Assembly: GCA_005879535.1 (NCBI GenBank)
Contig: VBKI01000041.1
Coordinates: forward strand, 1-37,622
Reading direction: 5' to 3'
Source: Deltaproteobacteria bacterium
Lineage (GTDB): Bacteria > Myxococcota > Myxococcia > Myxococcales > 40CM-4-68-19
DNA: 37,622 nucleotides
The position numbers were made by a program, and so were the translations under genes. The notes under the pieces were generated by a model. That model saw only the letters and a program-made list of their open reading frames with translations. It searched no databases and had not been told where the DNA came from. Shown here one piece after another: positions 1 through 37,622 of this stretch (positions within the stretch are counted from its first letter, which is position 1; every line of letters begins with the position of its first letter).

Positions 1-1
1 C

Positions 2-598
2 GCACGTCTCGAGCGCTGGCTCAACGAGACGGTGACCGCGGAGCAATGCAGGAATGGACGGTTCGTCGAGGCGCCGCTCGTCCACCCGAGCGCCACGTTC
101 CGCCGCGAAGCGCTGGATGGCGGCTGGGAAGATCACGGCTGGGCGGAGGACTGGGACCTGCTGCTGCGCATGGTCGAGCGGGGATGGGAGCTGGCGAAAG
201 TGCCGCGGGTCCTGTTGCAGTGGCGGGATTTGCCGGCGCGTCTCACTCGCACAGCCGCTGCATACGGCCGATCCGCGATGTTCCGACTGCGCGCGCACTA
301 CCTCGCCCGCGGTCCGCTGCGACAGAAGCCGTTCGACATCTGGGGCGCCGGCCCGACGGGGAAGCGGCTCGCGCGCGAGCTCGAAGCGCACGGTCTGCGG
401 CCTCGAGCGTTCTACGACGTCGGCCCGCGCAAGCGGATCGCGCGCGGCACGCCGGTGCGCAGCGCCGCGGATCTGCCTCCACCCGGAGATGCGCTGATGC
501 TCTGCGCGGTCGGCGCGGCAGGGGCCCGCGAGGAGATCTGCGCCCTGCTCGAGGCCCGCAAGTACCGGGAGGGAGAGCATTTCCTCTTCGCGGCGTGA
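2..598 (+). CDS. Glycosyltransferase family 2, C-terminal part (5' end outside window)
   Basis: The frame is open from base 2, so the gene begins upstream; the GTG at 32 is internal. The visible 198 residues carry the end of a GT-A type catalytic domain: a histidine-rich acceptor segment (EAPLVHPS, then FRR), followed by the acidic GW-x-EDWDLLLRM motif that in family 2 enzymes contains the catalytic-base region. After this comes a second domain with a Rossmann-like start (WGAGPTGKRLARELEAHG) resembling the nucleotide-binding fold appended to some family 2 transferases. These enzymes transfer sugars from nucleotide-sugar donors, usually for cell-surface polysaccharide; donor and acceptor cannot be read here. 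No neighbour in the window is an obvious polysaccharide gene, so the cluster, if any, lies to the left. Confidence 0.8.
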   Translation, partial: ARLERWLNETVTAEQCRNGRFVEAPLVHPSATFRREALDGGWEDHGWAEDWDLLLRMVERGWELAKVPRVLLQWRDLPARLTRTAAAYGRSAMFRLRAHYLARGPLRQKPFDIWGAGPTGKRLARELEAHGLRPRAFYDVGPRKRIARGTPVRSAADLPPPGDALMLCAVGAAGAREEICALLEARKYREGEHFLFAA

Positions 599-633
599 GG
601 AAGGTCACACCCGAGGTTGCGCTGTGGTAATCG

Positions 634-2055
634 ATGCTCGTGGCATCGCTGGAGCCCATCGCTCGCCTGCTCGCGGAGCGCCAGGCGCTGCCGGGAGCGC
701 TCCTCAAACGCGCACAGAGCGAGTCGCCCACGAAGTCGGCGTTCCTCGATGCGGTACTGGAGCTCGGGGTTCCGGAAACGGACCTGGTCTCGATGATGTC
801 GGAGCAGCTCGGGATTCCCGGCGTCGATCTGGCCCGGACGGCGATCGACCTTTCGATCCTCGACTCGGTGCCGAGACCGGTGGCGGAGTCGGACATCGTC
901 CTGCCCCTTTCCATCGAGGGGGGCCGGCTTCACGTCGCCGTCAGCGCCGGGGCCGACAACTACGACGTGCTGGAGGAGCTGCGGTTCATCACCGGGCAGG
1001 AAGTCTCTCCCTATGCGGCGCTGCCGGGCTCTCTCACCCAGGCGATCGCCGCGGCGTATGACGCCAAGGACCAGAACGAACGGTTCTGGCGTGGGGCGAG
1101 CGTCCGCGCCGAGGCGCCGGCGACGTTCGCGGTCATCCTGCCGGAGATCCGCCGCGGTGCTGCCGGGGCCGCGCCACCCGACGCGGCCCTCGAGTCCGTC
1201 GAGGAGCTCGAGGAGCTGGAAGAGCTGCGGGAGCCCGAGGTCGAGCTCGAGGTGGGGAACGGCGAGGACGAGGAGGTCCTCGATGCCGTCGAGGTTCGCG
1301 CCGGTCCGCCCCGGATCCTCGCGGTGGACGACGATTTCGACATCCTCCGCATGCTGGATCGGACGCTCAAGTCCGCCGGGTACGTCGTCGAGCTGGCGCG
1401 CGACGGGCGCGAGGCCGAGGAGAAGCTGAACAGCGAGAAGTACGACTTGATCCTGCTCGACGCAATGCTCCCCCACGTGCATGGGTTCGAGATCTGCGCC
1501 CGGCTCAAGGCCAGCGTGCGAACGCGATCCACCCCCGTCATCCTGGTCAGCGCGGTCTACCGCGGCTGGCGCTACGCGCACGACGCGCGCGAGACGTTCG
1601 GCGCGGACGATTACCTGGAGAAACCCTTCCACCTTCCCGAGCTGCTCCGGCGGGTCGAGGAGCGGCTTTCGGGCGGCGCGAACTCCGCGGCCTCGAGCGC
1701 GAAAGGAGACAAGCTGTACCAGGAAGGCATCGATCTCCTCGAGCAGAAGAAGCCCGCCGAAGCGCGGGCTGTGCTGGAGAAGGCGATCAAGGAGGAGCCT
1801 TTCTCGCCGCGCGCGCATTTTGCGCTCGCCCGCGCCATGCACGACCAAGGGGAGCTATTCCACGCCATCACGGCCTACGAGCGCGCCGTGGAGCTGCGGC
1901 CGAATCTCTTCCAGGCCCTGCGCGCCCTCGCCGGCCTCTACGAGCAGAAGGGCTTTCGGCGCAAGGCGGCGGAAGCGCTGGAGCGCGCCGTCCACACTGC
2001 TCCCGACCCGCAGACGAGAGACGCGATGCGGCAGCGGCTGCTGCGGCTGCTTTGA
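634..2055 (+). CDS. Response regulator with MshEN-like N-domain and C-terminal TPRs
   Basis: The protein has 473 residues in three parts. Residues about 1-141 resemble the N-terminal domain of type II secretion/pilus ATPases (GspE_N/MshEN: VLELGVPETDLVSMMSEQLG, later LPLSIEGGRLHVAVS). A Glu-rich linker (about 188-222) follows. Residues about 226-345 form a CheY-like receiver with the acidic DDD pair, phospho-acceptor Asp276 in LLDAMLP and Lys330 in EKPF. The remainder is two to three TPR units. There is no ATPase, DNA-binding or enzymatic output domain, so the output is probably protein-protein contact through the TPRs. MshEN domains in other proteins can bind c-di-GMP; whether this one does is untested. 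The ATG is preceded by no good Shine-Dalgarno. The gene lies 36 bp after the glycosyltransferase and 3 bp before the next gene. Confidence 0.85.
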   Translation: MLVASLEPIARLLAERQALPGALLKRAQSESPTKSAFLDAVLELGVPETDLVSMMSEQLGIPGVDLARTAIDLSILDSVPRPVAESDIVLPLSIEGGRLHVAVSAGADNYDVLEELRFITGQEVSPYAALPGSLTQAIAAAYDAKDQNERFWRGASVRAEAPATFAVILPEIRRGAAGAAPPDAALESVEELEELEELREPEVELEVGNGEDEEVLDAVEVRAGPPRILAVDDDFDILRMLDRTLKSAGYVVELARDGREAEEKLNSEKYDLILLDAMLPHVHGFEICARLKASVRTRSTPVILVSAVYRGWRYAHDARETFGADDYLEKPFHLPELLRRVEERLSGGANSAASSAKGDKLYQEGIDLLEQKKPAEARAVLEKAIKEEPFSPRAHFALARAMHDQGELFHAITAYERAVELRPNLFQALRALAGLYEQKGFRRKAAEALERAVHTAPDPQTRDAMRQRLLRLL

Positions 2056-2058
2056 GCC

Positions 2059-2655
2059 ATGGACCCGCGCGCCGGCGTCACCCCGTCGATCCGGAATTTC
2101 GCGCACGCCATAGACCGCCAGCGGCAGGCGCTGGAGCGGATTCCCGTGCTCGACGCGCAGCGCGCCGATCTCGAGGAGACGGCCCGGGCGCTCGACGAGG
2201 CGGAAGCGGCAGCACTCGCCGTCGCCGCGGGAGACGATCTCGGCCGCTTCGCGGCGGCATCGCGAGCAATCTCGATCCCGCTGCTTCGCGCGGACGTCCT
2301 CGCCGAGGAGTTTCGCATCTACGAGTCGCGCGCGGCGGGCGCCGACGCGATCCTGCTCCGCGCATCGGCGGTGCCGCAGGAACTGCTCACGCGGTTGGTG
2401 CGCGCAGCGACTTCGACGCACATGGCGGCATGCGTCGCGTGCGCCAACGCCGACGAGCTGGCGCGCGCGGCCGCGGCGCGCGCGCCCGTCCTGGCGCTCG
2501 AGCCGGCCCTCTTGCATCTGCCGGTTCCACCGCGCACCTTGGTCCTGGCGCTGTCGTTCGCGCCGGCGGTCCGGGGTCGCGCGGACGCGGCGCTGGATCA
2601 CACCCTGGTCGACGCGGCGTCGTTCCGCCGCGCGCTCAGCGAAGAGGACAACTGA
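2059..2655 (+). CDS. TrpC-like (indole-glycerol-phosphate synthase fold) protein lacking catalytic residues
   Basis: This 198-residue protein matches the family of indole-3-glycerol-phosphate synthase in its middle: the segment IPLLRADVLAEEF followed by IYESRAAGADAILL parallels the TrpC hallmark LPVLRKDFI...YQIYEARAAGADAILL. The key residues are gone: the catalytic Lys of the LRKDF motif is Ala78, the N-terminal K-x-SPS motif is replaced by VLDAQRAD, and the Glu of the EVH motif and the Asn of the INNRDL motif are absent. It is also shorter than true TrpC (about 255 residues). I infer a non-catalytic beta/alpha-barrel relative, perhaps ligand-binding, not a tryptophan enzyme; no other trp gene is nearby. 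Its stop overlaps the start of the ferredoxin gene by one base, so the two are probably translated together. Confidence 0.75.
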   Translation: MDPRAGVTPSIRNFAHAIDRQRQALERIPVLDAQRADLEETARALDEAEAAALAVAAGDDLGRFAAASRAISIPLLRADVLAEEFRIYESRAAGADAILLRASAVPQELLTRLVRAATSTHMAACVACANADELARAAAARAPVLALEPALLHLPVPPRTLVLALSFAPAVRGRADAALDHTLVDAASFRRALSEEDN

Positions 2656-2975
2656 TGCCGCCTCCGTTCCGCAAGCACGTGTTCATCTGTCTCAACGAAC
2701 GGCCGCCGGACTCCGAAAAGGGCGACTGCACGCGGAAGGGGTCGCCGCAGGTGCTCAAGAAGTTCAAGGCGGCGCTGCGCGACCGCGGGCTCGACGAAGA
2801 GATCCGCGCGAACAAGGCCGGCTGCCTCGACAACTGCGAGAACGGCTGCTCCGTCGTCGTGTATCCGGAAGGAGTCTGGTACGGCCACGTCACGGAGGCC
2901 GACGTCGACGAGATCGTCGACAAGCACCTGGTCCAGGGCGAACCGGTCGAGCGGCTCCGCCTGTACAAGCGCTGA
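2655..2975 (+). CDS. Thioredoxin-like [2Fe-2S] ferredoxin
   Basis: The 106-residue product has the four-cysteine pattern of the thioredoxin-fold ferredoxins: Cys12 and Cys25 separated by 12 residues, then Cys57-x3-Cys61 (KAGCLDNCENGC). This is the spacing of the Aquifex and Clostridium type proteins and of the subunits related to NuoE/HoxE. It should bind one [2Fe-2S] cluster and act as a soluble electron carrier; the partner is unknown. The ATG overlaps the stop of the TrpC-like gene (TGATG), indicating coupling. The longer open frame beginning at 2052 runs antiregister through the TrpC-like gene and is not the real start. The gene converges on the SirB1-type gene with only 3 bp between stops. 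Confidence 0.9.
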   Translation: MPPPFRKHVFICLNERPPDSEKGDCTRKGSPQVLKKFKAALRDRGLDEEIRANKAGCLDNCENGCSVVVYPEGVWYGHVTEADVDEIVDKHLVQGEPVERLRLYKR

Positions 2976-2978
2976 CGA

Positions 2979-3824
2979 TCAGTTGAGAAAGTGCGAACCG
3001 TCCTTGAGGCGGCGGAGTCGCGCGCGCAGCACCAGCGCATCCGAGGCGTTCGGATCCAGGTAGAGCACCTTCTCCAAATCCGCCGCGGCTGCTGCCGAGC
3101 CGCCGAGCTGTTCGTACAACTGCGCCCGCTCCCGCAGACCGCGGACGTTGTCGGGAGCGAGGAGCAGCAGGCGGTCCACCGCCGAGAGCGCCCGGGGGAA
3201 GTCGTTGCGACCCTGGTAGACGGAACGGAGGTTCTGCAGCATCCGCACCAGGATCTCGCGCGGCTTGGCGGCGCGCAGGAGCCGGGGATCGAACTTCACC
3301 TGATCTCCCACGGCGGATGCGAGGCGGCGCTTCAGCTCGTCGAGGCCGAGAAGCTGTCCGCGGTGGAACGGGTCGACGACGAGTTCTCCTTCCGCGAGCC
3401 GCACCTTGCAGAGGAAATGGCCGGGAAAGCCGACGCCCTCGACATTCAGCCCGCAGCGCTTCCCCACCTCGATGTAGACGATGCAGAGCGTGAGCGGGAT
3501 GCCCGTGCGTCGATCGAGCACCTCGTTGAGGAAGCTGTTGCGCGGATCGTAGTAGTCGTTGTGATTGCCGCAGAAGCCCAGCTCGTGGAAGAGGTGCGTG
3601 TTGATCCGGCCGACGCGGCGCTCCGGCGTGGCTCCCGCCGGCAGTCCCGTCTGGACGCCTTCGGCCAGGCGATCCAGCAAGCGCAGATATTTCCCTTCGT
3701 CGAGGTCCGGGTACTCCTCGCGCGCGACCGCCAGAGCGGCCCGGACCAGGTCGATGGACTCCTGGGCGATGTAGCGCCGCAGGAGCCGGCGGGATGCGTC
3801 TGCTGCGTCCATCGGAACCGCCAT
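2979..3824 (-). CDS. SirB1-family transglutaminase-like protein with C-terminal TPRs
   Basis: The protein has 281 residues. The N-terminal two thirds carry the SirB1/transglutaminase-like core, with the family segments YYDPRNSFLNEVLDRRTG and VEGVGFPGHFL plus VDPFHRG giving a conserved His and Asp. A Cys occurs in LTLCIVY, where many relatives have another residue. The last 100 residues are TPR-like (RALSAVDRLLLLAPDN, then AAADLEKVLYLDPNA). The family has no well-established reaction; it is widespread and often linked to protein turnover or regulation without proof. The gene lies 12 bp downstream of the alcohol dehydrogenase and is probably the last gene of the ligase-dehydrogenase-SirB1 transcript. 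An alternative ATG lies four codons in. Confidence 0.85.
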   Translation of the reverse strand: MAVPMDAADASRRLLRRYIAQESIDLVRAALAVAREEYPDLDEGKYLRLLDRLAEGVQTGLPAGATPERRVGRINTHLFHELGFCGNHNDYYDPRNSFLNEVLDRRTGIPLTLCIVYIEVGKRCGLNVEGVGFPGHFLCKVRLAEGELVVDPFHRGQLLGLDELKRRLASAVGDQVKFDPRLLRAAKPREILVRMLQNLRSVYQGRNDFPRALSAVDRLLLLAPDNVRGLRERAQLYEQLGGSAAAAADLEKVLYLDPNASDALVLRARLRRLKDGSHFLN

Positions 3825-3836
3825 CGTATCACGCGT

Positions 3837-4985
3837 TCAGAACGCCTCGTCGATCAGCCGCTCGAAGTCGACCTGCGTCACCGGCCGCGGATTGGAGAGA
3901 TGGCAGGCATCCGCCAGCGCTTTCTGCACGATCTGCGGAATCATCTCCCGCCGGACCCCCGCCTGCGACAGGCGGCGCGGGAGGCCGCAGGCGCTGCGCA
4001 GATTGTCGATCAACTCGACGCAGAGGTGAGCACGTTCCTGCTGGGACAGCTTCGGGTCGGCCCCGAGCGCGACGGCGGCGTTGGCCAGCCTCTCTTCGAC
4101 GGCGACCCGGTTGAAGTTCGTGACGGCTGGAAGCATCAACGAGTTCGCGAGGCCGTGATGCGTACCGGCAACGGGCGTCAGGGCGTGCGCAACCGAGTGG
4201 CAGGCGCCGAGCCCCTTCTGGAAAGCGATGGCGCCGAAGGCGCTGCCGAGCAGCATCTGCTCGCGGGCTTCGAGGTCCTTGCCGTTCTGCACGGCGCGCT
4301 TGAGGTGCGCGCCGATCCGCCGCAGACCATCGATGGCGATGGCGTCGGCGAGAGGATGATCGCCCTTCGCGACGTACGCCTCCAGGTTGTGCGTGAGCGC
4401 GTCCATTCCCGTCGCGGCGGTGATGAACGGCGGCAAGCCCACCGTCAGCTCCGGATCGAGGATGGCCGTCTTCGCCATCAGATGCGGCGAGAAGATCACC
4501 GTCTTGGTCCCGTCGATCACGAGCACCGTGCTGCGGCCCACCTCGCTGCCGGTGCCCGCCGTGGTCGGTACCTGGACGATGGGAGGCACCCGCGCGGTGA
4601 TCTTCGAGTCACCGCCTTTGGCGTCGTCGTACTGCGCGAGCGGCGGCTCATGGTTGACCAGCAGAGCGACGGCTTTGGCCATGTCGAGAGACGCGCCGCC
4701 GCCTATTCCGAGGACGCTGTCGGCACCGGCGGCGCGATACGCCTCGATTCCTCGCAGTGCGTCCTGGTCGGTCGGGTTCGCCTCGAACTCGGTGAACAAC
4801 CGCGTCTTGATACCGACTTGCTCGAGCAAGGGCGTGACGAAGCGCAGCAGTCCCGCCTGAAGGATGCCCTTGTCGGTGACCAGCAGCGGCCGCGAGGCGC
4901 CGGCGCGCTTCAGCTCGTTGGGCAGCTCCTGGATCGCGCCCTTGCCGTAGACGATGCGGGTGGGGAAGCTCATCACGCTGGCCAT
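3837..4985 (-). CDS. Iron-containing (group III) alcohol dehydrogenase
   Basis: At 382 residues this is the usual length for the family. The NAD(P) site shows GIGGGASLDMAKA, followed by PTTAGTGSE. The metal ligands are visible as the Asp and His of MDALTHNLEAY and the two His of HSVAHALTPVAGTHHG. The enzyme should oxidise an alcohol or reduce an aldehyde with NAD(P); the substrate cannot be told from sequence. It starts 10 bp after the glutamine-synthetase-like ligase stop, so the two are very likely cotranscribed. The pairing suggests that it may act on a hydroxylated amine or on its gamma-glutamyl derivative, which is inference from context only. Confidence 0.93.
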   Translation of the reverse strand: MASVMSFPTRIVYGKGAIQELPNELKRAGASRPLLVTDKGILQAGLLRFVTPLLEQVGIKTRLFTEFEANPTDQDALRGIEAYRAAGADSVLGIGGGASLDMAKAVALLVNHEPPLAQYDDAKGGDSKITARVPPIVQVPTTAGTGSEVGRSTVLVIDGTKTVIFSPHLMAKTAILDPELTVGLPPFITAATGMDALTHNLEAYVAKGDHPLADAIAIDGLRRIGAHLKRAVQNGKDLEAREQMLLGSAFGAIAFQKGLGACHSVAHALTPVAGTHHGLANSLMLPAVTNFNRVAVEERLANAAVALGADPKLSQQERAHLCVELIDNLRSACGLPRRLSQAGVRREMIPQIVQKALADACHLSNPRPVTQVDFERLIDEAF

Positions 4986-4995
4986 GTGCGCCCTC

Positions 4996-6351
4996 TCAGA
5001 TGATCTCGAAATACCGCTCCAGCTCCCACTTCGTCACGGCGCTTTCGAACTGCCGGCACTCCCATTCCCGCGTCCGGACGTAATGGTCGACGAACGTCTC
5101 GCCCAACAACTCACGTGCCTGCTTCGATTCCGAAAGCCGGGCCGTGGCTTCGCGCAGCGAGGCGGGCAGAGGCTCGCCGTTCGCCTCGTAGCCGTTGCCC
5201 TTCGTCTCCGGCGGCAGGGGAAGCTCGTGCTCGATGCCGTACAGGCCGCTCGCGATCGACGCGGCCATCGCGATGTAGGGGTTCATGTCCGCCGCTGCAA
5301 ACCGGTACTCGACGCGCGTCGATTGCGGCGAGCCGCCGATCACCCGCAGCGCCGTGGTGCGGTTCTCCACGCCCCAGGTCGCCATCGTCGGCGACCAGGC
5401 ACCTCGGACCATCCGCTTGTACGAGTTGATCGTCGGGGCAATCAGCGCGGTGAAGGCGGGCATCAGCGCGATCTGTCCGGCGACGAAGTGCTGCATCGCC
5501 TTGCTCATCGCCTGGGGCGCACGAGGGTCATGGAACGCCGGCTCCCCGGAGAGTGTCCACAACGACTGGTGCAGATGCCCGCTGCACCCCGGCAGCTCCT
5601 TGTTCCACTTGGCCATGAAACACGGCATCACGCCATGCCGCGCGCAGATCTCCTTGGCGGCGGTCTTGAACAGCGCCGCCTTGTCCGCCGCGCGCAGCAG
5701 GGCGTCGTAGCGGAGCGCCGCCTCGTACACGCCCGGGCCGGTCTCGGTGTGGAAGGCCTCCAGCTCGATGTCGAAAGCAGCGAGCTTGTCCTGCAGATCG
5801 TGCACCAGCGGGGCATTCTCCGAGGCGCGCAGCCAGGAGTAGCCAAACATGCCCGGCGAAAGCGGCGTCAGGTCGCGATAGCCCTTGGCGCGCACCGACT
5901 CCGGCGTTTCCTTGAAGAGGAAGAACTCGTACTCGGAGGCGCACTTCACCGTGAAGCCCATCGCGCGCGCCTTCTGCTCGACCTTCTGCAGCAGGCCGCG
6001 GGGAGAGACGGGAACGTCGAAGTCGAGCAGGAACGCCCCGGTCCCCTCTTCCCAGGGAATGCGCCGGTACGTGGAGAGATCGACGGTCGCGTGCGTATCG
6101 GGGTACCCGCTGTGCCATCCGGTCACGGCGGCGTTGTCGTACAGCTGATCCCCGCTATCCCACCCGAAGATCACGTCGCAGAACCCGAGCCCGCCCTCCG
6201 CGACGCTCCAGAACTTGTCCAGGGACACGTACTTGCCGCGCAGCACCCCGTCCACGTCGAATCCGCCGAGCTTCACCTTGCGAATGCCGTGATTGCGGAA
6301 CTCCTCGCGCAGCCGCTCCAGCTGTGCTTTCCGCGATTTGGGCGTGTCCAT
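4996..6351 (-). CDS. Glutamine synthetase family protein, probable gamma-glutamyl-amine ligase (PuuA/GlnA3-4-like)
   Basis: This 451-residue protein has the GS fold: an N-terminal domain with KVKLGGFDVDGVLRGKYV and DVIFGWDSGD, then the catalytic domain with ASEYEFFLF, the histidine motif GCSGHLHQSLW and the C-terminal NRTTALRVIGG and VEYRFAAADMNPYIA. The histidine motif and the DVDGVLRGK start are typical of gamma-glutamylpolyamine synthetases and the GlnA3/GlnA4 group, not of assimilatory GlnA, which is present separately at 16531-17979. It likely ligates glutamate to a polyamine, ethanolamine or similar amine with ATP. It heads a minus-strand run with an alcohol dehydrogenase and faces a class I amidotransferase across a 64 bp promoter region, recalling the PuuA/PuuD pairing. 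The exact amine substrate is unknown. Confidence 0.88.
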   Translation of the reverse strand: MDTPKSRKAQLERLREEFRNHGIRKVKLGGFDVDGVLRGKYVSLDKFWSVAEGGLGFCDVIFGWDSGDQLYDNAAVTGWHSGYPDTHATVDLSTYRRIPWEEGTGAFLLDFDVPVSPRGLLQKVEQKARAMGFTVKCASEYEFFLFKETPESVRAKGYRDLTPLSPGMFGYSWLRASENAPLVHDLQDKLAAFDIELEAFHTETGPGVYEAALRYDALLRAADKAALFKTAAKEICARHGVMPCFMAKWNKELPGCSGHLHQSLWTLSGEPAFHDPRAPQAMSKAMQHFVAGQIALMPAFTALIAPTINSYKRMVRGAWSPTMATWGVENRTTALRVIGGSPQSTRVEYRFAAADMNPYIAMAASIASGLYGIEHELPLPPETKGNGYEANGEPLPASLREATARLSESKQARELLGETFVDHYVRTREWECRQFESAVTKWELERYFEII

Positions 6352-6415
6352 GGCAGACGAGCGTGGAGGTTGCGGCGCTGCGCGTCAAGGCCGGCCGGGT
6401 TAGATTGTGGCGAGC

Positions 6416-7135
6416 ATGCAGAAGGGCCTGTCCAGTCCGCGACTTCTCATCGTCCAGACCGGGTCGACGCAGCTGCACGGCGACTACCCGCGCTGGTTCG
6501 AGCGCACCCTTGGATTCGAGATGCCGGTCACGCGTGCGCATGAAGGAGAGCAGCTTGGGCCGGCGCTCGATCGCGTACGCCCGCGCGGGATCATCGTCAG
6601 CGGCTCTCCTCTCAGCGTGACGGAGAAAGCGCCCTGGATGCTGCGGCTCGGCGACGATCTCTTGCGCGCCGGTGCGCGCGGGATCCCGGTCCTCGGCGTC
6701 TGCTTCGGTCACCAGCTTCTCGCGCGCGCGGCGGGCGGAGACGTCGTCGAGAATCCCCGCGGCCGCGAGATCGGCACTGTCCGCGTCCAGCTGACCGAAC
6801 CAGGACGCAAGGACGTTCTCTTCGCCTGGGCTTCTGGCGCGGAGATCGAGGTGCAGGCGACGCATGTCGACGCGGTCGATCCGCTACCACCCGGAGCGAC
6901 GGTGCTGGCGTCGAACGAGAACACCGCGGGGCAGGCCTACCGGCTCTCCGAAACGATCGCGGCCGTGCAATTCCATCCCGAGCTCTGGGCCGCTGCGATG
7001 CGCGACTTGATCCTCTCGCGCCGCGAAAAGCTCGCCGCCGAAGGCCTCGACGCCGGCGCTCTTGCAGGACAGGTGCGGGAAGTCGACGCCAGCGCCATCC
7101 TCCGCGCATTCGCCGGACAGGCCGAGAGGGCTTAG
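6416..7135 (+). CDS. Class I glutamine amidotransferase (GATase1) domain protein
   Basis: The 239-residue product is a stand-alone triad amidotransferase: nucleophile Cys96 in GVCFGHQLL, and His187 with Glu189 in AVQFHPELW. It resembles the GMP-synthase-like GATase family, which hydrolyses glutamine or gamma-glutamyl amides; no synthetase domain is attached. The ATG at 6416 is preferred over the in-frame GTG at 6407 because the conserved region begins soon after it. Divergent placement next to the gamma-glutamyl ligase suggests that it may hydrolyse the gamma-glutamyl product, as PuuD does in putrescine breakdown, although PuuD belongs to a different branch of the same superfamily. This role is inference. 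Confidence 0.85.
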   Translation: MQKGLSSPRLLIVQTGSTQLHGDYPRWFERTLGFEMPVTRAHEGEQLGPALDRVRPRGIIVSGSPLSVTEKAPWMLRLGDDLLRAGARGIPVLGVCFGHQLLARAAGGDVVENPRGREIGTVRVQLTEPGRKDVLFAWASGAEIEVQATHVDAVDPLPPGATVLASNENTAGQAYRLSETIAAVQFHPELWAAAMRDLILSRREKLAAEGLDAGALAGQVREVDASAILRAFAGQAERA

Positions 7136-7156
7136 GCGCGCATTCCGCCCGGCGTG

Positions 7157-7843
7157 CTAATCGCGAAGCGCTTTGACGCAGGCGTCGAGCCGGGCGCGGA
7201 ACTCGTCGCCCGAGTCGAGGAACTGCAGTCCGGCGCCCGCGCGCACGCCGCGTCGACGCGCCTCCGCCGTCAGCACCAGGTGGACGACCTCGGCTCGCGT
7301 CTTCACCGGGGGCAACCCGTCGGGGAGCGCGAGGGAAAGCTCGACGATCTCGCGCAGGGGTGGAGGGTTGTCGGTGGCGATGAAGATCCCGCCCCGGCTG
7401 ATGTTCGCCGAGTACGCCTCGAGAAACTCGCGCGCCGACTTCCAGCTGACCCGAAGGTGCGCGGGCATCCGAAAACAGGCACGGCGATCACCGTCACGGA
7501 CCGTTTGCTCCTTGCGCGGCGGCCGGCCCGGTCCGGCAACCCCGCGGCTGCGCAGGATGACGTCGAGGAACGCGCGCGCGTCATCCGACAGCTCGTTGAA
7601 CACCACCCAGAACCCGGCCTCCTTCCCGGATTCGTCCCGAGGGGGTGCGACGGTGCCGGTCGCATCGAGCGGCCGTGCCGACCCCGGCAGCGACAGCCTC
7701 AGCGTGACTTGCGACCCTTCCTTCGGACAGAGGAGGGAACGCACGAAGATGCCCTCGGCTCCGACGCGGGCGGTGGTGGTCTGCAGGGAGAGGCCTCCTC
7801 CGGAGAACCTCACCGGGACGACGAGTTTGACGGTAGAAGACAT
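7157..7843 (-). CDS. PilZ-domain protein (two PilZ-like domains)
   Basis: The product has 228 residues from the ATG at 7843 (MSSTVKLVVP). The frame is open farther upstream, but that part overlaps sfsA in a shadow frame. Residues 1 to about 105 look like a degenerate PilZ-type barrel (FSGGGLSLQTTTARVGAEGIFV). Residues about 120-228 form a better one, with an Arg-rich start (RRACFRMPAHLRV) and the N-x-S-x-x-G motif in ANISRGGIFI. PilZ domains bind cyclic di-GMP through R-x3-R and D/N-x-S-x-x-G; here the second domain has the more convincing set. Paralogous PilZ-only proteins are abundant in myxobacteria. The effector partner is unknown. The gene lies 10 bp downstream of sfsA on the same strand. 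Confidence 0.8.
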   Translation of the reverse strand: MSSTVKLVVPVRFSGGGLSLQTTTARVGAEGIFVRSLLCPKEGSQVTLRLSLPGSARPLDATGTVAPPRDESGKEAGFWVVFNELSDDARAFLDVILRSRGVAGPGRPPRKEQTVRDGDRRACFRMPAHLRVSWKSAREFLEAYSANISRGGIFIATDNPPPLREIVELSLALPDGLPPVKTRAEVVHLVLTAEARRRGVRAGAGLQFLDSGDEFRARLDACVKALRD

Positions 7844-7853
7844 GACCGGATGA

Positions 7854-8573
7854 TCACAGTAACACGGGAATCTCACAGTGCAGCTCCATTCCGTCCAGAT
7901 GCGCCGCGCACCGGATCGCACCGATTCGTACACCCGCCGCCGCGGCCCGCCGCAGCGCGCGCGCGAACGCCGGATCGATGTCGTCGTCGGTCGCCACTGC
8001 GCGCACGTCCCCACGCTGTGCACAGAGCACGACCGCACAACGGCGTCCGCGTCGGGCAAGATGGGAGAGCAGCGCCAGATGTCGCAATCCGCGCACCGTC
8101 GGCGCGTCAGGGAACAAAGCGACTCCATCGCGCGCGGCGCCGACGGACTTCACCTCGCAGAGGACATCGCCCGGCTCGAGCAGCAGATCGATCCGGCTGG
8201 AACGGACGGCGATCTCGCGACGCGAGACGCGCAGGCCCCAAGGCAGGATCCTCGCTTCCAGAGCGGCGGCCACGAGCCGCGGCGCGCCCCCGGGATCGAG
8301 GGACACCCAGGCGCCGGAGCCAGATCGCGCGAGCAGCGCGGTGTACTTCGTTCTCCGCAGCGGTCCGGCGGCCGCCACCAGCGCCACCTCGCGCCCCGGC
8401 ATCAGAAGATCGAGGCAGCGACCCCGGTCCGGCACATGCGCCTCAACTGTTCGCCGCCCCAGCTTGCAAACCGCCAGGAAGCGGTTCGGACGTTCGACGA
8501 GGAAGGCCGTACGGGCGGCCCCGGGCCAGCGGTGCGGAATCAACACGGGCCTCTGGATAATCGGCGGCGACAT
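7854..8573 (-). CDS. sfsA: SfsA family protein (sugar fermentation stimulation protein homologue)
   Basis: The 239-residue length is typical of SfsA. Family landmarks are visible in order: RFLAVCKLGRRTVEAHVPDRGR, LLMPG, RRTKYTALL, the nuclease-like SRIDLLL, the VKSV segment, FPDAPTVRGLRHL and a late DDDIDPAFARALRRA. The last part of the fold resembles a PD-(D/E)XK nuclease. Escherichia coli SfsA was described as a DNA-binding stimulator of maltose use, but the biochemical role in other phyla is unsettled. The gene is divergent from the zinc ABC operon; the intervening 50 bp contain no recognisable operator. Confidence 0.88.
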   Translation of the reverse strand: MSPPIIQRPVLIPHRWPGAARTAFLVERPNRFLAVCKLGRRTVEAHVPDRGRCLDLLMPGREVALVAAAGPLRRTKYTALLARSGSGAWVSLDPGGAPRLVAAALEARILPWGLRVSRREIAVRSSRIDLLLEPGDVLCEVKSVGAARDGVALFPDAPTVRGLRHLALLSHLARRGRRCAVVLCAQRGDVRAVATDDDIDPAFARALRRAAAAGVRIGAIRCAAHLDGMELHCEIPVLL

Positions 8574-8624
8574 CGATCACCACGACGTGGACACGGCGCC
8601 ACCGCTTTGGTAGCGAGACGCTCC

Positions 8625-9386
8625 TTGGAACTGATCCGCCTCGAACGCGCGGTGATCGGGTACCGCACCCCGCTGCTGCCGCCGCTCGATCTCGCGGTCC
8701 GGGCGGGAACGACGCTGGGCGTCCTCGGTCCCAATGGCGCGGGGAAGACGGCGCTGCTCAAGTCGCTGCTCGGGCTTCTTCCACTGCTCGGCGGCAGGCG
8801 GATACTGCCGCACGGACGGTCGCCGCGCGTGGGATACGTTCCGCAGCGCGACCGCCTCGACATGAGCTGGCCGCTCACCGTTCTCGACGTGGTGCTGATG
8901 GGCCGCGCGCGGCTGGTCGGACCGGCGAAACGGTACAGGGAACGCGACCGCCGCGAGGCGCGCGCTGCCCTGCACGAGATCGGCGTCGGCGACCTCGCCG
9001 ACCGCCCACTGTATGCGCTCTCCGGAGGCCAGCATCAAAAGGTCTTGATCGCCCGCGCCATCGCGGCCGAGCCCGAGCTTCTCGTCCTCGACGAGCCAAC
9101 CAGCGCAATGGATCCTGCCGCGGAGAGGATCCTGCTCGACCTGGTGGCGCGGCTGAAAAAAGCGCACAACCTGAGCGTCGTGCTGGTGACGCACCAGCTC
9201 ACCGCCATCCCCGGCTTCGCCACCGAGGTGGCGCTGGTCGATCGCGAGCGCGGCCTGTTCGAGGTCGGCCCGGTGGAACGGATGATCGATCCCGACAAGC
9301 TCGGCCGGCTCTACGGCCGCGAGGTGCGCGTCGCCAAGGTGGGAGACGCCACCGCGATCGTCATCGGCAACGGAGCGCCCCGGTGA
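8625..9386 (+). CDS. znuC: Metal ABC transporter ATP-binding protein (ZnuC-like)
   Basis: The 253-residue ABC ATPase shows Walker A GPNGAGKT (residues 35-42), Q-loop region YVPQR, signature LSGGQHQKV, Walker B LLVLDEPTSAMD and H-loop VTHQL. It closely fits the zinc/manganese uptake subfamily. No ATG is available: candidate starts are TTG 8625, used here (MELIRLERAV), and TTG 8607. The open frame extends far upstream only as an antisense shadow of sfsA. The stop overlaps the permease start (GTGA), so it is the first gene of an operon with permease, outer-membrane protein and substrate-binding protein. The symbol is by family and operon context; manganese cannot be excluded as substrate. Confidence 0.88.
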   Translation: MELIRLERAVIGYRTPLLPPLDLAVRAGTTLGVLGPNGAGKTALLKSLLGLLPLLGGRRILPHGRSPRVGYVPQRDRLDMSWPLTVLDVVLMGRARLVGPAKRYRERDRREARAALHEIGVGDLADRPLYALSGGQHQKVLIARAIAAEPELLVLDEPTSAMDPAAERILLDLVARLKKAHNLSVVLVTHQLTAIPGFATEVALVDRERGLFEVGPVERMIDPDKLGRLYGREVRVAKVGDATAIVIGNGAPR

Positions 9387-10258
9387 GCGGCTTCGCGGAC
9401 TTCTGGGCCGGCCGCGACCTCTGGCGCGAGCCGATGATCGCCGGCGTCCTCGCGGGCGCCGTGCTCGGGTACATCGGCGTCTTCGTGGTGCTCAAGCGGA
9501 TGGTGTTCGTCTCCGCGGCCCTGAGCGAGATCTCCGGCGTGGGGGTCGCGTTCGCCTTCTGGCTCGGCGCGGTCCTCGGCATCGATCCGCACGCGCACGC
9601 CACCATTCCCTTGCTGCTCGAGCCGACCTGGTTCTCGCTGGTCTTCGCCTGTCTGGCGGCAGCGCTCTTCTCCCTGCGCCCGGGGCACCGCAAGCTGGCG
9701 ACGGAGACCATCGTCGGTCTTGGCTACATCATCTCCAGCGCCCTGGTGCTGGCCATCCTGAACAGCCCCCGCATCGCGCAGGAAGCGCATGCGGTGGGGG
9801 ACATTCTCTTCGGCAACGCGGTGACCGTGCCGCGAAAGCAGATCGAGGCGCTCTTTTCCGCGGCGCTGGCGGCCGTCGTCGTCCACGCCATCCTCTTCAA
9901 GGAGCTGCTCTTCGTCAGCTATGACCCGGAGACAGCGATGGTGCAGGGCATCGGCGTCTTCCGCTACGAGCTGCTCCTCAATCTCGCCACCGCGGTGGTC
10001 ATCTCGGTCGCGACGCGGGCCGTGGGAGCGCTGCCCGTGTTCGCCTTCAGCGTCCTTCCCGCCGCCGCGGCGCTGATGTTGACCGATCGCATGCGGTTGA
10101 CCATCGCACTCTCGGTCCTGTTCGGCGTCGTCTCCGCGGCGGTCGGCTATTATGTGAGTTGGGTCGAGCAGTTACCTACGGGTGCGACCATGGTCGTCGT
10201 CGCCTCGCTGTTTCTCCTGCCTGGCCTGGTGAAGATCCTTCGCCGTAGCTCCGTCTGA
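9383..10258 (+). CDS. znuB: Metal ABC transporter permease (ZnuB/MntB family)
   Basis: This 291-residue polytopic protein has about eight hydrophobic segments (for example GVLAGAVLGYIGVFVVLKRMVF and the late VSAAVGYYVSWVEQLPTGA). It carries the ABC-3 family features: LVLAILNSPRIAQEA, GDILFG and a conserved central region before AVGALPVFAFSVLPAAAA. It should form the inner-membrane channel with the ATPase of the preceding gene. The GTG start at 9383 overlaps the ATPase stop. Substrate specificity is inferred from the zinc-type binding protein downstream. Confidence 0.92.
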   Translation: MSGFADFWAGRDLWREPMIAGVLAGAVLGYIGVFVVLKRMVFVSAALSEISGVGVAFAFWLGAVLGIDPHAHATIPLLLEPTWFSLVFACLAAALFSLRPGHRKLATETIVGLGYIISSALVLAILNSPRIAQEAHAVGDILFGNAVTVPRKQIEALFSAALAAVVVHAILFKELLFVSYDPETAMVQGIGVFRYELLLNLATAVVISVATRAVGALPVFAFSVLPAAAALMLTDRMRLTIALSVLFGVVSAAVGYYVSWVEQLPTGATMVVVASLFLLPGLVKILRRSSV

Positions 10259-10264
10259 GGGCGC

Positions 10265-11590
10265 ATGAGAATCGCTCTGCTGTTGCTCGCGCTCGCGGCG
10301 CCCGCCACCGCGCAGCAGGCTGATGCGGGCGTTCCCCAGGATCTGGAAAAGGAACTGGAAAAGGCGATCCAGGCGGACACCAGTGCGGCGGCGCAGCAGG
10401 GTCAGAAAGGACCGCCGGCGCCGGCCCCCGCCGTGACGTCTTCCACCGGAGGCGCGCCGCAGACGCTATTCCGCGGCGCCCAGTCTTTGAATCCGGACAT
10501 GAGCGCCATCCTCGATGCGGATTTCGGGTGGCAGCGGCGCGCTCCCCAGTTGCTCAGCGGCGACGATACCGACCTGCACGCCGAAGGAACCCGGCATGCG
10601 GTCGGATTCACCGCCCAGGAAGTGGAGCTGGCGTTCTCGGCGATCGTCGACCCGTACTTGAAGGGGGAGGTCTACCTGACCATCCCCAACCTCGAAGGGA
10701 TCGAGGTCGAGGAAGCGTTCGCCACCAGCACGAGCCTCCCCTGGAACCTGCAAATCAAGGGCGGCAGCTTCCGGTCTGCCTTCGGACGCCAGAACGGGCA
10801 GCACTTGCACGTGCAGGACTTCACCCGGCGGCCGCTGATCAACGCGGCGTTCCTCGGCGCGGATGGCATGCGCGGGCCGGGCGTCCAGCTCAGCTGGCTG
10901 GCTCCGTTGCCGTTCTTTCTCACGTTGTATGGAGAAGCGTTTTCGCTCGGCGGAGATGCCGCGGATCAGACGGGCGCGCTTCCGCAGCCGGTGGCGAGCT
11001 TCGGAGCCGACCGCAGTACCCGTCCCACGCTCGCCGCGGAGGCGAAGGCGTTCTTTCCGCTCGGGGAAAGCTGGTCGGTGTATTCCGGGCTGAACTTCGC
11101 CTCGGGCAAGTCGCCAGGCGTCTCCCTCGGCGATGCCGGCACCACCGGCGTCGGCCGCGAGGCGCAGCTCTACGGTGCCGACGTGTATTTGAAGTGGAAG
11201 CCGATCAACGTCGCCCGGGGATACGAGTCGCTCGCCTTCCAGGCCGAAGCGATCGTCCGCCACTTCGGCTCGGGCGACGGCCTGGAGGACGAATGGGACG
11301 GAGGCGCCTACGCGCAGATCGTCGCCCAGTTCGCGCGGCGCTGGTTCGTCGGCGTCCGCGGCGACGTCGTCGGCGTTCCGTCCAGCTCCGTCCTCGCCCG
11401 CGCCGAGCGCGTCGGCCTGTCGCTGACGTTCCAGGGCAGCGAGTTCTCGCGCGTGCGCGGATACCTCGAGGCGGAGCACGCGACGGCTCCTTCCTCCGCA
11501 TTTCTTCCACAGGCAATGCCGCAGTGGGCGCCCGCAGCGTATCTGCAGCTCGAGTTCTCCATCGGAGCGCACGGCGCTCACTCCTATTGA
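10265..11590 (+). CDS. Outer-membrane beta-barrel-like protein in the zinc uptake operon
   Basis: The 441-residue protein starts with a clean signal peptide (MRIALLLLALAAPATA), followed by an Ala/Gln/Pro-rich low-complexity stretch to about residue 65 with a short charged helix (DLEKELEKAIQ). The rest has the alternating aromatic and charged pattern of an outer-membrane barrel (AEAIVRHFGSGDGLEDEWDG, FSIGAHG near the end). Similar proteins in Delta- and Gammaproteobacterial zinc operons are annotated as zinc-regulated outer-membrane proteins. I see no convincing TonB box or plug domain, so a porin-like role is as likely as a TonB-dependent one. It begins 6 bp after the permease and precedes the binding-protein gene, which argues for a shared zinc-uptake function. 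Confidence 0.7.
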   Translation: MRIALLLLALAAPATAQQADAGVPQDLEKELEKAIQADTSAAAQQGQKGPPAPAPAVTSSTGGAPQTLFRGAQSLNPDMSAILDADFGWQRRAPQLLSGDDTDLHAEGTRHAVGFTAQEVELAFSAIVDPYLKGEVYLTIPNLEGIEVEEAFATSTSLPWNLQIKGGSFRSAFGRQNGQHLHVQDFTRRPLINAAFLGADGMRGPGVQLSWLAPLPFFLTLYGEAFSLGGDAADQTGALPQPVASFGADRSTRPTLAAEAKAFFPLGESWSVYSGLNFASGKSPGVSLGDAGTTGVGREAQLYGADVYLKWKPINVARGYESLAFQAEAIVRHFGSGDGLEDEWDGGAYAQIVAQFARRWFVGVRGDVVGVPSSSVLARAERVGLSLTFQGSEFSRVRGYLEAEHATAPSSAFLPQAMPQWAPAAYLQLEFSIGAHGAHSY

Positions 11591-11620
11591 ATTCCGCGCG
11601 TTCGCGGAGGTCGAAATCCC

Positions 11621-12478
11621 ATGGTCGCATTCCTCGCTGCGCTGCATGTCGTCTCGTCGATCCCGACGCTGGGATCGCTTGCGAAAGAGGTCGGCGGGAA
11701 CCACGTCGAGGTGGAGTCGTTGGGCAAGGGCTACCAGGACCCGCACTTCGTCGAGCCCAAGCCCAACCTCATGCTGGTGCTCAACCGCGCCGATCTACTG
11801 TTGCACGTTGGGCTCGAGCTGGAGATCGGCTGGCTGCCGCCGCTGGTGCTCGGCTCGCGCAACCCGAAGATCCAGCCGGGTGAGCTCGGCAACCTCGATT
11901 GCTCCCGGGCGATCCCCGTGCTGGACATTCCCACCACCAAGGTTGACCGCTCGATGGGCGACATCCATCCCCAGGGGAATCCGCATTACTGGCTGCCGCC
12001 CGGGAACGCGAAGATCATCGCGCGTGAGATCGCGCAGCGCCTCGAGCAGCTCGATCCGGAGAACCGGGCGGACTACGAGAAGAACCTCGCAGCGTTCAAC
12101 GCCCGCGTCGACGCGAAGCTGAAGCAATGGGCGCCGATGGTCGCCCGGATGAACGGGACCAAGGTCGCGACGTATCACAAGAGCTGGACCTACATGTCGC
12201 AGTGGCTGGGGCTCGAGGAGATCGGGTACGTCGAGCCCAAACCGGGAATTCCCCCCGATCCGCAGCACCTGGCGCGCTTGATCGCGGTGATGAAGCAGGA
12301 TCGCGCGCAGCTCCTCCTGGTCGAGGACTTCTACAACAAGAGCGTCGCTTCGCTCGTAGCCCAGAAGGCGGGCGCGAAGATGCTCGATCTTCCCACGGAC
12401 GTAGGGGCGACACCGCAGGTCAAGGACTGGTTCACGCTGGTCGAGACCGTGCTCAAGGCACTTTCCTCGTCAGTGTAG
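11621..12478 (+). CDS. znuA: Zinc ABC transporter substrate-binding protein (ZnuA-like)
   Basis: The 285-residue cluster A-I binding protein has the metal-ligand histidines of the family: His42 in DPHFVEPKP, His122 in NPHYWLPP and His186 in TYHKSW, with an acidic ligand expected in the last lobe. The His-rich loop seen between the first two ligands in many ZnuA proteins is missing, a feature also seen in other periplasmic zinc or manganese binders. The N-terminus is hydrophobic (VAFLAALHVVSS) but has no basic residues, so it is a weak signal peptide. A GGAGG at 11606-11610, 10 bp upstream, supports the ATG. It is the fourth gene of the operon. Confidence 0.88.
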   Translation: MVAFLAALHVVSSIPTLGSLAKEVGGNHVEVESLGKGYQDPHFVEPKPNLMLVLNRADLLLHVGLELEIGWLPPLVLGSRNPKIQPGELGNLDCSRAIPVLDIPTTKVDRSMGDIHPQGNPHYWLPPGNAKIIAREIAQRLEQLDPENRADYEKNLAAFNARVDAKLKQWAPMVARMNGTKVATYHKSWTYMSQWLGLEEIGYVEPKPGIPPDPQHLARLIAVMKQDRAQLLLVEDFYNKSVASLVAQKAGAKMLDLPTDVGATPQVKDWFTLVETVLKALSSSV

Positions 12479-12498
12479 GATTGCAGTAAACTCGCGCC

Positions 12499-13227
12499 GT
12501 GCTGCTCAAGCTCGCCCTCTGGCACGATGTGCAGGAGTACCTGGAGCGGAGGACGGACGTCGTCGTCCCCTTCGGCAGCACCGAGCAGCACGGCCCTTCC
12601 GGCCCGCTCGGCACCGACTCCATCGTCGCGGAAGAGCTCGCCAACGATCTCGGCGAGGAACGGCGGGCGATGGTCGCTCCGGTCATTCCCTTCGGCGTCT
12701 CGCAGGTCCACGGTGCGTTTCCGGGCACGATCTCGCTCAAGCCAGCGACCGTCCTCGCTCTGGTCACCGAAGCGATCGAGAGCCTCGCACAGCAAGGGTT
12801 CCGCCGCTTCCTGATCGTGAACGGCCATCACGCGGGAAAGGCGGTGCTCGACCTCGCCTGCGCGCAAGTCCACGCCGGTCTCCCGGGCGTGCGCTGCCTC
12901 TCGGTGCAATGGTGGGAGCTTCCGGAAGTGCGCAGCGTCGTGCTGGAGATGTTCGGCGCCCGCGAGGGTCACCACGCCACCCCCGGCGAGCTCTCGGTCG
13001 TGCGCCGGTTCTATCCCCGGGCGGTGGTCGACGTTCCCGCGATGGAGCGATTCGAGCCGGTCGCGCAGCCGGTGGCGTGGAGCGCCGACGATTTCCGCCA
13101 GCGCTATCCCGACGGGCGCGTCGGCAGCGATCCCGGGCTCTCCAGCGGCACCGCGGGCGATCGCATCTTCGCCGCCGCTTCCCGCGCGCTCGTCGAAGTC
13201 CACCGCAGGTTGGTCGAAGACCCCTGA
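12499..13227 (+). CDS. Creatininase-family metal-dependent amidohydrolase
   Basis: The 242-residue product matches the creatininase/MftE fold. Ligand motifs are GSTEQHGPSGPLGTD (Glu, His and Asp), VNGHHAGK and the second Glu in GHHATPGE. Members bind two metals, commonly zinc or manganese, and hydrolyse small cyclic amides such as creatinine or formamidopyrimidines; the substrate here is unknown. The GTG start at 12499 lies 20 bp after znuA, so it may be read through from the zinc operon. A metal-dependent hydrolase there may depend on the imported metal or simply be a hitch-hiker. Confidence 0.85.
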   Translation: MLLKLALWHDVQEYLERRTDVVVPFGSTEQHGPSGPLGTDSIVAEELANDLGEERRAMVAPVIPFGVSQVHGAFPGTISLKPATVLALVTEAIESLAQQGFRRFLIVNGHHAGKAVLDLACAQVHAGLPGVRCLSVQWWELPEVRSVVLEMFGAREGHHATPGELSVVRRFYPRAVVDVPAMERFEPVAQPVAWSADDFRQRYPDGRVGSDPGLSSGTAGDRIFAAASRALVEVHRRLVEDP

Positions 13228-13234
13228 AGTCGGC

Positions 13235-13399
13235 TCACCGGAGCACCTTCATCAGCACTCCGATCAGCACGCCAAGCGCCACCAGCGCCACCAGGATCGA
13301 GCCGTAGCCCACGAGGGCCTGCCGGAACGTGGGAGGCGGTGGCTCGTCCGGCGGCGGCGGGTGATGCTCGACGACCTTCTTCTCCGGAGCTTCGGTCAT
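13235..13399 (-). CDS. 54-residue single-span membrane protein coupled to the cyclase-like gene
   Basis: The start is taken at the ATG at 13399 (MTEAPEKKVVEHH), which overlaps the stop of the upstream cyclase-like gene as ATGA, so expression should be coupled. The N-terminal half is hydrophilic with a proline run (HHPPPPDEPPPP); the C-terminal half is one hydrophobic helix (ILVALVALGVLIGVLM) ending in a short basic tail. I recognise no family. The likely layout is a cytoplasmic proline-rich arm and one membrane anchor, possibly tethering the cyclase-like protein. The longer open frame starting at 13447 overlaps the neighbour too far to be credible. Confidence 0.6.
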   Translation of the reverse strand: MTEAPEKKVVEHHPPPPDEPPPPTFRQALVGYGSILVALVALGVLIGVLMKVLR

Positions 13400-14820
13400 G
13401 TCACTCGCCTGAGGAGGACCGGCGTGCCGTCGTCGGCCTCCGCCCACGTCGCGGCCTCGTGCTCCTCGATCCAGCGCGGCAGATGGTGCTGCGCGAGCAG
13501 GCCGAACAGTGCGTTGTCCCGCGAGACCATCTCGTAGACTCCGAAGCCACCCTGCTTCTCGAATCCGCGGAACAGTGCCCGCCCCACGAAGACGAACAGG
13601 CGCTGCAGCGAATGCGAGGCGGGAGAGACGGCCATCACCAGGCGCAGCGTGCCGGACGGAAAGACGAACTTCTCCCGCAGCGGAGGAGCAAGCTCCCAGA
13701 CCTGCACATCCCGGCGCACGAACATGGAGTCCTCGCCGCAGGCCGTCACGTACGCCTCGAGCGCATCCTCCGAGAGGGCGGCGCCGCCGTTGTAAATGTC
13801 TCCACGGTCGTCGTGCATCTCCTGCCAGTTGAGGCGGCCGAGGAAATCCCGGGCCACGCCGGTGAGCAGCGTCGAGGCACCGTCCAGGTCGCCCTGGCTG
13901 AGCGCCCGTCGGATCGCGCCCGACGCGTCCGCGGGCATCGGAACCGAGAGCTGTTGTGAGACGGAGACGTGGAGGGGACAGGTGAGCGCCGGACGGCCGA
14001 CCCGGGTGCGTTCCGAGGCGAGGATCGCCTCCGTGCGCGCGCGGACCCCGGCGTTGCGGGCCGTACCGCGGGCGCTCTCGTTGATCTTCTCCGCAATCGA
14101 AACCTTGATGTGACCGAAAATGTGGTCCTCGAAGGTCGCGACTTCGGGGGCGGCGCCGTAGGAGATGAAGATGCCCGCTTCCAGCTCCTCGCCCTTCGCG
14201 AGAGCGATCTCGCCCTCGCGCTCGTCCTCGAGGCGACCCATCTCGGCGTGCAATGCCCTCAGCCGGACTGCGGGGTCTTCCCCAGAGGCCTGGTCGACGA
14301 CGCCCTTGCGCTGGCCATCCTGCGCCGACTTGACGGCCTGGCCGAGCTGCTGGCGCCGCTGCTTGAATGTCTCCTCCACGGCCGCGATGGCCTTCGCCAC
14401 CGTCTCGCGCGAATTCTCGCTGTCCAGCCTGCGGGCGTAACTGCTAAGGGCGCTGCGGATGTCCTCCGCCAGCTCGAGCAGGGCGACGATGTCGCCGGAG
14501 AAGCTCACCGCGTCGCCGAGCAGGTTGTTCAGGTAGATCCCGCCCTTGTCCGCGAGATGGGCGGCTCCCTGCGCATGGCGGGCCGCGGCGGTGAGAATGG
14601 GCCCGTAGAACTCGCGCGAGAGGAAGTCCGCGACCACCGCTTCCTTGAGGAATACGGTGCGCCGGGTGAAGTCCTTCACGTCGCAGAAGAGATGCCCCAT
14701 CTGCGGCGCCTTGGCGCGAGTCCGCAAGAGCGGCCGCTCCTCGACCCCCACGAAATACAAGCGGCCGTGCTCGTACTCCGTCTCGATCCCGTCGACGCTC
14801 TGCAGCCTCCAGCGCAGCAT
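13396..14820 (-). CDS. Class III nucleotide-cyclase-like domain, C-terminal fragment of a frameshifted gene
   Basis: This frame continues the N-terminal fragment at 14444-16075 after a frame change at about 14806; the ATG at 14820 is only the first in-frame start in this register. The 474 residues include a cyclase-like first half: LFCDVKDFTRRT with a candidate metal Asp, then GGIYLNNLLGDAVSFSG with the second Asp. A coiled-coil-rich insertion of about 100 residues follows, then FISYGAAPEVATF and KVSIAEKINESARGT, which resembles the adenylyl/guanylyl cyclase VNLAARL segment in degenerate form. The last 190 residues are unassigned. Catalysis is doubtful because of the insertion and the altered motif. 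The stop overlaps the start of the small membrane gene. Confidence 0.6.
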   Translation of the reverse strand: MLRWRLQSVDGIETEYEHGRLYFVGVEERPLLRTRAKAPQMGHLFCDVKDFTRRTVFLKEAVVADFLSREFYGPILTAAARHAQGAAHLADKGGIYLNNLLGDAVSFSGDIVALLELAEDIRSALSSYARRLDSENSRETVAKAIAAVEETFKQRRQQLGQAVKSAQDGQRKGVVDQASGEDPAVRLRALHAEMGRLEDEREGEIALAKGEELEAGIFISYGAAPEVATFEDHIFGHIKVSIAEKINESARGTARNAGVRARTEAILASERTRVGRPALTCPLHVSVSQQLSVPMPADASGAIRRALSQGDLDGASTLLTGVARDFLGRLNWQEMHDDRGDIYNGGAALSEDALEAYVTACGEDSMFVRRDVQVWELAPPLREKFVFPSGTLRLVMAVSPASHSLQRLFVFVGRALFRGFEKQGGFGVYEMVSRDNALFGLLAQHHLPRWIEEHEAATWAEADDGTPVLLRRVT

Positions 14821-16075
14821 CGGCGGCCAACGCGGCGACGGCCGTCGCCCAGGCGCGGATCGTGTGTTCCTGCGGAATGGCGCCACCGCCGTCCTCGTCC
14901 TTCCATTCCTTCGCCACGGTGCCGAGCGCCTCGATGGCGTCGGCGGCCGCATCGCTCGTGGCCGCCTTCGCCACGGCGCGAGACTTCTCGTAGAGCTCCT
15001 TGCGCGCCGCCGGCGTCGCCAGGACGCGCTCCAGCGCGCCGGGGCCGCCGTAGAGTTGCGCGGGCGAGAGGCCTTCCACCGAGAACGGCGGCGCTCGGCC
15101 GACCTCGGCCATCCGCACGACCGCCAGCAGGTCCGAGCGAAGCCGGCCGAGCGCGACCTGACGCGACGCCTTCCGCATCGCCTCCTTCGAGCCCACCAGC
15201 TCGGCGGCGACGTCGGCGGCGACCGACTCCGCTGTCCCACCCTGGATCACCTTGTGCACGTGGTGGTCGATCCTGGCTGGCGCCTCCGCGAAGAAAACGC
15301 CATAGCCGCCAAACCCGCTGCCCCACACGCTACGGATGCCTCCGAGCCAAGGCAGCACCCCCGTCGTGGCCTCGCACGCCGAAGCGAAGGGGCCCTCGAG
15401 CGCGCCTCCCTCGCGGACCGCGAGTCGGAACGCAAGCCGAAGCCCGGCAGCCACGCCGCCATGGAGCGCGCGTCCTGTGGGGCCGCTGATGGGAAACTGC
15501 CGCAGGGCCGCGAGCGCCTCCTGCGACAAGGCCCGCAGCGCGAGCAGCGCCACGTACGAGGTGGGCTCGAGCGGCTCCCTCCCCGCGGTCTCCGCTTGCG
15601 TCCGCCGCAGCAGCGCATTGAGCGTTCCGGCAAGCGCGCGGCCCGGCCTTCCCGAGGTGAGCCAGCTCGCCACCAGGCCACAGTCCAGCGCCGGATGAAG
15701 CTCGGGCGCCTCGAGAAAAGCATTGCGGACGTTCTCCGCCTTCGCGCTCGAGGGGGCATTGAACGAGGTCTGCCGCGCGGCGCGGGGATCGAATCCGTCG
15801 AGCAGGATGAGGCTGTCGTATTCGCTCTCCCGGAGGGTAGAGCGGTGGCGGAGCGCGAGGAGGAAGAAGAGGTCGCGCACGGCGGAGCGCAGGACAGCGC
15901 GCACGCTTTCGTCCACGTGCACGGGGACGCGCAGGTCGGCGAGGGAGGTCCCGAGATGGAACCGCAGCGTCCGGGCGTCGAGCCGCAGCATGTCCGAAAG
16001 GGTCCGGCCCTGCGCGGACTTGCAAAGTCGCGCGATCAGGTCGAGGCGCTCTTCGGCGTATCCCACGCTGGGCAC
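14444..16075 (-). CDS. N-terminal fragment of the frameshifted cyclase-like gene
   Basis: From the GTG at 16075 the frame reads about 420 sensible residues (YAEERLDLIARLCKSAQG and onward), mostly helical and without a recognised domain, up to ADAALEA near 14806. Beyond that, to the stop at 14444, the translation is Arg-rich antiregister sequence (GVRARPLVFRGG) while the partner frame becomes coding. I therefore read one gene of about 890 residues interrupted by a small indel. The start is uncertain: GTG 16066 and TTG 16126 are alternatives, but the latter would overlap the glnB promoter region. The gene is divergent from glnB. Confidence 0.55.
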   Translation of the reverse strand: MPSVGYAEERLDLIARLCKSAQGRTLSDMLRLDARTLRFHLGTSLADLRVPVHVDESVRAVLRSAVRDLFFLLALRHRSTLRESEYDSLILLDGFDPRAARQTSFNAPSSAKAENVRNAFLEAPELHPALDCGLVASWLTSGRPGRALAGTLNALLRRTQAETAGREPLEPTSYVALLALRALSQEALAALRQFPISGPTGRALHGGVAAGLRLAFRLAVREGGALEGPFASACEATTGVLPWLGGIRSVWGSGFGGYGVFFAEAPARIDHHVHKVIQGGTAESVAADVAAELVGSKEAMRKASRQVALGRLRSDLLAVVRMAEVGRAPPFSVEGLSPAQLYGGPGALERVLATPAARKELYEKSRAVAKAATSDAAADAIEALGTVAKEWKDEDGGGAIPQEHTIRAWATAVAALAADAALEAAERRRDRDGVRARPLVFRGGRGAAALADSRQGAADGASLLRREGLHPAHRIPQGSGGRGLPLARVLRAHSHRRGPPCAGSRPSRGQGRDLPEQPARRRGELLRRHRRPARAGGGHPQRP

Positions 16076-16080
16076 TGTAG

Positions 16081-16497
<417 letters not shown>

Positions 16498-16530
16498 TCA
16501 ACGCAATTTTCACAGACAGGGGCAGCACAA

Positions 16531-17979
16531 ATGCCGAAGGGCAAGGACGTCATCGGGTTCGCGAAAGACAAGCAGGCCGTGATGGTCGATCTGAAGTTCA
16601 TGGACTTCCTCGGCCTCTGGCAGCACTTCACCATCCCGATTTCGGAGCTGAGCGAAGCGGTCTTCGACGAAGGACTTGGATTCGACGGATCGTCGATCCG
16701 CGGCTGGATGCCCATCCACGCCAGCGACATGCTGGTGGTGCCGGATCCGGAGACCGGGCAGATCGACCCGTTCATGAAGGACGCCACCCTTTCCCTGATC
16801 TGCAACATCGTCGACCCCATCACCAAGGAGCCTTACGCGCGCGATCCCCGGTTCATCGCGCAGAAAGCCGAGCGCTACCTGAAGCAGTCGGGCGTCGGCG
16901 ACGTCGCCTACTTCGGGCCGGAGATCGAGTTCTTCATCTTCGACGGCGTCTCGTATGACAACAGCGTGAACCACGCCCACTACAAGATCGAGTCTCGCGA
17001 GGGCCAGTGGGAGACCGGTCACGCGCGCGAGACACACTGGGACGGCACCAGGGTCGTCGAGCGTCCCAACCTGGGCTACAAGCCGCGCTACAAGGAAGGT
17101 TACTTTCCCGTCGCGCCCATCGACTCGCTGCAGGACATCCGCACCGAGATGTGCCGGGTGATGGAGCAGTGCGGGATCCAGATCGAACGCCAGCACCACG
17201 AGGTGGCCACTGCCGGCCAGGCGGAGATCGACATCCGCTACGACTCGCTGGTGCGCACCGCCGACAAGCTCATGTGGTACAAGTACGTGATCAAGAACGT
17301 CGCGCTCCGCAACGGCAAGACCGTGACGTGCATGCCCAAGCCGCTCTTCGGCGACAACGGCTCCGGCATGCATACCCACCAGTCGATCTGGAAGGGCAGC
17401 AAGCCGCTCTTCGCCGGCGAAGGCTATGCCGGCATCTCCGATCTGGCTCTTCACTACATCGGTGGCGTCCTCAAGCACGCCCGCGCTCTGGCGGCGTTCT
17501 GCAACCCGACCACCAACTCGTACAAGCGGCTGGTCCCAGGGTTCGAGGCGCCGGTGAATCTGGCCTACAGCTCCCGCAACCGCAGCGCGGCCATCCGCAT
17601 CCCCATGTACTCACCGAGCCCCAAAGCCAAGCGCATCGAGTTCCGCTCCCCGGACCCGAGCTGCAACCCGTACCTGGCGTTCGCCGCCATGCTCATGGCT
17701 GGCCTCGACGGCATCGAGAACCGCATCGACCCGGGCGACCCGCTGGACAAGGACATCTACGGGCTCTCTCCGGAGGAGCTGAAGGACGTTCCGAAGATGC
17801 CGGGATCCCTGGAGGAGGCGCTCGGGGAGCTGAAGAGGGACCACGAGTTCCTCCTCAAGGGCGACGTGTTCACCTCCGACGTGATCGAGGCGTGGATCGA
17901 CACCAAGGTGGAGAAGGAGCTGAACCCGGTGCGGCTGCGGCCGACGCCGATGGAGTTCGCGCTCTACTTCGATATCTGA
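16531..17979 (+). CDS. glnA: Type I glutamine synthetase
   Basis: The 482-residue protein carries the GSI motifs in order: DGSSIRGW (residues about 52-59), [11 protein letters not shown], the metal/ATP segment [10 protein letters not shown], the glutamate-binding [17 protein letters not shown] and [27 protein letters not shown]. Tyr410 in DIYGLSPEE is the adenylylation site used by GlnE in GSI-beta enzymes. It makes glutamine from glutamate, ammonia and ATP in the cytoplasm as a dodecamer. Partnering with glnB immediately upstream is the classical arrangement. A strong terminator closes the operon. Confidence 0.97.
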
Positions 17980-18003
17980 CGGACCCCGGACTTTGACTTC
18001 GAG

Positions 18004-18039
18004 GCCCCCGGGAGTATTGCTCCCGGGGGCTTTGCTTTC
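18004..18039 (+). terminator. Rho-independent terminator of glnBA
   Basis: A perfect 11-bp stem (18004-18014 pairing with 18020-18030, GC-rich) encloses a five-base loop TATTG and is followed by a T-rich run (TTTGCTTTC). It begins 25 bp after the glnA stop. The next gene's ATG at 18041 follows directly, so that gene needs its own promoter or read-through. Confidence 0.85.
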
Positions 18040-18040
18040 G

Positions 18041-18625
18041 ATGAACCGGGTCATCCTCCTGCTGCTGATCGCCGCCTGTACCCCCGCGCACACGCGGCGT
18101 ACCGCCGACCCGCGCGCGCTCCGCGGAGTGAAGCTGGGCGTGCCGGTGCCCGCCGACGCCCGCCCGACTCCGGGCATCGGATGTGGACAGATCTCGCAGG
18201 ACCTCCCGCAGCGCGCATACAAGGCGCTCGTCGCTTCGTTCAGCGACGCCGGCGCCGAGACGAGCAACTCCGATCGCGCGCCGTGGGTCCTGACCGTCGC
18301 CCTGCGGGAGGCGACCCTCGGCGAGGAGAACACGCGGCCGCGGCGGACGGATCGTCCGCCGGCGAGTCCGGTCCAACCGGTAGGCCCGGACGCGCCGCCG
18401 CTCGACCAGCCGCAGGCGAGCGTCTTCAACAGTGGGAACGGCTCCGCGGTCGTCGTCCTGGACGCGACGCTTGCGCGCTCCGGAGACACGGTCTGGATCG
18501 GCACCGTCACCGGCCACGCGCAGTCCGCCCCCTGCGTGCAGGCCATCGACAAGGTGCGCGAGGCTCTCTTCGACGCGATCGACGAGTTGCGCGACCGCGT
18601 GCTGCCGTTGATCAGGGGCGCTTGA
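18041..18625 (+). CDS. Small lipoprotein of unknown function
   Basis: The 194-residue product has a short lipoprotein signal with lipobox LIAAC, placing the acylated Cys at residue 13, followed by TPAHTRR. The mature part contains a PGIGCGQISQD segment, a proline-rich linker (about residues 105-125) and two further Cys. I recognise no family. The ATG at 18041 is chosen because it starts the signal peptide; the longer frame from 17993 would include the glnA terminator. Its stop overlaps the TTG start of the next, polytopic membrane gene, so the two probably act together in the envelope. Confidence 0.75.
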   Translation: MNRVILLLLIAACTPAHTRRTADPRALRGVKLGVPVPADARPTPGIGCGQISQDLPQRAYKALVASFSDAGAETSNSDRAPWVLTVALREATLGEENTRPRRTDRPPASPVQPVGPDAPPLDQPQASVFNSGNGSAVVVLDATLARSGDTVWIGTVTGHAQSAPCVQAIDKVREALFDAIDELRDRVLPLIRGA

Positions 18626-20013
18626 GCGGCGGCACCAGCGCCATCCTGCTCGGAGCGATCGCCGGCGCGGCCGTGGCGACGCTTCCAGGCACCGCGGGCG
18701 TGACCCTCGCGGTCGTCGGCGGCCTTCTCGGCGCCGCGATCGGGGCGCGATACGGGCAGCGGCAGATGGGCTTCTCGCTCTGGTCGCTCGCGGTCGGAGC
18801 ATTCGCGGTTCCGGTGGTCACTCTGGCCGTTGCCCCGGGCGCCGACATGGCGATGCACGTGGCGATCGCGCGGGGCCTCGTCCACGGCGCGCTCTCGCCG
18901 GCGTGGCCGGGCGTCCAGGCCGGTGCGTATCCGCGCGGGTTCTCCGCGGTCGTTGCGCTGCTGTCGCCGCTTGGACTCGCGCGCGCCGGTCTGCTCGCCG
19001 CCGCCGCGTCGTATCTCGTCTTCTGGGCCGGCCTCTCCGCCGTACTCCAGGGACCGTTGCGCGCGCCCGCCGCCCGGACGGTGGCGGCCGTTGCGGTGCT
19101 GCTCTCCCGGACACCGCAGATCTTCTTCGACTGGGGTGGGAACCCGACGGCGATGGCCATCGGTCTCGCCCTGTTCGGCGCCGCACAGGACAATGCTCGA
19201 TACGCTGCGCTCTGCCTCGGCGGAGCGGCAGCGACGCATCCGATGGGAGCGTGCGCCGGCGCGTTGCTGCTGGCGCTCCGCTGGCGAACCCCGGCCCTGG
19301 CGGTGGCGGGCGGCGTGGCGTTGGCGGCAGTGCTGGCAGCGCTGGCGATCTGGGGGCCGCAGCTCTCCCCGCGCGAGACCGCCTGGCTCCGCGATTACGC
19401 GGTCCAGCACGAGCGCGTTGGGAGCGGCGTTCTGGGCGATCCGGCGAACATCGCCACGGCGGTGGCCGCGGCATTCCTGCTGTGGAAGCGACGGTTCCGC
19501 CTCGTCGCGGCTTCCGCTGCGGCGCTTCTCGGACTGGTCGCGTTGTTCGCGCTCCTTCCGCAGGCGGGCCTGTACCCTGTGCGCTTCGCTCCGCTCCTGC
19601 TGGTTGCCGTCACGCCGTTGTGGGCGCACGCCGGAGCAGGCCGGATTCCGCTGCTGGCGCCACTCGCGCTGCTGGCGGCGCTTCCGGGGCATTGGCGCTG
19701 GTACCAGCGGGCCGAACCAATCGCGACCGCCGCGGACGTCGCCGCGATCCGGTGTGTCGCGCACGAAACGCCGCCATCCGCGGTGATCGACGGCGCCTAC
19801 GGTGACGCCACGCAATGGATTCCCGCGCTCGCCGGCCGCGCCGTGACCCGGCCGCATCGACACGTCAGCCTCTTCGACGAGACCGACGCCGCGCTCGCAC
19901 GGCTTCCGAAAGCCACGTTCCGCTTCGTCGGCGAGCAGCTCCGCTACGGCGAGCCCGCGCCGGGATCCGGCGGAGATCCGCTCTGCTCGGGAAGGCTGCT
20001 ACGGCTTCAGTAA
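18622..20013 (+). CDS. Polytopic membrane protein, GT-C glycosyltransferase-like
   Basis: This product of about 463 residues is read from the TTG at 18622, which overlaps the lipoprotein stop and has AGGGG a few bases upstream. It has ten or more hydrophobic segments. After the second or third, the loop APGADMAMHVAIARGL followed by GAYPRGFSAVVALLSPL resembles the first periplasmic loop of GT-C-fold transferases, which carries an acidic catalytic residue. A soluble C-terminal tail of about 90 residues (from TAADVAAIRC) follows the membrane part. GT-C enzymes transfer sugars from lipid-linked donors on the outer face of the membrane; the assignment here is by pattern only and no substrate can be named. 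It converges on hflX with a seven-base overlap. Confidence 0.6.
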   Translation: MSGGTSAILLGAIAGAAVATLPGTAGVTLAVVGGLLGAAIGARYGQRQMGFSLWSLAVGAFAVPVVTLAVAPGADMAMHVAIARGLVHGALSPAWPGVQAGAYPRGFSAVVALLSPLGLARAGLLAAAASYLVFWAGLSAVLQGPLRAPAARTVAAVAVLLSRTPQIFFDWGGNPTAMAIGLALFGAAQDNARYAALCLGGAAATHPMGACAGALLLALRWRTPALAVAGGVALAAVLAALAIWGPQLSPRETAWLRDYAVQHERVGSGVLGDPANIATAVAAAFLLWKRRFRLVAASAAALLGLVALFALLPQAGLYPVRFAPLLLVAVTPLWAHAGAGRIPLLAPLALLAALPGHWRWYQRAEPIATAADVAAIRCVAHETPPSAVIDGAYGDATQWIPALAGRAVTRPHRHVSLFDETDAALARLPKATFRFVGEQLRYGEPAPGSGGDPLCSGRLLRLQ

Positions 20014-21680
20014 CGGGGCCGGGCAAACTCCGGTTCGCGGCCAGGAGCGAGCACCTTGCCTCGTTTCCAGAGGATGTCCTCGCAGCGTTCGAGAAGCTCC
20101 CCAAACCCGCGGCGCTTCGTCGACGACACCGCGACTCCGTCGTCCCGCAGCGCCAGCGTCGCGGCAGCCTCGGGAGCGCGGTCCGCCTTGTTGTAGACGA
20201 GCAGCCTGGGCGTGGCGGCGACGTCGAGGGTGGAGAGAACGCGCTCGACGGCCTGCGCCTGCTCGTCATGGCGGGGATCGCTGGCGTCGACGACGTGGAG
20301 CAGGAGGTCGGCGTCCTCCAGCTCTTCCAGCGTGGCGCGGAACGCCGCCACCAGATCCTTCGGGAGATCGCGGATGAACCCGACCGTGTCGGTGATGATC
20401 ACCTCGCGGTCGCGGGGAAAGCGCAACCTCCGCGAGGTCGGATCCAGAGTGGCGAAGAGCTTGTTTTCGGCGAGGACCGCCGAATCGGTGAGCGCATTGA
20501 GCAGCGTGCTCTTTCCCGCGTTGGTATAGCCGACGATGGAGATCACCGGGACCCCGGTACGGTTGCGCTGGCGGCGCCGCGTCGCGCGGTCTCCGGAGAG
20601 ACGGTCGATGCGCGATTCCAGCGCGGAGATCCGCTCGCGTACCCTGCGACGATCGATCTCCAGCTTCGTCTCGCCGGGTCCGCGACCCCCGATTCCACCG
20701 GCGAGGCGCGAGAGCGAGTCGTCCCTTCCGACCAGCCGCGGCAGCAGGTACTTGAGCTGCGCCAGTTCCACCTGCAACTTGCCGTCGGCGCTTTGCGCTC
20801 GCTGCGCGAAGATGTCGAGGATGAGCTGCGTCCGATCGAGAATGCGCAGCGAGGTGGCCTCGCCGATGTGGCGCGCCTGCGAGGGAGTCAGATTCCGATC
20901 GAACACGAGCAGGTCGGCTCCGAGCGCCATCGAGCGCACCAGGATCTCCTGCAGCTTGCCTTCGCCGATCAGCGTGCGGGGATCGATCTCGCGGCGCGCC
21001 TGCAGGATCACGTCGAGCACCTGCACGTCCGCGGTGCGCGCCAGCTCCTGGAGCTCTTGCAGCGAAGCCTCCGCCGCCGTCCGATCGCCGGTATGGACGC
21101 CGACGAGAATGGCGCGCCCGGCGACGCCGACGGCGCGGACCGGAGCGACGCGAGCCATCTCCTGCTCCAGCGCTGCGATCTGCCCCTGCGCGTCGAACTC
21201 CAGCTCGTAGAGGCTGGGAGCCTCGGCCAGGTTGTACAGGTCGCCCGACGTGTTCCACGGCATCAGCGTCGCGACGTAGATCTTGCCCGGGAGGCCGTCC
21301 TCGCTGGCGACGATGGCCGCGACGGCGTCCAGCCGCAGCAGCACGAGGTCCGTCAGGTCGTCCCGGGTAAGCGGCTCGTCCTTGAGGTGCGTGTGCACCA
21401 GGCGCAGGCCACGGAGGCGCGCATGGCCGGCGCGGGCGCGGCCGATGTCCGGCAGCACGAGCTGGCGCGCGTCTCCCACGATCACATGCTCCACCTCACC
21501 CCGGCGGTTGATGAGCACGCCGAGCTGTCTGCCGATTTCTCTCGACAATTCGGTGAGATGGCGGGCCAGTTCGGGGGAAACAAGCTCGCGCTGCTGGACC
21601 CGCCGGCGGCGGGTGGCGAGCAGGCGCTTGCTGTGGCTGGCCTTGAGTCCGGCTGTGTTTCCGAAAAGAGCGTCCTTCAC
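20007..21680 (-). CDS. hflX: GTPase HflX with long N-terminal extension
   Basis: The 557-residue protein contains the HflX order: an N-terminal nucleotide-interacting domain ([36 protein letters not shown], the family signature [13 protein letters not shown]), a Gly-rich [14 protein letters not shown], then the G domain with G1 [10 protein letters not shown]3 DTVGF and G4 NKAD. E. coli HflX is 426 residues; the extra 130 or so lie at the N-terminus, a form known from Deltaproteobacteria and some archaea. HflX splits stalled 70S ribosomes under heat stress. The GTG start at 21680 has GAGG five bases upstream. It is divergent from proB. Confidence 0.93.
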
Positions 21681-21736
21681 TGGAGCCTCGTATGTAACAC
21701 GCGCGAGCCTTTGCTACATTTGGACAGACGAGCCTG
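21681..21736. promoter_or_regulatory. Divergent hflX/proB promoter region with imperfect dyad
   Basis: This 56-bp spacer must hold both promoters. ATGTAAC at 21692-21698 and GCTACAT at 21713-21719 form an inverted repeat with one mismatch and a 14-base spacer. The same AT-rich blocks could serve as -10 elements on the two strands (TACATT on plus, TACATA on minus). It is AT-rich against its surroundings. No known regulator site is recognised. Confidence 0.35.
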
Positions 21737-22876
21737 ATGACCAACTCCCTCCGCTCCTCTTTCGCGCGCTGCCGAAGGCCGGTGATCAAGATCGGCTCGG
21801 CGGTGCTCGCCGGGGCGGCCGGGAAAGCAGGCCCCCCATCGCTGGACCGACAGAAGTTCGCGCGCCTCTGCGACGATCTGGCGGCCGTTGCCCAGGGCCG
21901 CACGCCCGTCGTCGTCTCCAGCGGCGCCGTTGCGCTCGGTGTCGAGCGGCTGGAGCTGAAGCAGCGGCCACAAGAGATGGCGCTCAAGCAGGCAGCGGCG
22001 GCGGCCGGCCAGAGCCGGCTGATGCGACTCTACGACGACGAATTGGAACGGCGTGGACTGCAGTGCGCGCAGGTCCTCCTCACGCACGCCGACATCGCGG
22101 ACCGGGGCCGGTACCTGAACGCGCGGCGCGCGCTGGCCGAGCTGCTCTCGCGCAACGTCGTCCCGGTGATCAACGAGAACGACACGGTCAGCGTGGAGGA
22201 GATCAAGTTCGGTGACAACGACGCCCTGGCGGCGATGGTCGTCGACCTGGTCGAGGCCGATCTGCTGGTCATCCTCACGGACGCCGGCGGCGTCTACACC
22301 TCCGATCCACGGCTGGACGCCAAGGCGGAGCGCATTTCGCATCTGGAGCGCATCAGCGCCGCAGAGGAGGCGCTGGCAGGCGATCCCGGCACGGGTCTGG
22401 GCAGCGGCGGCATGCTGACCAAGCTGCGCGCCGCGCGTCGGGCGTCGGAAGCCGGCATCCCCTGCGCCATCGTCCCCGGCGAGCCTGGCATCCTGACGAA
22501 GCTGCTCGCCGGAGAAGACGTCGGCACTGTCGTCTCCGCGCAAGGGGAGCGCCGCCGGTTGCGCAAGCGCTGGATGCTCGACCTCAAGGCGCGCGGCGAG
22601 CTGCGCGTCGACGACGGCGCCCGGGCGGCGGTGATCGAGCGGAAGAAGAGCCTGCTGCCGTCGGGAGTCCGGGAGGTACGCGGCACCTTCGCCTCCGGTG
22701 ACCCGGTGGAGATCTCCACGCTCGACGGCACGCCGTTTGCGCGCGGACTCGCGGTGTACTCGGCCGACGAGGTGAGGCGCATCGTCGGCCGCAGGAGCGC
22801 GGAGATCGAAGCGGCGCTCGGATACCGCCTGCTCGACTGCGTCGTGCACCGCGACGACCTGGTGGTGACGCAGTGA
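21737..22876 (+). CDS. proB: Glutamate 5-kinase
   Basis: The 379-residue protein has an amino-acid-kinase domain ([67 protein letters not shown]) followed by a PUA domain ([19 protein letters not shown] onward). It phosphorylates glutamate as the first step of proline synthesis and is usually feedback-inhibited by proline through the kinase domain. Its stop overlaps the proA start (GTGA), so kinase and reductase are made together, which suits the labile glutamyl-phosphate intermediate. Confidence 0.97.
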
Positions 22877-24090
22877 GCGCGGAGCGGAAGCTCGCCGCTC
22901 TCGAGCTCGCCCACCGTGCAAAAATCGCGGCGCGCGACCTGCTTCGCCGCGACCGGCGCAAGCTGGTGCTCGAGGCGGCGGATGCCCTGGAAGCGCGCGC
23001 TCCGGACATCCTCGGGGCGAACGAGGTGGACGTGGCGCGGGCGTCGACCCAGCCGGCGGCGTTCGTCGACCGCCTTCGGCTGGACCCGAAACGACTGCGG
23101 GCCATGGCCAGCGCGATGCGCGAGGTCGCCGCGTTGCCCGACCCCGTGGGCGAGATCGTCGAGTCGCAGACCCGTCCGAACGGCCTGCGCGTCGAGCGCG
23201 TCCGTGCACCGCTCGGGGTGATCCTGATGATCTACGAATCGCGGCCGAACGTGACCGCGGAGGCGGCGGCGCTGTGCCTGCGCAGCGGAAATGCGTCGCT
23301 CCTCCGCGGCGGCTCCGAAGCGCTGCAGACGAACGCGGCGATCACTGGGTGTTTTCCCGAGGACGCGGTGCAGCTGGTGCCACCTGATCGCATGCTCCTC
23401 GACGAGCTGCTGCAGCTCGACGAGCACATCGATCTCTGCATTCCGCGGGGCGGCCCTTCTCTGATCCGCTTCGTCGCCGAGCGCGCCCGGGTCCCCGTCA
23501 TCAAGCACTACCAGGGCGTCTGTCACCTGTATGTGGCTCCGGATGCAGATCTCCAGATGGCGACGAACATCGCCGTCAATGCCAAGGCGCAGCGGCCCGG
23601 AGTCTGCAACGCGCTCGAGTGCCTGCTGGTGGACGCGCGAATCGCGGGCGAAGCGCTGCCGCGGATGTCGGCGGCGCTCCGGGACGCCGGCGTCGAGCTG
23701 CGGTGCGACGAGCGCGCGCTGCCCTTGGTGAAGGGCGGCATCGCGGCCATGGCCGACGACTTCGGACGCGAGTTCCTCGATCTGAAGCTCGCGGTGGCCG
23801 TCGTGGACGACATCGATGAAGCGCTGCGGCACGTCGCACGTTACGGGAGCCGGCATACGGAGGCGATCGTCACGCGGGACCCGCGGCTTGCGGAGCGGTT
23901 CCTGAATGAAGTCGACGCCAGCTGCGTTCTCTGGAACGCGAGCACGCGCTTCAACGACGGCGGCGAGCTGGGCCTCGGCGCCGAGATCGGCATCAGTACC
24001 AGCAAGCTGCACGCGTACGGTCCGATGGGCCTGAGGGAGCTCACCTCCACGCGCTACGTGGTCCGGGGAGACGGTCAGGTCCGTTCATGA
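22873..24090 (+). CDS. proA: Gamma-glutamyl phosphate reductase
   Basis: The 405-residue member of the aldehyde-dehydrogenase superfamily has the ProA landmarks: [49 protein letters not shown], catalytic Cys245 in [10 protein letters not shown] and the end motif [15 protein letters not shown]. It reduces glutamyl-phosphate to glutamate semialdehyde with NADPH. The GTG start overlaps proB, and the stop overlaps the ATG of rsfS (ATGA). In many bacteria nadD sits between proA and rsfS; here it does not. Confidence 0.97.
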
Positions 24091-24536
24091 ACAAGGGAGG
24101 AAGCAAGAGGATGAGAAGCCCCACGCAGATCGCGTTGTCCCGCCAGCAAGCAGGTCCCGAACGCGCCGCGGCCAGAGCGGCCGCACGCGTAGACGAAGAG
24201 TCGCAGCGAACCGCCGTGGCTGCCGCCCGCGCCGCCTTGGAAAAGAAGGCGGAGGACGTGGTGGTGCTCGACCTGCGGGGGGTGTCCGGATACACGGACT
24301 TTCTCGTCATCGGCAGCGGCGGCAGCGATCGGCAGCTCGAGGCCATCGCCGAGAGCGTCGAGAAGGAGCTGACCACGAACGGGCACCGCGTGATCGGCAG
24401 CGAAGGGCAGCGGGGGGGCCGCTGGGTGCTGCTCGACTTCGGCGACGTGGTGGTGCACGTCTTCCACGGGGACGAGCGGGCCCACTACGATCTGGAAGGG
24501 CTCTGGGCCGACGCTCCACGCATCGAGGTGGAGTGA
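24087..24536 (+). CDS. rsfS: Ribosome silencing factor
   Basis: The core RsfS/YbeB domain runs from about residue 45 to 149: [22 protein letters not shown], then [29 protein letters not shown]. RsfS binds ribosomal protein uL14 and blocks subunit joining in starvation. The N-terminus is extended by about 40 charged and Ala-rich residues relative to E. coli. ATG 24087 couples to the proA stop and is used here; ATG 24111 would remove eight residues only. The stop overlaps the rlmH start. Confidence 0.93.
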
Positions 24537-24961
24537 AGATCCGGGTGCTCTCGGTGGGCAAGGACAAAGGGCCCACCGCGGAGCTGGCAGAAGAGTACGC
24601 GGGGCGGATCCGCCGCTCCGCCGAGCTGACGCTGTTGGAGCTGCGCGCCGAAGGGCCCGAGCGCGAGGCCGGAACCCTGCTCGGCAAGATCCGCGGAGAG
24701 CTGTGGGTGCTCGACGAGCGAGGGACGCTGCTCGGCTCGACACAGCTTTCACAGCGGCTGGAAAAGCTGCGCGATACCGCGCAGGAGCTGACCCTGTGCA
24801 TCGGCGGCGACGAAGGCCTGGCCTCGCGGGTCCGAGAAGAGGCGCATTTCGTCTGGAGCCTCTCGCCGCTGACGCTGCCGCATCGGCTGGCGCGCGTGAT
24901 CGTGCTCGAGCAGCTCTACCGCGCATTCGAGATCCTGCGCGGAGCGCCGTACCACAAGTGA
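24533..24961 (+). CDS. rlmH: 23S rRNA (pseudouridine1915-N3)-methyltransferase RlmH
   Basis: The 142-residue SPOUT methyltransferase has the usual beta-strand start KIRVLSVGK, the SAM-binding knot segment CIGGDEGL and the C-terminal signature LSPLTLPHRLARVIVLEQLYRAFEILRGAPYHK. It methylates pseudouridine 1915 in helix 69 of 23S rRNA on assembled ribosomes. It is slightly shorter than E. coli RlmH (155). The GTG start overlaps rsfS (GTGA). RsfS-RlmH adjacency is conserved across bacteria and supports both calls. Confidence 0.96.
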   Translation: MKIRVLSVGKDKGPTAELAEEYAGRIRRSAELTLLELRAEGPEREAGTLLGKIRGELWVLDERGTLLGSTQLSQRLEKLRDTAQELTLCIGGDEGLASRVREEAHFVWSLSPLTLPHRLARVIVLEQLYRAFEILRGAPYHK

Positions 24962-25005
24962 GCGCTCCTTGCGCGATGCGAGGTCGCTGTGTAGAAGCGC
25001 GGCCC

Positions 25006-25614
25006 ATGCCCACCCTCGTCCTCGTGCGCCATGGCCAGTCGCTCTGGAACCTCGAGAACCGGTTCACGGGCTGGGTGGACGTGCCGCTGACGGAGAAGGG
25101 CGAAACGGAAGCGCGCCGCGCGGGCGAGCTCCTGAAGGGGTTCCGATTCGACCTCGCCTATACCTCCGTGCTCTCGCGCGCGGAGGAGACCCTGCGCATC
25201 ATCCTGGAGACCATGGGCGCGCGGATGCCGATCATTCGCGACCAGGCGCTCAACGAGCGCCACTACGGCGACCTGCAGGGCCTGAACAAGGAGGACACCG
25301 CGAAGCGGTACGGCGCCGCGCAGGTGAAGCTCTGGCGCCGCTCGTACGACGTGCCGCCTCCGAACGGCGAGTCCCTGGAGCTGACCGCGAAACGGACGCT
25401 GCCCTTCTTCGACCGCTGCATCGCGGGCGACCTGCGGCTGGGAAAGAACGTGCTGGTGGTCGCGCACGGCAACTCGAACCGCAGCATCGTGATGCAGCTC
25501 GACCGGCTCACCGGCGAGCAGGTGATCGCGCTCGAGCTCGCGACCGGCGCTCCTCTCGTGTACGAGATGGCGCAGGACGGCACGACCGTGCAGTCGAAGC
25601 GCATCCTCGGCTGA
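25006..25614 (+). CDS. gpmA: 2,3-bisphosphoglycerate-dependent phosphoglycerate mutase
   Basis: The 202-residue histidine phosphatase superfamily protein has the phospho-accepting His9 in LVRHGQSLWN, the GpmA-typical FTGWVDVPLTEKGE, the acid Glu in LNERHYGDLQG and the second His in VAHGNSNR. The WRRSYDVPPP segment is diagnostic of the mutase over general phosphatases. It interconverts 3- and 2-phosphoglycerate in glycolysis. It is shorter than E. coli GpmA (250) by loss of a C-terminal part, as in alphaproteobacterial forms. The ATG at 25006 is preferred because the family begins there; the upstream open frame is a shadow of rlmH. Confidence 0.93.
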   Translation: MPTLVLVRHGQSLWNLENRFTGWVDVPLTEKGETEARRAGELLKGFRFDLAYTSVLSRAEETLRIILETMGARMPIIRDQALNERHYGDLQGLNKEDTAKRYGAAQVKLWRRSYDVPPPNGESLELTAKRTLPFFDRCIAGDLRLGKNVLVVAHGNSNRSIVMQLDRLTGEQVIALELATGAPLVYEMAQDGTTVQSKRILG

Positions 25615-25620
25615 ACCTCC

Positions 25621-26019
25621 GTGGCGCCGCCCTGGGAAGCGCTGGCGCGCGGAGCGGACCTCTTCAACCGCGGGCTGCATTGGGAAGCGCACGAGGCGTG
25701 GGAAGAGCTGTGGCTGGCGCTCGACGACGAGCCGAGGCTGTTCGTCCAAGGACTCATCCAGGTGGCCGCCGCGGGGCACAAGGCGTTCGTGCAGCGCCAG
25801 CCGCGCGGGTGCGTGAAGCTCCTCACCACGGCGCTGGACAAGCTCGAGGCGGCGCCGCCGGACTTCCTCGGCGTCGAGACTCGCGGTTTTCTCGGCGCTC
25901 TCCGTCGGATGCTGACGGAGGCGGAGCGCTGGAGGGCCGGAGAGGTCGCCGACCTGCACCGCAGCCTCATGCCCCCCGTCGTCTTGCTGCGTCCACCTCC
26001 GCCGGCCCAGAAAAAATAG
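25621..26019 (+). CDS. DUF309 family protein
   Basis: This 132-residue helical protein has the DUF309 signature: FNRGLHWEAHEAWEELW, then FVQGLIQVAAAGHKAF and RGCVKLLTTALDKLE. The His/Glu residues of EAHEAWEELW are conserved in the family and could bind metal; the function is unknown. The GTG start lies 6 bp after the mutase stop, so it belongs to the same transcript. It ends in a proline stretch and Lys-Lys encoded by a run of six A just before the stop, in an unusually A-rich patch. Confidence 0.85.
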   Translation: MAPPWEALARGADLFNRGLHWEAHEAWEELWLALDDEPRLFVQGLIQVAAAGHKAFVQRQPRGCVKLLTTALDKLEAAPPDFLGVETRGFLGALRRMLTEAERWRAGEVADLHRSLMPPVVLLRPPPPAQKK

Positions 26020-26081
26020 ATTCAAAAAAATTTGGCCCGCCCAGTGCACTGACGCTCACCCGACCGGGGGTGGCGGGAACG

Positions 26082-26792
26082 GTGTCCATTTCGCTGCGGC
26101 TTCGGCGCATTGCGCTCGGAGTCCTGGATCTCGTGTTCCCCGCGCGCTGCGCGGCCTGCGACGCACCTGGCGACTCGCCGTTCTGCGCCCTCTGCGCGGA
26201 GACGCTGATCCCGGTGCCGGCGGGATGCCCCGTTTGCGGAGTTCCCCAGGACGAATCGCTGCTTCCGGCTCTCAAGCCGCGCCGGTGCCCGCATTGCCGC
26301 GCTTGTCCGCCACGATTCGTGCTTGCCGGCGCACCGTACTTGCACGGTGGAGCCCTGGCGGAAGCGATCTATCGGCTGAAGTACCAGAGACGCGAGGATC
26401 TCGGATCGGCGCTGGGCGTCCTGTTCGAGGCCTGCGCAGTGCCAAAGTCGGACGTGCTGGTGCCCATCCCGCTGCATCCGCGCCGGCTGCGGCAGCGCGG
26501 GTACGACCAGGCGCGTCTGCTCGCCGATGGCGCCTCGAAGCGGTTCCACCTTCCGGTCGCGCCGCTGCTGCGGCGGGTACGCGAGACGGGGCAACAGGTC
26601 GGACGCGACCGCACAGCGCGAGAGCGGAGCGTTCGCGGCGCCTTCGCCGCGAAGGGGGACGTCCTCGGCGCGCGCGTCTGCCTCATCGACGACGTGCTCA
26701 CGACCGGTGCGACAGCGTCTGCGGCGGCGGGCGCCCTGCTCGACGCCGGCGCGGCGCGGGTAGAGGTGCGCACGCTCGCGCGCGCTCCGTAG
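26082..26792 (+). CDS. comF: ComF family phosphoribosyltransferase-like protein
   Basis: The 236-residue protein has an N-terminal Cys-rich zinc-ribbon region (CAACDAPGDSPFCALCAETL, then CPVCG and CPHCRAC) and a C-terminal type I phosphoribosyltransferase domain with the PRPP loop CLIDDVLTTGAT. Conserved ComF segments YRLKYQ, VPIPLHPRRLRQRGYDQA and ERSVRGAF are present. In naturally competent bacteria ComF/ComFC is needed for DNA uptake or processing; outside them the role is unclear. The start is uncertain: GTG 26082 is used and GTG 26070 is possible. It follows the DUF309 gene after 62 bp. Confidence 0.88.
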   Translation: MSISLRLRRIALGVLDLVFPARCAACDAPGDSPFCALCAETLIPVPAGCPVCGVPQDESLLPALKPRRCPHCRACPPRFVLAGAPYLHGGALAEAIYRLKYQRREDLGSALGVLFEACAVPKSDVLVPIPLHPRRLRQRGYDQARLLADGASKRFHLPVAPLLRRVRETGQQVGRDRTARERSVRGAFAAKGDVLGARVCLIDDVLTTGATASAAAGALLDAGAARVEVRTLARAP

Positions 26793-26882
26793 GAGTGAAC
26801 GGCCGCATGCCCGAAGGATTGGCGGACGGGCCCTTGACGCGTTACAGCACGATTTGGCGGACCCTTGGAATGAGGCTAGCCG

Positions 26883-26906
26883 ACCCACCGTTGCTTCGGG
26901 GTGGGT
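26883..26906 (+). other. Hairpin in the comF/TPR spacer
   Basis: ACCCACC at 26883-26889 pairs with GGTGGGT at 26900-26906 around a ten-base loop, in the 150-bp gap that is the longest non-coding stretch of the window. There is no T-run after it, so it is a weak candidate for termination of the proB-comF transcript. The rest of the gap shows no clear promoter. Confidence 0.35.
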
Positions 26907-26942
26907 GGGCTCGCTTCGCTCGCCCCTCGGGAGCCCGAACGC

Positions 26943-28916
26943 ATGCACAGCCTTCTTCTCGCCGCCGCGCTCGCCCTCGTCGCCCCGCTCGACGAGAGCA
27001 CACCTGCGCTCCAGGCTCGCGTGCTTTCGGGGCTGGATCGGCCGCAGGCGGTCGCCGACCTCTACCGCCTCTACGAGCGGCGCGAGGAAAGGGGAGATCA
27101 GAGCGCGCTCCTGCTGACGCTGGAAAAAGCGTCCACATCGCCCAAGGCGCGCGCAGACGTGCGCGCGCTCGCCGCGGAGATGCTGGGCGAGCTGGCGATC
27201 GCACGGGGACAGCTTCCCCGCGCGACCGCGCTGTTCGACGGTGTCGCGCCAATCCGGACCTGGAGCGTCATCGGTCCGTTCGAGAACGACGGGCGCAGCG
27301 GCCTGACGACGGCATACCCGCCGGAGAAGGAAGGCTTCGACCCGAAGGCGGTCTACCGGGGCAAGGAGCACGACGTGGCCTGGCGCGCCCTCGCCAGGGG
27401 TCACGCTCCTTACGGATTCGTCGACCTCTCCGCCGCCGTGTACCCGCGGTCCGACGTGGCCGTGTATGCCGCGACCGTGCTTCGCTCGGCGCAGGCGCAG
27501 GGGGTGCTCTTCCACCTCGGCGCTAGCGGCGCGACGCGTGTCTGGCTCAACGGCAAGCTCGTCCACGAGGACGCGGCCGTTCACCCCTCGCGCTTCGATC
27601 AGAAGACGTTCTCCGCCGAGCTGAACGCCGGAGACAACTTCCTTCTGGTGAAAGTCGCGCACAACCACGGGCGTCTCGGCTTCTCGCTGCGGGTGGCGGA
27701 TGGGAAGGACGCGCCCCTCGTCTCCCTGGCGCGCGACGCCCGGTCGCCGGAGTCGAAAGCGATCGCTTTCGCCGCGGCGTCCGAAGCCGGGCGGAAGCGT
27801 GCAACGCCCGCGAACAAGCCCGCGGACGCGTTCGACGAGCTGCGCAAGGCCGCGGCCCTGCATCCACGCGACGCCCGTGCGCAGGAGGACCTCGCCATCG
27901 CCCTCCAGTGGCGCCAGCCGACCGACGAAACGGAGCGCATGCCGCTGCGTGCGATGGAGCGCGTCATGGACGTCGCGTCCACGGACCCGGAAGCGGCGCT
28001 TCGATTCGCCCGCCTCGAGGATCGCGACGCCAACAAGCGCCGCGCGGCGCTGGAGACGGCGTTGGCAGCCCACCCGGACAACGCCGCGCTTCTCGACGCA
28101 CTCGCCAATTACCGGCTCGATCGCGGCGAAGGCTGGGCGGCGCTGGAGCTGGCGCGCAAGGCGCGCGCGTCCGCTCCGCAGTCGATCGATCCCATGCTGA
28201 CCGAAGCTCGGGCGCTCGACGGCGTCGGCCTCTCCGCGCGCGCATCGCTGCTTCGCATCGAGACGGCGAAGGTACGGCCCGATCTGGCTCGCGCCCGTCG
28301 CGCCGCTGCCGGAGCGTACCGGCGGCTCGGCCGCAGCGAAGACGCCGCCACGGAGCTGAAGCAGGCGCTGGCACTGCGATTCGACGACGCGGAAGCGCGC
28401 GGAGACCTGGTCTCGCTGGCGCTCGACCGCGGCGAGCTGAACGATGCACTGAAGCTCCTGGGCGAGACGCTCGCCATCGAACCCGCCACGCTGTATCCGC
28501 GCCTGCGCGCTGCCGAGCTGCTCTCCGAGAACGGGCGCGCAAACGAGGCGAGCAAGGCGTATGCGCAGGCGATCACGCTCGCGCCGGACGATCCCGAGCC
28601 GCACGAGCAGCTCGGCCGCCACCGCCTGCGGCTGAAGGACGACTCGGGCGCGCTGGCCGCGTTCACCCGCGCGCTTTCGCTGCGGCCCCAGAACCCGGCG
28701 CTGCGCGAGCTGGTCCGGTCCGTGCGTCCCGAGGAGCAGTACGCGGCGGCCTACTTGTACGACGCGAAGGAGCTGGCGAAGCTGAAGCCGCTCGCAGGCG
28801 AGGACGTGGAAGTGCTGGCGGACCTCTCGGTGGTGAAGGTGTTCGCGAACGGGCTCTCCTCGCGCACGCGCCAGCTCATCCTGCGGGGCAGTACTCGCCT
28901 GATCGGCAGGTGGTGA
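26943..28916 (+). CDS. TPR/DUF3857 protein, N-terminal part of a broken transglutaminase-like gene
   Basis: The 657-residue open frame starts with a signal peptide (MHSLLLAAALALVAP) preceded by GGGAG. Residues about 100-260 form a jelly-roll, carbohydrate-binding-like domain (WSVIGPFEND, TRVWLNGKLVHED, NFLLVKVAHNHG). A long TPR array follows (about 290-590; LALRFDDAEARGDLVSLAL, LAPDDPEPHEQLGRHRL). It then enters a DUF3857 domain (VEVLADLSVVKVFANGLSSRTRQLILR) and after about ten out-of-frame residues stops at 28914-28916. The missing remainder is in the next frame, so the two entries are one disrupted gene. It is probably periplasmic or surface-exposed. Confidence 0.75.
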   Translation: MHSLLLAAALALVAPLDESTPALQARVLSGLDRPQAVADLYRLYERREERGDQSALLLTLEKASTSPKARADVRALAAEMLGELAIARGQLPRATALFDGVAPIRTWSVIGPFENDGRSGLTTAYPPEKEGFDPKAVYRGKEHDVAWRALARGHAPYGFVDLSAAVYPRSDVAVYAATVLRSAQAQGVLFHLGASGATRVWLNGKLVHEDAAVHPSRFDQKTFSAELNAGDNFLLVKVAHNHGRLGFSLRVADGKDAPLVSLARDARSPESKAIAFAAASEAGRKRATPANKPADAFDELRKAAALHPRDARAQEDLAIALQWRQPTDETERMPLRAMERVMDVASTDPEAALRFARLEDRDANKRRAALETALAAHPDNAALLDALANYRLDRGEGWAALELARKARASAPQSIDPMLTEARALDGVGLSARASLLRIETAKVRPDLARARRAAAGAYRRLGRSEDAATELKQALALRFDDAEARGDLVSLALDRGELNDALKLLGETLAIEPATLYPRLRAAELLSENGRANEASKAYAQAITLAPDDPEPHEQLGRHRLRLKDDSGALAAFTRALSLRPQNPALRELVRSVRPEEQYAAAYLYDAKELAKLKPLAGEDVEVLADLSVVKVFANGLSSRTRQLILRGSTRLIGRW

Positions 28917-30559
28917 AGGTCGAGCGCGCGCGCATCTATCGCAAGGACGGCAGCGTCCTGGAGAGCAAGTCGGAAGGGGAGCGCAATCTCTCCGAGCCCT
29001 GGTACGGGCTCTACTACGATCTCCGGGCCCGCGTGGTCGGGTTCTCCCAGCTCGAGCCGGGTGACGTGCTGGAGCTGATCACGCGCACCGACGATTCCGG
29101 CTCGAACTTCTTCGCCGACTACTTCGGCGATTTCTCCTATCTGCAGTCGACGCAGACGCGCCGCGTCTCGGATTACGTCCTGCTCGGTCCGCCGGGGCGC
29201 ACCTTCTACGCAAGCGCGACGCCGCTGAAGGGCCTGGTCCACGGCGAGGGAAGGTCGGCGGATGGCGGCAGCTGGCGTCGATGGACGGCGCGGGACGTGC
29301 CCAAGCTCGTTCCCGAGCCGTCGATGCCTGGATACAGCGAGATGCTCGCGTACGTTCACGTCTCCACCTACAAGACCTGGGAGGACGTGGGCCGCTTCTA
29401 CTGGGGCCTGGTCAAGGACCAGCTGCGCGTCACCGACGACGTTCGCGCAGCGGCGCAGGAAGCGGTGAAGGGAATTCCGGACGGCGACGAAGCGGCGCGC
29501 ATCCGCGCCGTATACGACTTCGTCGTCTCGCGTACCCGGTACGTCGGCCTCGAGTTCGGAATCAATTCCTTCAAGCCCTACCCGGTGGAGACGATCCTCG
29601 CCCGCCGCTTCGGCGACTGCAAGGACAAGGCCTCGCTGATGCACGCGATGCTCGAGTCGCTGGGCATCGACTCGCGGCTGACATTGCTGCGGATGAAGCG
29701 TCTCGGCGGCATCGACGAGGCGCCCGCGTCCCTGGCGGTGTTCAATCACGCCATCCTCTACGTCCCCAGGCACCACCTGTTCCTCGACGGAACGGCTGAG
29801 TTCCACGGGTCCGGCGAGTTGCCGGGCGACGACCGCGGGGCGGAGGTGCTGGTGGTGGAGCCCGAGGGCGGGTCGAAATTCTTCCGCACCCCTGACGCGA
29901 CCCCCGCGGACAATTTCGACGAGACGCGGATCTCGGCCCACCTCCGTCCCGACGGAAGCGCAGCGGTCGAGGTCAAGGCGAGCGCCCGCGGCGCCTGGAC
30001 GGCGGAGCTGCGGCGCGTGTTCGAGCCCGCCGACGAGCGCCAGGCGCGGGCGCAGGAACAGCTCGCGCGCGCCGCGTTCCCGAACGTCAAGGTGACGGCG
30101 GTGTCCGTATCCGATCCCCACGACATCGAAAAGCCGTTCGAGACCCAGATCACAGCAACCGCCACGGGCTTTGCCTATCCGAAGGGCGACGGCCTGCAGT
30201 TCGGGCCCTTCGGACACCGCCAGAGCTTCGTCGAGACCTACGCACAGCTCTCGAAGCGGTTGCTTCCCCAGCGCCTCCCGCTGGCGCAGCGCACGGTGGT
30301 CGAGTCCGAGGTCGAGCTGCCCGCGGGATGGACGGCGACGATGCCGGAAGGCGCGCGGGAGACTGGGCCGCAAGGCTCGTACGAGATCGCCTTCACCCGC
30401 GAGCAGGGAAGGGTCGTCGCGCGCCTGACGCTGACGTTGAACGGCGGCGTCCTGCAGCCGGCGGACTATGCGCGGTTCCGCGCGTTCCTCGGGCGGCTCG
30501 ACGATGCGCTGCAGCGGCGCGTGGAGGCGACGCCGCCGGCGCAGACGGCTGCGCGTTGA
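28913..30559 (+). CDS. DUF3857/transglutaminase-like protein, C-terminal part of the broken gene
   Basis: The frame carries the DUF3857 end (RARIYRKDGSVLESKSEG, FSQLEPGDVLELI) and then a transglutaminase-like domain with an intact triad: Cys in RRFGDCKDKASL (bases 29618-29620), His in VFNHAILYV (29747-29749) and Asp in LFLDGTAEF (29786-29788). A C-terminal DUF of about 220 residues completes it. The first in-frame start near the break is GTG 28913, which overlaps the upstream stop as GTGA, so separate translation is possible, although it would split DUF3857. QYSPDRQVV just before this start is clearly also gene sequence, supporting a deletion-type frameshift. The stop overlaps the next ATG (TGATG). 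Confidence 0.75.
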   Translation: MKVERARIYRKDGSVLESKSEGERNLSEPWYGLYYDLRARVVGFSQLEPGDVLELITRTDDSGSNFFADYFGDFSYLQSTQTRRVSDYVLLGPPGRTFYASATPLKGLVHGEGRSADGGSWRRWTARDVPKLVPEPSMPGYSEMLAYVHVSTYKTWEDVGRFYWGLVKDQLRVTDDVRAAAQEAVKGIPDGDEAARIRAVYDFVVSRTRYVGLEFGINSFKPYPVETILARRFGDCKDKASLMHAMLESLGIDSRLTLLRMKRLGGIDEAPASLAVFNHAILYVPRHHLFLDGTAEFHGSGELPGDDRGAEVLVVEPEGGSKFFRTPDATPADNFDETRISAHLRPDGSAAVEVKASARGAWTAELRRVFEPADERQARAQEQLARAAFPNVKVTAVSVSDPHDIEKPFETQITATATGFAYPKGDGLQFGPFGHRQSFVETYAQLSKRLLPQRLPLAQRTVVESEVELPAGWTATMPEGARETGPQGSYEIAFTREQGRVVARLTLTLNGGVLQPADYARFRAFLGRLDDALQRRVEATPPAQTAAR

Positions 30560-33500
30560 TGCGAACGGAAGTCTTCGCGGTCCTGCTTGTCGCGGGCTGC
30601 GCCTCGGGCGCCCGTCGCGCCGAGCCTCCTCGCTGGAATCCGGACGATGCGCGGCGCAGGCTCGAGCAGGCGGAGACCGCGGCGCAGAAGGACCCGTCCC
30701 AGCTCGCCCGCGCAGGATGGCTGCGTTACTTGACAGCCTCGGACGCCAGCGGTGCGCTCCGGGAGCTGGAGCCGGCGTCACGAACGGGAACCCCGGCCCA
30801 GCGCGCGCTCGCCCTGGCGGGACTTGGAGAGATTGCGGAAGACCGCATCGACTCGCTGACCGCCACGCGATCGTTCGTCGCCGCGCTGCAGGCCGCTCCG
30901 ACCGATCCCGTTGCCGAGCTCGCCGCAGTGCGCCTCCTCGATCTGGAGGGCGACTCGCCTCAGGTCGACAACCTCATCTCTGAGGCGGCGCGCGCGCTGA
31001 AAGCGCCCGTTGCCCCGCGGGCGGCGCGGCTCGTCAGGGAGGCCGCGGCTCGGATCGCCGCGAGGCGAGCCGCACTTGCGGCCGGCCCCGCGATCGAGGT
31101 GGCTGCCTGGCGGGCCGTGGGAACCGTGCAGCGATGGCGGGTCGGAGGTCCGTTCGCCGCGCTCCGCCTGTTCGATCTGCGCCAGACGCTCGCGCTCGAT
31201 GGGCGCGTCGCTGCCACAGTCGCGATGAATGATCGAGCGCTCGAGTTTCCGGACGGCGACGCAGGTCTCGACTTCGAGCCGGCCGAGGGTGACGTCTTCT
31301 ATGCGGCGAGCGAGATCGCTCTGGAGCGCGGAGGAGAGTACCTGCTCTGGGTGGAAGGCGCCGCGGCGCTGGAGGCCCGGCTCGACGGCGCCGTGGTGAT
31401 CGCCCGGGTTCCCTATCCGATGGAGAGCCCACGCGCGCAGACGGCGGCCGTGCGCCTCGCGCCGGGCAGCCATCACCTGCTGGTCCGCTGGAGCCGCGCC
31501 GAAGGGAACCGGTTCCGCATCACGCTGGCGCGCGCAGACGGCGACGTCTCCGACCTGACCAGCACCGCGCCGGCCGCCTTGTCGGGAGCGCGCGCCGCCG
31601 CGACCTGCGAGCTCGGCCAGGCGTGCGTCGCGGCGTCGGCATGGAAGGATCGCGCGGATCTGCGCGCCGCCGCCGCTGCGATGCTGGAAGAGGATCCCTT
31701 CGACGCGCTCGCGGCGTGGCTCCTGGCGCGGGCCGAGATGGGAGACGATCGCGCTGCGTCCCGCGCCGCCGTGGACCGCGCCGTGACGCTCTCGGCAAAC
31801 GGCGCGCCCGCGCTCGCACTGCGGGCCCAGCAGCTCCTGCACGACCCGGAGGTGCCGGATCGGATCGCCCGGGCGCGTGCCTTGGCTGACCTCGGCGAGG
31901 CGGCGCGCAAGGATCCGCTGCTGGTCCGCGCACGGCTCACCGCGGCGGCGCTGGAGCGCGACTCCGAGCGGTACGACGATGCCGCGCAGGACCTGGACCG
32001 GGCGGAAGCCATCCTGCGCGAACAGAAGGCGCCGCCGTCCGCCCGGATGCTGGTTGCGCGTGCGCGGCTCCTCGACGCGCGAGGAAACTCGGCGGGCGCG
32101 AGGGCGCGCGCGGAGGAAGCGCTGCGGGCGGTTCCGGGGCGCTGCGACACGCTGCAACTCTTGCTCGACCTGTCGCGGCGCGGAGGATCGCTCTCCGACC
32201 AGGGAAAGTACGGCGAAGCGCTCGTCGGATGCGCCGACGGAGAGTCGGCGGCGGCGCAGGTGGCACGCACCCGCGGCGACCTCGCGCGGGCCGAGCAATT
32301 GCTGAGGCTCGCCGCGGCTCAGCGACCGGCGCAGCCGGGGCGCCTGGAACAGCTCGCGGAGATACAGTCGGCACGCAAGGAGCTCGCTGCCGCCGTCGCT
32401 TCGATTCGGGGCGCTGCCGCTTTGGCGCCGCGGAGCGCCGAGCCGCTGCGACGCCTCGCGAATGCGCTCGAGCTCCTCGGCGAGGCGAAAGCCGCTGCCC
32501 AGGCGCGGAACGCTGCGCTCCGCCTCGCTCCAGGGGATCTGCAGGTGCGCCAGCAGATCGCGCTCGACGAAGGCCGGCGTCTCCTCTCCTGGAGCGACCG
32601 CGACGGCGCGGCGCTGGTGAAGGCCTCGAAGGAAGCGCCTCCGGGGGCGAGCGCCGTGCGGCTGCTCGATTTCGGCGCTGTGCAGATGTTTCCAGACGGC
32701 GGCGGAGTCGAGCGCGTCCACACCGTGGCGCGGGTCTTCGACAAGAAGGGGATCACGAAGTTTGGCGAGGCGCAGCTTCCCGCCGATGCCCAGGTGCTCC
32801 GGCTGCGCACGTTGAAGGCCGACGGGCGCGTGCTCGAGCCGGAATCGATTCCCGAGAAGGAAGGCATCAGTCTGCCCGGGCTCGAGCCCGGCGACGCGGT
32901 CGAGACCGACTACCTGCGCGGAATCGCGCCGCGGGGTCCGGAGATGCCCGGATACTCGCTCGGCGCCTTTTTCTTTCGCGACGACGAGACGCCGATGGGC
33001 GAGTCGACGTACGAGACCCGCACGCCCGCGCCGCCGGAGATCGACGCGCACAACGTGCAGCTTCCGCAGGGTGCGCTGACCCGCGATGCCGACGGTTTCC
33101 GTTTCCGCTACTCCGCGCGCGACGTAAAGCCGCTCCAGCCCGAGCCGCATCAGGTCCCGGAGAGCGAGGTGATGCCCTGGGTGCAATTGGGAACCGGCTC
33201 CGGGCAGAAGGAGCTGATGCGCTCGTTGGCGGACTGGGCGCTGTTGCGGACCCGTTCCGGCAGCGCCACGGCAGAGCTGGCGAAGCGGTCGACGGGCGCG
33301 GGCGTCGAGGATACGGCGCGAAAGATCTACGCGTCGGTCGCGCAGGCGGTGAGAGGACGGTCGACGGGCTCCGAGTTCCAGACGAGCGCCGCGCACATTC
33401 TCGCTCAAGGCCGCGGGAACCGGCTCGTCGTGCTGAAGGCGGCGCTCGCAGCGGCCCGGATTCCCTCGCACATCGTCTTCGCGCGCACGTTTCTTTCCGA

Positions 33501-34347
33501 TCCGTCTCCCTACCGGTTTCCCCGTGGCGACGTCTTCGGTTACGCGGTGCTACGCATCGATCTGCCCGGTGGATCGGCTTGGATCGACCCCTCGTACCGG
33601 TTGGCTCCCTTCAACCAGCTTCCGGCGTTCCTGCGCGGACAGGACGGGTGGGTGGTGCCGGAGCCGGGCGAGGAAGCGGCCTATCTCCAGCTGCCGCAGA
33701 CGCTGCCGGACCAGCGCGACGGCCGGAGCCTGCAGCTGAGCCTGTCGCTCGACGCCGAGGGCCTCGCGAGCGGGACCGGCCGCGACGAGCATCATGGCTT
33801 CGAGGCCGCATCGCTCAAGGACGCGCTGGAGCGTCTCGACGGCGAGCAGCGCAAGCAGGCCGTCGAGTCGATGCTCGGACGTGGGCTGCGCGGCGTGACG
33901 CTGGAATCGCTGGCCATCGAGCGCGAGGCGGAAATCGGCGGGACGGCGACGCTGCTCTACGGGGTGCGCGTGCAGCTTGCCCGGCGAGATGGCGCGCAGC
34001 TCTTCGTGCCCGCAGCGCTGGTGCCGTCGCGCCTGGCGCGCCGGTGGCTACAGACGGCAGAGCGGCAGGTGACGCTCCTGATCGATTCGCCGGAGATCGT
34101 CACGCAGCGCGCGGCCATCGCGCTGCCGCCGTCGTGGTCCCCGCGAGGTTTGCCGAAGCCGCTGTTCATCGCGACGCCGTTCGGCGCGTACTCGTGGAGC
34201 GCGCGAGCCGAGGCTGGAAAGCTGGTGATCGAGGAAGCGCTCTCGATTCCGCAGCAAAGGGTGAAGCCGGACCGCTACGCGGCCTTTGCGGCGTTCGCGC
34301 GCGACGTCGATCAGGCGCAGTCGCAGGAGCTGGTGGTGGCGCCTTAA
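30559..34347 (+). CDS. Large lipoprotein with TPRs, DUF3857 and a catalytically dead transglutaminase-like domain
   Basis: The 1262-residue product begins with a lipoprotein signal (lipobox LVAGC, Cys14). It has the same plan as the preceding broken gene: helical repeats, a jelly-roll-like domain (WRVGGPFAALRLFDL, YLLWVEGAAALEARLDGAVV), long TPRs, DUF3857 (VRLLDFGAVQMFPDGG, SLPGLEPGDAVETDYLRG) and a transglutaminase-like domain. In that domain the expected catalytic Cys aligns with Arg952 (QGRGNRLVVLKAAL) and the His with Tyr995 (FGYAVLRID); only the Asp remains (Asp1010, AWIDPSYR). It is therefore a paralogue that has lost enzyme activity and may serve as scaffold or partner. Its stop overlaps the hemW stop on the other strand. 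Confidence 0.85.
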   Translation: MRTEVFAVLLVAGCASGARRAEPPRWNPDDARRRLEQAETAAQKDPSQLARAGWLRYLTASDASGALRELEPASRTGTPAQRALALAGLGEIAEDRIDSLTATRSFVAALQAAPTDPVAELAAVRLLDLEGDSPQVDNLISEAARALKAPVAPRAARLVREAAARIAARRAALAAGPAIEVAAWRAVGTVQRWRVGGPFAALRLFDLRQTLALDGRVAATVAMNDRALEFPDGDAGLDFEPAEGDVFYAASEIALERGGEYLLWVEGAAALEARLDGAVVIARVPYPMESPRAQTAAVRLAPGSHHLLVRWSRAEGNRFRITLARADGDVSDLTSTAPAALSGARAAATCELGQACVAASAWKDRADLRAAAAAMLEEDPFDALAAWLLARAEMGDDRAASRAAVDRAVTLSANGAPALALRAQQLLHDPEVPDRIARARALADLGEAARKDPLLVRARLTAAALERDSERYDDAAQDLDRAEAILREQKAPPSARMLVARARLLDARGNSAGARARAEEALRAVPGRCDTLQLLLDLSRRGGSLSDQGKYGEALVGCADGESAAAQVARTRGDLARAEQLLRLAAAQRPAQPGRLEQLAEIQSARKELAAAVASIRGAAALAPRSAEPLRRLANALELLGEAKAAAQARNAALRLAPGDLQVRQQIALDEGRRLLSWSDRDGAALVKASKEAPPGASAVRLLDFGAVQMFPDGGGVERVHTVARVFDKKGITKFGEAQLPADAQVLRLRTLKADGRVLEPESIPEKEGISLPGLEPGDAVETDYLRGIAPRGPEMPGYSLGAFFFRDDETPMGESTYETRTPAPPEIDAHNVQLPQGALTRDADGFRFRYSARDVKPLQPEPHQVPESEVMPWVQLGTGSGQKELMRSLADWALLRTRSGSATAELAKRSTGAGVEDTARKIYASVAQAVRGRSTGSEFQTSAAHILAQGRGNRLVVLKAALAAARIPSHIVFARTFLSDPSPYRFPRGDVFGYAVLRIDLPGGSAWIDPSYRLAPFNQLPAFLRGQDGWVVPEPGEEAAYLQLPQTLPDQRDGRSLQLSLSLDAEGLASGTGRDEHHGFEAASLKDALERLDGEQRKQAVESMLGRGLRGVTLESLAIEREAEIGGTATLLYGVRVQLARRDGAQLFVPAALVPSRLARRWLQTAERQVTLLIDSPEIVTQRAAIALPPSWSPRGLPKPLFIATPFGAYSWSARAEAGKLVIEEALSIPQQRVKPDRYAAFAAFARDVDQAQSQELVVAP

Positions 34348-35495
34348 AAGAACCGCAATGACACTTCGGTGTGTAGATCGAGGCCGCGATCGTTGAGCCG
34401 GAGGATCGCTCCGTCGAGCGAGCCCAGTCCTTCCTCGACGATTCGGCCGATCGCCGCAGCATGTCTCTCGCGAACGGCCAGATCGAGATCGCGCTCCAGC
34501 GCGGCCAGATCGATGCCTTCCGCGAGACGCAGTCCCGTGAACATCCGCTCGCGCAGGTGGTCCTCGGGCGAGATGCGCTCCGAGGACGCCTCTCCGGTGC
34601 CGGAGCGCTCGACGCGCTCCATGTACCGCTCCGGCGAGCGGTCGTTCGCATACCGGAGCCCTCCACCGCCCTGGCGCAGGAACCCGCACGCGCCGCAACC
34701 CGCGGCAGCGTACTCGCCTCCGCGCCAGTAGAGCGAGTTGTGGACCGACTCTCGTCCCGATCTCGCGTAATTGCTGATCTCGTACCGGGCGTATCCGCCT
34801 TTGCCGAGCTCTCCGCGGACTGCGTCGCCCATCTCGGAGACGACCTCGTCGTCCGGAAGCGTCAGCTCTCCGCGCCGCAGTGCCTTGGCCATCGGCACTT
34901 CTTCGGCGAGCCCGTGCAGCGTCAGGGCGTAGCAGGAGATGTGCTCCGGGCCGAGCGCCACCGCGGCGGCGGCATCCCGGGCGGCAAGCTGCGGCGTCTG
35001 CCGCTCGGCGCCGTGGATGAGGTCCAGCGAGACGTTGCGAAACCCGGCTGCGCGGGCCGTCTCGAACGCGCGCACTGCGTCGGAACCGCTGTGCCTTCGC
35101 CCGAGAGCGACGAGTTGCGCCGGCGCGAACGACTGCACGCCGATGGACAGCCGGTTCACGCCCAGCTCGCGGAAGGCGGCAAACCTCTCCTCGTCGGTGG
35201 TCCCGGGATTCGCCTCGAGCGTCACCTCCGCTTCGGGTTCGACGGACCACAGCGACCGGATCTCCCGGAGCACGCGCCCGAATTGCGTCGGGTCCCACAG
35301 CGACGGCGTGCCGCCGCCGAAATAGATGGAGATGGCCTTCCGATCCGGAAACTGCGCCGCGCGGACGCGAAGCTCGCGGACCACGGAATCGGTGTAGCGC
35401 TGCTGCGGGATCACCGCTTCGGCGCGAGACGCGAAATCGCAGTACGGGCACTTCGAGAGACAGTACGGGAAGTGGATGTAGACGCCGAACTGCAT
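34344..35495 (-). CDS. hemW: Radical SAM protein HemW (heme chaperone)
   Basis: The 383-residue protein begins GVYIHFPYCLSKCPYCDF, giving the radical-SAM C-x3-C-x2-C cluster motif, then YFGGGTPSLW, VTLEANPGT, NRLSIGVQSF, LDLIHGAERQT and the HemW C-terminal domain. HemW was long called anaerobic coproporphyrinogen oxidase-like, but known members bind heme and deliver it, and lack coproporphyrinogen oxidase activity. The HNSLYWRGGEY segment is typical of HemW. The ATG overlaps the GST stop (ATGA), so the two genes are cotranscribed. Confidence 0.93.
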   Translation of the reverse strand: MQFGVYIHFPYCLSKCPYCDFASRAEAVIPQQRYTDSVVRELRVRAAQFPDRKAISIYFGGGTPSLWDPTQFGRVLREIRSLWSVEPEAEVTLEANPGTTDEERFAAFRELGVNRLSIGVQSFAPAQLVALGRRHSGSDAVRAFETARAAGFRNVSLDLIHGAERQTPQLAARDAAAAVALGPEHISCYALTLHGLAEEVPMAKALRRGELTLPDDEVVSEMGDAVRGELGKGGYARYEISNYARSGRESVHNSLYWRGGEYAAAGCGACGFLRQGGGGLRYANDRSPERYMERVERSGTGEASSERISPEDHLRERMFTGLRLAEGIDLAALERDLDLAVRERHAAAIGRIVEEGLGSLDGAILRLNDRGLDLHTEVSLRFF

Positions 35496-36139
35496 CAGTC
35501 CTCGTGGAACTTCGCACGCAGCGTCTCCCGCTGCGCGGTGGCGACCCACTCTTGCAGCGGCGGCCACGCCCAGACCGCGTCGCAGTACGACTTGGCGGCG
35601 CCGGAGACCGGAATCGAATAGGTGCGGAACCGAGAGACCACCGGCGCGTAGAACGCGTCGGCGACGCATGGTTCCTTCCCGAAGAGGAAGGGACCGCCGC
35701 TCTGATTCAGGCATTCCTGCCAGATGGCGACGATCCGGTCGACGTCCGCCTGCGTCTCCGGACGAAGCGCTTTGTAGGGATACTGCTGGACGATTTTCAT
35801 CGAGCAGTCGTTGCGCAGGTTCGCGAAGCCCGCGTGCATCTCCGCAGCCACCGACCGGGCACGAGCGCGCTGCGCGGCGTCCCTGGGCCAGAGGCGCTTG
35901 TCGGGAAACTTCTCGTGGAGGTACTCGGCGATCGCCAGGGAATCCCAGACGGTGATCTCGCCGTCGATGAGCGCCGGCACGCGTCCGCTCGGCGAGTACT
36001 TGCGGATCTGCTGCGCCGTGTCCGGCATGTCGAGGGGAACGACGATTTCCTCGTAGGGGACGTTGGCGAGCTTGAGCGCCAACCAGCCGCGGAGCGACCA
36101 GGAGGAGTACTTCTTGTTTCCGACGACGATCTTGAGCAT
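35495..36139 (-). CDS. Glutathione S-transferase family protein
   Basis: The 214-residue protein has an N-terminal thioredoxin-like domain (LKIVVGNKKYSSWSLRGWLALK, with a likely catalytic Ser in the SSWS turn, and the cis-Pro segment GRVPALIDG, then WDSLAIAEYL) and an all-helical C-terminal domain with CVADAFYAP. It would conjugate glutathione to electrophiles or reduce peroxides; the exact class is not clear, the N-terminus resembling the YfcF type. AGGA eight bases before the ATG supports the start. It is the first gene of a two-gene transcript with hemW. Confidence 0.9.
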   Translation of the reverse strand: MLKIVVGNKKYSSWSLRGWLALKLANVPYEEIVVPLDMPDTAQQIRKYSPSGRVPALIDGEITVWDSLAIAEYLHEKFPDKRLWPRDAAQRARARSVAAEMHAGFANLRNDCSMKIVQQYPYKALRPETQADVDRIVAIWQECLNQSGGPFLFGKEPCVADAFYAPVVSRFRTYSIPVSGAAKSYCDAVWAWPPLQEWVATAQRETLRAKFHED

Positions 36140-36223
36140 GGGAGCGTCCTGATAACCGATGCAGCGCCGAAACGCGAGCGACCGTGATCACGACGCGGCG
36201 CGTGGTAATCTGTACGGTCTCGG
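36140..36223. promoter_or_regulatory. Divergent GST/metH promoter region
   Basis: This 84-bp spacer separates divergent starts. TAATCT at 36206-36211 resembles a -10 element for metH, and TTATCA on the minus strand, close to the GST start, could serve the other side. No S-adenosylmethionine or cobalamin riboswitch fits in the space, and I see no clear operator. Confidence 0.25.
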
Positions 36224-37622
36224 ATGGCGGACAAGGATCTCATCGATGCAATCGCCCGCGGGATCGTCGTTTTCGACGGCGCCATGGGCACGACCCTGCA
36301 GCGGATGCAGCTTGCCGGTGACCTGACGGTCAAGGACTTCGAAGGCCGGCAGGGGTGCAACGAGATTCTCTCGCTGACGCGTCCCGACGTCGTCTCCGGC
36401 GTGCACCGCTCGTACTTGGAGGTCGGGTGCGACGTCGTCGAGACGAACACCTTCGGCGGCAGCCGGCCGAAGCTCGAAGAGTTCGAGCTGGGCGCCCGCG
36501 TGGCGGAGGTGAACGAGCAGGCGGCGCGAATCGCGCGAGCGGAAGCCGACCGCGCCCAGCGCGGTGACGGGCGGCGGCGCTACGTCGCCGGATCGCTCGG
36601 GCCGAGCGGATTTCTGCCCTCCTCCAGCGATCCCGATCTCGGACGCGTCAGTCCCGCGGAACTGACCGAGATCTTCCGCGAACAGACGGTCTCGCTGCTG
36701 CGCGGCGGTGTCGACTGCATCATCGCGGAGACCGCGCAGGACCTGCTCGAGCTGCGCTCGCAGATCTTCGGTGCCCGCCGGGCGATGCAAGAGACCGGGC
36801 GCAGCGTCCCGGTGATTGCGCAGATCACCCTCGATCCGTCCGGCCGCATGCTGCTCGGCACCGAGCCGCTGTCGGCCGCGGCGATGATCGCGGCCTGCGG
36901 CGCCGACGTCATGGGGCTGAACTGTTCCACCGGACCTCGCGAGATGGTCGATCCTCTCCGGGCGCTCGCCGAGCACGTCCCGCTCCCGCTCTCCTGCCAG
37001 CCGAATGCCGGCATCCCGGAGAACCGCGAAGGCGTGGCGATCTACCCGCTGCAGCCGGGCGAGCTCGCGGAGTATCTCGCCCGCTTCGTGCGCGACTTCC
37101 GCCTGGCGGTCATCGGCGGATGCTGCGGAACGACGCCGGCACATCTGAAGCAGGTGCTGGAAGCCATTCGCGGCACCGGCGCCGCCCGCAAGCCGCCGAG
37201 GCGCGTCCCGATGCTGTCCAGCGGACTGAAAGCGGTGGCGCTCCACCAGGAGCCACGACCGCTGATCATCGGCGAGCGCGTCAACTCGCAGGGCAGCAGG
37301 AAGATGAAGGAGCTGCTGCTCGCAAACGACATCGCCGGGATCCTCGCCGTGGCCCGTGAACAGGTGGAAGGCGGCGCACATGCGCTCGACGTCTGCGTGG
37401 CGCTGACCGAGCGCGCCGACGAGCTGGACACGATGACGCGTGTCGTGCGCGTCCTCTCCGGACAGATCGAAGCACCGCTCTGCATCGACTCGACGGAGCC
37501 GGAGGTGGTCGCCGCCGCTCTGGAATGGCTGCCGGGCATCGGCATCGTCAATTCCGTCCACCTCGAGCGCGGGTGGGAGAAGATCGACCGGATGTTCCCA
37601 CTTCTGAAGCAGTACGGCGCCT
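36224..37622 (+). CDS. metH: Cobalamin-dependent methionine synthase, N-terminal part (3' end outside window)
   Basis: The first 466 residues are visible and open to the window edge. Residues 1 to about 330 form the homocysteine-binding barrel: FDGAMGTTLQRM at the start and the zinc-binding cysteines at Cys234 (GLNCSTGP), Cys300 and Cys301 (IGGCCGTTP). From about residue 345 the pterin-binding barrel begins (PLIIGERVNSQGSRKMKELLL, CIDSTEPEVV). This is the MetH order, which transfers a methyl from methyltetrahydrofolate to homocysteine via cobalamin. The cobalamin-binding and activation domains should lie to the right; if they are missing it would be a split or core-only form. Confidence 0.93.
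   Translation, partial: MADKDLIDAIARGIVVFDGAMGTTLQRMQLAGDLTVKDFEGRQGCNEILSLTRPDVVSGVHRSYLEVGCDVVETNTFGGSRPKLEEFELGARVAEVNEQAARIARAEADRAQRGDGRRRYVAGSLGPSGFLPSSSDPDLGRVSPAELTEIFREQTVSLLRGGVDCIIAETAQDLLELRSQIFGARRAMQETGRSVPVIAQITLDPSGRMLLGTEPLSAAAMIAACGADVMGLNCSTGPREMVDPLRALAEHVPLPLSCQPNAGIPENREGVAIYPLQPGELAEYLARFVRDFRLAVIGGCCGTTPAHLKQVLEAIRGTGAARKPPRRVPMLSSGLKAVALHQEPRPLIIGERVNSQGSRKMKELLLANDIAGILAVAREQVEGGAHALDVCVALTERADELDTMTRVVRVLSGQIEAPLCIDSTEPEVVAAALEWLPGIGIVNSVHLERGWEKIDRMFPLLKQYGA

Follow-up and report, generated by a model that had tools for sequence, protein, structure and literature searches.

Tandem DUF3857-transglutaminase-like paralogues of Myxococcota: a putative envelope enzyme and its candidate pseudoenzyme partner

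Results

The window analyzed here is the whole stretch of 37,622 nucleotides taken from contig VBKI01000041.1. We located two tandem + strand paralogues in it, gene 1 and gene 2, which encode exported proteins of common build: in both, a signal peptide, a β-sandwich, TPR repeats, DUF3857, a transglutaminase-like core and a DUF3858-like domain follow in this order. Gene 1 comes in two pieces. Its 5′ fragment (26943–28916, + strand, an ORF of 657 amino acids) contains a Sec signal peptide without a lipobox, a jelly-roll (residues ∼100–275), a TPR array and the first part of DUF3857, the domain layout being taken from a model of the L003 orthologue. The 3′ part (28889–30559, + strand) comprises DUF3857, the transglutaminase core with Cys (codon 29618–29620), His (29747–29749), and Asp (29786–29788), and the DUF3858-like domain. 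Gene 2 (30559–34347, + strand) encodes a lipoprotein of 1262 amino acids with a jelly-roll and TPR-like region, DUF3857, a core that lacks the Cys and the His, and a DUF3858-like domain. The two genes overlap in a TGATG (30557–30561, + strand) formed by the TGA of gene 1 (30557–30559) and the ATG of gene 2 (30559–30561), confirming the arrangement in the original prediction, and most relatives keep an overlap of 1–4 nt or a near-abutting start.

By crude ORF calls the pair lies among housekeeping genes (comF, phosphoglycerate mutase and rsfS/rlmH-like genes upstream, hemW downstream), among which we found no functional clue. This genome contains no close second copy of either gene: the gene 2 protein matches itself and one weak TPR hit only, and DUF3857 exceeds its cut-off genome-wide in gene 1 only.

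Profile-profile comparison establishes homology between the C-terminal halves of the two proteins (hhalign probability 100, E 5e-59). Scored individually, DUF3857 (PF12969) reaches 56.2 bits in gene 1 and 28.9 bits in gene 2, both over the curated cut-off of 24.6. The DUF3858 (PF12970) scores are 23.7 and 14.8 bits, respectively, versus a curated cut-off of 27; a whole-length fold match to PDB ID 3KD4 supports the DUF3858-like assignment. Gene 1 also exceeds the curated cut-off of Transglut_core (PF01841). In the Pfam scan the window's gene 2 stays below this threshold, which is reached by only 2 of 25 homologues; despite this miss, profile-profile comparison and fold link gene 2 to the transglutaminase core. 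The C-terminal half of gene 2 (32626–34344, + strand) yields a confident model (pLDDT 92.8) of a complete DUF3857-transglutaminase-DUF3858 fold, which can be superposed on 3KD4 from end to end (Z is 19.5) and whose core aligns to the TG2 and TG3 structures. Foldseek additionally returned Ost1/ribophorin I (E 1e-8, but at a high r.m.s.d. of 17–20) and the N-terminal domain of M1 aminopeptidases as matches to the DUF3857-DUF3858 build of this model.

In this assembly, gene 1 lacks a continuous reading frame. The ORF at 26943–28916 stops before most of DUF3857, and the part with Cys, His, and Asp lies in another frame, which ends at 30559. Alignment with ten near relatives, all of which have the stretch, reveals that 43 nt are absent from the window at ∼28887 (deletion junction 28885–28890, + strand); the frame is broken relative to all relatives examined, and a single frame runs across the deletion point in all 80 relatives. 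We rejected programmed frameshifting, since no relative with sequence at this position shares the 43-nt deletion. As for a hairpin-driven deletion or a loss during sequencing, the relatives' counterpart of the missing stretch folds only slightly better than shuffled sequences (z is −0.6 to −1.8), which points neither way. Because the remainder of gene 1 evolves under ordinary constraint (dN/dS is 0.10 versus L003 and 0.09 between two relatives, with no relaxation visible), the break is either a very recent, real mutation or an assembly error. With gene 1 broken, two possibilities therefore arise: a two-gene system that does not function in this organism, or an error of this kind. That gene 1 is a true pseudogene in this organism, outlived by gene 2, is possible, if somewhat doubtful: its frame is indeed broken by the deletion, and a very recent event would leave the same dN/dS picture, whereas constraint is not visibly relaxed, the draft assembly consists of 118 contigs, and the missing stretch is GC-rich.

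The Cys-His-Asp triad of the papain-like transglutaminase core is present in the gene 1 residues of the window and in 80/80 relatives, drawn from Anaeromyxobacter, Myxococcaceae, Polyangia-type, and uncultured Myxococcota. The claim of an intact triad thus stands for the residues in the window and in every relative, but not for the gene frame, which is split in this assembly. Gene 2 lacks both Cys and His. In an ungapped alignment, the Cys position is occupied by Arg952 (Arg952 to Arg955, the Cys+3 residue, span 33412–33423, + strand) and the His position by Tyr995 (33541–33543, + strand), the replacements originally predicted, and Asp1010 (33586–33588, + strand) is kept at the Asp position. 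A gapped alignment that moves the lost Cys to Arg955 was discarded, Arg952 suiting the helix register better; the window has Arg and no Cys either way. Among ∼60 Myxococcota gene 2 sequences (partly overlapping sets), none has a Cys at the catalytic position, where R, E, Q or T is found instead, and none of the homologues keeps the triad. At the His position, aromatic or polar residues predominate, and the few sequences that have His there all lack the Cys; the Asp position is mostly kept, and Arg955 is invariant. With Cys and His absent, gene 2 is a member of the transglutaminase-like fold that falls outside the enzymes.

Gene 2 could instead be no pseudoenzyme but an enzyme whose active site has moved or is of another kind, given that papain-like enzymes can change the position of their catalytic residues (PMC10318531) and that Asp1010, Gly953, Arg955, and Arg1014 are strongly conserved in its core. 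We consider this very improbable: the transglutaminase core contains no conserved Cys, the invariant Cys529 and Cys558 are found in the TPR region, and the position of the lost His is variable. These two cysteines, which are invariant in 25 gene 2 homologues and lie outside the catalytic core, may form a conserved disulfide.

Nor does gene 2 behave as a functionless duplicate in decay. Its catalytic residues are gone and occasional in-frame stops occur in single assemblies (G004, G050), but full-length frames throughout the phylum, a dN/dS of 0.15–0.37, well under 1, invariant residues, and a confident fold contradict this reading, to which we attach next to no probability. Gene 2 is under purifying selection, and its fold is not decaying. 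The stops mentioned are single ones (TAG, TAA) in otherwise full-length genes (L006/L084 of G004, and G050:C16) from draft assemblies, as is the break in gene 1.

The gene 2 protein starts MRTEVFAVLLVAGC, a short lipoprotein signal in which the lipobox LVAGC can be read by eye at residues 10–14 (lipobox Cys codon 30598–30600, + strand). This signal peptide II with its lipobox Cys agrees with the earlier assignment of gene 2 as a lipoprotein, and the anchor is conserved in homologues. By a strict pattern, which misses the window's short signal, at least 22 of 32 adjacent gene 2 homologues and 9/9 from Myxococcaceae have a lipobox; the same pattern is found in 3/64 gene 1 sequences. Three Anaeromyxobacteraceae-type gene 2 sequences are without a lipobox.

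We found a match in 62 of the 77 Myxococcota genomes sampled. Direct adjacency, with gene 1 ahead of gene 2, is seen in 25 genomes from outside the Myxococcaceae, as counted from coordinates, and four more gave no adjacency call (G072, G075, G032, and G064; contig end or indeterminate). The 28 Myxococcaceae-type genomes (family f2) each have gene 2 as well as a gene-1-like protein, but never as neighbours; both share a contig in 18 of these genomes, and in 18/18 gene 1 precedes gene 2 on the same strand, at a distance of 29–73 kb. This looks like an ancestral pair that an insertion has pulled apart. Ten further named genomes that we looked at comprise nine of the Myxococcaceae type and one Anaeromyxobacter. 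The genes are thus adjacent nearly everywhere outside the Myxococcaceae, in which both genes are retained, and of the two findings that would have refuted the original prediction, rare adjacency and gene 2 homologues with the triad, neither was observed; a dead paralogue is kept beside the active one, and a chance origin of the pair is excluded because it is conserved across the phylum. In a phylogenetic tree, gene 1 and gene 2 form two clades with parallel branching (100/100). Each clade holds both main lineages, and the duplication is therefore older than their split. One Myxococcaceae-type genome has two adjacent long gene-1-like proteins (G092:C23:15918–21228) in addition to a distant gene 2, and a record named Comamonas sp. 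KCTC 72670 (L027), with a Myxococcus-like locus, is probably mislabelled or contaminated.

Several Myxococcota contain a second kind of tandem DUF3857 pair, of ∼650–700 amino acids and without TPRs (L153–L158, L161–L163, L174, L175, and L177). In 12/12 of these, the Cys is found in the first gene and is replaced by P, N or A in the second. Lipoprotein signals occur on many members of the short pairs. The same order, Cys-bearing and then Cys-less, is found in 3/3 pairs from Bacteroidota (C/H/D then P/C/D in Parabacteroides distasonis, C/H/D then E/D/A in Persicobacter sp. JZB09, and C/H/E then S/N/D in P. psychrovividus). The second gene of the Parabacteroides pair (L182:5629–9184, in which an active DUF3857 gene is followed after a 13-nt gap) encodes the protein of PDB ID 3KD4 (BDI_1141), filed as “putative protease,” so that the only structure solved for this combination of domains is that of a Cys-less partner. 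The L182 record is filed as a plasmid, and the pair adjoins a men operon. Active forms also occur singly, as ten long third copies in Myxococcota, and also in Paraburkholderia and in Aureibacter, and a Cys-less form without a detected partner is found in Rhodanobacter and in L178, indicating that not every member needs a partner.

In our larger tree, gene 2 groups beside gene 1 and apart from the short dead genes (95%). The AU test does not reject a single clade that unites all dead genes (p-AU is 0.33), and a smaller tree recovers such a clade with weak support (66/37). The jelly-roll and TPR arms, which gene 1 and gene 2 have in common and the short pairs lack, speak for a separate origin of the long dead gene; Cys-less partners may have evolved on two or more occasions.

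Discussion

We propose that gene 1 encodes an exported thiol enzyme and gene 2 its lipid-anchored pseudoenzyme partner in a heteromeric complex of the envelope, a reading that we hold to be, on balance, probable; physical contact, catalysis by gene 1, the place in the envelope, and the direction of control are its inferred parts. Gene 1 would be a protease, amidase or transamidase whose Cys-His-Asp transglutaminase-like core sits between the DUF3857 and DUF3858 β-domains, with the jelly-roll and TPRs as the arm that bears it. Its lipid-anchored paralogue would join it in the complex, and this dead subunit could anchor the enzyme to a membrane and control the gene 1 active site or present substrate to it. 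An envelope complex is suggested by the presence of the anchor on gene 2 only, the enzyme-like character of gene 1, and the strict retention of both. That the dead copy is a working partner is suggested by the recurrence of the pairing throughout Myxococcota and again in Bacteroidota. The same order in the short Myxococcota pairs and in Bacteroidota lends support to the functional enzyme/pseudoenzyme pair originally predicted. Co-transcription is not essential, as the separation of the genes in Myxococcaceae shows, and the tandem active-dead order could stem in part from descent and not from function.

Gene 2 might alternatively act by itself, as a non-catalytic envelope binding protein (a receptor or scaffold built from TPRs and jelly-roll) that arose as a duplicate, makes no contact with gene 1, and owes its adjacency to inheritance. 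Both genes are kept in Myxococcaceae at a distance of tens of kilobases, the catalytic site is fully rebuilt, and inactive transglutaminase relative protein 4.2 (EPB42) is among the fold matches, as would suit such a protein. The active-then-dead order, however, is also found in the TPR-less short pairs and in Bacteroidota, and gene 2 without gene 1 was not found in the sampled order. We consider an independent role of gene 2 rather unlikely and prefer the heteromeric complex.

More tentatively, DUF3857-transglutaminase proteins could widely be two-subunit enzymes, in which a thiol enzyme has an obligate dead paralogue and both are encoded in active-dead order in Myxococcota as well as Bacteroidota. 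The only structure solved, 3KD4, would then be that of a dead subunit, and the Cys-less partner would have arisen perhaps two or more times. Active/dead DUF3857 pairs in two phyla mean that experimenters should co-express both subunits, and 3KD4, filed as a putative protease, is re-labelled as a Cys-less partner. If our proposal is correct, the pair would add a case from the bacterial envelope in which a dead paralogue holds or controls its enzyme.

The statement that no function is described for the pair agrees with our search of the open-access literature, which yielded DUF3857 in a single passing reference, DUF3858 not at all, and a function for neither domain. In the open-access papers searched, we found neither a comparable pair of adjacent active and dead genes in bacteria nor any description of 3KD4 as a pseudoenzyme partner. 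Gene 1 shares the Cys, His, and Asp of the Transglut_core superfamily (PF01841; TgpA, animal transglutaminases, and Streptococcus pyogenes TglA), from which the window pair differs by its DUF3857/TPR/jelly-roll build. The best fold match is 3KD4 from P. distasonis (DUF3857 and DUF3858; Z is 31.2 for gene 1, compared with 19.5 for gene 2). It has the three-part C-terminal build of gene 1 and gene 2, has no Cys, and follows an active DUF3857 gene, but it is much shorter, is without TPRs or jelly-roll, and comes from another phylum. EPB42 serves as a membrane scaffold, and dead transglutaminase relatives used in this way are the nearest known analogues. Erythrocyte protein 4.2 is a catalytically inactive transglutaminase homologue (PMC10318531) and so shares a dead transglutaminase fold with gene 2, whereas it is eukaryotic, has no active partner encoded next door, and is a middling fold match to gene 2 (Z is 8.6).
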